Origin: Thioclava nitratireducens
Lineage (GTDB): Bacteria; Pseudomonadota; Alphaproteobacteria; Rhodobacterales; Rhodobacteraceae
Direction of reading: 5' to 3'
Length of the DNA stretch: 64,000 nucleotides
NCBI RefSeq assembly: GCF_001940525.2
Contig: NZ_CP019437.1
Coordinates: 3,211,501 to 3,275,500, forward strand
Positions within the stretch are counted from its first letter, which is position 1. Each line of letters starts with the position of its first letter. Below are positions 1 to 64,000 of this stretch, one piece after another. Both the position numbers and the translations under genes were made by a program. The notes beneath the pieces were generated by a model. That model ran no database searches. It saw only the letters and a list, made by a program, of their open reading frames with translations, and was not told the origin of the DNA.

Positions 1-522
1 GCGCCGGTCGCGGATCTGCCGTGGTATGAGCTGGCGATCATGGCCGTCGCCGCGGTGCTCGGCTGGAAAGGCGGCGAGAGGCTCGGGCTGTTCGGCGCCT
101 CGATTCTCGGCCCGATGATCGTCACGGCGACCCTGTCGCTCTCCGGGATCATCCATTTCCGCCCGCCTGCCGAGGCAATCCTCGCGGCCCAATTCTTCAT
201 TGGCTGCGGGATCGGCGTTCATTTCCTCGGCGTGACCTGGAAGGAACTCACCCGCATCGTGTCGGCAGGCATCGCCTACGTGCTCGTGCTGGCCGTGCTG
301 GCCGCGGGGTTTTCCGGTCTTGTGACCGTGTTGGGTCTGGGCGAGCGGGTGCCAGCCTTTCTGGCCTTCGCGCCCGGCGGTCAGGCGGAGATGACGGTCC
401 TCGCGATCGTGACCGGGGCGGATCTCGGCTTCGTCATCACCCATCACCTGACGCGCATCGTGCTCGTGATCGTCGGCGCGCCCGTGGTGGCGAGGATCCT
501 CACCCGAAGGCGGACGGGTTGA
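1..522 (+). CDS. AbrB-family membrane protein, C-terminal part (5' end outside window)
   Basis: The frame is open from base 1, so the start lies upstream; 173 residues are visible. They are mostly hydrophobic and form about five membrane segments. Near the middle is a short glycine-rich stretch (FFIGCGIGVHF), followed later by APGGQAEM; both are features I associate with AbrB-type integral membrane proteins, often annotated as ammonia monooxygenase-related, whose substrate is unclear. The last 23 bases overlap the end of the convergent dehydrogenase gene. The family assignment is by motif. It could be a transporter rather than a regulator, and no function should be inferred beyond an inner-membrane protein. 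Confidence 0.75.
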   Translation, partial: APVADLPWYELAIMAVAAVLGWKGGERLGLFGASILGPMIVTATLSLSGIIHFRPPAEAILAAQFFIGCGIGVHFLGVTWKELTRIVSAGIAYVLVLAVLAAGFSGLVTVLGLGERVPAFLAFAPGGQAEMTVLAIVTGADLGFVITHHLTRIVLVIVGAPVVARILTRRRTG

Positions 523-1471
523 CCATGTGGATCGGGCTGCCCTCCGCATAGGCATTCACCTGCGCGAAGATGTCGGAGAACTGCTTGTCGAACTCGTCCT
601 CGGTCACGTAGCCGGTATGGGGCGTGGCGATGAGGTTCGGATGCGCGAGCAGCGGATCTGTCGCGTCGGTCTCTGGCTCGCGGTCGAAGACATCCACCGC
701 CGCCTGCCCGGGATGTCCGGCCTCAAGCGCCGCCAGCAAGGCACCCGGCGCAATCAGCCCTGCGCGAGACGTGTTCACCAGCACCGAGCGCGGGGACATC
801 TGCGCGAGATCCTCGGCGGTGACGATCCCGCGGGTCTCTGGCGTCAATCGCAGATGCAGGGAGACGATGTCGCTTTGCGCGAAGAAGGCGGCACGGCTCT
901 CGGCAACGGTCTCCCCGTCGGCCAAGACACGCGCGCGCCCCGCCTCGGAGGCCCACCAGACGACCTGCATCCCGAAGACCCGGGCATACTCCGCGACGAC
1001 CCGCCCCAAACGCCCGTATCCGTAAAGGCCCAGCACCCGTCCGCGCAGGCTGCGCCCCACGCCCATCTGCCAGTTGCCGGCTTTGACGCTGGCCATCTGC
1101 TGCGGAAGCTGGCGCATCGCGGCGAGCATCAACGCGAAGGTCAGCTCTGCTGCCGCATAGTTCGCGCCATCCCCGCCCGTATTCGAACACAGCAGAACGC
1201 CTTGGTCGGTGCAGGCCTCCACATCAACATGCGGCCACGTGCCCCGCTGCGAAATCAGGCGCAGGTTGGGAAGCCGCTCGAGCAAGCCGCGCGTGATCTT
1301 CGTGCGTTCCCGAAAGAGAACCACGCATTCGGCCTCCGCGAGGCGGCGCGCAAGCGCCTCCTCATCGGGCTCGTGATCCGTCCAGACCGTCACCTCGTGC
1401 CCATCCAGCATGCGAAAACAGGGCAAGCTGCGGAGCGTGTCGAACCAGTCGTCGAGAATATGGACCTTCAT
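500..1471 (-). CDS. D-2-hydroxyacid dehydrogenase family protein
   Basis: A 323-residue protein of the NAD-dependent D-2-hydroxyacid dehydrogenase (SerA/LdhA-like) superfamily, which interconverts 2-hydroxy acids and 2-keto acids. The dinucleotide-binding GYGRLG motif lies near residues 150-155. The helical segment with the catalytic Arg follows (NTSRAG), and the catalytic His sits in TPHTGY close to the C-terminus. Length is normal for the family. It is the last gene of a leftward run that begins with the tripartite carboxylate transporter at 6765, so its substrate is probably derived from the imported carboxylate. The exact substrate cannot be told from the sequence. Confidence 0.85.
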   Translation of the reverse strand: MKVHILDDWFDTLRSLPCFRMLDGHEVTVWTDHEPDEEALARRLAEAECVVLFRERTKITRGLLERLPNLRLISQRGTWPHVDVEACTDQGVLLCSNTGGDGANYAAAELTFALMLAAMRQLPQQMASVKAGNWQMGVGRSLRGRVLGLYGYGRLGRVVAEYARVFGMQVVWWASEAGRARVLADGETVAESRAAFFAQSDIVSLHLRLTPETRGIVTAEDLAQMSPRSVLVNTSRAGLIAPGALLAALEAGHPGQAAVDVFDREPETDATDPLLAHPNLIATPHTGYVTEDEFDKQFSDIFAQVNAYAEGSPIHMVNPSAFG

Positions 1472-1485
1472 TGCCTATCCCATGG

Positions 1486-1647
1486 TTAGCCTTGACCGGA
1501 CAGCGCCTTGATCGCGCGACTGACCCGGTCGTGCAGGAGCACGTGATCGGGGGATTTGCCCTCGTCGCGGGCGATCTTCGCGACGATCTCCTTGCGAATG
1601 TCCTCGAGGTCCTGACGGACGCGGCTCAGCTTCTCGAAATGGGTCAT
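1486..1647 (-). CDS. Small hypothetical protein (53 aa)
   Basis: A short charged protein starting MTHFEKLSRVRQDLEDIRKE and predicted to be mostly helical; no family recognised. I chose the ATG at 1647 because a strong ribosome-binding sequence (GAGGAGG) lies just before it. A longer version would run into the universal stress gene. It sits 7 bases after the stress gene and 14 bases before the dehydrogenase, on the same strand, so it is very likely co-transcribed with both. Its charged, possibly coiled-coil character would suit a small regulatory or structural partner, but that is only a guess. Confidence 0.6.
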   Translation of the reverse strand: MTHFEKLSRVRQDLEDIRKEIVAKIARDEGKSPDHVLLHDRVSRAIKALSGQG

Positions 1648-1654
1648 GGCCTCC

Positions 1655-2470
1655 TCAATGCGACAACAATACGGGAATTTTCGTGCGCGCAAGCACTTCC
1701 GAGGTCACGCCTCCAAGGAAATCTTCGCGAAACTTGGAATGCTCGAAGGCTCCGAGCACGAGAAGCGACGGATCATTGCGCCCGCACCAGCCGAGGAGCG
1801 TGTCCGCCACCGGTCGCGGCGTCGGCCAATCCTCGTGAATGGCCGCCACGCCGTGCCGCGAGAGATGGGTTAGAAGGTCGTTGATAGCGCGGTCGTCATG
1901 CGGCCCAACGGTCAGAACGCTGACCCGTCCGTCATCCTCGAGCAGTCGCAGACTGTCGGAGAGCGCGCGCGCGGCGGCCCGCCCTCCATCCCATGCGAGC
2001 GCCGCATGGCTGTGCTTTGCGCCCGCATCATAGCCCTCGGGAACCACGATCACCGGACGGCCCGACATCAGCGCGATACGATCGGGATGCAGGACCACAT
2101 GGGCATCGCCATCGTCAGCCTGCGTGCCCACGATCAGCATGTCGTAATAGCGCGCCGCTTCGGACAGAACATTGTCCACGCGTCCAGCCACGACTTTCAA
2201 CTCGAGATCACTGCCAAGCCCCAGGGCACGGCGCTCTTCCTCGAACCGCGCCTCGATCTCGCGCAGGATGTCGCCATTGGCCGCTTCAAGAAGCGCACGC
2301 GCCTCCTTCGGGATCCAGCGCGAGCGGCGGTCGATCACCTCGTGCGCCGCATGGGCCATTATCGCCGTCACATGAGCGCCACGCTGCGCCGCCATGGAGG
2401 CGGCATAGCGCAGGGCGGCGACCGACCCGCTCGATCCATTGAAGGCGACCAGAAGATTCATCATCGGCAT
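1655..2470 (-). CDS. Universal stress protein family protein
   Basis: A 271-residue protein with the N-terminal UspA pattern MNLLVAFNGSSGSVAALRYA and further beta-alpha units, long enough for two tandem Usp domains. The first domain ends near VIVVPEGYDAG; the second ends with VLGAFEHSKFREDFLGGVTS and KIPVLLSH, the usual ATP-loop/C-terminal strand region. The start at 2470 follows an AGGA sequence and lies 1 base after the tautomerase stop codon. Usp domains bind nucleotides and are often induced by stress; several are encoded in transporter operons, as here. The specific role is unknown. Confidence 0.85.
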   Translation of the reverse strand: MPMMNLLVAFNGSSGSVAALRYAASMAAQRGAHVTAIMAHAAHEVIDRRSRWIPKEARALLEAANGDILREIEARFEEERRALGLGSDLELKVVAGRVDNVLSEAARYYDMLIVGTQADDGDAHVVLHPDRIALMSGRPVIVVPEGYDAGAKHSHAALAWDGGRAAARALSDSLRLLEDDGRVSVLTVGPHDDRAINDLLTHLSRHGVAAIHEDWPTPRPVADTLLGWCGRNDPSLLVLGAFEHSKFREDFLGGVTSEVLARTKIPVLLSH

Positions 2471-2471
2471 G

Positions 2472-3560
2472 TCAGCGTCCTTTCCAAACCGAAGCGGGAA
2501 CATAGACTCGGCCGTCGGCCAACTTGCGCGCGGTGCGCAGCAAACCTGCGGAGTTCAGCGTGAAGTGGTTGTTCATTTCGAAGTCGACGAGGACCTCGAT
2601 CGTGCCGGACGCATGCTCCAGCACCACGCTCGCCGGGCTGGTGGTCGGTCGCTCCAGCAGACCGTCGGCCACAGTGCCGGGCGTGAGCGCGCAGGAGGCA
2701 AGACATTGCGCGCCGGTGACCGCCATCGACGGATGCGTGTTCCACGGCATGAAATAGCGCGTCGCGATGGTTCCACCCGCCTTGGCTGGCGCAAGCAGGC
2801 CGAATTTCGGCGTCACCGATTTCGAGACGTCGCCCATCCCCATCGCCGCGCCCGCCTTGAGGCGCACGGCCTCCATGCGGGCGAAGAACTCGGTATTCGC
2901 GTCGAGCTCTGCCGCGCTTTCATAGCCGGTAAGGCCGAAGTCCTGCGCCCGCGCGATCACCATCGGCATCGCGACATCCATGCAGGTCACCTCGATACCG
3001 TCGAACTCATCGTGCAGATGCCCGGTCGGAAGAAACGCCCCGGTCGAGGAGCCGACGACCCCCATGAAATTGAGCGCGATCGGCGCGGCCGTGCCGGGCA
3101 CGCCGGCAATTTCCGCGTCGCCGTCGTAGCGCATCGCCCCGCCCGGCGTCTGAACGCGCGCGAGGACTTTCGCCCCGGTATTGACCGCGCGGATCTTCAC
3201 CTCGGTCTCGTCTCCCGTGGGGCGCACGAGACCCAGCTCGATCGCGGCCGGCCCCACCCCCGAGAGGATGTTGCCGCAGGTCGGTTTGAAGTCGACGAGC
3301 CGATCCTCGACCGAGACCTGCGCGAAGAAATAATCGACCTCCGCCCAGTCATCGTCCGAGGGCGAGAGCATCGCGACCTTGGTCGTCACCGCGACGCCCC
3401 CGCCGAGCCCGTCGATATTGTTCGCATGCCCCGAACCGAGCACCGCGATCAGAACCTCGGCCAGAGTCTCGCGATCGGCAGGCAGATCGGCGCGGTTGAA
3501 ATAGGGGCCTCGCGAGGTGCCGCCACGCATGAATACATAGGGAATGGCTGTCTGTTCCAT
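2472..3560 (-). CDS. PrpF/4-oxalomesaconate tautomerase family protein
   Basis: A 362-residue member of the PrpF (methylaconitate isomerase)/GalD (4-oxalomesaconate tautomerase) fold, a cofactor-independent diaminopimelate-epimerase-like isomerase. Recognisable signatures are FMRGGTSRG near residues 10-18, GSGHANNIDGLGGG near 42-55 and the catalytic Cys region FKPTCGNILSGVGPAAIE near 90-107. It lies between the transporter permease (18 bases upstream) and the universal stress gene. These enzymes move a double bond in unsaturated tricarboxylates, which fits an operon led by a tripartite tricarboxylate transporter. GalD (gallate route) or PrpF (methylcitrate route) activity cannot be separated by eye. 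Confidence 0.85.
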   Translation of the reverse strand: MEQTAIPYVFMRGGTSRGPYFNRADLPADRETLAEVLIAVLGSGHANNIDGLGGGVAVTTKVAMLSPSDDDWAEVDYFFAQVSVEDRLVDFKPTCGNILSGVGPAAIELGLVRPTGDETEVKIRAVNTGAKVLARVQTPGGAMRYDGDAEIAGVPGTAAPIALNFMGVVGSSTGAFLPTGHLHDEFDGIEVTCMDVAMPMVIARAQDFGLTGYESAAELDANTEFFARMEAVRLKAGAAMGMGDVSKSVTPKFGLLAPAKAGGTIATRYFMPWNTHPSMAVTGAQCLASCALTPGTVADGLLERPTTSPASVVLEHASGTIEVLVDFEMNNHFTLNSAGLLRTARKLADGRVYVPASVWKGR

Positions 3561-3578
3561 CTCATTCGCTCCGTCGGA

Positions 3579-5618
3579 TCATTTCAGGGGCCAAGGAAGA
3601 TTGGCTGCGTGCTGCAGCAGGCCGGGCGGGAAATCGCGGTTCAGCGCGCCGGCCATGACGCACATCAGGGCGATGCCGCTGGCGGCGAGGATCAGCGTCT
3701 TGGGCCAGCTGGCCTGGGCGCGGATGCGCAGGAAGGTGACGAGGAACCCGGCCAGTGCGAGGATGAAACCGACGACGTAAGTCGCCGCGATCAGCCCCGC
3801 GAACCACGCGAGCGTCCCCCACAGGCCATAGGGCGCGTCCGCGTCCTCTCCCGAGACTTCCTTGTCCGCGAAGATCACATCGCGCTCGGCGCGCAGGATC
3901 ATCTGCACCAGCAGGATCACCAGCGCTGTCAGCGTGATGCCCCCAACCACGAGCGGCACGATCTTGTCGGTCATGTTGTAGTTCGGGATCAGGCTCGCGT
4001 TGACGAGCGCAGCAATCACGTAGCCCATGACCACCAGCAGGAAGATCAGCGGCGCGCGTTTGGAGCCCGACTGGACATCACCCTCGGCCATGATCGACTT
4101 AGCCTGCCGCAGCCCGAGGAAGACCGACACCACCGTCACGATGAGCAAGACGATCACGATGGGCGAGAACAGGTAATCGACGCCCGCCGAGAAGGAATTG
4201 CGGAACCGGAAGGATGCGATCTGGAAGGCCTGGTTGGAGAATTTTTCGACAGGGTTCGACAGCACGAAGCCGATCAGGAACGCCGGGCGCGACCAGTCGA
4301 ACCGGCGCAGGAAGATCCCGATCAGGCCGATCGCGAACAGGGCTAGGATGTCCTCGAAATTCTGCCCTGACTGGAAGGCCGCGAAGGAAATCAGCATGAA
4401 CAGGAACGGCGCGAGATAGGTGAAGCGGATCGTGGTCAGCTTCGCGATCCCGCCCGAGGCCGCGATGCAGAGCACCGTGCCCACGACATTTGCCAGCGCC
4501 AGCAGCCAGACGATCGAATAGGTGATATCGAGATTGTCCCGCAGCATGTTGGGACCGACCTCGATATCGCCAGACCCCAGCAGGGCGAGCGCGCCGATGA
4601 AGATCGCCATCGAACCCGAGCCCGGGATACCGAAGAGCAGCGTGGGGACGAGGCCGCCGCCTTCCTTGGCGTTGTTCGAACTCTCCGGCCCGATCACGCC
4701 GCGGATTTCGCCCTTGCCGAAATTCGACTTGTCCTTTGTGGTCTGAACGGCGTGGCCGTAGGCGATCCAGTCGACGACCGACCCGCCGAGCCCGGGGATC
4801 ACGCCGACGATCACGCCGATCAGCGAGCAGCGGACGGACAGCCATTTGTTGGCGACCCAGTCGCGCACGCCTTGGCTCCAGCCGGCGCCGAGCGTCGCGT
4901 CCTTGGCGATCGAGCTGTCCTGACGAAGCAGCGAGACGATTTCGGGCAAGGCGAAGATGCCGAGACCGACGATCACCAGCTGCAGCCCGTCCGTGAGATA
5001 GGGAATGTCATAGGTCGCCATGCGCAGGCTGCCGCCGGCGTCGGCTTCGCCGATCGTGCCGATCAGCATGCCAAGCCCCGCGGCGGCGAGGCCCTTGAGC
5101 GCAACGCGCCCCGCGAGCACAGCGACCATCGAGAGGCCGAGGATCGAGATCATCAGCATCTCGGGCAGGCCGAAGGCCAGCACCAGCGGCCGGGCGACCA
5201 TGATGAACATGGTCAGGAACAGCGCACCGACGAGACCGCCGAAGAGGGACGAAGTGAAGGCGGCCGAGAGCGCCCGCGCCGCCTGCCCTTTCTTGGCAAG
5301 CGGGAAGCCGTCGAGAACCGTCGCCTGGCTCGCCGAGGACCCGGGGATCCCCATCAGTACGGAGGCGAAGGTGTCCGAGGTCGGCACGACCGCGACCATG
5401 CCCACCATCAGGGCCAGCCCCAGCACCGGGTCCATGCCGAACATGAATGGCAGCAGGAGTGAGAGGCCGGCGATGCCGCCGAGACCGGGGAAGACCCCCA
5501 CGGCCAAGCCCATGACGACCCCGAGCACCAGGTATCCCAGAACAACAGGTTGCAGAATCAGAGCCCATGCCTCGCCAAGCGCAGGCACGGCGGTTGCGAA
5601 GACATCCATCTCGCCCAC
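3579..5618 (-). CDS. Fused TctA-TctB tripartite tricarboxylate transporter permease
   Basis: A 679-residue integral membrane protein. Residues 1-500 are a TctA large permease with about eleven or twelve helices and the duplicated signatures GVFPGLGGIAGLSLLLP and GVIPGLGGSVVDW. Other TctA hallmarks are MGIPGSSASQATVLDG, GPESSNNAKEGGG and LLFGIPGSGSMA. Residues from about 505 form a second region of four helices that looks like the small TctB permease, so both membrane subunits are in one chain; TctA alone is usually about 500 residues. It follows the TctC gene after a hairpin and is co-oriented with it. Known role: sodium- or proton-driven uptake of carboxylates delivered by TctC. Confidence 0.92.
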   Translation of the reverse strand: MGEMDVFATAVPALGEAWALILQPVVLGYLVLGVVMGLAVGVFPGLGGIAGLSLLLPFMFGMDPVLGLALMVGMVAVVPTSDTFASVLMGIPGSSASQATVLDGFPLAKKGQAARALSAAFTSSLFGGLVGALFLTMFIMVARPLVLAFGLPEMLMISILGLSMVAVLAGRVALKGLAAAGLGMLIGTIGEADAGGSLRMATYDIPYLTDGLQLVIVGLGIFALPEIVSLLRQDSSIAKDATLGAGWSQGVRDWVANKWLSVRCSLIGVIVGVIPGLGGSVVDWIAYGHAVQTTKDKSNFGKGEIRGVIGPESSNNAKEGGGLVPTLLFGIPGSGSMAIFIGALALLGSGDIEVGPNMLRDNLDITYSIVWLLALANVVGTVLCIAASGGIAKLTTIRFTYLAPFLFMLISFAAFQSGQNFEDILALFAIGLIGIFLRRFDWSRPAFLIGFVLSNPVEKFSNQAFQIASFRFRNSFSAGVDYLFSPIVIVLLIVTVVSVFLGLRQAKSIMAEGDVQSGSKRAPLIFLLVVMGYVIAALVNASLIPNYNMTDKIVPLVVGGITLTALVILLVQMILRAERDVIFADKEVSGEDADAPYGLWGTLAWFAGLIAATYVVGFILALAGFLVTFLRIRAQASWPKTLILAASGIALMCVMAGALNRDFPPGLLQHAANLPWPLK

Positions 5619-5644
5619 CTCGAATTTTAGGATTATGAGAAAGT

Positions 5645-5677
5645 GAGCGGTCCGCGTCCCGCAGGAAGGGACCGCTC
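5645..5677 (-). terminator. Intra-operon stem-loop between tctC and tctA
   Basis: Bases 5645-5653 (GAGCGGTCC) are perfectly complementary to 5669-5677, giving a 9-bp GC-rich stem with a 15-base loop, placed just after the binding-protein stop codon. There is no run of T after it. Such hairpins commonly protect the upstream mRNA or terminate part of transcription, so the binding protein is made in excess over the permease. Confidence 0.55.
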
Positions 5678-5688
5678 GAGGGTTTCGC

Positions 5689-6765
5689 TTAGTTCAGCGA
5701 AACGCCGTAGGCTTCTTGAAGCCAGTCGGTCACATAGGCTTTGGCTTCGGGAGATACGGTCGTGCCTTCCTTGGTCGCCTGCTCGGCGCCCTTGCCGACG
5801 AAGACGTCGTATTTACCAACCTGCTGTGCCGCGATTTTCTTGAAGTCCGGACGGTTGCGCACGGCGTCGAAGGCTTCGGTATAGGCTTCGACCACGTCAT
5901 CGGGCGTGCCCTGCGGCAGGAACGCGATCTTCTGAACCGGGAAGCCCGCGATGAAGAACGCTTTCCACGAATCCCAGGCTTCGCCGGAGGTTTCGCAGCC
6001 ATCGGTGGCTTCGCAAACTTCCTTGAAGGTCGGCAGATCGGGGAAGGTCGGATCGCGGACGATGTTGTTATTCTCGTCGAGCGCGCCCCAAGTCATCATC
6101 GGAACGGCCTTGCCATCCTCGACCATCGAGAGCGAGCCGCCGAGATAGCCGGTCGTCGTCTGGTAGTCGATCGTCGCCTCGCCGCGTTCGAACATCAGGC
6201 GACCGTCGCCGCGCCCCTTGATGCCGAAGACCGGCTCCACGTTCATGCCCAGCATCCGCCATGCGAGAAGCGGCACGAGGTCGAGACGGGTCGCACCCTG
6301 CGAACCGTAGATGAAGTTGAGATCCTTGAGGTTATTCGCAGACCCGTCGAATTTCTTGCCGGCCTCGGGATTGAGATAAGCCACGCCGCCCGTGCCCGAT
6401 GCCATGACCGGGATCCAGTCGGAATACTCGTAGCGCACCCGAGGATCCCCCAGCAGATAGGGGAACTGCGTCGAGCCGGAGGTACCGAACAGCAGCGTGC
6501 CGTCCTCGTAGCGCTGCTCCTGGAACCAGTTCGCGCCCTTGGTCGAGCCTGCGCCCGGCATGAACTTCACGATCACGGTAGGCTTGCCCGGCAGCTCCTG
6601 CGCCAGCAGCGGCGCAAAGAAGTTGGCCCATTTCGCAGAGCCCCCCGTCTCCGAGAACGGAATGACCCATTCGATGGTCTTGCCGCTGAAGTCGACATCC
6701 GCGAGGGCCGGTGCCGACATGAAGGCGAGCGCCGCCGCAGAATATACGAATTGCTTGATGGTCAT
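5689..6765 (-). CDS. TctC-type periplasmic tricarboxylate-binding protein
   Basis: A 358-residue extracytoplasmic binding protein of the Bug/TctC family. A classical signal peptide occupies residues 1-22 (hydrophobic stretch, then ALAD). The mature part begins with FSGKTIEWVIPFSETGGSA, the family's first ligand-binding loop. GAGSTKGANWF and GTSGSTQFP follow, then a long C-terminal lobe. It is the first gene of the leftward operon and faces the response-regulator gene across 151 bases. In TctCBA-TctDE systems the two-component pair induces the transporter when substrate is present. The substrate cannot be named from sequence; citrate-like or other dicarboxylates and tricarboxylates are likely. 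Confidence 0.9.
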   Translation of the reverse strand: MTIKQFVYSAAALAFMSAPALADVDFSGKTIEWVIPFSETGGSAKWANFFAPLLAQELPGKPTVIVKFMPGAGSTKGANWFQEQRYEDGTLLFGTSGSTQFPYLLGDPRVRYEYSDWIPVMASGTGGVAYLNPEAGKKFDGSANNLKDLNFIYGSQGATRLDLVPLLAWRMLGMNVEPVFGIKGRGDGRLMFERGEATIDYQTTTGYLGGSLSMVEDGKAVPMMTWGALDENNNIVRDPTFPDLPTFKEVCEATDGCETSGEAWDSWKAFFIAGFPVQKIAFLPQGTPDDVVEAYTEAFDAVRNRPDFKKIAAQQVGKYDVFVGKGAEQATKEGTTVSPEAKAYVTDWLQEAYGVSLN

Positions 6766-6878
6766 TAGTGTCCTCCCTTAGACCTTTCGAACCGGGCGGG
6801 CTCGAAGCCGGCCGGTATGTAGTTATTCTCCTCAAGGGACGAATCCCTCCTCCTACACCGGCAACATGTCGTCCTAAC

Positions 6879-6896
6879 CTTGCGCGAAACTTGCGC
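6879..6896 (+). promoter_or_regulatory. Tandem CTTGCGC direct repeat, candidate response-regulator site
   Basis: CTTGCGC occurs at 6879-6885 and again at 6890-6896, an 11-base period, in the 151-base region between tctC and the response regulator. Direct repeats about one helical turn apart are typical of OmpR/PhoB-class binding sites, and the next gene encodes such a regulator. The assignment is inferred. Confidence 0.4.
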
Positions 6897-6916
6897 AACA
6901 TGACAAAGAAGTAACC

Positions 6917-7588
6917 ATGCGCATCGCCGTCATCGAAGATAACGAGGCTCTGTCCCGCGCCATCGCCTTCCGCCTGCGGGATCGCGGCCATGCCGTGGAC
7001 CTTCTGCATGACGGGCTCGAGGCCGACCGTTTCCTCGCGCAGGAAGGCGCGGATCTGATCGTTCTGGATCTGAATTTACCGGGGATGGACGGGATCGAGG
7101 TGTTGCGGGCGCTGCGCAGGCGCGGCGACGGGGCGCCGGTGATCCTGCTGACCGCGCGCTCTGAAACGGCCGAGCGGGTTGCCGGGCTGGATGCAGGGGC
7201 GGATGACTACCTCACCAAACCCTTCGAGATGGATGAACTGGAAGCCCGGTTGCGGGCGATGGCACGACGCAAGAACCTCGAATTCATGGAGCGCGACACG
7301 TTCGGTCCGCTCGTCTTCGACCGCACCAGCCGTCAGTTGATGCATGACGAAACTCCGCTCGAAATTCCGCGCAAGGAGATCGCCACGCTGGAATGTCTCC
7401 TCGAACGGCGCGGACGGATCGTCTCCAAATCGGCATTGATCACGCATGTCTACGGCACCGGCTCGGATGCCGAGGAAAGCGCGATCGAACCGCATGTCTC
7501 GCGACTGCGCAAACGACTTGAGCCATACGGAATCAAGATCAAGACGGCTCGAGGCCTGGGCTACATGCTCGAGGTGGAAGCTTCATGA
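6917..7588 (+). CDS. OmpR-family response regulator, TctD-like
   Basis: A 223-residue two-domain regulator. The receiver (residues 1-115) has the acidic pair in IEDNEALSRA, the phospho-acceptor Asp in VLDLNLPGMDG (near residue 51), Thr in LLTARSE and Lys in YLTKPF. The C-terminal winged helix (about 125-220) ends with RLRKRLEPYGIKIKTARGLGY, the OmpR recognition-helix/wing region. It overlaps the kinase start by 4 bases (ATGA), so translation is probably coupled. It is divergent from a tripartite transporter operon, the standard arrangement for TctD control of tctC. If the partner kinase is really broken, this regulator may be uncoupled or phosphorylated by another donor. Confidence 0.92.
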   Translation: MRIAVIEDNEALSRAIAFRLRDRGHAVDLLHDGLEADRFLAQEGADLIVLDLNLPGMDGIEVLRALRRRGDGAPVILLTARSETAERVAGLDAGADDYLTKPFEMDELEARLRAMARRKNLEFMERDTFGPLVFDRTSRQLMHDETPLEIPRKEIATLECLLERRGRIVSKSALITHVYGTGSDAEESAIEPHVSRLRKRLEPYGIKIKTARGLGYMLEVEAS

Positions 7589-8969
7589 TCTCGCAGCCCA
7601 AGGCCATGTCCTTGCGGATGAGGCTGTTCCTCGTCATCCTCCCGCCGCTCTTGCTGGTCTCGATCCTGTTAGGGTGGTGGCGCTTCTCTGTGGGACAACG
7701 AACCTCGGAAGAGCTCTTTGATCGTAGTCTCCTCGCCGCGGCACTGGCAATTTCGCGCGATGTCGCGATCTCTGAGGGCGATGCGCTTTCGCCGAGCACC
7801 CGGGATATCATTTCGGACGCAGGCGGCGGCGAAGTCTTTTACCACGTGACCGGACCGGGCGGGATATACGTGACCGGCTACGCCTATCCGCCGCGCCCCG
7901 AAACCGACGTGCCGCAGGAGAAGCCCTATTACTATATGGCGGAATATCGCGGCGAACTGGTGCGCGTCATGCGGATGCATGAACGTCGAACGATTGGCAA
8001 CATGACCGGAGAAACCGTCGTCACGGTCTGGCAACGCGCGAGCGATCGCCGTGCCTTCGCTCGCCAGTTGGCCCAACGGGCGGCAGCCGTCATCGTCGTT
8101 CTGATGGTCGCGCTGAGTCTGCTGATCTGGTTCGGTGTCCAGATCGGTCTCCGGCCTCTCAACGATCTTCAGGCCGCGATCGAGAAACGCTCGCCCGATG
8201 ATCTCGCCCGCATCAAACGCCCAGTGCCTAAAGAAGTCATGGGAATCGTTACGACTCTCAACAGGCTGCTGCTGCAGATGCGTCGAAGTATAGAAACCCA
8301 TCAAGCCTTCATTTCCGATGCGGCCCATCAGCTTCGCAATCCTGCTTCCGCCCTCCTCGCACTGGCCGAGACTCTGCCGGGCGTGCGCGATCCAGCCGAA
8401 CGCGAGGCGCGCCAGCAGGATCTAATCGAGGCGGCGCGCAACTCCGCCCGACTGGCGGACCAACTCCTCTCCCTCGAGCGGCTTCGCTACGAAGGCGGGG
8501 ACACCATTGAGGCGTTCGACCTGAATACGGTCGTGGAAGAGGCCTGCCGCAGCTTTGGCTCCGCGGCGCTTTCGCGTGACATCGAATTCGAACTCGAAAC
8601 GTCCCCCGTGCCCCTTCCCGTGAGCGGCGACCCTGTTCTGATCGGTGAGGCGGTGCGGAACTTGCTGGAGAACGCCCTTCACCACGGCGGCCCGACAATG
8701 ACCCGTATCGCGGTGAGAACGGAACAATCCGGGGGGAAGCCATAATCACAGTGCAAGACGACGGAGTCGGCATCCCGCTCGATCAAGAAGAGACCGCATT
8801 TAGGCGCTTCTCCCAGCTTAGGAACGGGCAAGGCACCGGTCTTGGTCTCGCGATCGTCGAACAGATTTTGCACCGCCACAAAGGGGAGGTGAGACTAGCC
8901 CCCTGCGACCGCGGAACTCGTGTTCGACTGACGCTTCCGCTTGCCGCGTGTCTCCCGGGCGACTGTTGA
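7585..8969 (+). pseudogene. TctE-like sensor histidine kinase, frameshifted before the ATP lid
   Basis: The first frame (7585-8745) gives 386 residues: a membrane helix at about 10-30, a periplasmic part, a second helix near 170-195, then the phospho-acceptor box FISDAAHQLRNPASALL and the N-box EAVRNLLENALHHGG. It then stops at TAA just after a run of six G (8731-8736). The G1 box (DDGVGIP), F region and G2 box (GQGTGLGLAIVEQ) follow at once in another frame and end at 8969. Adding one G to the run restores one continuous kinase of about 461 residues. It is either a real loss, slippage on the G run, or a sequencing error. Confidence 0.85.
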
Positions 8970-9234
8970 AGCGACCTCCGCAGAGGGGCTGCGAGTGTTA
9001 GGATGAGTGTCCGTTTGACGTCCGAAGCGGATGCTAACTCGCTGGAAACGCAAGGACCGCTTTGGGCCGAAGTGGCCACCCAGCTCTGCGGTGCCCGTCA
9101 AGCACGCCGAGCTGCTGAAGCTACGTGGCCGTATTTTCGCGCCTGTGCAGTTGCTTCACCTTCCACAGATACCCTGCGCGTCCGAGAGAGAACGTTTGAC
9201 GGCTGCCACTTTATCTTGGGAAGGCTGCACATCA

Positions 9235-9663
9235 TTACCCTTGCTCGTCGGTAAAGAAGGGATCGTCGGCGTTCTTCAGGCTGCACACGTTGCCGTCCGG
9301 ATCGATGAACGCGCCGGTCGTGCCCCAGTCGTGCATTTTGACTTCGACTGGCACGCCTTGAGCCTCCAGCAGGCTGGCTGCAGCCTTCACGTCTGAGACG
9401 TTGAAGCGCAACGCAACCGGGTTCTGAGAAATGTCTTTCCGCGTGACTTCGGCGCGTCCGCCGGTCTCGATCATCAAATATCCGTCGCCGAAGCGAAGGC
9501 AGGTCAGCCCTGGCTTTTCATACCAAAGCGGCAGACCGAGCTTGGTTTGATAAAACTCTACGCAGGCCTCGTAGCGTTCGGTGAAGAGGATGAGGCCATG
9601 ACATTCGATCATGTCTGTCAACTTGTTCGCGGGCGCGGTTTCGCTGTCGATTTCGATGGGCAT
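9235..9663 (-). CDS. VOC superfamily (glyoxalase/bleomycin-resistance fold) protein
   Basis: A 142-residue single vicinal-oxygen-chelate unit pair. CHGLILFTERYEACVEFYQT is the first beta-alpha unit, GDGYLMIETGG the middle strand, and GAFIDPDGNVCSLKNAD the usual C-terminal metal-binding strand. The start at 9663 is chosen because AGGAG lies 8 bases before it and homology begins there; the open frame upstream is incidental. Members include glyoxalases, fosfomycin-resistance and dioxygenase-like enzymes, so the reaction cannot be fixed. It lies downstream of a leftward promoter containing a SoxR-type operator, so it may serve in the response to redox-active compounds. Confidence 0.82.
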   Translation of the reverse strand: MPIEIDSETAPANKLTDMIECHGLILFTERYEACVEFYQTKLGLPLWYEKPGLTCLRFGDGYLMIETGGRAEVTRKDISQNPVALRFNVSDVKAAASLLEAQGVPVEVKMHDWGTTGAFIDPDGNVCSLKNADDPFFTDEQG

Positions 9664-9676
9664 TTCTGATCTCCTG

Positions 9677-9904
9677 TCAGTGCAATTCGTTATATCGCCT
9701 CGCGTCCGGCGGCGCGGGTGGTAGGCCAACGTCGCGCCGGATATTCGAGCAAAGGGTAGTCGTAGCGATCGATTTGGATCTCTGCCGTGACCGCAGCAAC
9801 GCCCATAACAGCGCGCAAACGACAGACGTCGCTCTATGGCGGCGGAGCAAGCAATGAAGTTCATCGCGCAGCTGCAAAGCTTGCGGGTGCGCCTCTGGCG
9901 TCAT
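9677..9904 (-). CDS. Possible small protein, perhaps frameshifted
   Basis: A 75-residue frame beginning MTPEAHPQALQLRDELHCLL after a good ribosome-binding sequence (GGGAG, 6 bases before the ATG), lying between the SoxR-type promoter and the VOC gene on the same strand. The first 38 residues look like a natural helix. The remainder looks random, while another frame over the same bases gives a protein-like tail (IDRYDYPLLEYPARRWPTT) ending before the VOC gene. This suggests a frameshifted small gene, not an intact one. No family recognised. It may only be leader sequence. Confidence 0.3.
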   Translation of the reverse strand: MTPEAHPQALQLRDELHCLLRRHRATSVVCALLWALLRSRQRSKSIATTTLCSNIRRDVGLPPAPPDARRYNELH

Positions 9905-10040
9905 GATGCGCTCCCAACGTTCAGCCGGTCTCGACTGCTTCCCACCTGTCCCGGCATGTGGAAAGCCTGCGACTTTTGAGCCGAAGGATAAGCGTGAATC
10001 TGTCGCATTGGTTTTCTCCGTTGACTGTCGGACGAGCGGC

Positions 10041-10071
10041 GTTCTAAAAGTTCAAGCTAACTTGAGGTCAA
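10041..10071 (-). promoter_or_regulatory. SoxR box inside a leftward 19-bp-spacer promoter
   Basis: On the minus strand TTGACC (10071-10066) and TAGAAC (10046-10041) are separated by 19 bases, the long spacer typical of MerR-family promoters. The spacer region holds CCTCAAGTTAGCTTGAAC (10067-10050), matching the known soxS operator CCTCAAGTTAACTTGAGG at 15 of 18 positions. The soxR gene starts 32 bases to the right. The promoter points toward the VOC gene. Confidence 0.75.
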
Positions 10072-10098
10072 TGCTGAAATTTGAGAAACGACCGGACC

Positions 10099-10539
10099 AT
10101 GGAAACGACGCTGACCATCAATCAAATTTCACGCCGCAGCGGCATCGCCTCCTCGGCGCTGCGCTATTACGAGGAGCGCGGGCTCATTTCGTCCGAGCGG
10201 GCTGGCTCCGGGCACAGACGCTTCCCACGCCACGTTCTGCGGCGCCTCGCCTTTATCACTTTCGCTCAGACCCTCGGCATGACGCTTGAAGAGATAAAAA
10301 CCGAACTCGACAAGCTGCCGACAGACCATGTTCCGACCGGGGAAGACTGGGCGGCGCTGTCAGAGAAGTGGACGCACCGGGTCGACGAGCAGATTGCCCA
10401 ACTTCAGCGCCTGCGAAAGACTCTGACCGCTTGCATCGGCTGCGGCTGCCTCTCCTTGAAATCCTGCGAGATGTTCAATCCCAAGGATGAGCTGCGTCAG
10501 CGTGGAACGGGCCCACGAAAGTGGATCGAGGATATCTGA
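10099..10539 (+). CDS. soxR: Redox-sensitive transcriptional activator SoxR
   Basis: A 146-residue MerR-family regulator. The N-terminal winged helix reads LTINQISRRSGIASSALRYY and is followed by a dimerisation helix. The C-terminal metal site CIGCGCLSLKSC has the exact C-x2-C-x-C-x5-C spacing that binds the SoxR [2Fe-2S] cluster. The ATG at 10099 is used because homology to MerR proteins starts there; an upstream TTG in frame is less likely. Outside the enterics SoxR usually controls a few genes answering redox-cycling metabolites rather than soxS, which fits the neighbouring VOC gene and its SoxR box. Confidence in the identity is high. Confidence 0.92.
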   Translation: METTLTINQISRRSGIASSALRYYEERGLISSERAGSGHRRFPRHVLRRLAFITFAQTLGMTLEEIKTELDKLPTDHVPTGEDWAALSEKWTHRVDEQIAQLQRLRKTLTACIGCGCLSLKSCEMFNPKDELRQRGTGPRKWIEDI

Positions 10540-10764
10540 GAGCGTGGCAAAGGCACGGCCGAAAATTAGTGCGATCATCTAAAAGATTTGGGTGAATTCG
10601 AAATAGACGTCAGTTTTCACAGCGGGCTCCCGTTTGACGCTGAACGATCTCACTGATCGTCGATATGCCGATCATCGGCATTAGGGTGTGCGTGAGATGT
10701 TGACGCTCGCGTTGCTCCTTGTGAGGCTTTGCGCCGGAAGTCAGGGCGTGTCGGGGGGCTAGGA

Positions 10765-11181
10765 ATGGATAACGAGGTGCACGGAAAGTGCCAGTGTGGA
10801 GCCGTAAGGTTTCGTATATCGGGAGAGTTCGAGAGCTTCTTCCTGTGCCATTGCGGACGCTGCCGCAAAGATAGCGGCACGGCCCATTCCGCGAACCTGT
10901 TTTCATCGACTGCTGAGATCACCTGGATGTCCGGGGCGGAAAACATCAGGGTGTTTCGCGTTCCCGGGACACAGCATGTGAAGAGCTTCTGTGCAGACTG
11001 CGGGTCGGCGCTGCCGTTCTCTCAAGCGCATGATGGCTCGCTCGTCGTTCCAGCGGGCTCACTCGATAGCCCGCTCGAAATACGACCCACCGCGCATATT
11101 TGCGTTTCCAGTCGCGCGAACTGGGACAATGACCTGGCCTCGATCGAAAGGCACGACGGGCTTCCCGGTCGATCCGAGTAG
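10765..11181 (+). CDS. GFA-fold (glutathione-dependent formaldehyde-activating-like) protein
   Basis: A 138-residue protein with the Mss4-like zinc-binding fold of the GFA/CENP-V family. Its cysteine pairs are visible in GKCQCGAVRFRI (residues about 7-18), LCHCGRCRKDSGTAHSANLF and FCADCGSALP. The family founder was described as aiding the condensation of formaldehyde with glutathione, but most members have no proven function. The start at 10765 follows GGGGGGCTAGGA. It stands alone on the plus strand, 225 bases after soxR and before a zone of decayed genes. Confidence 0.88.
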   Translation: MDNEVHGKCQCGAVRFRISGEFESFFLCHCGRCRKDSGTAHSANLFSSTAEITWMSGAENIRVFRVPGTQHVKSFCADCGSALPFSQAHDGSLVVPAGSLDSPLEIRPTAHICVSSRANWDNDLASIERHDGLPGRSE

Positions 11182-11295
11182 GTTGGGGCCCGTCACGCAC
11201 TGCATCCAGAGAAGGAAAAGCGCCTCTCACAGCGTCCTTATATTCGTGCCGTTCTTGCCCCCGCCTGAGCGACCGCAGCTGTGATTTCGGCCGCC

Positions 11296-11440
11296 TTACT
11301 CGGGGAAGAGATCGATTGTCGGCGAACCGAAGAAAACGCTGATCGCGAAGAGCATACTGGTTTCCAAGGCGAAGGTGGGCACCCGCGTCTGCCCGACCAC
11401 GGAATGGAACATGTTCGACACGGGCGTGCTGCGCTGACAC
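11296..11440 (-). pseudogene. Unidentified C-terminal gene fragment
   Basis: On the minus strand a protein-like frame runs CQRSTPVSNMFHSVVGQTRV, then PTFALETSMLFAISVFFG, and ends at TAA (11296-11298). The amino-acid pattern looks like a genuine coding tail, unlike the other frames, but no start or upstream domain is present. I do not recognise the family. It abuts an opposite-strand regulator remnant, which suggests rearrangement. Confidence 0.35.
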
Positions 11441-11443
11441 ACG

Positions 11444-11809
11444 ATGCAGCGGCGCCCGGTTTCCTTTCTGGCCGCCTTGTCGGCGCATTGCGATGCGTTG
11501 GAGGTTGCCGCGAGCCGCAGTGAGTTCGCGCTCGCGGTTCTCGATCTCCATCGCCAGATCCTGCATCTGTCCGGTAACCGTTTTCTCGAGTCGCTCTGCG
11601 ATCCCCTGCAGACCGCGCTCTATTCGCTCTTGGCGAGCGAGACCGAGGACCAGAAGCGCTGACCGTCCAAAATGGCCGAGGTCGTCGCCCTTCATAGCGC
11701 AATCGTCAGGGCCGTCGAGAACCGCGAGCCGGAGGCCGCAAAGAAAGCGATGGAAGCCGTCCTGGAGCGCTCCAGCGATGAATGTCTACGCTCCCGCGGG
11801 ATGGGCTGA
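11444..11809 (+). pseudogene. GntR/FadR-type regulator remnant (FCD domain with in-frame stop)
   Basis: One plus-strand frame gives ALAVLDLHRQILHLSGNRFL, then SLCDPLQTALYSLLASE, a TGA stop at 11660-11662, and continues in the same frame with VALHSAIVRAVENREPEAA and KKAMEAVLERS up to 11809. This is the all-helical FCD ligand-binding domain of FadR-subfamily GntR regulators, including the His positions used for metal or ligand binding. The N-terminal winged-helix domain is missing and the domain is interrupted, so it is a relic. It may once have controlled the neighbouring aromatic genes, but that is speculation. Confidence 0.7.
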
Positions 11810-12149
11810 GCCCAGCTCCGCCCCGAGAAAATTGGACCGTTTGAAACTGGAATTTTCCGCTACGCTTCCTTGGCTGTAAGAGAAGTGCAATCGCAAGAAG
11901 GCGAGCAAAGCACGGCGCGACAGGCAACAAGGCCCCGATCACGCTGACGAAATCGGGGTGGCGTCACCAGCCCGCCACCCTGATCAAAGCCGGCGACATC
12001 CTCCTCTACCGCTGCGCGCGTCGCGTGGGTACAGAGCCAGCTCGGCATGCAACAGCTCCAAAAGAACGTGCCGTCGCCGATCTCAGCGCTGACCAAGCTC
12101 TGTAACGTCATGGCATCAGGCGTGACCTCTTTCGCGTCCGAAGGTGCCC
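11810..12149. other. Gap of 340 bases with no intact gene
   Basis: No convincing gene. A plus-strand frame ending just before the aldolase gene (WVQSQLGMQQLQKN, then SALTKLCNVMASGVTSF) looks protein-like and may be another gene tail. AAAATTGGACCGTTTGAAAC at 11828-11847 may be an old element end, but no paired copy is visible. Confidence 0.3.
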
Positions 12150-12899
12150 TTACCCAAGGGTGAGCCCCTTGCGCAGTGCGATCAGGTCAATGTCACGGGA
12201 GACGAAAACGGCGCCGGCCTCGAGCGCACGCTGATAGACCTCGTCGTCGGTGGTCAGGATGCCCGGCGGCAGGCCCGCGGCGCGGATGCGCGTGATCGCA
12301 TCTAGCACCGCCGCAGTAGTCTCGGGGTGCGAAGGCTCGCCCGGGTGCCCAAGCGAGGCGGCCAGATCCGCAGGTCCGACGAAGATTCCGTCAACCCCGG
12401 GCACGGCCGCGATCTCTTCGAGATTGGAGAGGCCCTCGACGCTCTCGATCTGTACGACAAGACAGATCTCTTCACGTGCGACCTTGTGATAGCCCGGGAC
12501 CGTCGCGAAGCGCGTGGCGCGGTTCATGCCGGAGACCCCACGCATGCCCCGCGGCGGATATTCGACCGCCGCCACCGCAGCGCGCGCCATCTCTGCGTCG
12601 TGCACCATCGGCACGAGGATCGTCTGCGCGCCGAGGTCGAGGATTTTCTTGATCTCCGCCGCGTCGAGAGAGCCGGGCCGCACGATCGGCGAGAGAGGAT
12701 ACGGGGCCACCGCCTGCAGCAGCGGCAAAACACTGCGCGCGTCGAGCGCCGAATGCTCGGTGTCGAACATCATCCAGTCGTAACCGCAGCCGGCGATCAG
12801 CTCGGTGGCGAGCGGATCGCTCATCGTGCACCAACAGCCCCGCTGGACCTCGAAGGCTTTCAGCGCGGCTTTGAACGAATTCCTTGGCAGATCGACCAT
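12150..12899 (-). CDS. hpaI: HpcH/HpaI aldolase family protein
   Basis: A 249-residue class II aldolase of the HpaI family, which splits 2-keto-4-hydroxy acids such as 4-hydroxy-2-oxoheptanedioate into pyruvate and succinate semialdehyde, the last step of homoprotocatechuate degradation. Visible signatures are GYDWMMFDTEHSALD (catalytic His and metal-site region), PPRGMRGVSGMNRATRF, QIESVEGLSNLEEI (metal ligand Glu) and VDGIFVGPADLAASLG (metal ligand Asp). The start at 12899 has a GAGAG sequence before it; the longer open frame upstream is noise. It is the last gene of the hpa operon, 143 bases after the hydratase. Confidence 0.88.
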   Translation of the reverse strand: MVDLPRNSFKAALKAFEVQRGCWCTMSDPLATELIAGCGYDWMMFDTEHSALDARSVLPLLQAVAPYPLSPIVRPGSLDAAEIKKILDLGAQTILVPMVHDAEMARAAVAAVEYPPRGMRGVSGMNRATRFATVPGYHKVAREEICLVVQIESVEGLSNLEEIAAVPGVDGIFVGPADLAASLGHPGEPSHPETTAAVLDAITRIRAAGLPPGILTTDDEVYQRALEAGAVFVSRDIDLIALRKGLTLG

Positions 12900-13042
12900 C
12901 GTGACTTTCTCTCTGTTGACCTCGGCACGCGCGGGAGGGATGCCCGGGGCCGTCTTGAAAAGTTTGGTTCGGAGCTTATTCGAAACAGACGCGGGTCGCA
13001 CTTCGCAAACAGCGATCCGCCGGATTTGGATGACGTGCCGTC

Positions 13043-13843
13043 TCAGTCGAAGGCAATAGCGACGTTCCCGAAGGTGCCGAAATCGGCCTCGATCCGGGTC
13101 CCGGGCGGGCACTCGATCGGCGCGATGAACGAGCCCGACAGGATCACCTGCCCCGCCTCGATCCGCTGGCCGTATTGGCCCATTCGCCGCGCGAGCCAGA
13201 CCAGACCCTGCACCGGATCGTCCAGCACCGCCGCGCCTAGCCCGGTCGTTTCGACCTCGCCATCCTTGCGCAGGATCGCACCGGTCCAGCGCAGATCGAC
13301 CTTGGCCGGATCGTGGCGCGCCTCGCCTAGCACGATCCCCGCATTCGCCGCGTTGTCCGACACGGTATCGACAATCACACGCGCCTGCCCGGTCGCGGGA
13401 TCGGCGCGCAGAATGCGGGTGTCGAGGATCTCCAGCGACGGGGCCACGTAATCGGTCGCCGCCAGCACCGCAGCGCGATCCGCCGTGGCATCGAGCGGCG
13501 CTTTCATCACGAAGGCGATCTCGGCCTCGATCCGCGGCTGGATGAAACGGCCCGCGGGCACGTTTGCGCCATTGGCGAACAGCATATCGTCATATAGCAC
13601 GCCCGAATCCGGCGTCTCGATCTTCAGCGCGGCTTGCATCACCTTTGAGGTCAAACCGATCTTCCAGCCAAGGATCGACCGCCCCGCCGCAAGCTTGCGC
13701 GCCATCTGCGCCGACTGGATCGCATAGGCGTCGTCAAGCGTCATCTCCGGATGGCGCAGGCTCAGCAGCCCGATCTGTCTGCGCGCCTCTTCGGCGGCCA
13801 GCAACTCGTCGGCGGCCTGCGCGATCTGATCGGGGCTCAGCAT
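13043..13843 (-). CDS. hpaH: 2-oxo-hept-4-ene-1,7-dioate hydratase
   Basis: A 266-residue hydratase of the 2-keto-4-pentenoate/HpaH family, which adds water to 2-oxohept-4-ene-1,7-dioate to make the aldolase substrate. Landmarks are the N-terminal helix with DDAYAIQSAQMARKLAAGR, then GWKIGLTSKVMQAAL, IQPRIEAEIAFVMK with the acidic metal ligands, and a long C-terminal beta region. Length is standard. The start overlaps the end of the preceding isomerase/decarboxylase gene by 7 bases, so the two are translationally linked. Position in the operon matches the pathway order. Confidence 0.9.
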   Translation of the reverse strand: MLSPDQIAQAADELLAAEEARRQIGLLSLRHPEMTLDDAYAIQSAQMARKLAAGRSILGWKIGLTSKVMQAALKIETPDSGVLYDDMLFANGANVPAGRFIQPRIEAEIAFVMKAPLDATADRAAVLAATDYVAPSLEILDTRILRADPATGQARVIVDTVSDNAANAGIVLGEARHDPAKVDLRWTGAILRKDGEVETTGLGAAVLDDPVQGLVWLARRMGQYGQRIEAGQVILSGSFIAPIECPPGTRIEADFGTFGNVAIAFD

Positions 13844-14718
13844 GTTGGCTCATCCGCGACGGAGTTGCGCAACAAGCCGATGCCTTCGGCCTCGACCTCG
13901 ATCACGTCGCCCGGTTGCAGCCAGATCGGCGGATCGAACCGCGCTCCCGCCCCGGTCGGCGTGCCACACACGATCACGTCGCCTGGCGCCAGCGTCGTGA
14001 AGGTGGACACGTAATTCACGATATAGCGGAAATCGAAGATCATCCGGCCTGTGCGGTCTTTTTGCCTGATCTCGCCATTGACGCGGGTGGTTAGCTCGAT
14101 GTCGTCCAGTTGCGCGGCCTCGCGGAACGGCACCAGCCACGGGCCCATCGCGCCGGAGCGGTCCCAGTTCTTGCCCTGGGTCACGTTGAATTTCGCATGG
14201 CGCACCCAGTCGCGGATCGTGCCCTCGTTGCACAGGGTCAGCGCGGCGATGTGATCGTAGGCGTCTTCCTTCGCGATCCGGCGACCCGCCTTGCCGATCA
14301 CGATCGCCACCTCGCCCTCGTAATCGAGTTGCGAGCTTTCCGGCGGACGGATCAGCGGCTGGCCATGCCCGGTGAAGCTGCGCGGGAAGCGGATGAACAT
14401 CGAGGGATAAGGCGGCGCGGCCTGCCCGTCCTTGTATTCCGCGTTGCGGTCGGGAAAGTTCACCCCGATGCAGATCAGCTTTTCAGGCGCGGCCATCGGG
14501 ATCAGGAACTCGACCTCGTCGGCGCGGTAATCAGGCGCGCGGCCCTCCGCCGCCGCGATCACCTCTTCCAGCGCGCCGGCCTCGACGACCTGCTGCAGGG
14601 TCGCGAACCGCGCGCCGAACTCCGGCGTCAGATCGACGATGCCGCCATCCTGCACCACGCCGTAGCGATCCGTGCCAACGGTGCGAAACGCCGCGATGCG
14701 CGGCAGTGTCAGCGTCAT
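13837..14718 (-). CDS. hpaG: Fumarylacetoacetate hydrolase family protein, HpaG-like isomerase/decarboxylase
   Basis: A 293-residue FAH-fold protein. The FAH core has CIGVNFPDRNAEYK (about residue 86 on), PSMFIRFPRSFTGHG, LDYEGEVAIVIGKAGR with the acidic metal ligands, and VIVCGTPTGAGARFDPP near the end. In the homoprotocatechuate route the FAH-fold HpaG protein decarboxylates 5-oxopent-3-ene-1,2,5-tricarboxylate and isomerises the product. Classical HpaG is a tandem duplication of about 430 residues; this is the single-domain type seen in many non-enteric clusters. It overlaps the decarboxylase gene by ATGA. The role is inferred mainly from the operon. Confidence 0.85.
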   Translation of the reverse strand: MTLTLPRIAAFRTVGTDRYGVVQDGGIVDLTPEFGARFATLQQVVEAGALEEVIAAAEGRAPDYRADEVEFLIPMAAPEKLICIGVNFPDRNAEYKDGQAAPPYPSMFIRFPRSFTGHGQPLIRPPESSQLDYEGEVAIVIGKAGRRIAKEDAYDHIAALTLCNEGTIRDWVRHAKFNVTQGKNWDRSGAMGPWLVPFREAAQLDDIELTTRVNGEIRQKDRTGRMIFDFRYIVNYVSTFTTLAPGDVIVCGTPTGAGARFDPPIWLQPGDVIEVEAEGIGLLRNSVADEPTC

Positions 14719-16127
14719 GACATTCCCTCCTGTGAAAGTCCCAGGCCATCGAGAATGGCGCTGTAGGCGATGTCGATATCGGCTTCGCGCATCGCGAAGG
14801 ACCCGGCCTGGAAGCGGATCGCAAGCTGGCTGCCGACCCGCGTTTGGGTAAGGTAGATGCGCCCGTCATCGTTGATCGCGCTCAGATGCGAGATCGTATC
14901 GTCGTCCGATGCGCCCGCGCGGCGAAACGAGAACAGCGACAGCACCGGGGCGGTCACGATCTCAACGCCCGGGGTTGCAGCCAGCCGGTCATGCAGCATC
15001 CCCGCCCAGCGAACGTGATCGCGGATCATCGCGCGCAGCCCCTCAAGCCCGTGAAAGCGCAGCAGGAACCACAGCTTGAGCGCGCGGAAACGGCGCCCCA
15101 GGGGGACGGACCATTCGGAATAGTTGACGACCCCATCGCGACCATGGGTCTTGAGATACTCGGGCTGGATCGCCAGCGTGCGCACCAGCATCTCGGGGTC
15201 GCGAATGAAATGGGCCGAGCAGTCGAAAGACGCGCCCAACCATTTATGCGGATTGAAGACGACGGAATCCGCACCCTCGATCCCGGCCCAAAGCGTGCGG
15301 AACTCGGGACAGATCATTGCGGAACCCGCCCAGGCCGCATCGACATGGATCAACAGATCATGGGCATGCGCGACCGCAACCAGCTCGCCAATATCGTCGC
15401 AGGCCCCGGTGCTGGTCGCCCCGACGCAGCCGATTACCCCGGCGGGCTGATACCCGGCCGCCAGATCAGCGCGGATCGCCGCCTCCAGCGCTTCGGGCGG
15501 GAGCGCGCCACTACGCAGATCGGCGGGCAGTTTCACAAGGTTGTCCTGCCCGATCCCCGCGATCCAGATCGCCCGATCGATGGAGGAATGCACCTGATCC
15601 GAGCAATAGATCCGCAGGCGTAGCGCTTGACTGAGCCCCGCGCGATTTCCCTGCCAGCCCAACGTACGCTCGCGCATCATCAAGACCGCCGCCAGCGTCG
15701 CGGACGAGGCGCTGTCCTGAATGACGCCCGAGAACGCCTCGGGCAGCCCCAGCGCGTCGCGCAGCCATTCCATCATCCGGGTTTCCAGCTCGGTCGCGGC
15801 CGGAGAGGTCTGCCACAGCATGCATTGCGCGGCCATAGCGGTGACCAGATATTCCGCCATCACCGAGACAGGGGCGGCATTGCTGGGAAAGTAAGCGAAG
15901 AAGCGCGGATGCTGCCAATGGGTCATGCCCGGCTCGATCAGGCTCTCGAACTCGTCAAAGATCCGCTCCATTTCGCAGCCGTTCTCGGGCGGCCTGGGCG
16001 GGATCGCGCGGTAGATCTCGCCGGGCGTCGTGCGCGCGCGCACCGGGCGGGCATCGAGTGTTTCGCGATATTTAACGCCCCATTCCGCCGCGCGCCGCGA
16101 CCATGTCTCGAAATCCTGAGCATCCAT
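14715..16127 (-). CDS. PLP-dependent aromatic-amino-acid decarboxylase-like protein
   Basis: A 470-residue group II decarboxylase (DOPA/tyrosine/tryptophan decarboxylase type). The N-terminus has IPPRPPENG and MTHWQHPRFFAYFPSN, the typical substrate-loop region. VIQDSASSATLAAVLMMRER forms the cofactor phosphate site, LIHVDAAWAGSAMICPEF holds the cofactor-binding Asp, and NPHKWLG the Schiff-base Lys. The start at 16127 follows GGAGAG; the longer open frame upstream overlaps hpaD and is not coding. It is placed inside the hpa operon between hpaD and hpaG, overlapping the latter. Likely reaction: decarboxylation of an aromatic amino acid (DOPA or tyrosine are attractive substrates) to an amine that could be turned into the ring-cleavage substrate. 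Confidence 0.88.
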   Translation of the reverse strand: MDAQDFETWSRRAAEWGVKYRETLDARPVRARTTPGEIYRAIPPRPPENGCEMERIFDEFESLIEPGMTHWQHPRFFAYFPSNAAPVSVMAEYLVTAMAAQCMLWQTSPAATELETRMMEWLRDALGLPEAFSGVIQDSASSATLAAVLMMRERTLGWQGNRAGLSQALRLRIYCSDQVHSSIDRAIWIAGIGQDNLVKLPADLRSGALPPEALEAAIRADLAAGYQPAGVIGCVGATSTGACDDIGELVAVAHAHDLLIHVDAAWAGSAMICPEFRTLWAGIEGADSVVFNPHKWLGASFDCSAHFIRDPEMLVRTLAIQPEYLKTHGRDGVVNYSEWSVPLGRRFRALKLWFLLRFHGLEGLRAMIRDHVRWAGMLHDRLAATPGVEIVTAPVLSLFSFRRAGASDDDTISHLSAINDDGRIYLTQTRVGSQLAIRFQAGSFAMREADIDIAYSAILDGLGLSQEGMS

Positions 16128-16165
16128 CCTGTCTCTCCTGCAAGGGTCTCGTGTACGGGGCCCGC

Positions 16166-17146
16166 TCACGGCGCGATGATCGGAGTGGCCTTCATGTCGC
16201 TGGCGACCGGCTCGACATCCTGAAACCGCGAGCCATGCTCGAACCACGAGCGCGGAGCGGGCGCCCCCCACAGCGTCTGACGCTGCGGGTCCTTCAGATC
16301 CCAGCGGATCGCCTCGAGATCGGGATCGACGGTCTGATAATCCGAGCAGTAGATCTCGATCCGGTGACCATCGGGATCGAGGATATACAGGAAGAACGCG
16401 TTCGAAATGCCGTGGCGGCCCGGTCCGCGCTCGATATTGGCGACATAGCCGGTGGTCGACATCAGGTCGAGCAGATCGATGATGTTGAGCGGCGTCGGCA
16501 CCCAGAACGCGGTGTGATGCAAACGCGGGCCAAGCCCATTCGTGAAGGCGATGTCATGCACCCCGCCCTTGCGATGGGTCCATGCCGCCCAAAGCCGCCC
16601 GCTCTCTTCGTCCTCGGTATATTCGGTGACGCGGAAACCGATGCGATTGTAAAACTCGACCGCCTTGTCGACATCGCTGGCAAAGCAGTTGAAATGGTCG
16701 ATCCGGAGCGGTTTGACGCCGTGATAGAGCGCGTATTTCTGGTGGATCGGCTCCAGCCGGTCCATCCGGAAATAGAACTCGATCGGCATGCCGAAACAGT
16801 CATGGGTGCGCAGGGTGCGGCCTTGATAAGGGCGCTCGACCCATTCGACCGAATGACCCTCGGCCTCGAACCAGTCATGCGCCTTGTCCAGCTCGCCCTC
16901 GTCGAACAGCTTGAATGCGAGCGAGCGCACATTGGCCTCGGGAGTCTTGACCAGCACGACCGAGTGATGCCCGCGCTCTTCCATCGCACGCAGGAAGATA
17001 TGACGATCGTCCTCGTCGGTCACCTGAAGCCCAAGCGTATCGACATAGAAGGCGCGGCTGGCGGCCAGATCGGTCACGCCGAAGACGACATGGCTGAGAC
17101 GGATGATGTTGAACGGTGGATACAGGTTCGGGGCCGGAATGGGCAT
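16166..17146 (-). CDS. hpaD: 3,4-dihydroxyphenylacetate 2,3-dioxygenase (homoprotocatechuate dioxygenase)
   Basis: A 326-residue extradiol dioxygenase of the vicinal-oxygen-chelate class, opening the ring of homoprotocatechuate next to the diol with iron or manganese. Two VOC domains are visible: residues about 13-140 start with RLSHVVFGVTDLAASRAFYV, and about 150-270 start with RIDHFNCFASDVDKAVEFYN. The metal ligands should be His in RIDHFN and LHHTAFWV and Glu in DPDGHRIEIY. The tail YQTVDPDLEAIRWDL strongly resembles the known VOC-type enzymes of Brevibacterium and Arthrobacter rather than the unrelated E. coli HpaD. It is the third gene of the operon. Confidence 0.92.
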   Translation of the reverse strand: MPIPAPNLYPPFNIIRLSHVVFGVTDLAASRAFYVDTLGLQVTDEDDRHIFLRAMEERGHHSVVLVKTPEANVRSLAFKLFDEGELDKAHDWFEAEGHSVEWVERPYQGRTLRTHDCFGMPIEFYFRMDRLEPIHQKYALYHGVKPLRIDHFNCFASDVDKAVEFYNRIGFRVTEYTEDEESGRLWAAWTHRKGGVHDIAFTNGLGPRLHHTAFWVPTPLNIIDLLDLMSTTGYVANIERGPGRHGISNAFFLYILDPDGHRIEIYCSDYQTVDPDLEAIRWDLKDPQRQTLWGAPAPRSWFEHGSRFQDVEPVASDMKATPIIAP

Positions 17147-17200
17147 GTCTCGCTCCCTTGAGGAAAGATCGGGGCGGCCTCCTCCGACCGCCCTCTGTCG

Positions 17201-18709
17201 TTAGCCGAGGCGTGGCACGCGATGTGCCTGACGCGGGAAGGAAACGTTGACCGTCTCCATGTAGAAATCGAAGGACCAGTCGCCGCCATCGCGGCCGATA
17301 CCGCTAGCCTTCACACCGCCGAACGGGCTGGGCAGATGGCGCACGTTCTCCGAGTTCACCCAAATCATGCCCGCTTCCAGCGCGTCGGTCATCCGCATGG
17401 CGCGATCCAGATCGGCAGTCCACAGATAGGCGGCCAACCCGTAATCGACGTCATTGGCCAAGGCGAGCGCCTCATCCTCGTCGGCGAAGGGGATCGCGGT
17501 CAGCACCGGGCCGAAGATTTCCTCCTGCGCGATGGTCATGTCGTTGCGGGCTTGCGTGAACAGCGTGGGCGCGACGTAGCAGCCCTGATCTCCAACTTTC
17601 TTGCCGCCGGTCGCGATCGTCGCGCCTTCCTTGCGCGCGGTCTCGAAATAGGACAGCACCTTGGCCTCATGCTCGGGATGGATCAGCGGGCCGACCACCG
17701 TTTCAGGGTCGAGCGGATGGCCGACCTTGATATTCGCCGCCACCTTGGCGACGCGCGTGCAGACCTCGTCGTAGATGTTCTCCTGCACCAGAAGCCGAGA
17801 GGACGAGGTGCAGCGTTCGCCGTTGAGAGAGTAGATCATAAAGCTCGCGGCATCGACGGCGCGGTCGATGTCAGCATCGTCGAACACGATCACGGGGTTC
17901 TTCCCGCCGAGCTCGAAATGCACGCGCTTCAGCGTCGCCGCGCCCTGCGCCATGATCATCGAACCGGTGCGGCTTTCGCCCACAAAGGCAATCGCCTTGA
18001 TGTCGGGATGTTCGGTCAGCCGCTTGCCCGCATCCTCGCCGTAGCCGTTAACGAGGTTCAGAACCCCTCTCGGCAGCCCGGCCTCCTCGGCGATCTCGAC
18101 CAGCAGCTTGGCGGTCATCGGCGAAAATTCGGCAGGCTTGTGCACCACCGTGCAGCCAGCTGCCAGCGCGGGGGCGATCTTCCAGGTGGATAGCATGAAG
18201 GGCGTGTTCCACGGGGTGATGACGCCCACGGGGCCGATCGGGCGGCGCGAGGTCACGTTCATCTGCGTCGCGTTGCGCAGAGCCTGACCATCCTCGGCCG
18301 CCGGTGCTTTGTCCGCAAAGAACCGGAAATTGGCCGCACCACGCAGTGCCGCTTTCGACATGAAGCGCAGCGCCTGTCCGGTGTCGAGGCATTCGGTAAA
18401 GGCGATGCGCTCGGCATTCGCCTCGATCGCCTCGGCGACTTTGATCAGGAGCTTGCGGCGGTCGGTCCCGGGCATCTTGCTCCAGGTCTTGAACGCCTCT
18501 TTCGCAGCGGCGACCGCGCGGTCAATATCCTCGACCCCGCCTTTCGCGACCTTTGCCAGCGGCTTCAGATCGACGGGCGACAGCGTGTCGAACGTGGCAC
18601 CAGATGCGGCCGCGACGCTTTCGCCTCCGATGTGATTGCGCACGCCGGTTTGCGCGAAATGCGCGATATAGCCTTCGGCACGGCGCAGGTTTTCCGTCAG
18701 ATCGGTCAT
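17201..18709 (-). CDS. hpaE: 5-carboxymethyl-2-hydroxymuconate semialdehyde dehydrogenase
   Basis: A 502-residue NAD-dependent aldehyde dehydrogenase. PIGPVGVITPWNTPFMLSTW, the nucleotide-binding GESRTGS, the catalytic-base motif VHFELGGKNPVIVFDDADID and the catalytic Cys in LNGERCTSSSRLLV are all present. The ATG at 18709 overlaps the stop of hpaF (TGATG), which fixes the start; the in-frame GTG just before it is less likely. Operon position directly after the isomerase gene and before the dioxygenase gene identifies its substrate as the ring-cleavage aldehyde, converted to 5-carboxymethyl-2-hydroxymuconate. Annotation confidence is high from context. Confidence 0.92.
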   Translation of the reverse strand: MTDLTENLRRAEGYIAHFAQTGVRNHIGGESVAAASGATFDTLSPVDLKPLAKVAKGGVEDIDRAVAAAKEAFKTWSKMPGTDRRKLLIKVAEAIEANAERIAFTECLDTGQALRFMSKAALRGAANFRFFADKAPAAEDGQALRNATQMNVTSRRPIGPVGVITPWNTPFMLSTWKIAPALAAGCTVVHKPAEFSPMTAKLLVEIAEEAGLPRGVLNLVNGYGEDAGKRLTEHPDIKAIAFVGESRTGSMIMAQGAATLKRVHFELGGKNPVIVFDDADIDRAVDAASFMIYSLNGERCTSSSRLLVQENIYDEVCTRVAKVAANIKVGHPLDPETVVGPLIHPEHEAKVLSYFETARKEGATIATGGKKVGDQGCYVAPTLFTQARNDMTIAQEEIFGPVLTAIPFADEDEALALANDVDYGLAAYLWTADLDRAMRMTDALEAGMIWVNSENVRHLPSPFGGVKASGIGRDGGDWSFDFYMETVNVSFPRQAHRVPRLG

Positions 18710-19107
18710 CACTTACCCTTGGCTTGGCCCGACAGGCGGGCGTGGATCGGTGTCTGCTTCCAGCTCAGCTCCGGATCGATCACCCGGATTTCGAGCGAGA
18801 GCGCGAAATGTTCGGTGGCCAGCGGACCGGCAAGCGCGGTCTGGGCGGCGGCAAAAATCGCATCGCCCCCCGCGCGCAAGGTCGCCGTGTCCCGCCCTGC
18901 CCCCACCGAAAGCGTCAGCGCGGCGAAGTCATTCTCCGGCAATCCGTCGGCCACGACCGCATGATCGGCGCGGAAGGCGCGCACTCGGATTCCGGCCACC
19001 GGGAACAGACCACATTCGACCATCGCGGCATGCAGCGCATGGCAGACCGCCGACATATCGACGCGCTCCGCCAGCCCTGCGGAATATTCGATCTTGAGAT
19101 GCGGCAC
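18709..19107 (-). CDS. hpaF: 5-carboxymethyl-2-hydroxymuconate delta-isomerase
   Basis: A 132-residue protein of the CHMI branch of the tautomerase superfamily. The mature protein begins PHLKIEYSAGL after the initiator Met, so Pro-2 is available as the catalytic base, as in all tautomerases. The sequence VVADGLPENDFAALTLSVGAGRD, split over residues about 50-72, and a C-terminal HFALSLEIRVIDPELSWK match HpaF. It isomerises 5-carboxymethyl-2-hydroxymuconate before the decarboxylation step. It is the first gene of the leftward operon, 22 bases from a perfect palindrome that overlaps the promoter, and is coupled to hpaE by TGATG. Confidence 0.9.
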   Translation of the reverse strand: MPHLKIEYSAGLAERVDMSAVCHALHAAMVECGLFPVAGIRVRAFRADHAVVADGLPENDFAALTLSVGAGRDTATLRAGGDAIFAAAQTALAGPLATEHFALSLEIRVIDPELSWKQTPIHARLSGQAKGK

Positions 19108-19129
19108 GATTCTCCTCCCGTGCTTTTCA

Positions 19130-19160
19130 TTAACATGTTAAGCTTATCCAGACTTGTCAA
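19130..19160 (-). promoter_or_regulatory. hpa promoter with HpaR-type operator
   Basis: On the minus strand a perfect -35 (TTGACA, 19160-19155) is followed after 17 bases by a weak -10 (CATGTT, 19137-19132). The -10 is covered by the perfect 12-base palindrome TTAACATGTTAA (19130-19141). A repressor bound there would block RNA polymerase. The divergent MarR-type gene hpaR starts 71 bases to the right and is the obvious candidate. Confidence 0.7.
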
Positions 19161-19211
19161 CTGCTCCAAACCCACCGATTTTGCGCGCCACCTGACAGGA
19201 ACGAGGTTTCG

Positions 19212-19694
19212 ATGCCCCAAGACAGCGCCCCCCGACAGCGGCCCGACGGGTTCGAGTTGAACGCCCCGCGTCGCTCCTTGCCGATCGCCCTGCTGCGGGC
19301 GCGGGAATTGGTGATGGAGCGGTTCCGCCCGATGCTCAACGCGCATGACGTGACTGAGCAGCAATGGCGCGTGTTGCGGGTGCTGCGCGAGAGCGGACCG
19401 CTCGACGCCACGATGCTGGCCGAACGTGCCTGCGTGCTGGCCCCTTCGCTGACCCGGATGCTGCGCGCGCTCGAGACTCGTGGATTGATCGAAATCCGCC
19501 GCGACGGCGAAGACCGAAGACGGGCCCGCGTCGGCCTGAGCGAGGCCGGCACCGCCTTCCTTCGTGACGTCTCGCCGCAAAGCGCCGAGATCTATGCCAA
19601 GCTCGAGGCCGAAATCGGCGCAGAGCGGATCACCCGGCTTCTCGATGAGCTTGAAGCTTTCGTCGCCGCGCTGGAACATGACGAGCGCGCGTGA
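19212..19694 (+). CDS. hpaR: MarR-family repressor HpaR (homoprotocatechuate operon regulator)
   Basis: A 160-residue MarR-family winged-helix protein. LPIALLRARELVMERFRPML is the N-terminal dimer helix, QQWRVLRVLRESGPLDATML and LAPSLTRMLRALETRGLIEI are the DNA-binding helices, and RRDGEDRRRARVGLSEAG is the wing. Length and the N-terminal pattern match HpaR, the repressor that releases DNA when 4-hydroxyphenylacetate or related ligands bind. It is divergent from hpaF; the palindrome at 19130-19141 between them is a probable target. Its own promoter lies in the same 104 bases, so autoregulation is likely. Confidence 0.88.
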   Translation: MPQDSAPRQRPDGFELNAPRRSLPIALLRARELVMERFRPMLNAHDVTEQQWRVLRVLRESGPLDATMLAERACVLAPSLTRMLRALETRGLIEIRRDGEDRRRARVGLSEAGTAFLRDVSPQSAEIYAKLEAEIGAERITRLLDELEAFVAALEHDERA

Positions 19695-19794
19695 AACAGC
19701 CCGGATTGGCGCGCGCTTCGCGATCCCGCCCTCCAGTGCCGCGGCGCATCCCGAGGAAACCCCGCGTCAAGCGGTGAATGCGATGAATTGAAAT

Positions 19795-19822
19795 CGCCCG
19801 GCCCAAAGCAGCCGACCGGGCG
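19795..19822. terminator. Hairpin between convergent hpaR and aminotransferase genes
   Basis: CGCCCGG (19795-19801) pairs perfectly with 19816-19822 across a 14-base loop, in the 136 bases between two convergent stop codons. A short T-containing stretch follows on the plus strand. It probably ends transcription in both directions, although no long T run is present. Confidence 0.45.
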
Positions 19823-19830
19823 TTCTGCGA

Positions 19831-21198
19831 TCAGACCGCCGCGAGACCCGCATCGAGGGCGTTGAGGATCGTCGCAATATTGCCTTCGGTCACGATCAAC
19901 GAGGGCGACAGGATCACGTTGTTGCCCGACACCCGAACCATTGCGCCCGTTTCGTAGGCACCGCGGTGGACCTTGGCGATGCTGGCCTTGTCGATCGGCG
20001 CCTTGGTCGCGCGGTCCGAAACCAGCTCCAGCGCGCACATCAAGCCACGCCCGCCCCGCACATCGCCCACGATGTCGTGTTTCTCCTGAAGCGCCAAGAG
20101 CCCTTCGTGAAGCTGCGTTCCACGGGCTGCCGCGTTGTCCTTGACGTTGAGCGCCTGCGTTTCCTTCAGGCAGGCGATAGCCGCCGCCGCGCCGACCGGA
20201 TGGCCCGAATAGGTGTAGCCCGACCCGATCGCCGCCTTGCCGCTGGTGTCGGATTCGAAGACTTCCGCGACGCGGCCCGAGATCATCACGGCGCCGAAGG
20301 GGAAATAGCCGTTGGTGATCGCCTTGGCGGTGGTCATCATGTCCGGCTGAACGCCCCAGAGCCGCGAACCCGACCATGCGCCAGTGCGACCGAAGGCGGT
20401 GATGACCTCGTCGGCGATCAGTAGAATGCCGTATTTGTCACAGATCGCGCGCACGCCGGGCATGAAGCTTTCGTGGGGAACGATCACACCGCCTGCGCCC
20501 AGGATCGGCTCCATGATCATCGCGGCGATCGTCTCCGCGCCCTGGAACTTGATCTCGTCTTCCAGCGCGGCGAGGCAAAGCTGGGCCAGCTTCTCGGGAT
20601 CTGTCTCGTTGAAGGGGTTGCGATAAGTATAGGGTGCCGGGATGTGGTAGCAGCCCGGCATCAGCGGTTCGTACTGGGTTCGGAAATTGGCGTTGCCGTT
20701 GACGCTCGCGCCCAACGTATGGGTGCCGTGATAGCCCTTCTTGAGCGAGAGGTATTTCACCCGCCCCGCCTCGCCGCGCACCTTGTGATATTGCCGCGCC
20801 AGACGCAGCGCGATCTCGACCGAATCCGAACCGCCCGAAGTGTAGAAGGCGCGCTCCAGCCCGTCGGGGGCAAAGAATTCGGCGAGCATCTCCCCCAGTT
20901 CGATCACCGCGTCATTCGTGGTGCCGCGAAAGATCGAGTAATAGGGCAGACGGTCGAGCTGCGCGGCAATGGCGTCCTTCACCGGCTGGCACGAGAACCC
21001 GAGATTGACGTTCCACAGCCCGCCCACGCCGTCGACCGCCTTGTGGCCATCGACATCGGTGATCGTCACACCGTCGCCGGCGACGATGATCTCGGGCAGG
21101 TTCTTCTGGCTATCCGCAGGGTGCGCCATCGGGTGCCAGATCGAACGGGCGTTACGCTCTTTCAGGAAATTCTCGTCTTTCATGTCGGTCCTCATCAT
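19831..21198 (-). CDS. Class III omega-aminotransferase
   Basis: A 455-residue PLP-dependent class III aminotransferase (omega-amino acid:pyruvate or amine:pyruvate type). The N-terminus ends in HPMAHP, the cofactor phosphate site reads YTSGGSDSVEIALRLAR, the Asp is in LLIADEVITAFGRTG, and the Schiff-base Lys is in TTAKAITNGYFPFG. Such enzymes deaminate primary amines or beta-amino acids to aldehydes or keto acids. Here it lies beside the hpa island that contains an aromatic-amino-acid decarboxylase, so an arylethylamine substrate is possible, though it is in a different operon (IclR-HAD-aminotransferase). The start overlaps the HAD gene stop by 4 bases. Confidence 0.9.
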   Translation of the reverse strand: MMRTDMKDENFLKERNARSIWHPMAHPADSQKNLPEIIVAGDGVTITDVDGHKAVDGVGGLWNVNLGFSCQPVKDAIAAQLDRLPYYSIFRGTTNDAVIELGEMLAEFFAPDGLERAFYTSGGSDSVEIALRLARQYHKVRGEAGRVKYLSLKKGYHGTHTLGASVNGNANFRTQYEPLMPGCYHIPAPYTYRNPFNETDPEKLAQLCLAALEDEIKFQGAETIAAMIMEPILGAGGVIVPHESFMPGVRAICDKYGILLIADEVITAFGRTGAWSGSRLWGVQPDMMTTAKAITNGYFPFGAVMISGRVAEVFESDTSGKAAIGSGYTYSGHPVGAAAAIACLKETQALNVKDNAAARGTQLHEGLLALQEKHDIVGDVRGGRGLMCALELVSDRATKAPIDKASIAKVHRGAYETGAMVRVSGNNVILSPSLIVTEGNIATILNALDAGLAAV

Positions 21199-21842
21199 AG
21201 GCCCAACAGGCGCAGCGCGGTGGCGTAGCCCTGGGCGGGAGATTGCACGTCGAAGTGAACGGGGATCATGCCGACAGCCTCGGCGCCGCGAATGTTGCGC
21301 AGCTGGTCATCGACGAAAACGCAGGCTTCGGCCGGAAGGCCGAGCGCGTCGAGCACACCTTGATAGGCGCGCGGATCGGGTTTCAGAATCTTGGTGTAAG
21401 TCGCGTCGATCACAGCATCGAACCGGCGCAGGAAGGGCAGCTTCTTGCGGAAGTCGGCGCCGTAGAACAGGTCGAGCTCGTTGGACAGGATAGCGAGGCG
21501 GCACCCTGCAGCCTCGGCCTTGTCGATCGCCGCGAGGAATTCCGGGCGGATCACGTCGGCAGGGCTCGCCCCGCGCGCCGCGCGCACGAAGTCGGACATG
21601 TCGCTCCAGTCGCATCCGACCAGAGCCGCCACCTCCTGCGTGCGCTGGCGCCAATAGTCGCGCTCCGAGATTTCATCTGCCTGCATCGCGCGCCAGAGCG
21701 GGTCGGTCTGAGGCTCGAACGGACCGCGCCAATTCAAGCTTCCCGAAGCGAGCCCCAACGCAGCCTCGGTCAGATCATGCGTTTCGAAAAGCGTGCGTGA
21801 GATCACGCCACCGAAGTCGAGCACGAGCGCGCGCTCAGCCAT
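21195..21842 (-). CDS. HAD-superfamily (subfamily IA) hydrolase
   Basis: A 215-residue haloacid-dehalogenase-like hydrolase. The nucleophile motif is VLDFGGVI near residues 8-15. The Asp nucleophile is present but the usual second Asp two residues later is Gly, as in YihX-like members, so phosphatase activity should not be taken for granted. Motif II (ILSNELDLF), the Lys of motif III (KILKPDPRAYQ) and the acidic motif IV (VFVDDQLRNIRGAE) are intact, with a helical cap between. It overlaps the aminotransferase start by 4 bases and the IclR gene end by 8, so it belongs to that operon. The substrate is unknown. Confidence 0.85.
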   Translation of the reverse strand: MAERALVLDFGGVISRTLFETHDLTEAALGLASGSLNWRGPFEPQTDPLWRAMQADEISERDYWRQRTQEVAALVGCDWSDMSDFVRAARGASPADVIRPEFLAAIDKAEAAGCRLAILSNELDLFYGADFRKKLPFLRRFDAVIDATYTKILKPDPRAYQGVLDALGLPAEACVFVDDQLRNIRGAEAVGMIPVHFDVQSPAQGYATALRLLGL

Positions 21843-22620
21843 GCGATACCTCGCGTTGTTGATAATCCGCAGGAAGCGAACCGCCCATGAGTTCGGACAG
21901 GCGGGGCACCCATTTTCGCAGCGCCTCCACCATGGCTGCGCGTTTGTCGCCCACCGCGCGCGACGAAGGGACCGCGATCGAAACCGCGCCTATCACCGCG
22001 CCACCGAGCCCGAAAATCGGCCCCGCGAGGGAGGAAACCTCGTCGTCGAAGCCCTTCTCCACCCAGACGCTGCCATTGGCACGGCATTCCGCCAGCTTTT
22101 CGCGCAGACTATCGGGATCGACGACGGTCTGGGCGGTGAAGCTCTCGAGCGGCGCATCCAGAACCCGCGCCCGTAGATCGTCTCCGCCGAAGCAGAGCAT
22201 CACCAAACCAGAGGCGGTCGCGTGCAGGGGCAGAAGCTGCGACTCGTCGAACGCGACCTGCGTCCCGTGCAGGCGCGGATCGTGATGCACGACCGGCGAC
22301 AGCTGCTGGCCTTGCAACAGAGAGACATGGACCAGCTCGCCGACCTCCTGCGCCATCTCTTCGATGAAAGGACGCAATACCGACCGCAGCGGCATATTCG
22401 CTTCGCGCACGCCATAGAGACGCAGAATCGCGGGGCCCAGCCGATAGCGACGCGTCTCCGGGTTCTGTTCCAGAAAGCCGCATTCGGCCAGTTCGACGAG
22501 ATGGCGGTGCACGGTGGCCTTATCGCGCTGCGTGAGGCGAACATACTCGCCGAGCCCGATCTCGGGACGCTGAGTGGAAATATAATCCAGCAATTCCAAT
22601 GCCTTTTTGATCGTTCCCAT
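21835..22620 (-). CDS. IclR-family transcriptional regulator
   Basis: A 261-residue regulator with an N-terminal winged helix (MGTIKKALELLDYISTQRPE, then LTQRDKATVHRHLVELAECG) and the C-terminal IclR effector domain containing LVHVSLLQGQQLSPVVHHDP and GFDDEVSSLAGPIFGLGGAV. The start at 22620 is set by homology; the open frame extends far upstream but over the divergent transporter gene. It heads the operon with the HAD hydrolase and aminotransferase and faces a tripartite transporter across 129 bases, so it probably controls both directions. IclR proteins commonly regulate aromatic or small-acid catabolism. Confidence 0.9.
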   Translation of the reverse strand: MGTIKKALELLDYISTQRPEIGLGEYVRLTQRDKATVHRHLVELAECGFLEQNPETRRYRLGPAILRLYGVREANMPLRSVLRPFIEEMAQEVGELVHVSLLQGQQLSPVVHHDPRLHGTQVAFDESQLLPLHATASGLVMLCFGGDDLRARVLDAPLESFTAQTVVDPDSLREKLAECRANGSVWVEKGFDDEVSSLAGPIFGLGGAVIGAVSIAVPSSRAVGDKRAAMVEALRKWVPRLSELMGGSLPADYQQREVSHG

Positions 22621-22656
22621 CGAGCCCTTTGGCAGCCTCCCGTAAAATTTCCGTTC

Positions 22657-22677
22657 GTTGCAACTGAAACGTTGACA
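22657..22677 (+). promoter_or_regulatory. Candidate IclR site and -35 element in the divergent region
   Basis: The 129-base divergent region holds a palindrome GTTGCAAC (22657-22664) and just after it TTGACA (22672-22677), a possible -35 for the transporter operon. No clear -10 at 17 bases is visible. The link to the IclR protein is positional only. Confidence 0.35.
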
Positions 22678-22749
22678 GAAAAGAAAACCCGATGCAAGAA
22701 TATTTGCTACCAACGGTTCAAATAATAAACCACTCAACAGGAGAGCTTC

Positions 22750-23703
22750 ATGACGTCGACCTTCAAGCTGCTGGCAGGGGCGCTCGCCCTCGGCCTCCCG
22801 CTTGCCGCGGGCCTGCCCGCGCAGGCCGAGTATCCAGAGAAACCCGTCGAATTCGTCGTTCCGTTCCCGCCGGGCGATCTGGAAGACGTGCTGACCCGGA
22901 TGATCGCGGACGAGTTCCAGAAGACCTATGGCGTTCCCGCTGCCGTGGTGAACAAGCCCGGCGGCGGTGGCGGTCCCTTCCCCGGAGCGGCCGAAGTCGC
23001 GCAGGCGCCCGCCGATGGCTACACGATCGGTTCTTTCGTGATCGACGTGCCGGTGGTCGGCCCTTCGGTCGGCATCCCCGCGCTCAGCCCCGATCCGTTC
23101 GAGCCGGTGGGCATCTTCCTGACCTACCCGTTCGTCATCGCGGCCTCCAAGGACGCGCCTTACGCGACGATCGATGAACTCGCGAGCTACGCCAAGGACC
23201 ACGATGTCGCCCTGGGGCATTTCGGTTCCTTCCTGATCCCGACGCAGGTGACCTTCGCGCTCGCAAAGAAGAAGGGGTTCGATTTCGGCTCCGAGGCTGC
23301 GTTCGACGCGCTGGACTGCAACACGCTGGCTTCGGGCGATGCGGACGTGATCAACACGACGCTGCAACTGATCCTGCCCTGCCTCGACGATGTGAACGTG
23401 ATGGCCTCGATCGGAGAGAAGCGCATTCCGCTGACGCCCGACACGCCGACCGTCGGCGAGCTGGAACCGGATCTCGACCTGGCGCTGTGGGATGGCCTCT
23501 TCGTCAAGAAAGGCACCCCCGAAGACGTGCGCCAGAAGATCGCCGCCGTCGCCGAAAAGGTCATGAGTTCGGACAAGGCCAAGGAACTGGCCGATCAGAC
23601 CGGTGCGCTGGTCTACTGGCAGGATGCGGCGACCGCGCAGCAGCGCATCGCGCATGACAGTGAAACCCTCGGCACGATCGACGGTCTCATCAATGGCGAA
23701 TGA
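22750..23703 (+). CDS. TctC-type periplasmic binding protein (second TTT system)
   Basis: A 317-residue Bug/TctC binding protein with a signal peptide (residues 1-26, ending PAQA). Family signatures are KPVEFVVPFPPGDLEDVLTR and VVNKPGGGGGPFPGAAEVAQ. It shares only the family pattern with the binding protein at 5689-6765, so it is a separate system. Translation of the small permease begins inside its last codons (ATG at 23693). First gene of a rightward operon with tctB, tctA, an aldehyde dehydrogenase and a Tm-1-like protein. The ligand is probably a carboxylate connected to the dehydrogenase. Confidence 0.9.
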   Translation: MTSTFKLLAGALALGLPLAAGLPAQAEYPEKPVEFVVPFPPGDLEDVLTRMIADEFQKTYGVPAAVVNKPGGGGGPFPGAAEVAQAPADGYTIGSFVIDVPVVGPSVGIPALSPDPFEPVGIFLTYPFVIAASKDAPYATIDELASYAKDHDVALGHFGSFLIPTQVTFALAKKKGFDFGSEAAFDALDCNTLASGDADVINTTLQLILPCLDDVNVMASIGEKRIPLTPDTPTVGELEPDLDLALWDGLFVKKGTPEDVRQKIAAVAEKVMSSDKAKELADQTGALVYWQDAATAQQRIAHDSETLGTIDGLINGE

Positions 23704-24304
23704 GCCGTCCTCCTCGGGTCCCGCGCGCAAGGAACCACAGCGCGCGGGTGCCCGCTCGGTCCGGGCGATCCGCACCAAGAACCTGGAAGATCTGTTCAAA
23801 CGCTATCGCCGTCCCGGAGACATGGCCTTCGCCGTGCTGTTCTTCGCACTCTCGATCGGATTGCTGATCGCCCTGCCCTGGCAGACCGAATGGGTCAAGC
23901 GCACCAAGACCTACGCACAGCCCGCATTCTGGCCGATGGTCTCGATCTTCGCGATGGTCGTGTTCAGCATGTTTCACCTGCTCGGCTCGTTCGTCTCGGA
24001 GCGCATTCCCGGGCGCTGGCGCGAAGTCGCGCAATGGCTGCGCTCGCTCGAATATGCCGTGTGGTTCATGGTCTATGTCGCGCTGGTGCCGCTCATCGGC
24101 TACCTGCTCGCCACGATCCTGTTCAGTTGCATGATGACGCTGCGCCTTGGCTATCGCGGCTGGCGCTGGATGCTGGTCTCCGTGCTGTTTTCCGTTGTCG
24201 TCGTGGTGCTTTTCAAAAGCTTCCTGCAAGTAAAAATTCCTGCCGGAATGATCTACGAGGCCGCGCCTGCGCCCTTCCGCGCAATTCTGATGACCTACTT
24301 CTAA
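23693..24304 (+). CDS. TctB-like small permease subunit
   Basis: A 203-residue membrane protein with a charged N-terminal tail of about 45 residues and four hydrophobic helices, beginning DMAFAVLFFALSIGLLIALP and ending FSVVVVVLFKSFLQV then PAGMIY. This is the TctB layout of a poorly conserved four-helix subunit. The start at 23693 overlaps the binding-protein gene by 11 bases and is in the middle of the longer open frame. TctB works with TctA in the inner membrane. In contrast to the first system in this window, here TctB is a separate gene. Confidence 0.85.
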   Translation: MANEPSSSGPARKEPQRAGARSVRAIRTKNLEDLFKRYRRPGDMAFAVLFFALSIGLLIALPWQTEWVKRTKTYAQPAFWPMVSIFAMVVFSMFHLLGSFVSERIPGRWREVAQWLRSLEYAVWFMVYVALVPLIGYLLATILFSCMMTLRLGYRGWRWMLVSVLFSVVVVVLFKSFLQVKIPAGMIYEAAPAPFRAILMTYF

Positions 24305-24316
24305 GGAGCGTCCCTC

Positions 24317-25840
24317 ATGGACATGCTGCTTTCCGGCGCACAGATGCTGATGCGCCTCGACGTTATGGTCGCTCTCTTGATCGGCTCAATCGGCGGGGTG
24401 GTCATCGGTGCGATCCCCGGTGTCGGCCCTGCCGTCGCGATCGCCATCCTGCTGCCCGCGACCTTCGCAATGCCGCCGCTGGTCGGCTTGACCATGCTGC
24501 TGGGCATCTACGGCTCGTCGATGTTTGGCGGCTCGCTTCCCGCGATCCTGATCAACACGCCCGGCACGGCAGTCAACGCATTGACCACCTATGACGGCCA
24601 CCCGATGACGAAGAAGGGCGAAGCGCTGCGCGCGCTCGGCCTCGCCTATGGTGCCTCGTTCTTCGGTGGCATCGCCTCGATCATCGCTCTGATCCTGCTC
24701 TCGCCGGTGCTGGCGAAGATCGCGCCGATGTTCGGCTCGCGCGAGATTTTCCTGGCCGCGCTGCTGGGCATCGTCCTGGTGATCCTCGCCCATCGCGGCC
24801 AGACTTTCGCGGCCGGCATGCTGGCGGCCTTCGGGATATTTCTGCAGACCGTAGGTCTGGAGCCCGTCAAATACACGATGCGCTTCACCTTTGGTTTCGA
24901 CTTCCTCAACTCGGGCTTCGACCTGATCGTGGTGGTCCTCGGACTGTTCGCGCTGAGCCAGGCGTTCCTGCTGCTGATTGAGCCGGAATCCGCACCGCAT
25001 GCGCAACGCATCGAAGGCTCGATGGGACGCGCGATGATGGGTGTGCTGCGCCACAAGCGGGTGGCGGGGTTTGCCGCGAGTTGCGGCGTGATGATGGGGA
25101 TGATCCCCGGCGTCGGCGAGTTTACCGCGCAGTTTCTATCTTACACCTACGCGCAGAAGACCTCGAAGACGCCCGAGGAATTCGGCAAGGGCAGCCCTGA
25201 AGGCCTGATCGCCTCGGAGGCCGCAAATAACGCAGTGCCTGCCGCGGCAATGATCCCGCTTCTGGCGCTTGGCATTCCCGGTGAGGCCCTGACCGCGATG
25301 ATGCTGTCGGTCTTCTACGTCCATAACGTGATCCCCGGCCCGCAGCTGTTCCAGAACAAGCTCGATTTCGTCTACGCGCTCTATATCGCGATGATCCTGC
25401 TCAACATCATCGTGGTGCTGTTCATGCTCGTCTCGTCGAACTGGCTGCTCAAGATCATCCAGATCCCGACGCGTTTCCTCGGCATGATGATCCTCGTGCT
25501 CAGCTTCGTGGGCGTCTATTCGTTGCGCAATTCGATCGTGGACTGCGCGATTGCTGCGGCGTTTGGCGTCCTCGGCCTGATCCTGAAACGGCAAAACCTG
25601 CCGATCGTGCCGATAGTTCTGGGCATGGTTCTGGGCGGCATCATGGAGACCAAGCTGCGGTCGTCGATGGCCCGGGTGCACGTGCCGATCGACTTCTTCG
25701 ACCGCCCGATCGCGGCGATCCTTGGTCTGGCGATCTGCGGGCTTCTGATCGCCCATTTCGCGAGCCTCTACCGCGAGCGCCAGAACCGCGAGCCAGAGGG
25801 CGCGCACGACCACGACATGCACGACAGTTTCACGAGGTAA
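24317..25840 (+). CDS. TctA-type large permease subunit
   Basis: A 507-residue TctA protein with roughly twelve helices and both conserved loops: GAIPGVGPAVAIAILLPATF near residue 35 and GMIPGVGEFTAQFLSY near 260. NTPGTAVNALTTYDGHP and ASEAANNAVPAAAMIPLLAL are further hallmarks of the family. It follows tctB by 12 bases with a ribosome-binding sequence AAGGAG. Its role is translocation of the substrate brought by the binding protein, driven by an ion gradient. The following aldehyde dehydrogenase starts 3 bases after its stop. Confidence 0.92.
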   Translation: MDMLLSGAQMLMRLDVMVALLIGSIGGVVIGAIPGVGPAVAIAILLPATFAMPPLVGLTMLLGIYGSSMFGGSLPAILINTPGTAVNALTTYDGHPMTKKGEALRALGLAYGASFFGGIASIIALILLSPVLAKIAPMFGSREIFLAALLGIVLVILAHRGQTFAAGMLAAFGIFLQTVGLEPVKYTMRFTFGFDFLNSGFDLIVVVLGLFALSQAFLLLIEPESAPHAQRIEGSMGRAMMGVLRHKRVAGFAASCGVMMGMIPGVGEFTAQFLSYTYAQKTSKTPEEFGKGSPEGLIASEAANNAVPAAAMIPLLALGIPGEALTAMMLSVFYVHNVIPGPQLFQNKLDFVYALYIAMILLNIIVVLFMLVSSNWLLKIIQIPTRFLGMMILVLSFVGVYSLRNSIVDCAIAAAFGVLGLILKRQNLPIVPIVLGMVLGGIMETKLRSSMARVHVPIDFFDRPIAAILGLAICGLLIAHFASLYRERQNREPEGAHDHDMHDSFTR

Positions 25841-25843
25841 GCA

Positions 25844-27328
25844 ATGCTCGACACCGACAAGATCGCCGCGCTGCGCAGCGCCGACGTTCCCCCTGCTCTG
25901 CATCTGATCGAGGGTGCGGCGCAGCCCGCCTCCGACGGTGGCACCCTGCCGGTGATCTCCCCGCTCGACGGGAAGGAACTCACCACGCTGGCGCGCGGCA
26001 CGGCTGCCGATGCCGAAGCGGCAATTGCCAGTGCGCGGGCGGCTTTCGACGACGGGCGCTGGTCAGGGCTCGCCCCGGGCGCGCGCAAGGCGGTGATGTT
26101 GAAATGGGCCGCCCTGATCGAGGCGAACGCGCTCGAACTCGCCGTTCTGGGTGTGCGCGACAATGGCACCGAGATCGGCATGGCGCTGAAGGCCGAACCG
26201 TTCTCGGCTGCCGCGACGATCCGCTACTATGCCGAGGCGATCGACAAGATCTATGGCGAGATCGCCCCCACCGCGCCCGACGCGCTGGGGCTGGTGCATC
26301 GCGAACCCGTCGGCGTGGTCGGCGCGATCGTGCCGTGGAATTTCCCGCTGATGATTGGCGCATGGAAACTGGGTCCGGCGCTGGCGGCGGGCAATACGGT
26401 CGTGCTGAAACCGGCCGAGACCGCGTCGCTCACGCTGCGCCGGGTCGCCGATCTGGCGCTCGAGGCCGGGATACCCCCGGGCGTCTTCAACGTCGTACTG
26501 GGCGAAGGCGCGGTGGTCGGCGAAGCGATGGCACTGTCGATGGAGATCGACGTGATGGTTTTCACCGGCTCCGCCCCGGTCGGTCGGCGTCTGCTGGAAA
26601 ATGCCGCGAAGTCGAACCTCAAGCGCGTCTATCTGGAGTTGGGCGGCAAGTCCCCCAATATCGTCTTTGCCGACGCGCCCGATCTGGACACGGCGGTGAA
26701 GGTCGCCGCCAACGGCATCTTCCGCAATTCGGGGCAAGTCTGCATCGCCGGATCGCGACTGCTGGTCGAGCGGTCGATCCATGACGCGTTCGTCGAGAAG
26801 CTGCGCGCCTTTACCGAGACGATGCAGGTGGGCGACCCGCTCGATCCCGCGACGCAGGCCGGGGCGGTGAACTCCGCCCGCCAGCTGGAGCAGAACCTGC
26901 GCTTCGTCAGCGAGGCCGAGGCCGCGGGGCGTCAGGTCTTCGGCGGCAAGCGCATCCGCGAGGAAACCGGCGGCTTCTTCATGGAGCCCACGATAGTCAC
27001 CGGGGTCGCCCCCGAAGATTCGATCGCGCAGCGCGAAGTCTTCGGCCCGGTTCTGGCGGTTATCCCATTCGATACCGAGGAAGAGGCCCTGCAAATCGCC
27101 AACGGCACCGATTACGGGCTCGCCGCGGCCGTCTGGACCGCAGATCTGAGCCGCGCGCACCGGATGATCCGGGGCATCCACGCGGGGCTCGTGCATGTGA
27201 ACACCTATGGCGGATCCGACCTGACAGTGCCCTTGGGCGGCGTCAAGCAATCGGGCAACGGGCATGACAAGTCTCTGCATGCGTTCGACAAATATCTCGA
27301 TCTGAAAACCGCTTGGATCAAACTGTGA
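25844..27328 (+). CDS. NAD(P)-dependent aldehyde dehydrogenase
   Basis: A 494-residue aldehyde dehydrogenase. VGAIVPWNFPLMIGAWKLGP, the nucleotide loop FTGSAPVG, the base motif VYLELGGKSPNIVFADAPDL and the catalytic Cys in NSGQVCIAGSRLLV are intact. It is in the rightward operon directly after tctA. The overall pattern resembles PuuC/gamma-glutamyl or betaine-aldehyde-type enzymes, whose substrates are amino-aldehydes or aryl-acetaldehydes. Given the aminotransferase next door, oxidation of an amine-derived aldehyde is plausible, but this is inference. Substrate unknown. Confidence 0.9.
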   Translation: MLDTDKIAALRSADVPPALHLIEGAAQPASDGGTLPVISPLDGKELTTLARGTAADAEAAIASARAAFDDGRWSGLAPGARKAVMLKWAALIEANALELAVLGVRDNGTEIGMALKAEPFSAAATIRYYAEAIDKIYGEIAPTAPDALGLVHREPVGVVGAIVPWNFPLMIGAWKLGPALAAGNTVVLKPAETASLTLRRVADLALEAGIPPGVFNVVLGEGAVVGEAMALSMEIDVMVFTGSAPVGRRLLENAAKSNLKRVYLELGGKSPNIVFADAPDLDTAVKVAANGIFRNSGQVCIAGSRLLVERSIHDAFVEKLRAFTETMQVGDPLDPATQAGAVNSARQLEQNLRFVSEAEAAGRQVFGGKRIREETGGFFMEPTIVTGVAPEDSIAQREVFGPVLAVIPFDTEEEALQIANGTDYGLAAAVWTADLSRAHRMIRGIHAGLVHVNTYGGSDLTVPLGGVKQSGNGHDKSLHAFDKYLDLKTAWIKL

Positions 27329-27338
27329 GGGGGCGCCT

Positions 27339-28571
27339 ATGACCGATCGTACCATTCTCGTTGTCGGCACTTACGACACCAAGGACGATGAACTGACCTA
27401 TCTTCGCGAGGTGATCGAGGCACAGGGCGGGCGTGTCCTGCGCATGGATGTCTCGGTGCTGGGCGACCCCTCGACCCCGGTCGAATACAGCAAGCATCAG
27501 GTGGCCGAAGCGGGCGGCTCCTCTATCGAGGCCGCAATTGCGAGCGGCGACGAAAACCGGGCGATGCAGATCATGGCGCGCGGGGGCGCGACGCTGGTCG
27601 CTCAACTCCACGCCGATGGCGTCTTCGACGGAATGGTTGTGCTGGGCGGAACGATGGGCACCGATCTGGCGCTCGACCTATGTGCGGCGCTGCCGATCGG
27701 GGTGCCGAAATACATCGTCTCGACGGTCTCCTTTTCGCCGCTGCTGCCGCCCGAACGGATCGCGGCGGATGTGCAGATGATCCTCTGGGCGGGCGGGCTT
27801 TACGGGCTGAACTCGATCTGCAAAGCCTCGCTCAGCCAGGCGGCGGGCGCGGTTCTGGGCGCGGCCCGCGCGGTGGAACGGCCCGACCGGTCGAAACCGC
27901 TGATCGGGATGACATCCTTCGGGAAATCCTTCCTGAAATACATGGTGACTCTGAAACCCGAGCTGGAAGCGCGCGGCTACGAGGTCGCGGTGTTCCACGC
28001 CACCGGCATGGGCGGGCGTGCCTTCGAGAGCCTCGCGGCACAGGGCGCCTTCGCCTGCGTCTTCGACTTCGCGACGCAGGAAATCGGCAACCATCTGCAT
28101 GGCTCCGCGATCAGCGCAGGCGGCGACCGGATGACCAACGCAGGCGCATCGGGCACGCCGCAGATCGTCGCCCCTGCCTGTCACGACCTCGTCGACATGA
28201 TCGGATGGCAGCCCCTGCCCGACAAATGGGCCGAACATCCGAGCCATGCGCATAACCGGCTGCTGACCTCGGTCGTGCTCGATCATGCGGAGCGCAGAGC
28301 CGTGGCGCGTGCGCATTGCGAGAAATTGGCTGGGGCAAAGGGACCGACCGCGCTGCTGCTGCCCTTGGGCGGGGTGCACGAGCTGGACCGTCCCGGTCTT
28401 GATCTGCACGACTCCGAGGGGCTTGCGGGCTTCTTCGAGGAAATCCGCGCCTGTGCGCCCGACACCGTCGCGCTGCACGAGGTGGACGCGCATATCAACG
28501 ACCCCGACTTCGCCGCAACCGCGCTCGCGATCTTCGATGCATGGCGCGAGGACGGGGTGATCAAGGGCTAA
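27339..28571 (+). CDS. Tm-1-like ATP-binding domain protein (UPF0261)
   Basis: A 410-residue protein of the UPF0261/Tm-1 family, named after the tomato virus-resistance factor. It begins TILVVGTYDTKDDELTYLRE and has GGTMGTDLALDL, GMTSFGKSFLKYMVTLKPEL, FHATGMGGRAFESL and the C-terminal LLPLGGVHELDRPG. Bacterial members usually sit next to a PEP-hydrolase-like TIM barrel, which is absent here. The biochemical role is unknown. The gene lies 10 bases after the aldehyde dehydrogenase and ends the rightward operon; its stop overlaps the stop of a small opposite-strand frame. Confidence 0.88.
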   Translation: MTDRTILVVGTYDTKDDELTYLREVIEAQGGRVLRMDVSVLGDPSTPVEYSKHQVAEAGGSSIEAAIASGDENRAMQIMARGGATLVAQLHADGVFDGMVVLGGTMGTDLALDLCAALPIGVPKYIVSTVSFSPLLPPERIAADVQMILWAGGLYGLNSICKASLSQAAGAVLGAARAVERPDRSKPLIGMTSFGKSFLKYMVTLKPELEARGYEVAVFHATGMGGRAFESLAAQGAFACVFDFATQEIGNHLHGSAISAGGDRMTNAGASGTPQIVAPACHDLVDMIGWQPLPDKWAEHPSHAHNRLLTSVVLDHAERRAVARAHCEKLAGAKGPTALLLPLGGVHELDRPGLDLHDSEGLAGFFEEIRACAPDTVALHEVDAHINDPDFAATALAIFDAWREDGVIKG

Positions 28572-28666
28572 GCGACATCGGCCCGGCAGCAACCGGCCCA
28601 TTCGGAGAGCGACGGCGCGATCTCCTCGGCCTCCGCAAAGCGTAGGTCGAACCATCCTCGCCGCAT
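28568..28666 (-). CDS. Possible 32-residue protein after DUF2783
   Basis: A short frame MRRGWFDLRFAEAEEIAPSL continues for 12 more residues (with two adjacent Cys) and stops at TAG. GAGG lies 7 bases before the ATG, and it follows the DUF2783 stop by 9 bases on the same strand. Composition is protein-like. It may be a real tiny protein or the tail of a lost gene. No family recognised. Confidence 0.3.
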   Translation of the reverse strand: MRRGWFDLRFAEAEEIAPSLSEWAGCCRADVA

Positions 28667-28675
28667 AGGCCCGCC

Positions 28676-28855
28676 TCAGTCGTCGAGATCCCTTTCTGCT
28701 TCCGCGATGTGGCGCAGCGTCGTGTCGGGATCGGCTGCCTCGTGCGCCTGCAACAGGACCAGCTTCGCCAGGAACAGTTCGCGCTGTGGTTGGGGTATCG
28801 CGTCCAGCTGTGTCGCGAGCGCCTCGTAGATGGTTTCGAGCTGTTCGGGTGTCAT
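28676..28855 (-). CDS. DUF2783-type small protein (59 aa)
   Basis: A 59-residue protein that is mostly helical: MTPEQLETIYEALATQLDAI, a middle segment RELFLAKLVLLQAHEA, and an acidic end. This pattern matches my recollection of DUF2783, a family of about 60 residues found almost only beside flavin-dependent aromatic hydroxylases in Rhodobacteraceae and relatives. The start codon overlaps the hydroxylase stop (ATGA), so the two are translationally coupled. The function is unproven; a chaperone or partner of the hydroxylase is a reasonable hypothesis. Confidence 0.72.
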   Translation of the reverse strand: MTPEQLETIYEALATQLDAIPQPQRELFLAKLVLLQAHEAADPDTTLRHIAEAERDLDD

Positions 28856-30456
28856 GGCTCATCTCCTCCGATGGACCGGTGCAGCGCCGCGCGAACGGCC
28901 TCCGGCGAGGCCTCGCGCCAGCGCGCAGCGACGTGGCCGTCGGGGCGGACGAGATACGTCACGCCCGGACCAGTGCCAAGCGCGCTTTCCGCCTCGGTCT
29001 TTGCCTGAAGGACCACGATGGTAAGATCGTCCTTCGCGAGACCCTCGAGCTCCGGATCGAAGGTCAACAGGTTGAACCCCGGGCCCAGAAGGTCGGACAG
29101 GAACCCGTCACCCACCCGCGCTTCCGGCAAAGCCGCACCGGGCACGGGACCACCCTCGAAACCGCTCTCGTCGGGCAGCACGATCGGACTGTCGGCATAG
29201 GTGTAGGGCGTCATCTGCCGCGGATTTGCCAGCTCGCCGGCAAAGGGATGCGTCAGCGCGAGGCTGAGCGCCGCGTCGCGCATCAGCCGCCAACCCTCGG
29301 TGGGCGGCGTCATGAAACGGGCCGATTTCGACGCATTGGCGAAGACATCCAGCGTCGCCCCGCGCCGTTCGGGCGTGTAGCTGTCGAGCAGGCCCTCGGG
29401 CGCGCGCCCAGCGATCACCCGCGCCAGCTTCCAGGCGATGTTCTGCGCATCCGCCAGCCCGTTATTGAGCCCGCGCACGCCGAAGATCGGCACGATATGC
29501 GCGCTGTCCCCGATGAAGAACACCCGGCCGTCGCGGTAGTCGTCCAGGGCCAGCGTGTTGGCGGAATAGACGCTCCACCATTCCAGCTCCCATGCGCCGT
29601 CATGGCCGAGATCGGAGAGCACGGCGGTGACGGAGCGCCGTACCTCACCCTCGGCCATGGCGGTCTCGGTGCTTTCGTCGTCCCGCAGTTGATAGTCGAT
29701 ACGCCAGATATTGTCGGGTTGTTTGTGGACCAGCACGGTGCCGCCGCGTCGACAATCTGGGTCGAACAGCGCCCGCCGGATGGTCGGATAGTCATGGTTC
29801 ATCTGGACGTCGGCGATCACATAGCGACCCTCGTAATTCTCGCCTTTCAGGCGCAGCCCGCGCATCTTGCGGGTCGGGCTGCGCGCCCCATCGGCGGCGA
29901 GAACCCAGTCGGCGGCCATGTCGTACCCCCCCTTAGGGTCGCGCACGGTGAGGGTGACACCGTCCGAGGTATCCTCGATCCCTGTCACTTCACTTTGCCA
30001 GCGTGCCTCGATCAGCGGCTCCCGCTCGATCGTCTCCCAGAGATACTGCTCGATGAACTGCTGCTGGATATTGTACATCGGGCGATATTTCTCGCGCGGG
30101 CTCTCGGGCATGTCGAATTCGAGGATTTGCCGCCCACGGTAGAAGCTGCGCCCCGTGGTCCATCCGAGCGCCTTTTCGAGAAACGGCGCAACCGCACCGA
30201 TCCGGTCGAGAATGTAGAAACTCTGCCGTGCCACGCAGATCGCACGGCTGCCGTCGTTGAAGCTGGCCTTCGCGTCGAAGAGCACAGAGGCGATGCCCTC
30301 CTTTGCCAGGGCGAGCGCCGCCGTCATCCCCACCGGCCCCGCGCCGACGATGGCGACCCGTGCCCGGCGCGTGAGGCCAGCGCGATCACTCGGCGGTTCG
30401 AAATGCGGGTAGTCGAAATAGAGCGACTCCGTCTCGCCGCGCCCGTCTGGTCTCAT
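28852..30456 (-). CDS. FAD-dependent aromatic hydroxylase (PheA/MhpA-type monooxygenase)
   Basis: A 534-residue class A flavoprotein monooxygenase. The FAD-binding GAGPVGMTAALALA lies near residue 37, the second nucleotide motif is LAADGARSPTRK near 155, and the FAD ribityl-contact motif is GDSAHIVPIFGVRGLNNGLA near 300. A C-terminal domain of about 150 residues follows, as in MhpA and phenol hydroxylases. Such enzymes hydroxylate phenolic rings using NAD(P)H and oxygen. It is leftward, coupled to the DUF2783 gene and divergent from a LuxR-type regulator. The substrate is unknown; a phenolic acid that feeds one of the nearby pathways is plausible. Confidence 0.9.
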   Translation of the reverse strand: MRPDGRGETESLYFDYPHFEPPSDRAGLTRRARVAIVGAGPVGMTAALALAKEGIASVLFDAKASFNDGSRAICVARQSFYILDRIGAVAPFLEKALGWTTGRSFYRGRQILEFDMPESPREKYRPMYNIQQQFIEQYLWETIEREPLIEARWQSEVTGIEDTSDGVTLTVRDPKGGYDMAADWVLAADGARSPTRKMRGLRLKGENYEGRYVIADVQMNHDYPTIRRALFDPDCRRGGTVLVHKQPDNIWRIDYQLRDDESTETAMAEGEVRRSVTAVLSDLGHDGAWELEWWSVYSANTLALDDYRDGRVFFIGDSAHIVPIFGVRGLNNGLADAQNIAWKLARVIAGRAPEGLLDSYTPERRGATLDVFANASKSARFMTPPTEGWRLMRDAALSLALTHPFAGELANPRQMTPYTYADSPIVLPDESGFEGGPVPGAALPEARVGDGFLSDLLGPGFNLLTFDPELEGLAKDDLTIVVLQAKTEAESALGTGPGVTYLVRPDGHVAARWREASPEAVRAALHRSIGGDEP

Positions 30457-30507
30457 GCTTCAGTCCTCCCTTTGGCCCGGTGATAGTCAATCGCGACGCA
30501 CGCTGTC

Positions 30508-30528
30508 TGTCCCCTTTGTCGGGGGACA
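30508..30528. promoter_or_regulatory. Dyad TGTCCCC-N7-GGGGACA, candidate operator
   Basis: A perfect 7-base inverted repeat (30508-30514 with 30522-30528) separated by 7 bases, centred in the 86 bases between the hydroxylase and the LuxR-type gene. A 21-base dyad suits a dimeric LuxR-type regulator. The assignment is by position. Confidence 0.5.
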
Positions 30529-30542
30529 TGCTATGAAGGCCC

Positions 30543-31238
30543 ATGTCCTCCACCGCCCGCATGATCGATGCCTGCCTCGAGACGCTCGGCGCCGACGCGT
30601 TCGCGCCGGTTTTCGCGGATTTCGTCGAGACGCTGGGTGTCGATCAGCTGATGATCTTCGCGATCGAGACAGGGGCGGCACGCTGCCTGCTGTCGCGTCA
30701 CTTCGCCAATGCGGCGCTCGCCGGAGAACTGGCGGCGGCCTATATCGCGGGCGGGTTCCGACGCGATCCCCTGCTTCCCGCCCTGGAAACAGCGGCTTCG
30801 GGGAGCGTTCAGCTGCACCGTCTGGAGGGCGTGGCCTCGGAGATGGACGACGGCTACCGCGAGCGGTTCTTCGACGCACCGGGCCTCAAGGCGAAAACGA
30901 CGGTGCTCGCCGTAGGCGAGACATTACGCCTCTTCGTCAGCTTCTATGCGGTCAAGGCGGAGGGCGACGTCTGCGATCCGGACCTCGCCCGCCTGGCCGC
31001 GCGGCTCGCCCTGCTGCATTTCGAGCACGCCCTCGACACCGGTGTCCCGGCCCCGCTCACGGTGCTCAGCGACCGCGAGCGCGCCGTCTGCCTCGGCATC
31101 CTCTCTGGCCGCAAATCAGAGGCCATCGCGGCAGAGCTCGGCATCGCCCCCTCCAGCGTGATCACCTACCGCAAGCGCGCTTATGGCAAGCTGGGCATTT
31201 CCTCCCGCGCCGGCCTGTTCGCAATTTGCGCGGGATAG
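30543..31238 (+). CDS. LuxR-family transcriptional regulator
   Basis: A 231-residue protein. The first 165 residues form an unassigned sensory region without a receiver pattern. The last 65 are a GerE/LuxR helix-turn-helix: LSDRERAVCLGILSGRKSEA, then IAAELGIAPSSVITYRKRAY and GKLGISSRAGLF. It lacks a recognisable autoinducer-binding signature, so a metabolite sensor is more likely than a quorum-sensing receptor. It is divergent from the hydroxylase/DUF2783 operon and probably controls it through the dyad between them. Confidence 0.85.
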   Translation: MSSTARMIDACLETLGADAFAPVFADFVETLGVDQLMIFAIETGAARCLLSRHFANAALAGELAAAYIAGGFRRDPLLPALETAASGSVQLHRLEGVASEMDDGYRERFFDAPGLKAKTTVLAVGETLRLFVSFYAVKAEGDVCDPDLARLAARLALLHFEHALDTGVPAPLTVLSDRERAVCLGILSGRKSEAIAAELGIAPSSVITYRKRAYGKLGISSRAGLFAICAG

Positions 31239-31251
31239 GAGCGACAATCTC

Positions 31252-31390
31252 GGCCGAAGTTTAGGTTCGTCGTCACGATGATCTACGTTCACTCGTAGAG
31301 CTGGCTGATGCGGTGAAATAAAAGCGGTCCGCCGGTCGGAGCGAATGGCAGGTAGCCAAGCTCGTCGGGGATCAGGAAATCGAAGCCACT
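31252..31390 (-). mobile_element. IS21-family istB (transposition ATPase) fragment
   Basis: The minus strand encodes FDFLIPDELGYLPFAPTGG, LLFHRISQLYE, then two stops (31290-31292 and 31284-31286), and IIVTTNLNFG in the same frame. This is the Walker-B region of IstB, which normally reads IDELGYLPF and RISRLYERTSIIVTTN. Only about 45 codons survive, with no istA, no inverted repeats and no target duplication seen. It is a long-dead insertion scar between the LuxR gene and the kinase operon. Confidence 0.8.
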
Positions 31391-31769
31391 CAAGCAAGCC
31401 CGCGGTGTGGCTCATCGTTCCGGGCATTTTCGGTCAACCGAGGCGAGATCACCTAGGAAGAATTCGACACCGAGCGCTGTCGCTTGGACCGCAGGTGACG
31501 CATACTCCCGGGAGGACCAAAGCTCGAGCGTTGCGTCGCGGGAGACAGCCTCCGCCTCACAAGGCAGCGGCGCCATCGAGGTGCTCAGCCTTCGGGTCGG
31601 TCGCAGAAATAGGGGGCTCGACTCGCGGCCGTGCGCGCCGTGACCCTCGCGCGCGATGCAGCTACCATGCAGCCGGGATATTTATTCCCGACCATTCAGC
31701 CGGATTCACGGATAGGCCGCCGGACGGAAACAACATCATCCACCTGACCGGAGCCCACCGGACGAACCG
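31391..31769. other. Non-coding stretch between IS scar and sugar-kinase gene
   Basis: About 380 bases with no credible gene in either strand and no clear hairpin terminator. It may include further decayed insertion-sequence DNA next to the istB scar. The sugar-acid operon ends at its right edge. Confidence 0.4.
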
Positions 31770-32714
31770 TCACAGGCCCGCGAGTGATGCCGCGAGGGTG
31801 CGCGCTGATGCCTTGCTCAAACGCGCGCCCGGCTCGCCCAGAACGGCTCCGCCGACCGACTGCCCCCAGCCGATCGCGTCTTCAACCGGATGCCCGAGGA
31901 GGCGGGCGGCGAGGTAGCCCGCATTGAAAGCATCGCCCGCGCCGGTCGTGTCGCGCAGCTCCGTCAGAACCGGCGTGTCGCAGCGACCGGTATGGCCTTC
32001 GGCCAAATGCCAGACCGGACGCGCGCCATCCTTCACGGCGATCTCCGCGAGCCCATGTCTGCGGAGACGCTCCAAAGTCAGTTCCGGGTTCGCATCACCC
32101 CAGAGCGCTGCCTCGTCGTCAAAACTGGGCAACGCGATATCGGTATGGGCGAGCATGCGCGTGATCGTATCGCGCGCCTCCGACGGCGAGGCCCAGAGCC
32201 GCGGTCGGTAGTTCGGATCGAAGGAGATACGCGCGCCCGCCTCGCGCGCATTGGCGACTGCATCGAACAGGGTGTCCCGCGCTTCGGGCGAGAGGATGGC
32301 CAGGGTGATCCCCGACACATGGACGAAATTTGCGCTGGACAGAGCCTGGTCAAGCAGATCAGGATCATCCGCGAGACGACGGGCTGCCGAGTGCTGACGC
32401 CAGTAGTGGAAACTTCGCTCCGTCCCCTCGAGCTCAATCATGTAGAGCCCCATCTCGCGCTCGGGGTCGCGCTGGACGCCGGCGAGTTCCAGCCCGTCGG
32501 CCGCCATCTCGGCGAGGAAACGGTCGGAAAGCCTGTCCTCTCCGATCCGCGTCACAAAGCCCGCCCGGGCACGCGGCCCAAGGAGTTGCGCCGCATGCCA
32601 GAGGGTGTTGAACGTGTCGCCCGCATAGCCGAGCCGAAACGTGCCGCCCTCGACCGGAGCGAGCTCAAGCATCGCCTCCCCGATGGCGAGCATTTTCTTA
32701 GGAGTCTCTGTCAT
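31770..32714 (-). CDS. PfkB-family sugar kinase, 2-keto-3-deoxygluconate kinase-like
   Basis: A 314-residue ribokinase-fold kinase. The N-terminus reads KMLAIGEAMLELAPVEGGTF and GYAGDTFNTLWHAA (substrate loop), and the C-terminal PfkB signature DTTGAGDAFNAGYLAARLLG holds the catalytic Asp. The spacing and the N-terminal GE-x-M-x-E pattern are those of KDG kinases. Expected reaction: 2-keto-3-deoxygluconate plus ATP to KDPG, feeding the Entner-Doudoroff aldolase. It is the last gene of the long operon and overlaps the flavoprotein by ATGA, suggesting that the pathway ends in a 2-keto-3-deoxy sugar acid. Confidence 0.85.
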   Translation of the reverse strand: MTETPKKMLAIGEAMLELAPVEGGTFRLGYAGDTFNTLWHAAQLLGPRARAGFVTRIGEDRLSDRFLAEMAADGLELAGVQRDPEREMGLYMIELEGTERSFHYWRQHSAARRLADDPDLLDQALSSANFVHVSGITLAILSPEARDTLFDAVANAREAGARISFDPNYRPRLWASPSEARDTITRMLAHTDIALPSFDDEAALWGDANPELTLERLRRHGLAEIAVKDGARPVWHLAEGHTGRCDTPVLTELRDTTGAGDAFNAGYLAARLLGHPVEDAIGWGQSVGGAVLGEPGARLSKASARTLAASLAGL

Positions 32715-34801
32715 TCGCGCAGGCCTTTCGCGTCGAGGTCAAAGATGCGGCCGGTCAACCAATCGGGCCAGTCGCGCTCGAAGAAGGCACGCGCACTCTC
32801 GTCGAAGCTTCGGTTTTTGCGGGTGGCGATCTTCAACTCCTCCCCCTCCAGACGGACCAGGATTTGCGTCTGCTTGTCGATCTCCCGCTCTGTCTTGAAA
32901 CGGAACGCAGCCAGATCCGTATCGCGCGCCATCGGGATCGCCTCCCCGTCGTCAGAGCAGATCGCGCGCGCGCCGCGGCTGCCACCGCCTTGCGAGATAT
33001 ACTGGTCGAGCGCGGCAAGGACGGCTTCGGAGGCGAGTGCCATCTGCTGCCACTGGATCGCGCGCGCGCCGTCGCCCGACCGCTCCGGGGCGATGCCGTC
33101 GGCGCGCAACTTCCGGTTCAACTCGCGCGCCGCTGCAAGCGCATCGGCGACGTCCGCGCCATTGCAGATCACCCCGGCATGGTCGCTCATCCGGGCCTGA
33201 ACTTCGTCGCGGACCGACTTCACGGAATGTGCGCTGTCCGTGTTCAACCGTGCAAGCAGATCCGTCACAGCCGAAATGAGGGCCTCCGATCCGACAGTCT
33301 CCGGCGCATGGGCCGTGCGGCTCGCGCCGATATGCTCGCCCACCCGGGTGCCGAAGACCTGACCGGCATTGAGGGCCGATCCACCCGGACGCGTCACGCC
33401 ATGCGTGCCCGCCGCCTCGCCCGCGGCATAGACACCGCGCAGGTTGGAGCGCCCCCAGGGATCGACCGCGATCCCGCCGTTCATATGCTGGTTGTTTACC
33501 GCGAATTCGAGCGGCGCGGCGGCGATGTCCACCTTGTAGCGGCGGTACAGTTCGATCGCGAGCGGGTTCATGTGGCGCAGCCGGTCGATCGGTAGCTCCT
33601 GATCCGCCCCGGCGGTGCCGAGATAAGTCCGCACGTCTTCGTCGAGGCGGGTAAGATCGAAAGGCTGATCTCCGGGCACCGGAAGCGGATTGCGGTTGAA
33701 ATCCATGAAGACCCGCCGCCCCGCGGCGCTCTCGCGCCAAATCGCCAGATCGACGAGGCTCGACGCGAAATCCAGCATCCGCGTCGCGTGGAACGGCCAC
33801 TGATAGCCCTTGCGGAAGACGTTGGAGGCCAGTTCTTGCGTGGTGCGATAGTACCGCGCGAGGAAATGATGCTCGCGCCCTTCGGCATCGACCGAATAGA
33901 TATGCGGCAGGGACTGCACGTAAGTCCCCGAAAGGTTCCAAGGGAACCCCTCGCGGCGCGTGCCGATGCCGAACTGGCTCTCGGTGAGGTTCACCAGTTC
34001 GATCCCCGCTTCGAGCGCGAGACCCAGCGTTCCGAAACAGCCATTGGGATAGACGCTATCGCGATAAAGCTCGCCCGGCCCGCCCGCCGCGAGCACGGCA
34101 TTCGGCGCGGCAAACAGCACGAGACCGTAGGGGTTGGCGGCGCTGCGGTCGGCTTTGCGGAAGGCCAGCGCGCCGGTGACCCGGCGGTCATCCCCCTCCC
34201 CTTCGGTGAGCAGTTGCACGACCGTCGTGTGGTTGAAGATCGGCACGTCGAGCCGCAGCGCCTCTTCCGCCAGCACCTTGACCATCAGCCGCGAGGTTCG
34301 GGGGCCGCAGCTTGTCGCGCGCCCGGTTTCGTCATGGTCGGTCTTGTAGCGCAGCGTCGCGCCGAACCGGTCCTGCGGCAGCGGCAGGCCGAGATATTGC
34401 AACGAGGCCATCATGCGCGGCGAGCCGACCGCCTCGATATAGGCCGTGTCCTCGTCCATCGCGCCGCCAGCCCGGATCGCCCGCGCCATCGCCTGGAAAT
34501 CATCGCCGTGATCGGCGGTATTCGCGGTGTGCAGTGTCTGCTTGTCGGAGCCCGAGCATGCGGAGGTTCCGCCCCACGCGCTCTGGCTCGCGACGATGAC
34601 CTCGCCGCCGCGTCGCTTGAGTTCGACGGCGGCGCGAAGACCCGCGGCCCCGCTGCCGACCACGAGGCAGCCGGTGCGATAGACCGGAAGGGAGAGGCCC
34701 GCGATCTCGAGCATCTCCGGGACCGCCTCGTCGGCCCGCAGCCGCGGCATCTCGATATCGGTCAGGGCGTCGAGGATTTCCTGAGGGATTGCACTGTCCA
34801 T
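32711..34801 (-). CDS. FAD-dependent oxidoreductase of the fumarate reductase/aspartate oxidase flavoprotein type
   Basis: A 696-residue flavoprotein. The FAD-binding VVGSGAAGLRAAVELKRRGG lies near residue 47 after an unusual N-terminal extension of about 40 residues. SAWGGTSACSGSDKQ, the second FAD segment VLAAGGPGELYRD and the active-site-like HMNGGIAVDPWGRSNLRGVY, GTHGVTRPGGSALNAG follow. The C-terminal helical domain resembles succinate dehydrogenase flavoproteins and contains no visible membrane anchor. No iron-sulphur or membrane subunit is nearby, so its electron acceptor is unknown. In this operon it may oxidise or reduce a sugar-acid intermediate; the specific reaction is not inferable. 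Confidence 0.82.
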   Translation of the reverse strand: MDSAIPQEILDALTDIEMPRLRADEAVPEMLEIAGLSLPVYRTGCLVVGSGAAGLRAAVELKRRGGEVIVASQSAWGGTSACSGSDKQTLHTANTADHGDDFQAMARAIRAGGAMDEDTAYIEAVGSPRMMASLQYLGLPLPQDRFGATLRYKTDHDETGRATSCGPRTSRLMVKVLAEEALRLDVPIFNHTTVVQLLTEGEGDDRRVTGALAFRKADRSAANPYGLVLFAAPNAVLAAGGPGELYRDSVYPNGCFGTLGLALEAGIELVNLTESQFGIGTRREGFPWNLSGTYVQSLPHIYSVDAEGREHHFLARYYRTTQELASNVFRKGYQWPFHATRMLDFASSLVDLAIWRESAAGRRVFMDFNRNPLPVPGDQPFDLTRLDEDVRTYLGTAGADQELPIDRLRHMNPLAIELYRRYKVDIAAAPLEFAVNNQHMNGGIAVDPWGRSNLRGVYAAGEAAGTHGVTRPGGSALNAGQVFGTRVGEHIGASRTAHAPETVGSEALISAVTDLLARLNTDSAHSVKSVRDEVQARMSDHAGVICNGADVADALAAARELNRKLRADGIAPERSGDGARAIQWQQMALASEAVLAALDQYISQGGGSRGARAICSDDGEAIPMARDTDLAAFRFKTEREIDKQTQILVRLEGEELKIATRKNRSFDESARAFFERDWPDWLTGRIFDLDAKGLRE

Positions 34802-34825
34802 GTCTTGGCTCCGTTTGCGGTCCGG

Positions 34826-35995
34826 TCAGCTTTGCGGAATATCGACCCAGGCGCGTTGCCGGGACGAGCTCATGCAGGCGTCGACGATCTGGGTGATGTG
34901 ATGGCCTGTCTCGAAGGTCGGCCACATCGCCTTGCCGGAGACGATGGAGCGGATGACCTCCGCCGCTTCGATGATCTTGGTCTCGTTATAGCCGAGCGCG
35001 AAATTCGGCAGCGGCAGGAAGGCCGCGTAGGTCGGATGCTCGGGCCCGACATCGATCTCGCGGTAGCCGCGGCGCCCGATCGGATCGGCATTGGTGTAGA
35101 AGCGCAGCCGGTTCACCTCGTCGAACGTATAGGCGAGGCTGCCTTTCGTGCCGTAGATCTCGTAGGTCTGCATGAATTTGCGCCCGGTCGCGACACGGCT
35201 GAAATCCACGATCCCGTTGGCGCCGTTCTCGAACGTGCACAGAATCTGGCTCGCGTCGGGATTGGTGATATCGGCCCATTCCTCGCTGCCGGTCAGCTCT
35301 GCCGTCTCACCGAGCCCCAGACCTTCGATCTTCGGACGGTGCGGCGTGACGATGATGTTGTTGGCAATCAGCGACGAGACGCGACCGACGAGGAATTCCA
35401 TGAAGCTGAAGACATGGCTGCCGGTATCCCCGACGATCCCGGTCGGCGCGAGCGACCCATCGGCGCGCCACATATAGGGCACCATCGGGTCGCCATACAT
35501 GTCGACATGCTGGCACCCTTTGAACATCGTGATCTCGCCGATTTCGCCCGCATCGATGATCTCCTTCGCAAGATCATGGACGGGGTTGCGCGGGAAGCCG
35601 TGACCGACGCGGGTGATAAGGCCGCGCGCCTTCGCGATATCGGCAAGCTCGCGCGCCTCCTCGGCGGACTCGGCAAGGGGCTTTTCGCAAAAGACATGCT
35701 TGCCCGCTTCGAGCGCGGCTTTCGCGACCTCGTAATGCAGGTTGTCGGGCAGGCAGATATCCACGAGATCGACCTCGGGATCGGCGATCACCTCGCGCCA
35801 GTCCTGAACGATCCGCGCACCGGGCACCCGGGCCGCAAGCTCCTGCGCTCGCGCGGGATTGCGATCGACGAGGGTGACGACGCGCGCCGTGCCACCTTCA
35901 GTGCCGAAGAAATGCGGAAAGGTCTGATAGGCCATCGTGTGGACTTTGCCCATCCACCCCGAAGCGCCGAGCACGGCAACACGAATCTCTGTCAT
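34826..35995 (-). CDS. Gfo/Idh/MocA-family oxidoreductase
   Basis: A 389-residue NAD(P)-dependent sugar oxidoreductase. The N-terminal Rossmann motif is VAVLGASGWMGKVHTMAYQT, and the catalytic EKP motif is in HVFCEKPLAESAEEAREL near residue 100. The C-terminal beta-sheet domain contains YEIYGTKGSLAYTFDEVNRL. Family members oxidise a sugar or inositol hydroxyl, often to a 3-keto sugar. It lies between the LacI regulator and the flavoprotein in the leftward operon, with a 24-base gap to the latter. Together with two GMC dehydrogenases it suggests sequential oxidation of a cyclic sugar. Substrate unknown. Confidence 0.88.
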   Translation of the reverse strand: MTEIRVAVLGASGWMGKVHTMAYQTFPHFFGTEGGTARVVTLVDRNPARAQELAARVPGARIVQDWREVIADPEVDLVDICLPDNLHYEVAKAALEAGKHVFCEKPLAESAEEARELADIAKARGLITRVGHGFPRNPVHDLAKEIIDAGEIGEITMFKGCQHVDMYGDPMVPYMWRADGSLAPTGIVGDTGSHVFSFMEFLVGRVSSLIANNIIVTPHRPKIEGLGLGETAELTGSEEWADITNPDASQILCTFENGANGIVDFSRVATGRKFMQTYEIYGTKGSLAYTFDEVNRLRFYTNADPIGRRGYREIDVGPEHPTYAAFLPLPNFALGYNETKIIEAAEVIRSIVSGKAMWPTFETGHHITQIVDACMSSSRQRAWVDIPQS

Positions 35996-36088
35996 TTGAA
36001 CACTCCTCTCCTGTCCGCGCCGGTGTCTCTCTGCGCGGTCTCGTCTCTGTTTCGTCCGAACGGGCGGGCCTCCCGTCTACCTGTCGTC

Positions 36089-37114
36089 TCAGCCCGCAGG
36101 CGTCTCGCCACTCGAGCCACGAATGGCCAGCGAGACCGGCGTGCGGATTTCCGGCGGCGGCACCTTGTCGTTCTCGAGCCAGGCGAGGATCGTTTCGGCG
36201 ACAAGCTTCCCGAAGCCGTCAATGTCGCAGCGCACCGAGCTGAGCGGGGGCCAGGAATGGGCTGCCTCCTCGATGTCATCGAAGCCCACGATGCGCAGAT
36301 CGCGGCCGACATTGCGCCCGATCTCGGCGCAGCCCGAAATCATCCCGAGCGCGACCTGATCGTTGAAGCAGACCGCGCCATCCACCTCCGGATGGTCGTC
36401 CGCCAGCTCATGCGCCGCCTGCCTGCCGAAGGCGCGGCTCGCACTGCCGGTCAGGACATGGGGTTCGAGCCCGGCGCTCTCTATCGCAGTCAGATACCCT
36501 GCCATGCGCTCCTGCGTGACGGCCCGGCCCTCCAGACCACCGACGAAGGCGATCCGCTTCGCGCCTTGTTCGAGGAGATGCTCGGTCGCGATACGCGTCC
36601 CGTTCGGATAGTCCGGCGCGGCGAAGGGGAAAAGCTCGGTCCGCATCTCGACTTTGCGCAGCACCTGCATCGCCGGAATGCCCGCCCGCTGAAGCGCCTC
36701 GAAGCTCAGCGCCTCGTCGCCATAGGCGGGCGAGAGGATCATCGCGGAGACGCCGTGCTCGATCATCGCCTCGACCACCTGCGCCTGAAGCTGCGGGTCT
36801 TCGTCAGTATTGGCCACGACGGCCGCATAGCCGCGGCTCGACAGCGCCATCTGCAACGACGTCGCGAACTCAGTGAAGAAAGGGTTGCGCAGGTCGTTGA
36901 TCACCAGGCCGACAAGCCCTGCTCCGGCGCTGCGCAGATTGGCTGCCGCGCGGTTATAGACATAGCCGATCTCGGCCATCGCAGCCTGCACCTGCTCGCG
37001 TGTTTTCTGCTTCACCAAGGGGCTGTTCTGGATCACGAGGCTGACTGTCGATTTCGACACCCCGGCCTTTCGGGCCACGTCGATGATCGTCGGTCTGCGG
37101 TCGCTCGGCGCCAT
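36089..37114 (-). CDS. LacI-family transcriptional regulator
   Basis: A 341-residue LacI/GalR regulator. The DNA-binding head reads TIIDVARKAGVSKSTVSLVI with the hinge helix near residue 55 (NRAAANLRS). A periplasmic-binding-fold effector domain follows, with GLVINDLRNPFFTEFATSL and DLRIVGFDDIEEAAHSWPP. The ATG at 37114 lies immediately after the Dabb stop codon. It sits inside the operon it probably controls. LacI-type operators often have a central CG, so the twin GGAACGTTCC palindromes upstream of 48714 are a candidate target; that link is only a hypothesis. Confidence 0.9.
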   Translation of the reverse strand: MAPSDRRPTIIDVARKAGVSKSTVSLVIQNSPLVKQKTREQVQAAMAEIGYVYNRAAANLRSAGAGLVGLVINDLRNPFFTEFATSLQMALSSRGYAAVVANTDEDPQLQAQVVEAMIEHGVSAMILSPAYGDEALSFEALQRAGIPAMQVLRKVEMRTELFPFAAPDYPNGTRIATEHLLEQGAKRIAFVGGLEGRAVTQERMAGYLTAIESAGLEPHVLTGSASRAFGRQAAHELADDHPEVDGAVCFNDQVALGMISGCAEIGRNVGRDLRIVGFDDIEEAAHSWPPLSSVRCDIDGFGKLVAETILAWLENDKVPPPEIRTPVSLAIRGSSGETPAG

Positions 37115-37115
37115 G

Positions 37116-37448
37116 TCACGCCCCCTGCGACGGAGTTGCGATCTCGAAATCGAAGACAAGAATGCCGTCGATCCCGCCTTGAGCGTTGGCCACGAGCTTC
37201 GCCCCGAGCGCCCGGTGATCGGGATGTTCCTGGTAGGCGGCGAGCGCCTCCCAGTCGCGGAAATCGACGGTGAAGCCATGCATGTAACCGCGCTCGATCT
37301 TCTCGGGGCTCTCGGAGCGGCCCGCGCAGATTGCACCGAGGCCGTCGACCTTGCCCTCAATCGCGCGCAGCTCCTCCCAGAGCGGTGCGATCTCTTCCTC
37401 GCTCAGCCCGGGTTTGAATTTGACGAGAACGATGTGGCGCACTGTCAT
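37116..37448 (-). CDS. Stress-responsive A/B barrel (Dabb) domain protein
   Basis: A 110-residue single Dabb domain, beginning MTVRHIVLVKFKPGLSEEEI and containing GYMHGFTVDFRDWEALAAYQ, then HPDHRALG. It is a small dimeric alpha/beta barrel found in plant stress proteins and bacterial sugar- or polyketide-related operons. The start at 37448 is chosen because an RNA ribosome site lies before it and the family begins there; an in-frame upstream start would overlap the GMC gene. It may act as an epimerase/cyclase-like accessory for the oxidised sugar. Specific function unknown. Confidence 0.82.
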   Translation of the reverse strand: MTVRHIVLVKFKPGLSEEEIAPLWEELRAIEGKVDGLGAICAGRSESPEKIERGYMHGFTVDFRDWEALAAYQEHPDHRALGAKLVANAQGGIDGILVFDFEIATPSQGA

Positions 37449-37449
37449 G

Positions 37450-39036
37450 TCAGCCTCCATGTGCCGCGCGGATCATATCGGCGGCTTTCTCGCCGATCAT
37501 GATTGCCGCAGCGTTGGTGTTGGACGAAATCACACGCGGCATAATCGAGTTGTCGACGACGCGCAGCCCCTCGATCCCGTTGAACCGCAATGTCGGGTCT
37601 ACGACAGCACCCGCATCGGCGCCCATGCGACATGTCCCTGCGCAGTGATGCGAGGTTTTCGAATGGGTGCAGATGAAATCGAAATAGTCCTCGTCGGTCC
37701 GCACGTCGGGACCGGGAAGGCGCTCGGCGAGGATATATTTGCGCATCGGGGCTTGTGACAGGATTTCCTGCGTCAGCTTCAGCCCCCGGATCGACATTTC
37801 GCGATCGAGCGGGTCCTGCAGGTAGTTCGGATCGATCAACGGCGCGACCGCCGGATCGTCGCTTTGCAGGCGGACGCTGCCGCGCGAGCGCGGGCGCAGG
37901 TAACAGGAATTGAGCGTGATACCTCCCTGCGGCATGGAAACCACGCCATGTTCAATGCCGGTCCCGAGTCCGAGATGGAACTGCAGATCCGGCGACCGTG
38001 CCTCGGGATCGGCATACCAGAAGCCACCAGTTTCGAACAAAGACGACGCAACCGGCCCCTTCCGTCCGAACAGATATTGCAGCCCCGCCAACGCCGCCCA
38101 ATGCGGCTTCGCATAGCGGTCATAACTGTAGGGGCCGGAAAGCTCGCTGATGCAGTAGAGGTCGAGGTGATCCTGCAGATTGGACCCCACCTCCGGCTGG
38201 TCGAAGACGACATCGATCCCGAGCGAGGCCAGCTCATCCGCCGGTCCGATACCCGACAGCTGCAGCAGCCGCGGCGAGCCGATCGCCCCAGAACATAGCA
38301 GCACTTCACTTTCTGCCCGTAGGCGCGTGCCATCGACAAGCTCGACCCCGGTCGCGCGGCCATTCTCGACCACGATCCGGCGCACCTGCGCACCCAGCTT
38401 CACCGTGAGGTTCTCGCGGTGACGGTTCGGCGCGACATAGGCCATCGCAGCCGAGGAGCGGCGCACATTGCGCTGGGTCAGCTGGTAATAGGCGACCCCT
38501 TCCTGCTTCTCACCGTTCACGTCGTAATTGCGCGGAATGCCGAGCTCGGCGGCCGCTTCGAAATAGGCCTCGCAGACCGGCAGGGGCGCGCGCGGATCGC
38601 TCACGCCGAGCGGGCCGCCCTTGCCGTGATAGCGGTTCTCGATGCTCGCGTTATCCTCGGCCTTGCGGAAATAGGGCAGCACATCTTCATAGCCCCAGCC
38701 GGTACACCCCATCTGGCGCCATTCGTCGTAATCGAGCGCATTGCCGCGGGTATAGACCTGAGCATTGATCGCGGAGCCGCCGCCGATCACCTTGGCCTGG
38801 GTGTAGCGAAAGACTTTGTTCTGCATGTGCCGCTGCGGAACCGTTTCCCAGCCCCAGCTGCCGATGCCCTTGGTCATCTTCGCGAAGCCCGCGGGCAGAT
38901 GATAGAACGGGTGGCGATCGCTGCCGCCCGCCTCGAGCAGCAGGACGTCCGCCGACGGGTTCTCGGAGAGACGCCCGGCCAGTACCGACCCCGCCGAACC
39001 GCCGCCGATAATTATGAAATCGTAAGTCGTCTTCAT
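37450..39036 (-). CDS. GMC-family oxidoreductase (choline dehydrogenase-like)
   Basis: A 528-residue GMC flavoenzyme. The N-terminal FAD motif is FIIIGGGSAGSVLAGRLSEN, then GGGSAINAQVYTRGNALDYD (flavin attachment-loop region). The signature 2 segment is LLCSGAIGSPRLLQLSGIGP and the C-terminal catalytic His region HHCAGTCRMGADAGAVVDPT. The start at 39036 follows AAGGAGG with ideal spacing. It lies within the sugar operon, next to a second, distinct GMC gene. Substrates of this branch are primary or secondary alcohols, possibly a sugar alcohol. Whether FAD is covalently bound cannot be seen. Confidence 0.88.
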   Translation of the reverse strand: MKTTYDFIIIGGGSAGSVLAGRLSENPSADVLLLEAGGSDRHPFYHLPAGFAKMTKGIGSWGWETVPQRHMQNKVFRYTQAKVIGGGSAINAQVYTRGNALDYDEWRQMGCTGWGYEDVLPYFRKAEDNASIENRYHGKGGPLGVSDPRAPLPVCEAYFEAAAELGIPRNYDVNGEKQEGVAYYQLTQRNVRRSSAAMAYVAPNRHRENLTVKLGAQVRRIVVENGRATGVELVDGTRLRAESEVLLCSGAIGSPRLLQLSGIGPADELASLGIDVVFDQPEVGSNLQDHLDLYCISELSGPYSYDRYAKPHWAALAGLQYLFGRKGPVASSLFETGGFWYADPEARSPDLQFHLGLGTGIEHGVVSMPQGGITLNSCYLRPRSRGSVRLQSDDPAVAPLIDPNYLQDPLDREMSIRGLKLTQEILSQAPMRKYILAERLPGPDVRTDEDYFDFICTHSKTSHHCAGTCRMGADAGAVVDPTLRFNGIEGLRVVDNSIMPRVISSNTNAAAIMIGEKAADMIRAAHGG

Positions 39037-39077
39037 GCTGGCCTCCTTGGCCAAGTCTCTCGCCGCAGCCCGGTGGC

Positions 39078-40577
39078 TCAGGCGGCGAGCTCTGTCTGTG
39101 CGATATGCTCAGCCGCGCGCAGGGCGAGCGCCGCGACGGTAAGGGCGGGGTTCACGGCAGCCGAGGTCGGCAGGACGGACGCATCGGCGATGAACAGGTT
39201 CGGGTGATCATGGCTGCGGCAGAACGTGTCGACGACGCTCGACGCCGGATCGTTACCCATCCGCGCCGTCCCGCATTGATGTGACGGGGTCTGCCGGTCG
39301 AAGGGCCGCGCGAGCACGATCGGATAGCCCGCAGCGCGCAGCTTTCGGCGCAGCATGTCGACGAGTTCGAGATGGGTCTCCCAGTTGGAGCGCTTCCAAT
39401 CGAGCCGGATCTTGCCCTCCTTCAGCGTCACGCGGCTCTCGGGATTGGGCAGGTCTTCAGACATCGCGTAGAGATCGACCGAGCGGTTGGCGATCCAGCT
39501 TGCCACCGGACGCGGCAGCGGCGAGGCCGAGGCGAGGATCGGACCGGAGATTTTGCCGAGCAGCTGGATATTGCCTAGCGGCGCGCCGTTCGCCCCGCCC
39601 GAGAGGTAGAAATCGTTGATCGCCAGCGTCTTCTGGTAGATTGCGCGGTTCCGGCGCAGCGGGTGCAGCGCCAGCACGGCCGAGCAATTGTGGTTCATGA
39701 AATTGCGCCCGACCTGATCGGAACCATTCGCCAGCCCGGTCGGATGGCGCTCAGTCGCAGAGGCCAGCAAAAGGGCCGCGCTTTGCACCGCCCCGGCGGA
39801 GAGCACCACGACCGACGCCGTGAGCGTCCGGACCTGCCCGTCTTTCTCGATCTCGACCCCGCTTATGCGGTTCTCGGCATCGACGATCAGGCGCCGCGCC
39901 CGCGCGCCCGTCATCAGCTCGACGTTCTGGGATTTCAGCGCCGTCGCCAGACCGACGCTTTCGGCATCCATCTTGCCGCCGCAGGTATCGGGGAACGCAT
40001 CCCAAGGCGTCCGCCCATGCGCGAGCCAGCGGTCGATATCGACCCCAAGCGGCAGGGAAGAAGGGTGCAGCCCGACCGATTTCAACCGCCGCCGGAGCGC
40101 CTTGATATCGGGCTCGTCCGGGACCGGCGCATGGGCGTAGAGACCGGAATGGCGCGGCTCCGTCGGGTCCTCTCCAAGCTGACCGCGCACCTGATAGAGC
40201 GCCTCGGCCCTCTGGTAGAACGGCTCGATCTCGTCATAGGCGATCGGCCAGCCCGGCGTGGTCCCGCCCTGATGCGCGACAGGCGAGAAATCCGCCTTGC
40301 GGTAGCGCATCAGAACGGCGCCGTAGAATTTCGAATTGCCGCCGACATTGTAGTAATTGCCGGGGCTGAACGGCACGTCATCGCCATCGAGCCAGGTTTC
40401 CTCGGGCCGGTAATGACCGCGCGCGAAGATCGCGTCCGGGTCGCGCGCATCCGGCGTGTCGGGCAGGCGTTCGCCACGCTCGAGCACCAGCACGCGCCGC
40501 CCCGTCCGGGCCAGTGCCGCCGCCGTGGTGGCACCGCCCATACCCGAGCCGATGATGATGACGTCGGCATCGCTCAT
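39078..40577 (-). CDS. GMC-family oxidoreductase (sugar/fructose-dehydrogenase-like branch)
   Basis: A 499-residue GMC protein of the branch that includes glucose/gluconate and 3-keto-glycoside dehydrogenase large subunits. The FAD motif VIIIGSGMGGATTAAALART starts at residue 5. GNYYNVGGNSKFYGAVLMRY marks the flavin loop, and the C-terminal HQCGTARMGNDPASSVVDTF carries the catalytic residues. It overlaps the transporter ATPase gene by ATGA, so it is the first enzyme made after the importer. Members of this branch usually need a small gamma or cytochrome subunit; none is recognised here. The substrate is presumably the imported sugar. Confidence 0.85.
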   Translation of the reverse strand: MSDADVIIIGSGMGGATTAAALARTGRRVLVLERGERLPDTPDARDPDAIFARGHYRPEETWLDGDDVPFSPGNYYNVGGNSKFYGAVLMRYRKADFSPVAHQGGTTPGWPIAYDEIEPFYQRAEALYQVRGQLGEDPTEPRHSGLYAHAPVPDEPDIKALRRRLKSVGLHPSSLPLGVDIDRWLAHGRTPWDAFPDTCGGKMDAESVGLATALKSQNVELMTGARARRLIVDAENRISGVEIEKDGQVRTLTASVVVLSAGAVQSAALLLASATERHPTGLANGSDQVGRNFMNHNCSAVLALHPLRRNRAIYQKTLAINDFYLSGGANGAPLGNIQLLGKISGPILASASPLPRPVASWIANRSVDLYAMSEDLPNPESRVTLKEGKIRLDWKRSNWETHLELVDMLRRKLRAAGYPIVLARPFDRQTPSHQCGTARMGNDPASSVVDTFCRSHDHPNLFIADASVLPTSAAVNPALTVAALALRAAEHIAQTELAA

Positions 40578-41686
40578 GGCTGGATGCGCTCTTCCGTCTT
40601 GGGATCGAAGGCCACCGCCTTGTCCATGTTGACGGCGAAATCGAAGACCTCGCCCGCCCGCACGGTCACATCGGCCCGCATCCGGGCGATGGCGTCGCGC
40701 CCGCCTAGCGTCATGGTCACGAAGGTGTCCGACCCGGCAGGTTCGGTTACGCCGATATGATTGCGCAGCGGCGCTATATGGGCGGCGTTGCGATCCGCGC
40801 CCTCCGGATCCGTAATCGTCTCCGGTCGGATGCCGAGAAGGATCTCGCGCCCGTCCCACTGGGCGAGATTGGCTTGCGGGAAGCGGAGCAGTTGCTCCCC
40901 CCCGTCATGGCCCGTCACGGCCGCGTGGGGCGCACCGTCCTTCAACACGATCCGCGCCGGAACCACGTTCATCGCGGGGCTGCCCATGAAGGTCGCCACG
41001 AACACATTCGACGGCGTGTCGTAGATTTCCTTCGGCGTGCCGAGCTGCTGCACATAGCCCTTGTTCATCACCGCGATCCGGGTTGAGAGCGTCATCGCCT
41101 CGATCTGGTCGTGGGTCACGTAGACGATCGTGGTGCCAAGGCTCTGGTGCAGCTTCTTGATCTCGGTGCGCATGTCGACGCGCAGTTTCGCATCGAGGTT
41201 CGACAGCGGTTCGTCGAAGAGGAACACGTCCGGGTCACGCACCAGAGCACGTCCCATCGCGACGCGTTGGCGCTGACCGCCCGAAAGCTGCCCCGGCTTG
41301 CGGTCGAGCAGATTGTCGATCTGCAGCATCTCCGCCACCCGGTTCATCGCCTCTTCGCGTTCGGGTTTGGGGGTGCCGTGCATCTCAAGGCCGAAGGTGA
41401 TGTTCTGGCCGACGGTCATGTTCGGGTAGAGCGCGTAGGACTGGAACACCATCGCGATGTTGCGCTTCGACGGGTGCACACCGTTCATCGTGCGTCCCTT
41501 GATCGAAATCTCGCCGGAGGTGATTCCTTCCAGCCCTGCGATCATGCTCAGAAGCGTCGACTTGCCGCAGCCGGACGGGCCGACCAGCACGAGGAATTCA
41601 CCTTCATCGACCGAGATGTCGACGCTGTGCAGCACTTCGACCGCGCCGTAGGACTTGGTGACGTTTGAAATATCGAGGAGACCCAT
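40574..41686 (-). CDS. ABC sugar transporter ATP-binding protein (UgpC/MalK type)
   Basis: A 370-residue ATPase. Walker A is VGPSGCGKSTLL near residue 38, the signature LSGGQRQRVAMGRALVRDPD near 133, Walker B FLFDEPLSNLDAKLR, and the switch His in YVTHDQIEAM. A C-terminal OB/TOBE domain with GIRPETITDPEG follows, as in MalK/UgpC. The start at 41686 has AAGGGG 8 bases before it; an ATG 6 bases further upstream overlaps the permease stop and is the alternative. It powers the permease pair encoded just upstream. Confidence 0.92.
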   Translation of the reverse strand: MGLLDISNVTKSYGAVEVLHSVDISVDEGEFLVLVGPSGCGKSTLLSMIAGLEGITSGEISIKGRTMNGVHPSKRNIAMVFQSYALYPNMTVGQNITFGLEMHGTPKPEREEAMNRVAEMLQIDNLLDRKPGQLSGGQRQRVAMGRALVRDPDVFLFDEPLSNLDAKLRVDMRTEIKKLHQSLGTTIVYVTHDQIEAMTLSTRIAVMNKGYVQQLGTPKEIYDTPSNVFVATFMGSPAMNVVPARIVLKDGAPHAAVTGHDGGEQLLRFPQANLAQWDGREILLGIRPETITDPEGADRNAAHIAPLRNHIGVTEPAGSDTFVTMTLGGRDAIARMRADVTVRAGEVFDFAVNMDKAVAFDPKTEERIQP

Positions 41687-41691
41687 TGGCA

Positions 41692-42576
41692 TTACCCCTT
41701 GACTGAGCCCGCCATCAGGCCGCGCACGAAGAAGCGCCCCGAGACGATGTAGACGATGAGAGTGGGCAGCGCCGCAAGGATCGCACCCGCGAAGTGGACG
41801 TTGTAGGCCTTCACGCCGGTCGAGCTTTGAACGAGGTTGTTCAAGGCGACGGTCATCGGCTGGCTGGCCTGCCCGGCGAAGGACGACCCGAACAGGAAGT
41901 CGTTCCAGATATTGGTGAACTGCCAGATGATCGTGACCACGATGATAGGCCCCGACAGCGGCAGAAGGATGCGGTAGAAGATCCGGAAGATTCCGGCCCC
42001 GTCGATCTGCGCCGCGCGCACCAGTTCGGTCGGGAAGGCCGAGTAGTAGTTGCGGAAATATAGCGTCGTGAAGCCAAGCCCGTAGACGACGTGGACGAGG
42101 ATCAGCCCCGGCACCGAGCCTGCGAGCCCGATCATGCCCAGCACCCGCGCCATCGGGATCAGCACGATCTGGAACGGGATGAAGCAGGAAAACAGCAGCA
42201 TCCCGAAGAGGATCGTGTCGCCGCGGAACCGCCACTTGGTCAGCACGTATCCGTTGAGCGCGCCCATGATGGTCGAGATCGCCACCGCCGGAACCACGAT
42301 CAGGATCGAGTTGATGAAGTAGGGGCGCAGGCCGGTCGGCTGCACGCCGATCTGGGCCGAGGACCAGGCTTCGCGCCAGGGCTCGAAAGTCCAGACATCG
42401 GGCAGCGCCATCATGTTGCCGCCGGTGATCTCGCTCAGAGGTTTGACCGAGTTGATCAGCATCACCGCGAGCGGCAGCAGGTAGAACAGCGCGAACAGCA
42501 GCAGGAAAAGATAGATGAAGGTGCGGGTCACGCGATTTGTGCGGATCGCGACCCCGGTATCGACGGCGCCGGACAT
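41692..42576 (-). CDS. ABC sugar transporter permease (MalG type)
   Basis: A 294-residue inner-membrane permease with six helices. The first, FIYLFLLLFALFYLLPLAVM, lies near residue 20. The coupling-helix EAA loop reads TELVRAAQIDGAGIFRIFYR, followed by ILLPLSGPIIVV, as in MalG-class subunits. Start and stop codons are shared with its neighbours (TAATG at both ends), showing tight translational coupling with the other permease and the ATPase. It forms the channel with the product of 42576-43469. Confidence 0.92.
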   Translation of the reverse strand: MSGAVDTGVAIRTNRVTRTFIYLFLLLFALFYLLPLAVMLINSVKPLSEITGGNMMALPDVWTFEPWREAWSSAQIGVQPTGLRPYFINSILIVVPAVAISTIMGALNGYVLTKWRFRGDTILFGMLLFSCFIPFQIVLIPMARVLGMIGLAGSVPGLILVHVVYGLGFTTLYFRNYYSAFPTELVRAAQIDGAGIFRIFYRILLPLSGPIIVVTIIWQFTNIWNDFLFGSSFAGQASQPMTVALNNLVQSSTGVKAYNVHFAGAILAALPTLIVYIVSGRFFVRGLMAGSVKG

Positions 42577-43469
42577 TACTTCGGCTCCTTCAGTTCGGCG
42601 TAGAGATAGGGGATCATGATCGCGGCGATGGTCATCAGCATGATAACCGCCGACGCTGCGCCCACGCCCATCTCGTTACGGGTGAAAGTGTAGGAATACA
42701 TGAAGGTCGCGGGCAACTCGGTGGCCCGGCCCGGGCCGCCACCGGTCAGCGCGATCACGAGGTCATACGATTTGACCGCGAGATGCGCGAGGATGACGAA
42801 GGCCGACAGGAACGCGGGCCGAAGCTGCGGAATGATGATGCGGCGATAGAGGTTCCAGTTCGAGGCGCCATCCATCTGCGCCGCTTTCAGGATCTCGTTG
42901 TCGATCCCGCGGAGCCCGGCGAGGAACATCGCCATGACGAAGCCCGAGCTTTGCCAGACCGCGGCGATCACCACGGTGTAGATCGCCATGGACGAGCTTT
43001 TGATCCAGCCGAAATGGAAGCTCTCCCAGCCCCAAAGATGCAGCGTGTGCTCGATCCCGATGCCCGGATCGAGAAGCCATTTCCACGCCGTCCCCGTAAC
43101 GATGAACGAGAGCGCCATCGGATAGAGGAAGATCGGGCGCAGAAGCCCCTCGCCGCGGATTTTCTGATCGAGAAAGATCGCGAGAGAAAGGCCGATCGCG
43201 ATACAGATCGCGATGTAGAGAGAGGCGAAGATCGCGAGGTTCTGCACCGCGATCGTCCAGGTCGGCAATTGGAAGAGACGCCAGTAATTGTGCCACCCGA
43301 CAAGGTCGAACGTTGGAAGAATTCGGCTGTTCGTGAACGACAGGTAGCCGGTGAAAACGATGAAGCCGTAGACGAAGATCAGCATCGACGCGACAGAGGG
43401 CGCGAGAACGATCTTGGGAATCCATTCCTGAAGCCGGGTACGCAAGTCTGACTGGACCGGACGGGCCAT
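42576..43469 (-). CDS. ABC sugar transporter permease (MalF type)
   Basis: A 297-residue permease with six helices, beginning near KIVLAPSVASMLIFVYGFIV. The EAA loop is DNEILKAAQMDGASNWNLYR, then RIIIPQLRPAFLSAFVILAH, typical of MalF-class subunits of carbohydrate importers. The start at 43469 follows AGGAGAG; the longer open frame would overlap the hairpin region. It is separated from the binding-protein gene by 73 bases that contain a strong stem-loop. Confidence 0.92.
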   Translation of the reverse strand: MARPVQSDLRTRLQEWIPKIVLAPSVASMLIFVYGFIVFTGYLSFTNSRILPTFDLVGWHNYWRLFQLPTWTIAVQNLAIFASLYIAICIAIGLSLAIFLDQKIRGEGLLRPIFLYPMALSFIVTGTAWKWLLDPGIGIEHTLHLWGWESFHFGWIKSSSMAIYTVVIAAVWQSSGFVMAMFLAGLRGIDNEILKAAQMDGASNWNLYRRIIIPQLRPAFLSAFVILAHLAVKSYDLVIALTGGGPGRATELPATFMYSYTFTRNEMGVGAASAVIMLMTIAAIMIPYLYAELKEPK

Positions 43470-43510
43470 TGCTCTCTCCTTTAGGGAAATGAGACGGATC
43501 GGTGACGTAC

Positions 43511-43533
43511 GGGCCGGTCTCAGAGACCGGCCC
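43511..43533 (-). terminator. Intra-operon stem-loop after the sugar-binding-protein gene
   Basis: GGGCCGGTCT (43511-43520) pairs perfectly with 43524-43533 around a 3-base loop, a very stable hairpin 9 bases after the binding-protein stop codon. There is no T run on the minus strand. It likely stabilises the upstream message so that the binding protein exceeds the permeases, as in maltose operons. Confidence 0.6.
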
Positions 43534-43542
43534 GAGGGCCTT

Positions 43543-44793
43543 TTACTGGGCCAGCGACACGGCCTTGACGAGTTCCTTGGCGGCGGTCTCGGCGTCATAG
43601 TCGCCGTTGAAATTCGCCGTCACCACGTCATAGATCGCGTTCTTCACCGAAGCCGGGTCAGCATGGCCATGCGCCATAGAGCCCAGAAGCGTGCCGTTCT
43701 GGCTCGCCGACTTCAGCTGAGCCATCGCCTTCTTGCCGCAAGCGTCGAACTCTTCGTCCGACACGTCGGTGCGCGAGGGAACAGAGCCTTTCACCGTGTT
43801 GAAGGCGATCTGGAACGAGGGCGACATCACGGCTTTCGCCATTGCGTCCTGTGCGGCCTGTGCGTCCTCGCCCACCTTGAACATCGCGAACTGGTCGGCG
43901 TTGAAAGTCACATCGTCCGCGGTGCCCGGGGTCCGGAAGCAGCCGAAATCGACCTCGGCCTCTTTGCCGGCCCGCAGGAATTCACCCTTGGCCCAGTCGC
44001 CCATCATCTGGAAGGCGGCCTCGCCATTGATGACCATCGCGGTCGCGAGGTTCCAATCGCGGCCCGAGAAGTTCGGGTCGACGAAGCTGTGGAGCTGCTC
44101 CATGCGCTTGAAGGATTCGACCATCTGCGGACCGCCGAGCGCGTCGGGATCGAGATCGATGAAGGCCTTCTTATAGAAGTCGGGGCCACCGACCGAGAGC
44201 ACGACGCCATCGAACATCGTCGCTTCCTGCCAGGGCTGGCCACCAGCGGCGAGCGCGATCTTCCCGGAATCCTTCACCTTCTGCATCGCGGCGATGAACT
44301 CATCCCAGGTCTTCGGCTCTTCGATCCCCAGATCGGCAAGCATCTTCTTGTTCGACCAGACCCAGTTGGTCGAGTGCACGTTCACCGGAACCGCGACCCA
44401 GTGACCGTCGTATTTCGAGAACTTCTGGAGCGCCTCGGGCACGACGGCATCCCAGTTGCCATCGGCCGCCACCTTGTCGAGCTGGGCCAAAGCGCCCTGC
44501 TGTGCCCAATCGGAGATGTCGAAGCCGAGCATCTGGACCGCGGTCGGCGGATCACCGGAGGTGACGCGCGCACGCAGCACCGTCATCGCGCTCTGGCCGC
44601 CGCCACCGGCGACGGGCATGTCCTTCCAGCCGATCCCCTCCTTCTGCAGATCGTCCTTGAGAACGTTGAGAGCGGCCGCCTCGCCGCCCGACGTCCACCA
44701 GTGAAGGACCTCCACATCCTTCGCTTGCGCCGACCCTGCGACGAGCGCCAGAACGCTCGCCATTTTCAGTGTCCGTCCGATGTAACTACGCAT
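43543..44793 (-). CDS. ABC sugar-binding periplasmic protein
   Basis: A 416-residue extracellular solute-binding protein (family 1). The signal peptide spans residues 1-24 ([14 protein letters not shown]). The mature protein starts with [20 protein letters not shown], the pattern of glucose/mannose/oligosaccharide-binding proteins, and [14 protein letters not shown] and [13 protein letters not shown] are further family landmarks. It is the first gene of the long leftward operon and is followed by a stabilising hairpin. The sugar cannot be named; the downstream oxidoreductases and KDG kinase suggest an oxidisable hexose or its acid. Confidence 0.9.
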
Positions 44794-44849
44794 TGATTTT
44801 CCTCCCTGTTGCGTTGTCGTTACACATCCCTCCCGCGCGACCCTTCAGG

Positions 44850-46376
44850 TCATTCGGGTCTCACCCAAGGCTCCCGCGTGCGACCGATGCGCATCACGAG
44901 CGTCTTGATCTCGAAGAACTCCTCCAGGCCATAGCGTCCGATCTCTCTCCCCTGACCGGATTGCTTGACTCCGCCGAAGCTCAATTCCGGAAAGCCGTCC
45001 ATCCAAGTATTCGTCCAGACGGTCCCCGCCTGCGCCCGAGTCGAGAACTCGAGACAGGTGTGGACGTTCTCGCTCCAAACGCCCGCAGACAGACCGTAGC
45101 TTGCGTCGTTCGTTAGCGCTACAGCTTCGTCCATCGTCCGGAAGGTCAGCACCGAGAGAACCGGCCCGAACACCTCTTCTCGGGCGATCGCCATCTCCGG
45201 CGAAACGCCGCGCACGACTGTCGGCTGATAGAATTGCCCCTCGAGCCCCGGCACGGTCATCGGCCCGCCCCCCAGCGCGATCTCGGCCCCCTCGGTGACC
45301 GCGGCGCGGACGTAGTCGTCGATCTTGCCTTGATGCTGGACGGAGATGATCGCCCCGACCTGCGTGCGCGGGTCAAGCGGATCGCCGAAGGCCACGCGCT
45401 TCGACAGCTCCACGACGCGCTCGACCACCTCATCCACGATATCTTCATGGACGATGATCCGGCTGCTCGAATTGCAGCATTGCCCGGTATTGAAATAGAC
45501 GCCGAAGGTGATCGCGTCGGCTGCGCTCTCGATATCGGCATCTGGGAACACGACCTGCGGATTCTTCCCGCCCAGCTCCAGTGCGACCTTTTTCAACGTG
45601 CTCGACGCAGCCGCCGAGATCGCCTTGCCGACCGCGGTCGAGCCGGTGAATGTTACCATGTCAACCGCCTCATGCGTCGTCATCACGCTGCCCACGGACG
45701 CCCCGTAGCCCAGAACGATATTCACGACGCCCGGCGGCATCCCTGCCTCGAACAACAGCTCCCCGAGCATCACCGTGGTCGACGGCGTCAGCTCGGACGG
45801 TTTGATTACCGTGGTGCAGCCGGCGGCGAGCGCGAAGGGCAGCTTCTGGCTCAGGATCCAGAACGGGAAGTTCCACGGCGTGATCATCGACACAACACCG
45901 ATTGGGTCTTTGACGACGACACCGAGGATGTCGGGCCCCAGCGTATTGTGGCTATCGCCATGCATCGTGCGCGCCAACGACGCCGCGTAGCGCCACAGAT
46001 CGGCCGCGCCCGACACTTCGGCGCGCGATTGCGAGATCGGCTTGCCACTCTCGAGCGTCTCCAGCAGCGCCATCCGTTCGACATTGCCCTCGATCAGATC
46101 GGCGACGCGCAGCAGCACTGTCGCGCGCTCCTTGCCCGAGATCCGGCTCCAGACGCCGCTGTCGAACGCCTCGCGCGCCGCGACGATCGCGGCTTCCGCA
46201 TCGGCTTCGGCGCCCAGTGCCGCGCGGCTGACGAGGCAACCATGCGCCGGGGACATCCGATCGTAGGTCTCGCCGGAGGCACTGTCGCGCCACTCGCCTG
46301 CGATCAGGTGTCGGCAGATGAAGGGCTCTGCGGAGATCGCGGCGTCAACGGCAGAGATCAGGTTCAGCTCGGTCAT
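44850..46376 (-). CDS. Aldehyde dehydrogenase family protein
   Basis: A 508-residue aldehyde dehydrogenase. VVSMITPWNFPFWILSQKLP, FTGSTAVGKAISAAASSTLK, the base motif VALELGGKNPQVVFPDADIE and the catalytic Cys in YFNTGQCCNSSSRIIV are intact. The ATG at 46376 follows the hydratase stop codon by 2 bases, and the frame begins with a short non-homologous tail. It is the third gene of the CoA-transferase/hydratase operon, so the aldehyde is likely an intermediate of a short-chain acid route. It is distinct from the two other aldehyde dehydrogenases in this window. Confidence 0.9.
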   Translation of the reverse strand: MTELNLISAVDAAISAEPFICRHLIAGEWRDSASGETYDRMSPAHGCLVSRAALGAEADAEAAIVAAREAFDSGVWSRISGKERATVLLRVADLIEGNVERMALLETLESGKPISQSRAEVSGAADLWRYAASLARTMHGDSHNTLGPDILGVVVKDPIGVVSMITPWNFPFWILSQKLPFALAAGCTTVIKPSELTPSTTVMLGELLFEAGMPPGVVNIVLGYGASVGSVMTTHEAVDMVTFTGSTAVGKAISAAASSTLKKVALELGGKNPQVVFPDADIESAADAITFGVYFNTGQCCNSSSRIIVHEDIVDEVVERVVELSKRVAFGDPLDPRTQVGAIISVQHQGKIDDYVRAAVTEGAEIALGGGPMTVPGLEGQFYQPTVVRGVSPEMAIAREEVFGPVLSVLTFRTMDEAVALTNDASYGLSAGVWSENVHTCLEFSTRAQAGTVWTNTWMDGFPELSFGGVKQSGQGREIGRYGLEEFFEIKTLVMRIGRTREPWVRPE

Positions 46377-46378
46377 GT

Positions 46379-47146
46379 TCAAAGTCCCGAAAAATTAGGT
46401 TTGCGTTTCTCGCGGAAGGCCGTGACCCCTTCGGCGCGATCTTCGCTGGCCGAAATGGCGGCACTTCCAAGCGCCTCAGCCATTGCACCGCGATCTTCAC
46501 CCGCCGCTACATGGATCATCGATTTCGTGATTTCGACGGCGCGGGGCGACAGCCCGAGCGCACGGTCGATCAGGGCCTGCGCTGCCGCGCGCGGATCTTC
46601 GGAGACCGCGGCCACGAAGCCGACCGACAGCGCCCGGTCGACCTTCACGCGGTGGCCGAAAAGCGCCATCTCCTTCACCATCGGTTCGGGCAGCAGACGC
46701 ATCAGCCGCTGCGTGCCCGACCAGCCGGGAACGATCCCGACGCCAGCTTCCGGGAGGGCAAGGCTGGCGCCGGGTGCCATGACCCGAAGGTCGCAGGCTG
46801 CGGCAAGTTCGAGACCGCCCCCGAAGGCGTGTCCGTTCAGCACCGCAATCGTCGGCTTCGAGAGGCGCGCGAGCCGGTCGAAGATCCGATGTCCGTCGCG
46901 GACCCAATGCCGCGCGAACTCGGTCGGGCTCAGATCGCCCCATCCGTTGATATCCGCCCCGGTGCAGAAGGCCCGGTCGCCCTCGGCGCTCACCAGCACG
47001 CAGCGAATCTCGACGTCTCTTTCGATCCGATCGAGATGCGCCTCGAGCGCGCTCAGCATCTCGACCGTGAGGGCGTTCATCTTCGCCGGGTTGTCGAGAC
47101 GCAGCTCTGCCACCGCGCCGTCGATGATCAGGTGAATGTCACTCAT
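46379..47146 (-). CDS. Enoyl-CoA hydratase/isomerase family protein
   Basis: A 255-residue crotonase-fold protein. The oxyanion-hole strands are FCTGADINGWG near residue 60 and GHAFGGGLELAAACDLRVMA near 105. The catalytic Glu position is filled in LALPEAGVGIVPGWSGTQRL, with one Glu (PEAG) preserved. The start at 47146 overlaps the CoA-transferase stop by ATGA. The likely role is hydration or isomerisation of an acyl-CoA made by the CoA-transferase. Crotonase-fold enzymes are diverse, so hydrolase or decarboxylase activity is possible. Confidence 0.88.
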   Translation of the reverse strand: MSDIHLIIDGAVAELRLDNPAKMNALTVEMLSALEAHLDRIERDVEIRCVLVSAEGDRAFCTGADINGWGDLSPTEFARHWVRDGHRIFDRLARLSKPTIAVLNGHAFGGGLELAAACDLRVMAPGASLALPEAGVGIVPGWSGTQRLMRLLPEPMVKEMALFGHRVKVDRALSVGFVAAVSEDPRAAAQALIDRALGLSPRAVEITKSMIHVAAGEDRGAMAEALGSAAISASEDRAEGVTAFREKRKPNFSGL

Positions 47147-48714
47147 GGCGTCCACCCCATCGGGGCGTCGGCGAGCAACTTCGTGGACATGGTGACGGCA
47201 TTCTCCGCCACGCGCACACGCCCCTCGGAGGCGCCGACGATATCGCGCTCAGGATCGATCCCCGGCATGATTTCGGTGGCGATGAGCCCCTTGTCATCGA
47301 GCCGCATCACGCAGCGCTCGGTGATATAGAGCACCTCCTGCCCCTGCTCTCGCGCACGCTCCCCGGAGAAGGTCACATGTTCGACCCGGTCGACCATCTT
47401 GGTGAACTTGCCGGGCGCGCGGACGCGGATGCCAGCCTCGTCCATCTCCATCTGCGCGCCTGCCTCGAACCAGCCCGAGAAGACGATCTTGCGCGCATGG
47501 GCGGTGATATCGACGAAGCCGCCGCAGCCTGCGGTGAGGTAAGGTTTCTTGCCGAGCTTGGAGACATTCACATTCCCCTGCACATCGACCTCGAGGAAGG
47601 ACAGGAAGGACATGTCGAACCCGGCGCCCTGGAAATAGATGAATTGCTGCGGCGAGGGCACGTAGCCATCGGCGTTCGATGCACAGCCGAAAGCAAATCC
47701 GGTCAAGGGCATCCCGCCCACCGCGCCCTGTTCGATCGCCCAGGTGACCGCATCATGGTGGCCCTCTTCGAGCAGGATGCGCGGCACCATCGCCGAAATC
47801 CCGAAGCCGAGATTGGCGGTCATGCCGCCGCGAAGCTCCATTGCTGCGCGCCGCGCGATGACCTTCTCGATGCCATGTTCGGCCAATTCGAAGCTCGACC
47901 ACGGACGCATCACTTGCCCCGAGATCGCCGGATCGTAGGGCGTCTCGCAGGTTTGTTTCTGATCCTCGTCCACGACCACGCAGTCCACAAGATGCCCCGG
48001 CACCCGGACATCGTGGGGGCGCAGGGAGCCCGCAGCCGTGACGCGCTCCACCTGCGCGATCACAAGCCCGCCATTGTTGCGCACCGCAATCGCCTGCTCG
48101 AGCCCGCCGAGATAGGCTCCCTCGTGCTCATAGGTCAGATTGCCGCGCTCATCCGCGGTGGTGGCGCGCAGGATGCAGACGTCGGGGTAAATATTCGGAA
48201 AATGGAGCCAGGTGTCACCATCGAACTCCACCCGGCGCACGATGGGCGCGCCTGCTGCGCGATCGTTCATCGCACAGCCCTCGCGCTCGGGGTCGACGAA
48301 GGTCTTCAAGCCGACCTTGGTCATCACGCCCGGACGGCGCGCCGCCGCCTCGCGATGCATATCGAACAGGATGCCGGAGGGCACGTTATAGGCTGCCACC
48401 CGATCCTCAACGACCATCTTCCAGATTTCCGGCATCGGCAGGTTCGAGGAGCCCGACGGGTAGGATCCTGCCAGAACGGTATCGAGCAGACCATCCTTCG
48501 CGATGTGGTCGATGCCCTTCACCCCGTACATGTCCCCCGCGGCGATCGGGTGGATTGTAGTGATGTTTTTCGGATGCTGCTCCCGATCGAAGCGCTCGCC
48601 GATCGCCTTGAGCACGGAGTCGGGACACCCCAACGCCGAAGACGAGGAAACCGTGATGACAGCACCATCCGCAATCTTCCCTACCGCTTCCGACGCACTG
48701 ACAATCGTGCCCAT
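47143..48714 (-). CDS. Fused acetate/3-oxoacid-type CoA-transferase (family I, YdiF-like)
   Basis: A 523-residue protein with both CoA-transferase subunits in one chain. The alpha half begins IVSASEAVGKIADGAVITVS. The beta half carries the catalytic Glu in VTWAIEQGAVGGMPLTG and the glycine-rich FGCASNADGYVPSPQQF. Family I enzymes exchange CoA between acyl-CoA and a free acid through a glutamyl-CoA intermediate. The start at 48714 follows GGGAGAAG; the open frame upstream covers the promoter and is not coding. It is the first gene of its operon and lies behind a near-consensus promoter with two palindromic operators. Confidence 0.9.
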   Translation of the reverse strand: MGTIVSASEAVGKIADGAVITVSSSSALGCPDSVLKAIGERFDREQHPKNITTIHPIAAGDMYGVKGIDHIAKDGLLDTVLAGSYPSGSSNLPMPEIWKMVVEDRVAAYNVPSGILFDMHREAAARRPGVMTKVGLKTFVDPEREGCAMNDRAAGAPIVRRVEFDGDTWLHFPNIYPDVCILRATTADERGNLTYEHEGAYLGGLEQAIAVRNNGGLVIAQVERVTAAGSLRPHDVRVPGHLVDCVVVDEDQKQTCETPYDPAISGQVMRPWSSFELAEHGIEKVIARRAAMELRGGMTANLGFGISAMVPRILLEEGHHDAVTWAIEQGAVGGMPLTGFAFGCASNADGYVPSPQQFIYFQGAGFDMSFLSFLEVDVQGNVNVSKLGKKPYLTAGCGGFVDITAHARKIVFSGWFEAGAQMEMDEAGIRVRAPGKFTKMVDRVEHVTFSGERAREQGQEVLYITERCVMRLDDKGLIATEIMPGIDPERDIVGASEGRVRVAENAVTMSTKLLADAPMGWTP

Positions 48715-48760
48715 AGTCCGCTTCTCCCTGTTCAACCGCACGTCCGCTAAAACAATTTTA

Positions 48761-48803
48761 GGAACGTTCCAAAATAGATAGGAACGTTCCAATTTTTTGT
48801 CAA
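48761..48803 (-). promoter_or_regulatory. Near-consensus promoter with twin GGAACGTTCC operators
   Basis: On the minus strand TTGACA (48803-48798) and TATCTA (48780-48775) are exactly 17 bases apart. One perfect 10-base palindrome GGAACGTTCC (48790-48781) fills the spacer. A second identical copy (48770-48761) covers the expected start point. Centres are 20 bases apart, on the same face of the helix. This is a textbook arrangement for tight repression, by an unidentified LacI- or TetR-like protein. Confidence 0.85.
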
Positions 48804-48899
48804 ACGTCTTTTTTGAGTGCGGGGCCCAAGGAGTGCCGAAAGGCATGGCTACAGCTAGGAAACGAAGGAGTTTCGGTGCCCTCCGTCCCTCCGAAGCGT

Positions 48900-49373
48900 T
48901 CAGGCCACGAGGCCGAGCGCCTCGTCACTTGCGGCGCCGGAATACTTGTCGCGCGGCGGCCACGGCCGGTCCTGCCAAGGCGGCGTGAAGATGAAGCTCG
49001 AGACCGACCGCCCGTCGAGGAGCGCCCCATTTCCTGCTCCGTGCGCGTAGTCGTAATAGAGTTTGACGATCTCTTCGCGGCTCACCTGCTCCGTCGCCTC
49101 GTGGGCCATGCAGGCTTCCCGCCACACGCGGCCCCGGTCATACCCGACACCCTCGGGCAACTGAAAACCTTCGTAATAGTCGAGGAACCAGAACCTCTTG
49201 AACATCGGAGTGAATACGGTCTCGACAAGCCCGAACTCATCGAACAGGTACGGCCCTTCGGGGCTGTGCTCGAGCAGGAACCCGTCGATGTCGCGATAGA
49301 GGGACAGGAGCTTCTCGGCCCAATCGTCGCGACGGTCGCGATCTTGGTTAAGCACGAACTGATACCCTGTCAT
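48900..49373 (-). pseudogene. Glutathione S-transferase-like protein lacking its N-terminal domain
   Basis: The frame reads MTGYQFVLNQDRDRRDDWAE, then FLLEHSPEGPYLFDEFGLVE, FTPMFKRFWFLDYYEGFQLP and KLYYDYAHGAGNGALLDG. These are the all-helical C-terminal domain of a GST-like protein. About 80-90 residues carrying the thioredoxin-fold, glutathione-binding half are missing; the sequence beyond 49373 does not encode them. The ATG at 49373 may be just an internal Met. Without the N-terminal domain it is unlikely to bind glutathione. It is divergent from another gene that is 5'-truncated at the same point. Confidence 0.75.
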
Positions 49374-49408
49374 CGTGAACGCCCCCTCTCGCGCGCCCGG
49401 CAAGGGAC

Positions 49409-50016
49409 TTGGGGACGAGGCGATCATCACGGGTAAGTTCACCCGATCCGATCAACGACGTCGCGACCCTGAACATGCGCTCGGCCCCGTCGACCGGGGC
49501 AAGCATCGTCACCCGCCTCGCGGATGGGCAGAATCTGCGCAATCTCGGGTGTCGCATGGCAGAGGGGCGCCGTTGGTGCCAAGTTGCGACGCTCGCCGAT
49601 CCTGGCTTCGAGGGCTGGGCTGCGGGAGAGTATTTGATCGAAGGCACCGGGACACCGACTCGAGCGGAAGCCGTCCCGAGTCCGAAACCGAAGATCGTGA
49701 CAGGCTCAGGTCAGGAACGCGTGGGTTTCACCTCAGGCAGTTCGGATGCGCGACTTCAGGGGGGGGCTCCAGCCCGGGAAATCGCGCCGTTACCTGCTCA
49801 ACGCGCGGGACGGCAGGATCTCAACCTTCGGGTGATGGTGCAGGAAGCCCCCTCACCTACCGAATCTACAACCCCGACAAGAGCCCTCTCTTGGGCGAAA
49901 TGACGAAGAGCAAGGATTACCGCGGTCAGCTTTTCCAGTCGGGCGATCATGTGATCGAGGTGATCAACAGCACCAATGCGCCCTCGAGCTATGAGCGTCT
50001 CGTCGCGGTCAAGTAA
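49409..50016 (+). pseudogene. Bacterial SH3-domain protein remnant with several frameshifts
   Basis: Frame 2 begins with LNMRSAPSTGASIVTRLADG and ends its SH3b domain at FEGWAAGEYLIEG. Then the coding sense hops between frames: near a run of eight G (49760-49767) to a frame with RRYLLNARDG, back to DLNLRV, and finally to TYRIYNPDKSPLLGEMTKSK with SSYERLVAVK at the stop (50016). At least three frameshifts are needed to read it as one protein. The signal peptide normally before the SH3b domain is absent. The gene is dead. Confidence 0.7.
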
Positions 50017-50100
50017 GCGCGCGACGCAGCCCGCATGACACAGGCCACCGTCAAGCGCTTCCCACACAGGAAATACCGCGGTTAAGCGGCCCACGTCAGT

Positions 50101-50189
50101 CATCGGAGGGGAGGAGGAGGCGGTGACCTCAGGGAGGAGGAGAGAGGCCACCGCCAATTTCCGAGGCTCAGGGAGGAGGAGAGAGCCTC
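50101..50189 (-). ncRNA. Cuckoo/CcsR-type small RNA with two CCUCCUCCC-loop hairpins
   Basis: Two hairpins on the minus strand carry the same 13-base loop, 5'-UCUCCUCCUCCCU. Hairpin 1 has a perfect 7-bp stem (50183-50189 with 50163-50169), loop 50170-50182. Hairpin 2, 10 bases further on, has a 9-bp stem with one G-U pair (50144-50152 with 50122-50130), loop 50131-50143. A third CCTCCTCCC lies at 50117-50109. Paired hairpins with anti-Shine-Dalgarno CCUCCUCCC loops define the cuckoo RNAs, including CcsR1-4 of Rhodobacter, which are stress-induced. It lies downstream of an efflux operon on the same strand, so it may be processed from that transcript. No promoter was identified. Confidence 0.72.
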
Positions 50190-50306
50190 AGGAACTGGTG
50201 CAGCGAATTGCCCGCTGCGTTGGGATTGTTTTCGCACAGATGCTGCGCCGCAGAAATAGCTTATTCGACATAGCCGCGCTGCATCTTCCGCATAGCTGTC
50301 GCAAGG

Positions 50307-51347
50307 TCAGGATCCGTGCTGCGGCGCGCTGACCTCGGCCGATAGTCCCGGGGCCAATCTCGCAGTCTGCGGCTGATCCGGGTCAATCGAGATGCGCACC
50401 GGCACGCGCTGCGCGATCTTGGTGAAGTTGCCGGTCGCATTGGAGCCCGACAGCAGGCTGAACTGCCCTGCCGTGGCAGGCGAGAACCGTTCGATATGGC
50501 CTCTGAACTCGGTCTTCCCCAGAGCGTCGACGGTGAAGGTCACCGGCTCACCCATGCGCAGCCCTGCCAGCTGGGTCTCCTTGTAATTCGCGATCAGCCA
50601 GAGGTCGGAGGGCACGAGCGAAACCAGCGTGCTCCCGGCGCTGACGAACTTGCCGACCCGAGCCGAAACCTGACCCAGTCGCCCATCCTGGGGCGCACGG
50701 ATCACCGCATGATCGAGCGCCACCTGCGCCGCATCCAGCGACGCCTGCGCGGCATCGGTCTTCGCGGCGAGCGAGCGTTTGTTCAATTCCGCCGTCTGAA
50801 CCGCTTGTTGGGCCACATCGATGGCGCTTCGCGCCTCTTGCACGCCCGCCTTCGCCTGATCGAGCGTAAGCTGCGCCTGATCGGCATCCGATTGCGAGAC
50901 ATAGCTTTTCTTCGTCAGCTTCGAGGCCCGGTCGCGCGCGGTCTGCGCGGTGGCCTGCGCCGCTTTCGCCGAGGCCAGCGCGGCCTGTTTCGCCTCCAGC
51001 GTCGCCTTGGCCGAGTTCACCGCCTGCGCCCCGTTGGATTGCGCGGCCTTCGCCGTCTCAAGCGCGGCCTGCGCCTGTTCCACCGCCGCTTTCAACGCGC
51101 GATCGTCCAGCCGCACCAGCACATCGCCCTTCTTGACCTCCTCGAAATCGCTGACCGGCACCGCCGTGACTTCGGCCGCGACCTGCGCGGAGATCGGCGT
51201 GACCTTGCCCTGCAGATAGGCATTGTCGGTCCATGCGACGTCGGAACGGAAAGGCGGAAGGCGCCATGCATAGAGCACGGTCGCGACACCGGCGAGCGCG
51301 ATCAAAAGGATCAGGGCAGAAGCAATATAGCGGCGGGTCTGAGACAT
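50307..51347 (-). CDS. HlyD/EmrA-family membrane fusion protein
   Basis: A 346-residue periplasmic adaptor anchored by one N-terminal helix (YIASALILLIALAGVATVLY). The first half-barrel/lipoyl segment GKVTPISAQVAAEVTAVPVS and the second lipoyl half VIRAPQDGRLGQVSARVGKF flank a long Ala/Gln-rich coiled-coil hairpin (residues about 90-210). The start at 51347 lies 4 bases after the transporter stop. With the MFS gene upstream it should form a tripartite EmrAB-like pump delivering drugs to an outer-membrane channel; no TolC gene is present. The coupling suggests regulation by the MarR protein. Confidence 0.9.
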   Translation of the reverse strand: MSQTRRYIASALILLIALAGVATVLYAWRLPPFRSDVAWTDNAYLQGKVTPISAQVAAEVTAVPVSDFEEVKKGDVLVRLDDRALKAAVEQAQAALETAKAAQSNGAQAVNSAKATLEAKQAALASAKAAQATAQTARDRASKLTKKSYVSQSDADQAQLTLDQAKAGVQEARSAIDVAQQAVQTAELNKRSLAAKTDAAQASLDAAQVALDHAVIRAPQDGRLGQVSARVGKFVSAGSTLVSLVPSDLWLIANYKETQLAGLRMGEPVTFTVDALGKTEFRGHIERFSPATAGQFSLLSGSNATGNFTKIAQRVPVRISIDPDQPQTARLAPGLSAEVSAPQHGS

Positions 51348-51351
51348 CGGA

Positions 51352-53157
51352 TCAACTCGTGGAAACAGGGGTGGAGGGCGTAAGGCGCGGGAGCGGCCAG
51401 CTTCGGTGCAATGCGACATGGACGATCAGCCCGGCGAGCGCCGCCAGCGCGAACCAGAAGACCGCGCGGAACGCATCGTCATAAGCGAGGATCGCGGCCT
51501 GCTGCTGCACCGCGGAGGCGACGGAGGACAGCGCGCCCCCGGCCCGTGCGCCCGCATCCGCGGTCTGGCCACCAAGCGAAGCAGCACTCTGCGCGAGGGT
51601 CTGGCTCAACATCGGATTGTCGGGCGAAATCTGCGGCGAAAGCTGCGCCATGTGATAGGCGGTGCGGTCGACCACCAGCGAGCGGAACAGGCCGGAGCCG
51701 ATGACCCCGCCGATGGATTGCGTGGCTAGGAACAGCACGACGAAGCTCAGCAGGTAATGCGGTCCCTTCGCGAAGGCCGCCCCCAGCCCTTTCGCCATCG
51801 CGGGCGGCAGAAACAGGATGCCCGCGAAACCGACCATCGCCTGGCTGAGATACATCTGCTCGGGCCCGGTGAGCGCGGTCGATTGCGAATCGAGCCACGC
51901 TCCAGCCGCGATCAGAACCAGTGCGATGCCGTGAAACAGCGGCGCACGCGCCCCGCTATTGGTCAGCATCAGCACGCCGGTCGCGGCGAGCATCGACAGC
52001 GCGATGATCCCAAACAGCAACTGCTCCTGCCCGGGCTGAAGCCCCATGGTGCGCAGGAAGCCGACCGCGCCCGCGCTCTGCTCGGCGAGCGCGATGCGGA
52101 ACACTAGAAGCGTTCCCGCCAGATGCAGGATTGGCGGGCTCAGTAGCCAGTGGAAATCAATCAGCGGATTGGGGCGCTGCATCTCGATCAGCACCGCGCC
52201 CGCGACCATCCCGATGGCCGCCACGAGCGCCACGCCCAACCATTCGGTCTGCGTCCAGTAATCTAGCGCCCCGAACATGAAGACGCTGGTGAACGCCCCG
52301 AACCCGAACGCGAGCAGGCTGAAGGAGACGAAATCGAGCGGTTTGAGCACCTTTTGCAGAGGGCGCGGCGTCAGCGGCAGCGCGAAAATCAGCGCCAGCG
52401 CCACCAGCGCCATGCCCATCTGGAAAAGGCTCACCGCGTGCCAACTGGCATTCGCGGTGAGGTCCGGCAGCAGCACCCGCGCCAGAGGCCTGCCCACCAT
52501 GATCATCGTCAGAACGGCGGGGATAGCCACCTTCAGACGCTGTGCAGCGGGTATGGCCTCCAGCATGTAGAGAAAGCCGAGGCTCGACAGCGGCGCGGCG
52601 GCGCAGCCACTCAGGAACGCCACGATCACTGCGGAATGCAGGTCGTCGACCCAGAGATTCAGCACCATCGCCAGGACGAAGCTAACGATCCCCACCTCGG
52701 CGAAGCGCCGCAGACCGAACTGGTCGCGGATACGGATCAGCATCAGCGGCATAGAGGCGCGCGGCGCCATGAAGGCCGCCATCACCCAATAGGTGTTGTT
52801 CGTGGTGGCGTGAAGATCGCCCGCCAGCTGCGGCAGGTTGGCCGAGACGAAACCGGTCGCGAGCGATTGCGACAGCGCCACGAAAACGGCTGCGCTGGCA
52901 TAGACGATCCGCTTTGCACCGGAATGGTCGGGCTCTGGCGGAGCGGCGGGCTGCGGCGCGGCGTCCGGCTCTGCGGTCTCTGCCGCTGTGGCTTCGTCTT
53001 GCTTGACTTCACGCTCTGCGGCGGCCTCGGTTGCGGGTCGCGTCTCCGCCTCTTCAGACCGCGCGCGCTCGCGCAGCGTCCGCTCGTCCGGCGATACCGG
53101 TTCGGCGGCCGTCGGACGCGCATCCGGGCCGTTGAGATTGCGAATCTGGGAATTCAT
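51352..53157 (-). CDS. DHA2-type (EmrB-like) MFS efflux transporter
   Basis: A 601-residue transporter of the 14-helix DHA2 class, beginning with an unusual cytoplasmic tail of about 85 residues rich in Ala, Glu and Pro. ATGFVSANLPQLAGDLHAT is helix 1, where EmrB-type proteins have a conserved acidic residue; here it is not obvious. The final helix FWFALAALAGLIVHVALHRS is followed by a short tail. It overlaps the MarR stop by 4 bases (ATGA). The pump partner is the HlyD-like gene downstream. Substrates are unknown hydrophobic toxicants. Confidence 0.9.
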   Translation of the reverse strand: MNSQIRNLNGPDARPTAAEPVSPDERTLRERARSEEAETRPATEAAAEREVKQDEATAAETAEPDAAPQPAAPPEPDHSGAKRIVYASAAVFVALSQSLATGFVSANLPQLAGDLHATTNNTYWVMAAFMAPRASMPLMLIRIRDQFGLRRFAEVGIVSFVLAMVLNLWVDDLHSAVIVAFLSGCAAAPLSSLGFLYMLEAIPAAQRLKVAIPAVLTMIMVGRPLARVLLPDLTANASWHAVSLFQMGMALVALALIFALPLTPRPLQKVLKPLDFVSFSLLAFGFGAFTSVFMFGALDYWTQTEWLGVALVAAIGMVAGAVLIEMQRPNPLIDFHWLLSPPILHLAGTLLVFRIALAEQSAGAVGFLRTMGLQPGQEQLLFGIIALSMLAATGVLMLTNSGARAPLFHGIALVLIAAGAWLDSQSTALTGPEQMYLSQAMVGFAGILFLPPAMAKGLGAAFAKGPHYLLSFVVLFLATQSIGGVIGSGLFRSLVVDRTAYHMAQLSPQISPDNPMLSQTLAQSAASLGGQTADAGARAGGALSSVASAVQQQAAILAYDDAFRAVFWFALAALAGLIVHVALHRSWPLPRLTPSTPVSTS

Positions 53158-53633
53158 TGGCCGCGCATCCTTTCGAGGTTGGCCTGCATCCGCTCCATCG
53201 TCTTGCGGGCGCGGGCGACCTCGTCGGCGTCGAGTCCTTCGTAGAGCTGCGCGCGCAGCGCCTCGACGAAGGTCTCGATCTCGGAGGCGTTCGCACGGGC
53301 GTGATCGGTCAGGAAAATCTGGCGGACGCGTTTGTCCTTGGGATCGGCGCGCCGCTCCACGAAGCCGAGCTTCTCCAGCCCGTCGAGCGTGCGGTTCAGC
53401 GTCGGCGTCTCGATCACCAGCGTTTCCGCCAGTTGCCGCTGGCTCATCCCCTCGTCGCGCGAGATCGCAAGGATGGCCTGCGCCCGCGCGAAGGTCAGCC
53501 CCATGTCCCGCGCCTGTGCGTCGAACATCGCGCGCACCGAACGCGCCGTCAGCATCATCGTGCGCGTCAACTCGGCACGGTCGCGGCGGGCGGCTTCGCT
53601 GGGCACGGATAGTTCTGCGGCACGGTCGGACAT
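53154..53633 (-). CDS. MarR-family transcriptional regulator of the efflux operon
   Basis: A 159-residue winged-helix protein. LTFARAQAILAISRDEGMSQ, RQLAETLVIETPTLNRTLDG and LEKLGFVERRADPKDKRVRQ are the DNA-binding core and wing. Flanking helices form the dimer interface. It is the first gene of the leftward operon with the MFS and HlyD genes, coupled by ATGA, and lies 18 bases from the palindrome at 53652-53665. The EmrR/MprA-like arrangement predicts that a pump substrate releases the repressor. Length is normal. Confidence 0.9.
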   Translation of the reverse strand: MSDRAAELSVPSEAARRDRAELTRTMMLTARSVRAMFDAQARDMGLTFARAQAILAISRDEGMSQRQLAETLVIETPTLNRTLDGLEKLGFVERRADPKDKRVRQIFLTDHARANASEIETFVEALRAQLYEGLDADEVARARKTMERMQANLERMRGQ

Positions 53634-53651
53634 GGGGGCCTCGGGAATAAA

Positions 53652-53665
53652 GTTAGCCTGCTAAC
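53652..53665. promoter_or_regulatory. Palindrome GTTAGC-CT-GCTAAC, MarR operator
   Basis: A perfect 6-base inverted repeat with a 2-base centre, 18 bases before the marR start codon. A 14-16 base AT-edged palindrome at the head of a self-regulated marR operon is the usual target. It would let the protein repress its own operon. Confidence 0.6.
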
Positions 53666-53782
53666 GTTTTTGTCCCATCCCACATATCTTCTGTGTCGCG
53701 AGGATCAACATGGGTCCCCTGCACAGGGGGCCGTGCGAAATTGCGAAACGGAGCGATCTGGCCGTGCATCCAGCGCGAGAGC

Positions 53783-54847
53783 TCAGGCTGCGAGCAAGCT
53801 CACAAGGCCGAGACCAGCCGCCACGAGCATCACCAGCGACAGCGTCACCGTCGCGATCACGCGCGGCCCGGCGGCTGCCACCGCGCGAGCGTCGACGCCA
53901 AGCCCCAGCGCTGCCATCGCGATCACCGTCAGGATCGACGCCCCCTGCCCCATCGGCGCCAGCGCGACTTCCGGCAGCGCCCCGGCAGAGCGCAGCACGA
54001 TCATCCCGAGAAACCCGAGGATGAAAAGCGGCGGCATGAGTCCACGCCGCACACGCCCTTCCGGTGCGGCAGTGCGTCCATCCGCCGGCAGGTGCGGCGC
54101 GAGGAACGACAGTACCACGGTGATCGGCCCCAGCATCAGGACCCGCACCAGCTTCACCAGCGTGCCGAGCTGGATCGCCCCGGCCCCCATCGGCGCCGCT
54201 GCAGCCAGAACTTGCGGCACCGCATAGACGGTGATCCCCGACAGGATCCCGTAACCGTTGACGCTCATTCCCGCCACATGGCCGACGACCGGCAGCAACA
54301 GAACCACCGCCACGCCGAGCACGGCGGTGAACGCGATCGCGGCACTAACATCGTCGCTGTCTGCGTCGATCACCGGGGCGACGGCGGCGATGGCGGAATT
54401 GCCGCAGATACCGTTGCCGCAGGCGATCAGCAATGCCATCCGGGCCGGCAGGCGCAAGGCCCGCCCCAGCAGATATGCGGTGGGCACCATGAGCGCGACC
54501 ACGGCGACAATCCCGGCCAGCAAGCCCGGACCGACCGACAACAGGGTCTGTGCGCTCACCGAGGCGCCGAGCAGCACGATCGCGATCTCCAGCACCGTCT
54601 TGGCCGAGAAGCGGATACCGGCCTCGAAACGTGCAGGCGGAGCCCAGAGGGAGCGCACCACCGCCCCGATCAGGATCGCCAGCACCAACGGCTCCAGCCA
54701 TTTCGCCCCGAACAGCGCGTGCTCTGCCATACCGCCCAACGCCGCGAGCGCGGCGACGCCGATGCTCAACCCGACCCCAGGAGCGTAAGCGCGAAGCGCG
54801 AGCTGCGGACGGGCGAAACGGCAGGGCAGGATCGAATGAAGCGGCAA
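53783..54847 (-). CDS. YeiH/YadS-type putative sulfate exporter family membrane protein
   Basis: A 354-residue protein with about ten helices and the UPF0324 (YeiH) signatures GIRFSAKTVLEIAIVLLGAS, CGNGICGNSAIAAVAPVI and GYGILSGITVYAVPQVLAAA. I chose the TTG at 54847 because GAGGAG sits 6 bases before it and the family begins there; the alternative GTG at 54892 has no ribosome site. The transport substrate is not established for most members (sulfite, sulfate or taurine-related anions are suggested). It is divergent from a LysR-type regulator. Confidence 0.82.
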   Translation of the reverse strand: MPLHSILPCRFARPQLALRAYAPGVGLSIGVAALAALGGMAEHALFGAKWLEPLVLAILIGAVVRSLWAPPARFEAGIRFSAKTVLEIAIVLLGASVSAQTLLSVGPGLLAGIVAVVALMVPTAYLLGRALRLPARMALLIACGNGICGNSAIAAVAPVIDADSDDVSAAIAFTAVLGVAVVLLLPVVGHVAGMSVNGYGILSGITVYAVPQVLAAAAPMGAGAIQLGTLVKLVRVLMLGPITVVLSFLAPHLPADGRTAAPEGRVRRGLMPPLFILGFLGMIVLRSAGALPEVALAPMGQGASILTVIAMAALGLGVDARAVAAAGPRVIATVTLSLVMLVAAGLGLVSLLAA

Positions 54848-54962
54848 GACGGTCTCCTCGGGGGCAGCACGTACCCTGTATTTGCCCGCCACAATTCATT
54901 CTTCAAACAAAATGTTTTTGTCGATATGATCGGTTAAATCGATTAATTAAAGGGACGCAGGA
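54848..54962. promoter_or_regulatory. Divergent yeiH/lysR control region
   Basis: About 115 AT-rich bases, in contrast to the GC-rich surroundings. It contains the imperfect dyad ACAAAATGTTTTTGT (54908-54922) and ATCGGTTAAATCGAT (54930-54944). Either could be the T-N11-A type site of the adjacent LysR protein. No -35/-10 pair could be assigned confidently. Confidence 0.4.
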
Positions 54963-55859
54963 ATGACGCCTGAACAGCTCCGCGTATTTGTCGCGGTCGC
55001 GGAAGAGCAGCACATGACCCGCGCCGCGGCGCGGCTGAACATGACGCAATCCACCGCCTCCGCCGCCATCGCGGCCCTGGAGTCGCGTCATCAGATCGCC
55101 CTGTTCGACCGGATTGGGCGGGGAATTTCTCTGACCGAGGAAGGTCGCGCCTTTCTGCCCGAGGCGCGCGCGGTGCTGGCACGGCTCGCCGAGGCGGAGG
55201 CGATGCTCGCCGAGACCCGCGGGCTCGAACGAGGGCATATCCGTCTAGTCGCCAGTCAGACCATCGCGGGCTATTGGCTGCCGCCATATCTTGCCGCCTT
55301 CCGGCAGGCGCGCCCGGGGATCGAGGTGACGCTGGAAATCGGCAATACACAGGAAGCCGCGGACCGGCTGCGCGCGGGCCTGCACGATCTCGCGCTGGTC
55401 GAAGGCGATGTCGAGGATGCGAAGCTGGAGCGCGTTCAGATCGGCGCGGATCAGCTGATATTGGTCAGTGCGGCCCCGCCGCCCGGCAAACTGGATGCGC
55501 GCGCGTTGAGCGAAGCGAACTGGGTTCTGCGCGAACCCGGCTCGGGCACGCGTTCCACCGCCGAGGCCGCCCTCGCCGACCTGGGCGTCGCGCCCGGTGC
55601 GCTCTCGGCCGCGCTGGTTTTGCCATCGAACGAGGCGGTGCTGAGCGCGGTCGAGGCGGGGGCCGGGATCACCATTCTCTCGGCCCATGTCGTCGCGCGG
55701 GCGCTGAGCCTTGGCACGGTCAGAGATTGGGAGCTGCAACTCGCCCCGCGGCCCTTCTACGCGCTACGCCACCGCGACCACCATGTCAGCCACGCCGCGG
55801 GCGATCTTCTGGCGCGGATCGATCAGTCGCAGTTGGACGACTTCAATCAGATGGAATGA
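54963..55859 (+). CDS. LysR-family transcriptional regulator
   Basis: A 298-residue LysR-type regulator. The N-terminal winged helix reads MTPEQLRVFVAVAEEQHMTR, AAARLNMTQSTASAAIAALE and LFDRIGRGISLTEEGRAFLP. The effector domain begins near residue 90 with GHIRLVASQTIAGYWLPPYL. It is divergent from the YeiH-type exporter and very likely controls it, as CysB- or YeiE-like proteins do in other bacteria. The 3' end overlaps the convergent receiver gene by 17 bases. The inducer is unknown. Confidence 0.9.
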   Translation: MTPEQLRVFVAVAEEQHMTRAAARLNMTQSTASAAIAALESRHQIALFDRIGRGISLTEEGRAFLPEARAVLARLAEAEAMLAETRGLERGHIRLVASQTIAGYWLPPYLAAFRQARPGIEVTLEIGNTQEAADRLRAGLHDLALVEGDVEDAKLERVQIGADQLILVSAAPPPGKLDARALSEANWVLREPGSGTRSTAEAALADLGVAPGALSAALVLPSNEAVLSAVEAGAGITILSAHVVARALSLGTVRDWELQLAPRPFYALRHRDHHVSHAAGDLLARIDQSQLDDFNQME

Positions 55860-56232
55860 ACCATTTCGCGAGCTTCGCTTCGATCTCGGACGGCATAGCC
55901 GGCTTCGGGCAGACCGCGGCACCGGGGTAGCGCTCGCGCAGCTGAGAGGCCTCCGCATGTCCGGAATGGAACAGGAGCGGCACCCCCGCTTCGTGGAGCC
56001 GGTCGGCCAGTTCGTAGACCTCGCCATCGGCCAGCATCACGTCGAGGATCGCGGCACCGGGCAGACGCTCGCGGACCAAGTCCAGACCCGCGCGAACCGT
56101 GGCGCAGGGGCCCCAGACCTCCATCCCGAGATCTTCCAGCATGAATTGAAGATCAAGCGCGACGACGGCTTCATCTTCGACAAGGAGCACCTCGCTCGGT
56201 GCTTTCTCAGTCAGCGTCGCCGTCGATTTCAT
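55843..56232 (-). CDS. Single-domain response regulator (CheY-like)
   Basis: A 129-residue stand-alone receiver: the acidic pair in LLVEDEAVVALDLQF near residue 18, the phospho-acceptor Asp in AAILDVMLADGEVY near 62, Ser/Gly in LLFHSGHAEA and Lys in AVCPKPAMPSEIEAKL. The start ATG at 56232 lies inside the end of the kinase gene, a 26-base overlap in another frame, so it is its immediate partner. Receivers of this type next to HWE kinases accept the phosphate from them. No output domain is present, so the signal must pass by protein contact. Confidence 0.88.
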   Translation of the reverse strand: MKSTATLTEKAPSEVLLVEDEAVVALDLQFMLEDLGMEVWGPCATVRAGLDLVRERLPGAAILDVMLADGEVYELADRLHEAGVPLLFHSGHAEASQLRERYPGAAVCPKPAMPSEIEAKLAKWFIPSD

Positions 56233-59200
56233 GTGCGAAGATAATCCTGTTGCAACGGCTTTCCGGCGTCTGACGCGTGTCGACCCGCGCCGAAATCTGG
56301 CTGGCGGAAATATCGACCAACGTCGAGCCGAAGCCCTGTTTGTTCGTGTCGAGCTGCAACGCCTCACGGTAGCGCTCGTTCCACGAAAGTATCACAGTGT
56401 CGTCGTTTTCCTTCGACCAAGTGATCTCGAGATCGCCCTCGCGTGGCCCCAATACCCCGTATTTCGCGGCATTGGTGCTCCATTCGTGGAAAATCAACGC
56501 AAGTGCGGTCAGGTGATGCGTCGGAACGTCGACCTCCGGCCCATCGATCAGGAACTTCGAGGGATCGTCATAGGGCGCGAGGGTCGTCTCGATAACCTCG
56601 CGCAGCGGAATAGCCGCACCGCTCGTCCGGGTGCGCGCCAGATCGTGCGAGCGCGCGAGCGCGTTGATCCGCTGACCGACGTCATCGACCAGCTCGCGCG
56701 GGCTCGAGGCGGTACGTCCCGCGATGCGCAGCATGCCCGAAACGATGGAAAACAGGTTCTTCACCCGGTGGTTCATCTCGCGCAGCATCAATTCGCGCAT
56801 CTGCGCGGCCTCTTCATCGGCGGTGATATCGACGCTGAGGCCCAACAGACGGCTTTCCTTGCCTTCGCCCATCATCCGGCCAGTGGCGCGCAGGTGGCGC
56901 TTCGTCCCGGAGGGAAGGTCGAGCTCGTGGTCGACCTCCATATCGACGCCCTTTTCGCGCGCTTCGCGCACCGCCTGTTCTACGGCGTCCCGGTCATGCT
57001 CGGCCACGCGTTCGAAGAACCGCTCGAGCGGATAGGTGCCCGCAGCCTCGAGTTCGAAGAATGCGGCGACAGCCTCGTCGACCTCCACCTCGCCGCTAGG
57101 CTCGATGATCGACCAGATGCCGATCTGTGCGATTTCCAGCGCGAGTTGGAGCCGTTCGCCCTTCTGCGTGAGTTCGGTCTCGAGACGCAGCGCCTCGGTG
57201 ATGTCGGTGAAGACGAGCGTCGCGCCTTCAACATTGCCGCGCGCATTCAGATAAGGCGTGGCGGCAAGCGACCAGACCTTGTCGAGCTCGGTGGATTTGA
57301 CCCGACAGGGCCGCGGCAGCTCGCCCTCGAGCACCGCATCGATCAACTCGATCATGACTTCCGGCGTGTCGAGCATGTTCTTGATGTCGCCGAGCGGTCG
57401 GCCACGATCGCTGCCGCGCAGGCGGATCATCTCGCTCGCGCCGTCGGTGAAGTTGCGCAGGCGTAGCTTGCGATCAACCGTCACCAGCGCATGAAGCTTG
57501 GAATCGAAGATATTGCGCAGGTCGGCATTCGCGGTCGAAAGCTCCTCGACCTTGGTCTTCAGCTCGTCATTGACCGTCGCGAGCTCTTCGTTGGTCGATT
57601 GCAACTCCTCGTTCATCGACATCATTTCCTCGTTGGAGGATTTGAGCTCTTCGTTAGCGGTTTCCAACTCTTCGACGGTGGTGCGCAGGCGGTTGCGGGT
57701 GGCGCGCAGCTCCGCTTCCAAGACCTGCACATGGCTCTCGGAGGGCGCGATCTCGTCGAAATCGTATTCGTCGAGCGCCTCGAACGGGCCACGGTCGCGG
57801 AACACGATCAGCAGCGTGTCGTCCGAGAGCGGATCGGCGAGCACGTCGACGCGCTGCCGCCCGGTTTCCGAGATCACTTCGACGTCGCGGACGATCTTGC
57901 GCGTCCCGAGTTCAGCCGACTCGTGGATGACGGCGGAAAGCGCCTCGCGCAGCCCCGCCCGTGCGAGCGATTGCGCATAGCCCTGCCCGGTCTCGGACGG
58001 ATCGATCTCGAGATACTTGCCCAAGCGCCCGGTAGCGGCGAGGATCGCCCCATCGCGATCGACATTCAGCGTCGCGGGCGCATAAAGATCGAGGATACGA
58101 TTGCTGGCCAAGGTCGTGTTCCAGTCTCTGGGTCTTCTATCAGTCGTTTTTGGTCGAAGCGGAGCAAGCCGCGTATGAGGGTCGGAGCGCATAGGCAGTT
58201 CGGTCGGGTAAGGTGACCGTGGTCCAATGCTGCGGAAGATGCGCATCGCCCCGTCGATCGGCTCGAACAGCTCCTCGTGCCGCCCGATCGTCTCGGATGG
58301 GCCGAGGAAGAGAACGCCGCCCGGGTTGAGCGCGTAATGGAAGATCGGCAGCGCCCGCGCCTGCAGCTTGTCACCGAAATAGATCAGCAAGTTGCGGCAG
58401 GAGACCATGTCGAGACGCGAAAATGGCGGATCCTTGATCAGCGAATGTGGCGAGAAGCGCACCCGGTCGCGCAGCGCGACGGTGATCTGGAAATTGCCAT
58501 CGCGTCCGACCGTATAGGTGTCGCGATACATTTCCGGCAGATCGAGCAGAACCGAGACCGGATAACGTCCCTCGCGTGCGATCGCGAGCATCCGTTCGTC
58601 GATATCGGTAGCGAAGATCTGGAAATCGATTTCCTTGCCGCTCGCATGGATCGCGCGATCGATGAGCATCGCCAGCGTGTAAGCCTCTTCGCCGCTCGAA
58701 CAGCCGGGCACCCAGATGCGCAGCGCGCCGCCATCCTCGGCCTTCTCGACCATCGGCTTGATGGCTGCCTCGTTGAGCGCCTCGAAATGCTCGCTGTCGC
58801 GGAAGAAGCGGGTGACGTTGATCAGAAGATCGCCGAGCAGTGCCAGGGGCTCGTCTTCCTCTCGTTCGAGCCGTTCAAGATATTCGCGCGGATGAAGAAT
58901 GCCCACGACCTGCATCCGGCGCTGAATCCTGCGCTCGAGCGTCGAGCGTTTATACTGCGAGAAATCATGCCCCGTCAGGCGATTCAGCGCAGAGCAGATC
59001 TCGTCCAGCGTGCCTGAAACCGGCGGCGCGGTATTGACCTGCTCGGGATCGACATTGCGGAATTCGGTGATCCGCGCGATCACATCGGCAGGCGCGCTGA
59101 CCACGTCGACCATCCCGGTCGCGACAGCCGAATTGGGCATCGAGTCGTAGCGCGCGGTGGCATCCTGCGCGATGCAGAACCCGCCGTGTTCCTTGACCGC

Positions 59201-59623
59201 GCGCAACCCAACCGAGCCATCCGTGCCTGTCCCCGACAGGATCACGCAGACTGCCCGACGCCCGAGATCCTGCCCCAGCGACACGAAGAAATCGTCGATC
59301 GGTCGGCGCAGACCGCGCGGCTGGGCGAATTCCGAAAGCTTCAGATGGCCGTTCTCTACCTCCAGCCCATAGCCCGGTGGGATCGTGTAGACGTGCCCAG
59401 CCTCCAGCTTGGCGCCATCTTCGGCCTGTAGCACTTCCAGCGAGGTCGACCGGCCGAGCAACTCGGCCAGCAGGGATTCGTGGTTCGGATCGAGGTGTTG
59501 GACGACGACATAGGCGCTCGGGTCGTCCGCACGCGCAGGCTCCAGCAGATCGCGAAGCGCTTCAAGCCCACCGGCGGAGGCGCCGATGCCGACAACATAT
59601 AGATCCTCGGGGGTGTCGGTCAC
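56207..59623 (-). CDS. CheB-CheR-PAS-HWE histidine kinase fusion
   Basis: An 1138-residue soluble protein. Domain order: CheB methylesterase (about 8-190; Ser in IGASAGGLEAL, His in QHLDPNH, Asp in SGTGTDGSVG); CheR methyltransferase (about 205-480; SAM loop VPGCSSGEEAYTLAML, then FATDIDERML); a PAS segment near 510-620; a heptad coiled coil of NEELQSTNEEL type repeats near 640-700; two more PAS segments; and an HWE-type kinase with phospho-acceptor REMNHRVKNLFSIVSG and FHEWSTNAAKYG in the ATPase lid. No membrane helix is visible. These fused proteins are a known but poorly understood signalling class. It is cotranscribed with the receiver and adjacent to a LOV photoreceptor. Confidence 0.9.
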   Translation of the reverse strand: MTDTPEDLYVVGIGASAGGLEALRDLLEPARADDPSAYVVVQHLDPNHESLLAELLGRSTSLEVLQAEDGAKLEAGHVYTIPPGYGLEVENGHLKLSEFAQPRGLRRPIDDFFVSLGQDLGRRAVCVILSGTGTDGSVGLRAVKEHGGFCIAQDATARYDSMPNSAVATGMVDVVSAPADVIARITEFRNVDPEQVNTAPPVSGTLDEICSALNRLTGHDFSQYKRSTLERRIQRRMQVVGILHPREYLERLEREEDEPLALLGDLLINVTRFFRDSEHFEALNEAAIKPMVEKAEDGGALRIWVPGCSSGEEAYTLAMLIDRAIHASGKEIDFQIFATDIDERMLAIAREGRYPVSVLLDLPEMYRDTYTVGRDGNFQITVALRDRVRFSPHSLIKDPPFSRLDMVSCRNLLIYFGDKLQARALPIFHYALNPGGVLFLGPSETIGRHEELFEPIDGAMRIFRSIGPRSPYPTELPMRSDPHTRLAPLRPKTTDRRPRDWNTTLASNRILDLYAPATLNVDRDGAILAATGRLGKYLEIDPSETGQGYAQSLARAGLREALSAVIHESAELGTRKIVRDVEVISETGRQRVDVLADPLSDDTLLIVFRDRGPFEALDEYDFDEIAPSESHVQVLEAELRATRNRLRTTVEELETANEELKSSNEEMMSMNEELQSTNEELATVNDELKTKVEELSTANADLRNIFDSKLHALVTVDRKLRLRNFTDGASEMIRLRGSDRGRPLGDIKNMLDTPEVMIELIDAVLEGELPRPCRVKSTELDKVWSLAATPYLNARGNVEGATLVFTDITEALRLETELTQKGERLQLALEIAQIGIWSIIEPSGEVEVDEAVAAFFELEAAGTYPLERFFERVAEHDRDAVEQAVREAREKGVDMEVDHELDLPSGTKRHLRATGRMMGEGKESRLLGLSVDITADEEAAQMRELMLREMNHRVKNLFSIVSGMLRIAGRTASSPRELVDDVGQRINALARSHDLARTRTSGAAIPLREVIETTLAPYDDPSKFLIDGPEVDVPTHHLTALALIFHEWSTNAAKYGVLGPREGDLEITWSKENDDTVILSWNERYREALQLDTNKQGFGSTLVDISASQISARVDTRQTPESRCNRIIFAHEIDGDAD

Positions 59624-59789
59624 CTTATGGCCCGCCGATCCGCGCAGCGCGCGATCAAAAGGACGCGGCCCGCGCGCCCTTCTCTATCGTTATCTTTGCA
59701 GTTCATCCGCAGATCGGTGTCACTGGTCTCAGAACCCTGCAATAACATTTGACATAGTGTCGAACACATAACCGTGGCCGCAGCCATTC

Positions 59790-60353
59790 TCAGCCCTCAC
59801 GGTAGATGATCGTAGCCATGGTTGAAAGACTCTCCGACAGGACCTTGGCGGAGCCGATCATCGCCAGGCCAAACCCGCGCGAGATCGCGGCGAGATCGTC
59901 GGCATTGCGTAGCAGGCTCGAGTCATTCGCCGCAAGATCAGCCTTCACGTTCTGACGTTCGGCGGCGGAGGTCAGGTCGAACTGCGACCCGAGGATCAAC
60001 CGCGTTTCGCCATCGGGTTTGCGCAACCGCGTCATGAAGACGAAATTCTGGAAAGTCTCGCCATTCGCGCGGCTGTTGGTGACGCGAAAGCGACCCGCGG
60101 AAATCTCCTCGTCGTCGATGAACTCCCGCATCGCGGCGCGTTCTTCTTCAGTCGCGGCGCCTGCCTGCAGGAAGCGGCAGTTCTGCCCCAAAACATCATC
60201 AGCGGAATACCCGGTCAGATTGAGAAACGCCTGATTCACGTAGACAAGCGGCACGTCCTCACGATCGACGGCGGCGATGGTCAGCGCGACATTCGACTTG
60301 TCGCAATAGCTGACGAGCGTGTCCGGTAATTCGTATTCAGTATAGACGGGCAT
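59790..60353 (-). CDS. Short LOV (blue-light) photoreceptor protein
   Basis: A 187-residue protein with one PAS/LOV core at about residues 15-135. The flavin-binding signature GQNCRFLQ contains the photoactive Cys at residue 59. Further hallmarks are FLNLTGYSADDVLG, NGETFQNFVFMTRLRK and the final GSQFDLT, whose Gln contacts the flavin. A C-terminal helical extension of about 50 residues but no kinase or DNA-binding domain follows, like the short LOV proteins of Rhodobacter and Pseudomonas. It is oriented with the adjacent CheB-CheR kinase, 166 bases upstream of it, which suggests they work together. Confidence 0.88.
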   Translation of the reverse strand: MPVYTEYELPDTLVSYCDKSNVALTIAAVDREDVPLVYVNQAFLNLTGYSADDVLGQNCRFLQAGAATEEERAAMREFIDDEEISAGRFRVTNSRANGETFQNFVFMTRLRKPDGETRLILGSQFDLTSAAERQNVKADLAANDSSLLRNADDLAAISRGFGLAMIGSAKVLSESLSTMATIIYREG

Positions 60354-60451
60354 TCAGCCTCCGCATTGTTCGAGGAGACAAGATTGATCACTGCGCGGAA
60401 AAGTCCAGCGCATAAGGCGAAATATCATCTATAACGGTTTTCAGGGGAGGA

Positions 60452-60528
60452 TGGTACCGCCTCCCCGGCTTGAACGGGGGACCTCTGGATCCACAATCCA
60501 GCGCTCTAACCAACTGAGCTAAGGCGGC
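60452..60528 (-). tRNA. tRNA-His (anticodon GTG)
   Basis: The minus strand gives a complete cloverleaf: acceptor GCCGCCT with AGGCGGT, T8-A9, D-stem GCTC/GAGC, anticodon stem CTGGA/TCCAG with loop TTGTGGA (anticodon GTG, His), T-stem CCCCG/CGGGG with loop TTCAAGC, then A73 and an encoded CCA. The first pair is G1-U72 and the discriminator is A, with no encoded G-1. This is the known alphaproteobacterial departure from the usual G-1:C73 identity. Confidence 0.95.
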
Positions 60529-60658
60529 ACTGGCGCGGGATTTAGCCCCCTCTCGCGCGGAATGCAAGTGTCCGATGACGAGAAATTCGCACCAAGTCTT
60601 GCCTGCGCACGTCGCGGGGGTTAGGTGCATTTTCCATCCAACCTCTCAGGAGTTTTCG

Positions 60659-60874
60659 ATGAGCATCGACAAGGAAAGCGACATCTCCGCGAATCTGCAA
60701 ATCGGCCCGACCTCGCTCGGGATGGTGCGGATCTATGTCGAGGGCGAAGGCGTAGAGCTGCCGCTCGATTTCGATCCCGACGAGGCGATGGAAATCGCCG
60801 AAGAACTGCAAGCCGCTGCCGAAGCCGCGCGCGAGATGAGCAAGGGCGGCAAGGGCAAAGGCAAGAAGCGCTGA
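60659..60874 (+). CDS. Small conserved protein, DUF6324-like (71 aa)
   Basis: A 71-residue acidic protein with a basic tail: MSIDKESDISANLQIGPTSL, then MVRIYVEGEGVELPLDFDPD and an alanine-rich helix ending in KGGKGKGKKR. The start at 60659 follows CAGGAG with 7-base spacing. I believe it belongs to a family of about 70 residues found next to mmcB in Rhodobacteraceae (DUF6324), but the function is unknown. The convergent mmcB gene ends 9 bases away. Confidence 0.72.
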   Translation: MSIDKESDISANLQIGPTSLGMVRIYVEGEGVELPLDFDPDEAMEIAEELQAAAEAAREMSKGGKGKGKKR

Positions 60875-60883
60875 GCCCGGGCA

Positions 60884-61342
60884 TCAGACTCCGGGCGGAT
60901 TCGCGCCCGGATCGTACAGCCTCTGCAACCGCCGCGCCGCCGCGCGCGCGAAATCGAGCGTCAGCGCCTTGCGCCGCGCTGGCGCGAGCTTGGAGAGTGG
61001 CGCCTCGCGGATCATCTCGGCACCGTAGCCATCCGCGATGAAGAGTCCCGTTCCCTCGGGCAGCAGATCGGTCGGGAAATCCTGGTCCACTGCCCAGAAG
61101 TAGCGGTCGCACCATTCGAGATAGCCGTCCCATTTCCGATCCGAAGTGAAATCGGCGCGACTCGACTTGCACTCCACGATCCAGATCTCTCCTTTCCGGT
61201 CGATTGCCATCAGATCGGCGCGCAGCCGCGGGCGCAGCACCATCTCCGGCACGCTGTCGAGACCAAGCTCGGACAGCGCCCGAGCCGTCCCGCGCGCAAG
61301 CACCTGCCCCGGCTGCAGATCGGAAAGCGGAATTTGTGTCAT
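60884..61342 (-). CDS. mmcB: MmcB-family DNA repair protein
   Basis: A 152-residue protein with an endonuclease-like fold: RGTARALSELGLDSVPEMVL, RADLMAIDRKGEIWIVECKS with the D-x(n)-E-x-K type acidic/Lys motif, and KWDGYLEWCDRYFWAVDQDF. Caulobacter MmcB is a DNA-damage-inducible repair factor that survives mitomycin C stress. A perfect SOS box precedes the gene by 11 bases, which agrees. The start at 61342 is the first ATG after the box; the longer open frame crosses the box and is not used. Confidence 0.85.
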   Translation of the reverse strand: MTQIPLSDLQPGQVLARGTARALSELGLDSVPEMVLRPRLRADLMAIDRKGEIWIVECKSSRADFTSDRKWDGYLEWCDRYFWAVDQDFPTDLLPEGTGLFIADGYGAEMIREAPLSKLAPARRKALTLDFARAAARRLQRLYDPGANPPGV

Positions 61343-61353
61343 GCGGAAACCAT

Positions 61354-61368
61354 GAACGAAGTATGAAC
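61354..61368 (-). promoter_or_regulatory. Alphaproteobacterial SOS (LexA) box upstream of mmcB
   Basis: Minus strand GTTC-ATACTTC-GTTC, an exact GTTC-N7-GTTC direct repeat, the LexA-binding motif of alphaproteobacteria, 11 bases before the mmcB start codon. It predicts repression by LexA and induction by DNA damage. Confidence 0.85.
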
Positions 61369-61470
61369 AAATGTCCAGCCGCCGCTGCGGCGCGCCCTGA
61401 CCCTGCAGGCAATTCCGCCCGTGCGAGGCAGTCGTCCCCATGCGTCGTTCACCTCGTTGAATTCACCCCC

Positions 61471-61499
61471 TTGTCGGAACGCGTTTTCGCCCCTATCTC
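61471..61499 (+). promoter_or_regulatory. Promoter of the 6S RNA gene
   Basis: TTGTCG (61471-61476) and TATCTC (61494-61499) are separated by 17 bases, giving an expected start near 61506, exactly where the inferred RNA closing stem begins. The region lacks any start codon with a ribosome site. Confidence 0.55.
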
Positions 61500-61505
61500 G
61501 GGGTC

Positions 61506-61665
61506 TGACGGTTACTGCTCTTTCCGTGAAAGACCCTTTTCCAGTGGCCTATACCATTCCTGAGGGAGCTGGCTCTGCCGGGGTCCTGGCCTCGGTATCT
61601 GGCGCCCACCTGACTTTTCAGGTCTCCGGGAACTCTCGTCTACACGTCTGCTGCGGTTTCCGTCA
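61506..61665 (+). ncRNA. ssrS: 6S RNA (probable)
   Basis: No protein is encoded. The 5' TGACGG (61506-61511) pairs with CCGTCA at 61660-61665, giving a closed RNA of about 160 bases. It includes hairpins such as ACCTGA-CTTT-TCAGGT (61608-61623) and long stretches of partial pairing that fit the 6S rod with a central bubble. A terminator follows. In Rhodobacter the 6S gene is convergent with sspA, a small salt-stress membrane protein on the opposite strand; the gene at 61741-62085 matches that layout. I could not align a 6S consensus, so the call rests on structure and gene order. Confidence 0.6.
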
Positions 61666-61688
61666 CTTCGCTTCCCGCCAGATAGCAA

Positions 61689-61718
61689 AAAGCCCCGCCG
61701 GATCGGTCGGGGCTTTTG
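61689..61718 (+). terminator. Bidirectional rho-independent terminator
   Basis: AAAAGCCCCG (61689-61698) pairs perfectly with CGGGGCTTTT (61709-61718) around a 10-base loop. T runs on both strands make it effective in both directions, ending the RNA gene and the convergent membrane-protein gene. Confidence 0.88.
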
Positions 61719-61740
61719 CCGTCTTGGGACGTGGACACGT

Positions 61741-62085
61741 TCAGCGACGCAGCTGCATCTGCCAGCGCGACTTGGGCGTATCGACGGGCACCGGGATCGC
61801 CAGTTGCTCGGCGGCCATATCGGTGGGGATACCGTCGCGCTTACCGCCGCCGGAACTGTCCTCATCCTCGGCCATGCGCATCACGGCGATCGCGAATTGC
61901 ACACCGGAGAAGACGACCGTGTTGAAGACGATCAGCAGCGCCATCGCGATGTAACCGACATCCGAGGTGAAAATCAGGTGACGCAGATTGCCGACGTTGA
62001 AGCCGAGAAGCAGGCCAACGAAGGCGAGCGCGATGAAGAAGCCGATGACGACGTTCTTGATGTAGAGCCGGACCAGTTCGGGCAT
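61741..62085 (-). CDS. Small two-helix membrane protein, SspA-like (salt-stress type)
   Basis: A 114-residue protein with two helices: NVVIGFFIALAFVGLLLGFN near residues 11-30 and YIAMALLIVFNTVVFSGVQF near 45-65. A hydrophilic cytoplasmic tail rich in Asp, Gly and Lys follows. The family is conserved in Rhodobacteraceae; in Rhodobacter the gene next to and antisense-oriented to 6S RNA was described as a putative salt-stress-induced membrane protein, SspA. The identity is inferred from size, topology and position. Transcription from its side would run into the 6S terminator. Confidence 0.7.
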   Translation of the reverse strand: MPELVRLYIKNVVIGFFIALAFVGLLLGFNVGNLRHLIFTSDVGYIAMALLIVFNTVVFSGVQFAIAVMRMAEDEDSSGGGKRDGIPTDMAAEQLAIPVPVDTPKSRWQMQLRR

Positions 62086-62216
62086 GAAAAATCCTCCTGC
62101 TTACCTCACAATTTAGTGCATATTCCCAAGTTTCAAACGGGGAAACATGCGGTGACGGCGAGATCGGCGGGGGTTTGCCCGTGACATGGTGTCGCGAAGG
62201 GGCGGGGTGCGTTCGC

Positions 62217-62735
62217 TCAGAACGCGTCGGGCTGCAGCGCGCGCGCCATGTGATCGAGCACCGCGTTGACGAATTTCGGCTCTTTGCCCTCGGGGAAGAA
62301 GGCGCGCGCCACATCGACGAACTCAGTGATGACGACGCGCGGCGGCGTCGCGGGGGTGATCAGCTCGGCCCCGGCGGCGCGGAACAGGGCGCGCAGCACC
62401 GGGTCGATCCGGTCGATCGGCCATTTCGCCACGAGCGCGCGGTCGGTCGCCTGGTCAATCTTCGCCTGCCACGTCACCGCATCGTCGATCAGGCGACGGA
62501 ACAGGTCGGGATTGCCCTCGGCCATCTCGGTACCGTCCTCGTCCACCGCACCGAAGCGATAGGTCTCGAACTCCCGGCGCACCTTGTCCGCGCCCTGCCC
62601 GGCCGCTTCCATCTGAAACAGCGCCTGAACCGCGTAAAGACGCGAGGCGGATTTCATCTGGCGCTTCTCCTCTTGAGTGAGCTTGCGCGGTTTCGGGGCG
62701 TCTTGGGGCGCGTCGGAGGAGGCGTCGTCGGTCAT
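62217..62735 (-). CDS. nusB: Transcription antitermination factor NusB
   Basis: A 172-residue all-helical protein with the NusB core: SASRLYAVQALFQMEAAGQG, then RLIDDAVTWQAKIDQATDRA and ITEFVDVARAFFPEGKEPKF, VNAVLDHMARAL. NusB binds boxA RNA with NusE (S10) to prevent termination in rRNA operons. The start overlaps the ribH stop by 4 bases (ATGA), the usual ribH-nusB order in alphaproteobacteria. The N-terminal extension of about 25 residues (acidic, Pro/Ala) is common in this group. Confidence 0.95.
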   Translation of the reverse strand: MTDDASSDAPQDAPKPRKLTQEEKRQMKSASRLYAVQALFQMEAAGQGADKVRREFETYRFGAVDEDGTEMAEGNPDLFRRLIDDAVTWQAKIDQATDRALVAKWPIDRIDPVLRALFRAAGAELITPATPPRVVITEFVDVARAFFPEGKEPKFVNAVLDHMARALQPDAF

Positions 62736-63277
62736 GCGTTATTCGATCCGTCAGTGTCGCCGGCGATACGGAAGGATTCGGCAGGCTTGAAGCCGATGCC
62801 CTTCGTCCGGCGCGCCCATTTGCGCGACAATGAGACAAGATGCAAGGCCGCAGCAGCCGCGCCGCCACCTTTGTTTTGATCGGCGGGATCGGCGCGCACG
62901 GCGGCCTGCTCGTAATTCTCGACCGTCAGGATACCGTTGCCGATGCAAATCCCCTCGAGCCCCATCAGCGTCAGCCCGCGCGAGCTGTCGTTGCAGACGG
63001 TCTCGTAATGGGTGGTCTCACCCCGGATTACGCAGCCAAGCGCGACGAAGCCGTCGTAATCGGCCATCCGCGCTGCCATCGCGATCGCGGTCGGAATTTC
63101 CAAGGCTCCCGGCACTTCGATCACGTCGACATGGGCGCCAGCTTCTTCGGCGGTGGCCTTCGCGCCCGCGATCAGGTTGTCCGCGATATCCTTGTAATAG
63201 GGCGCGACCACGATCAGCAGGCGCGGCGCGCTGTCGAATTTCGGCAGCTCGAGCGTGTAATGCGAAATTCCGGCCAT
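62732..63277 (-). CDS. ribH: 6,7-dimethyl-8-ribityllumazine synthase
   Basis: A 181-residue lumazine synthase, which condenses the ribityl-diaminouracil with dihydroxybutanone phosphate in riboflavin synthesis. VIEVPGALEIPTAIAMAARM, the catalytic-His motif VIRGETTHYETVCNDSSRGL and GICIGNGILTVENYEQAAVR are complete. It lies between the ribB-type gene (3 bases downstream of it) and nusB. The gene order ribBX-ribH-nusB is typical. No FMN riboswitch is visible inside the window. Confidence 0.96.
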   Translation of the reverse strand: MAGISHYTLELPKFDSAPRLLIVVAPYYKDIADNLIAGAKATAEEAGAHVDVIEVPGALEIPTAIAMAARMADYDGFVALGCVIRGETTHYETVCNDSSRGLTLMGLEGICIGNGILTVENYEQAAVRADPADQNKGGGAAAAALHLVSLSRKWARRTKGIGFKPAESFRIAGDTDGSNNA

Positions 63278-63280
63278 GTC

Positions 63281-64000
63281 TTACTCCGTGATGGGGCGGG
63301 TGCCGACGATACGAAGGCCGTATGCGTCGATGCCTACATATTTCGTCTGCGGATTGTCGGTGAGAAGGATCAGGTCGTGAAGCCCCATGGAGGACAGGAT
63401 CTGCGAGCCCAGACCGATCTGCTTGATCGTGCGCGGCCCCTGATCCTCTTCGCGCAGGAGGCGGTTCGACGGGTCGCGGAAGAGGCAGACCAGTCCGCGA
63501 CCTTCGGCAGCCACGATCTCCATCGCGCGGCGCACCTCGTCGGCAGGACCGGGACCGATGCCCAGCACATCATCGAGGATGTTGAGCGAATGGGTGCGCA
63601 CCAGAACCGGCTCGGGCGTCGAGATGTCGCCCTTCACCAGAACGATGTGGTCGACGCCTTCCGCCATATCCGTGAAGACGCGCATCTCCCAGTCGCCGCC
63701 ATGGCTGGAACTTACCATCTGGCGCACGCCCTCGCGCACGAGATTGTCGTGACGGCGACGATAGGCGATCAGGTCACTGATCGTGCCGATCTTCAGGCCG
63801 TGTTTCTTGCCGAAGGCGATCAGCCCCGGCAGGCGCAGCATGTGGCCGTCATCGCCCATGATCTCGCAGATCACGCCAGCGGGCTTGAGCCCGGCCAGAC
63901 GGGCCACGTCCACGGCAGCCTCGGTATGGCCCGCGCGCACCAGCACCCCGCCGTCGCGCGCGCGCAGCGGGAAGATGTGGCCGGGCGAGGCGATATCCTG
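63281..64000 (-). CDS. ribB: 3,4-dihydroxy-2-butanone-4-phosphate synthase with degenerate GTP cyclohydrolase II domain (partial)
   Basis: The frame is open to the window edge, so the N-terminus is missing; 239 residues are visible. They begin with the end of the RibB domain: SPGHIFPLRA, VRAGHTEAAVDVARLAGLKP and CEIMGDDGHMLRLPGLIAFG, with catalytic acidic and His residues. The C-terminal 130 residues resemble GTP cyclohydrolase II (LVRTHSLNILDDVLG, GSQILSSMGLHDLILLTDNP) but lack its zinc-binding Cys triad and the QEGRG motif. This is the RibBX variant, whose cyclohydrolase half is not expected to be active. A separate ribA must exist elsewhere. Confidence 0.9.
   Translation of the reverse strand, partial: QDIASPGHIFPLRARDGGVLVRAGHTEAAVDVARLAGLKPAGVICEIMGDDGHMLRLPGLIAFGKKHGLKIGTISDLIAYRRRHDNLVREGVRQMVSSSHGGDWEMRVFTDMAEGVDHIVLVKGDISTPEPVLVRTHSLNILDDVLGIGPGPADEVRRAMEIVAAEGRGLVCLFRDPSNRLLREEDQGPRTIKQIGLGSQILSSMGLHDLILLTDNPQTKYVGIDAYGLRIVGTRPITE

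Follow-up and report, generated by a model that had tools for sequence, protein, structure and literature searches.

A predicted stand-alone cuckoo-type small RNA preceded by a PhaR-type operator in Thioclava nitratireducens

Cuckoo RNAs, published with a range of 2 to 4 hairpins, are known as stress RNAs, of oxidative stress in Rhodobacter and of nitrogen stress in rhizobia. The hairpin pair analysed here lies in a window of T. nitratireducens DNA (the whole 64,000-nucleotide stretch under analysis). Cuckoo RNAs with two, three and four copies have been described (PMC3927594), and SmelA075 and SmelA099 of S. meliloti and RS0680a of R. sphaeroides are presented in that source as tandem hairpins with CCUCCUCCC loops and variable stems, occurring in several copies per genome. 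The window pair likewise has these features and the same number of stem loops, two, as RS0680a; unlike the three RNAs as described there, it sits after an EmrA-like gene and a PhaR-type operator. Its hairpin and loop design is also common to CcsR1-4 of R. sphaeroides, but these adjoin a DUF1127 gene and the window pair has no DUF1127 neighbour. As far as the cited accounts go, there are four CcsR RNAs in R. sphaeroides (PMC8625941, PMC10253847), which are processed from a 3' UTR (PMC8625941) and have an RpoHI/RpoHII promoter (PMC10253847).

The S. meliloti RNA ar14/NfeR1 resembles the window RNA in its repeated CCUCCUCCC loops, in being a stand-alone gene and in its nutrient-state control, the last of which is a proposal for the window RNA. 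It differs in having three hairpins and in being controlled by LsrB and NtrC; two mRNAs that encode ABC periplasmic components are reported to be silenced by it, with redundancy among its loops (PMC10746234). A precedent for PhaR control, though not for the RNA type, is the S. meliloti small RNA MmgR, which is repressed by PhaR/AniA and has a PhaR-type site in its promoter; the description cited mentions no CCUCCUCCC loops (PMC12542648). The same source gives CTGCNNNGCAG as the PhaR site of R. sphaeroides, and at the S. meliloti phaP promoters it places two PhaR boxes that flank the -35 (PMC12542648).

A conserved hairpin pair of the cuckoo kind

Both hairpins lie on the minus strand, hairpin 1 at 50159..50194 and hairpin 2 at 50119..50155, with a gap of 3 nt between them. 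They have the 13-nt loop UCUCCUCCUCCCU in common, in which CCUCCUCCC occupies minus-strand positions 50179-50171 (hairpin 1) and 50140-50132 (hairpin 2). The folding energy of the 77-nt region was -41.5 kcal/mol, whereas shuffles averaged -21.6 (z -7.23), and none of 200 shuffles was as good. A search for CTCTCCTCCTCCCTGAG with up to 2 mismatches returned 2 matches in the window, both at the hairpin pair, with 0.02 expected from shuffles. The tandem hairpins with identical loops read by a first-pass annotation of this DNA were borne out by this fold and by conservation, and the G-U pair it had seen is present in hairpin 2. A third CCTCCTCCC (50109..50117, minus strand) is kept in 4 of the 5 genomes; the folds show no hairpin there. 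The 138-nt fold included a long-range closing helix, which was set aside as unsupported because its 3' side differs in relatives, as judged by eye. The fold also contained a small leader hairpin (50200..50218, minus strand), in a stretch that is terminator-like on the plus strand (50195-50223). This plus-strand stem overlaps the RNA leader, and plus-strand read-through would be antisense to the RNA.

Across five Thioclava genomes (the window against 4 orthologues), each of the two hairpins was 97-100% identical and the 15-base operator described below was 100% identical. The spacer from operator to hairpin 1 had 76-80% identity, a drift almost equal to that of emrA third codon positions, where 74-84 of 300 (25-28%) differ, and identity fell to 26-45% in the stretch beyond +125. 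This pattern suggests that selection acts on the hairpins and the operator, with the spacer between them exempt.

Covariation, which had been proposed earlier from two stems, was assessed in two small, partly related samples: the 12 hairpins of the own genome and 7 orphan loci, the latter being five orthologues plus two loci from other species, with a small effective sample. In the own-genome set, 76.9% of cells paired against 57.4% in shuffles, two-sided cells numbered 27 against 11.8, and the covariation score was 0.584 against 0.278, with 0 of 500 shuffles reaching 0.584; an alignment slide of +1 still gave 0.402. Two-sided change was seen in 8 of 9 pairs, which 56 of 500 shuffles equalled. 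At the orphan loci, pairing held in 98.6% of cells, compared with 25-46% in slid controls, and there were 6 two-sided cells, a count reached by 0 of 500 shuffles; two-sided change in 3 of 21 pairs was reached by 95 of 500. Further pair types were matched by 57 of 500 shuffles in the own-genome set and by 469 of 500 in the orphan set. Covariation supports hairpin 1, and hairpin 2 includes two pairs with two-sided change. The earlier proposal held on relatives, some measures being unremarkable.

The element thus has what is expected of cuckoo RNAs, namely at least two adjacent hairpins with CCUCCUCCC in each loop and, within these small and partly related samples, variable stems with pairing kept. 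The Rfam model for CcsR1 (RF02791) matched over positions 1-83 of its 83 at 50.6 bits (E 6.5e-10, gathering score 65.3), and that for ar14 (RF02344) at 51.5 bits (E 5.8e-7, gathering score 58.8). Formal membership in either family was dropped, the scores being below gathering though above noise; at gathering scores, a tRNA alone was found in the whole window. In an array of similar hairpins elsewhere in the genome, the first unit reached 58.6 bits with CcsR1, also below gathering, and the end reached 61.1 bits with ar14. The cuckoo/CcsR identity given in the first-pass annotation accordingly stands as far as structure and covariation go, for a real cuckoo/CcsR-like RNA, and falls short at the Rfam gathering scores. 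The check it had suggested came out divided in the same way, with covariance-model scores below gathering and clear conservation in relatives. Judged from its sequence, the pair stands alone as a two-hairpin unit of the cuckoo (CcsR/ar14-like) kind, and it is very probably a real small RNA of that known type.

A PhaR-type operator upstream of the hairpins

An exact PhaR-type operator, TTCTGCGGCGCAGCA, with the core CTGCNNNGCAG, lies upstream of the pair at 50241..50255 (no strand), as would be predicted for a PhaR-regulated gene. It is followed at a fixed distance by the half-site CAACGCAGC (50214..50222, minus strand), which is invariant in 7 of the 7 aligned orphan loci. The operator falls within a conserved block (50229..50298, minus strand) that has 4 to 5 differences in 70 positions against each of the 4 orthologues, as counted by eye. 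The promoter would lie in this block (50298-50229); a scan of 49900-53800 gave no sigma-70-like site. The window copy does not show a pair of boxes on either side of a recognisable -35/-10, as at S. meliloti phaP, and has CGAAAA at the place of the CTATCT of other genera (by eye).

The core CTGCNNNGCAG alone occurred in the window at chance level (2 found, 1.92 expected), and the argument therefore depends on the longer match, on its conservation and on the genes found beside such sites. When the upstream element was searched with up to 3 mismatches in 248 family genomes, 22 places were found in 21 genomes; a phasin gene adjoins 16 of them, and the other six are the window and five unexplained places. 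Eight places in the own genome carry the exact sequence TNCTGCNNNGCAGCA, and 5 of them are at PHB-type genes: the phasin gene next to phaR is preceded by two, a thiolase gene and a patatin-like gene by one each, and the fifth is at phaZ/phaC, within the opening codons of the phaC frame as called. The remaining three are the window site, a site inside a DUF1127-linked array and one unexplained site. With one mismatch allowed, there were 135 matches against 65 for the reversed pattern. Each of the 16 Thioclava genomes has a single phaR gene. The own phasin had a Pfam score of 22.5 (cut-off 24.9) and no NCBIfam match; it is so named because of this sub-cut-off match, its position between phaC and phaR, and the 16 relatives that adjoin similar operators.

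What is new here is the PhaR link, which is moderately supported. PhaR together with CcsR1, NfeR1 or a cuckoo RNA was not reported in the literature searched, whose scope lay outside the 2015 cuckoo family, CcsR and CcaF1 papers; one Rhodovulum genome paper has PhaR and DUF1127. There is, then, weak evidence that a PhaR-cuckoo link is unpublished.

Genomic setting and other origins of the RNA

The genes upstream of the pair are all on the minus strand and encode an EmrA-like periplasmic adaptor of the HlyD family (50307..51419), an EmrB-like MFS efflux permease (51352..53157) and a MarR-family regulator (53154..53633). The first-pass annotation had called this a MarR-controlled EmrAB-like operon; the regulator matches Pfam MarR above the cut-off, and the scores for the MFS protein and for the EmrA model TIGR00998 are below theirs. 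An inverted repeat, GTTAGCAGGCTAAC, lies directly before marR at 53667-53654 and is a likely MarR operator (by eye). Beyond the hairpins, an SH3-domain reading frame (49409-50016, plus strand) seems to be continued in another frame to 50016 and is perhaps frameshifted.

The same annotation had taken the drug-pump setting as its main point, with the hairpins cut from a MarR-controlled marR-emrB-emrA transcript as a 3' UTR-derived RNA that drug exposure would raise. The geometry suits this origin, hairpin 1 starting 112 nt past the emrA stop on the same strand, and no minus-strand terminator-like site was found between the two. CcsR1-4 offer a parallel in R. sphaeroides, being processed from a 3' UTR by the account cited (PMC8625941), and the pair follows emrA in 5 of the 5 genomes that carry this copy. 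This linkage is confined to one clade, 5 of 16 Thioclava genomes. Seven other Thioclava genomes have an EmrA relative (48-78% identity) with no pair there, and in the four whose only EmrA relatives are about 35% identical, the loops located by the hairpin model were confined to one array. Of the 231 EmrA-related loci in named genomes, the best 80 were examined and 2 had the pair, in T. sediminum and Thioclava sp. JE_KL1, which are apparently two of the same five genomes. Similar pairs also adjoin unrelated genes. Two further pairs each are present in two other Thioclava genomes (G006 and G007), the first kind beside an imuC-like or acyltransferase-like gene (named by eye) and with the same upstream element, TTTCTGCnnCGCrGCA and the fixed-distance CAACGCAGC being common to these pairs and the window. 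The second kind of orphan pair in these genomes (L163, L165) adjoins a Cache/chemotaxis-like gene, as named by eye, and has no PhaR-type box. In addition, a conserved PhaR-type operator between emrA and the hairpins would be needless for a pure 3' UTR product. We consider such an origin unlikely, and the drug-pump link, left unsupported as the point of the locus by these counts, probably incidental. Read-through from the emrA mRNA is possible, and the pump is a neighbour that may add such a transcript.

The remark that no DUF1127 gene stands beside the hairpins was correct. The genome's six DUF1127 matches are all outside the window, and the arrangement termed CIN1, with a DUF1127 gene directly upstream of CcsR RNAs, is not found at the pair. 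One of the six precedes ten same-strand hairpins with the same loop motif (G000:C1:1658111-1658620). This array occupies 4597-5136 of L015 (G000:C1:1658096-1658635, minus strand), and its loops 4 and 5 are separated by an exact PhaR-type box. Each of the 16 Thioclava genomes has an array of this sort, with 8 to 10 loops following a DUF1127 match. Given the four CcsR RNAs of R. sphaeroides and the two stem loops of RS0680a, the ten-hairpin array can be read as about five two-hairpin units. It was put aside as a novelty, five such units standing against the four R. sphaeroides RNAs and a locus of a different genus (L248) having 14 TCCTCCTCCC loops behind its DUF1127 match, a number above that of the Thioclava arrays seen. 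The window pair was 80% identical to unit 1 of the array and 59-73% identical to its other adjacent pairs, all figures being raised by the shared loops; most simply, it would be a paralogue of unit 1.

Boxes also accompany the arrays. Upstream of DUF1127, 12 of 16 Thioclava genomes have one, which is exact in 3 and has one mismatch in 9; within the array, 11 of 16 have an exact box. Both are absent in G006, G007, G011 and G013. In most Thioclava genomes the upstream box is followed by TTGTGCannCGCAGCAT and CCATCTT, a stretch that, by eye, looks like a promoter with a second box over its spacer. Three further sites with one mismatch stand at other distances. PhaR sites are not universal at cuckoo RNAs, since four arrays and the two Cache-linked pairs are without a box.

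The array hairpins bear on a second alternative, that the pair merely protects or ends the emrA mRNA and has no trans targets. Its position after emrA and its stable stems would fit such a role. The loop sequence, however, is the same in both window hairpins and in the 10 array hairpins while the stems vary, which points to the loops; similar pairs occur at other places, and no U-run follows hairpin 2 in the sequence. A weak terminator-like stem lies after hairpin 2 (50075..50090, minus strand), one of 6 such sites in the scanned region with 2.3 expected. We regard this role as very unlikely. A 27-codon gene before hairpin 1 (ATG at 50271, TGA just before the stem), as a shortened DUF1127 counterpart with the hairpins as its 3' UTR, is highly improbable and was rejected: all 5 genomes keep the frame open up to its end at hairpin 1, but 4 to 5 of its 27 residues differ between the window and each relative, its second half drifts by 20-24%, and the operator accounts for its conserved first half.

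Proposed PhaR control, candidate targets and distribution in the family

We favour, as a rather probable reading of the sequence, a minus-strand small RNA that would be repressed by PhaR until PHB granules titrate PhaR and would then block GGGAGGAG-type ribosome-binding sites. The hairpin unit would be transcribed as a small RNA from the minus strand and kept off by PhaR, the PHB-binding regulator encoded in the own genome. PHB granules would draw PhaR from the DNA and release the RNA, whose two anti-Shine-Dalgarno loops would pair with GGGAGGAG-type sites and block translation. The loop is complementary to Shine-Dalgarno sites of this type, and GGGAGGAG stands 3-12 nt before an ATG at 49 places in the own genome against 2 for the reversed pattern. 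Translations were made for 30 of these places, with no long frame in at least 4 of those 30, and 10 proteins were chosen by eye for Pfam analysis; 9 of these were transport proteins (7 of them periplasmic binding proteins) and 1 an acyl-CoA dehydrogenase, a selection for which we claim no enrichment. Solute-uptake genes may thus be among the targets, and with full PHB stores the RNA would lower uptake. The emr genes were dropped as obvious loop targets, no long GGGAGGAG-like match being seen by eye in their ribosome-binding regions. If the operator does exert control, a carbon-store sensor would be joined to a broad translation-blocking RNA, and PhaR control would give one reason why such units persist at new places in genomes.

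A wider reading for the Rhodobacteraceae is held tentatively, with a little less than even confidence. Here PhaR would control a set of cuckoo RNAs, both stand-alone units and DUF1127-linked arrays, by binding paired boxes placed around the -35 in the manner of phasin promoters. A full carbon store would release PhaR from the DNA, and the multi-loop RNAs then made would lower nutrient uptake and repress other mRNAs that have strong Shine-Dalgarno sequences; the window would hold a lineage-specific copy of this switch. The layout of CTGCNNNGCAG, 45-75 nt and TCCTCCTCCCTG was found at 19 places in 14 of 394 family genomes, with no match in the other 380. At the same spacing, a scrambled control consisting of one palindrome gave 2 places in 2 of 394, and the reversed pattern gave none. 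Fifteen of the 19 places are in 11 other genera and had no DUF1127 match in a one-sequence phmmer search within the locus; the remaining 4 comprise the window locus, two arrays of Thioclava and a match that falls within a DUF1127 frame. The 15 places are not all independent, L247 and L250 being nearly identical over the stretch compared. A common layout of box, TTGTGC-like/GCAGCA element and CTA or CCA was present at 11 of them, and resembles the S. meliloti phaP promoters, as these are described, with their two boxes flanking the -35 (PMC12542648).

When a promoter pattern drawn from these loci, with the loop left out, was searched in 248 genomes, 8 places in 7 genomes matched. Five were known cuckoo loci, two were DUF1127-like genes with hairpins behind them whose loops are similar but shorter, and one, a miss, was a SulP-like gene, these last three places being judged by eye. 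Independence from the loci that supplied the pattern applies to the two DUF1127-like places and the miss alone. At L293, as seen by eye, a DUF1127-like gene is followed by hairpins with TTCCTCCC or ATCCTCCC loops and has a one-mismatch box upstream; this locus may be a diverged cuckoo array.
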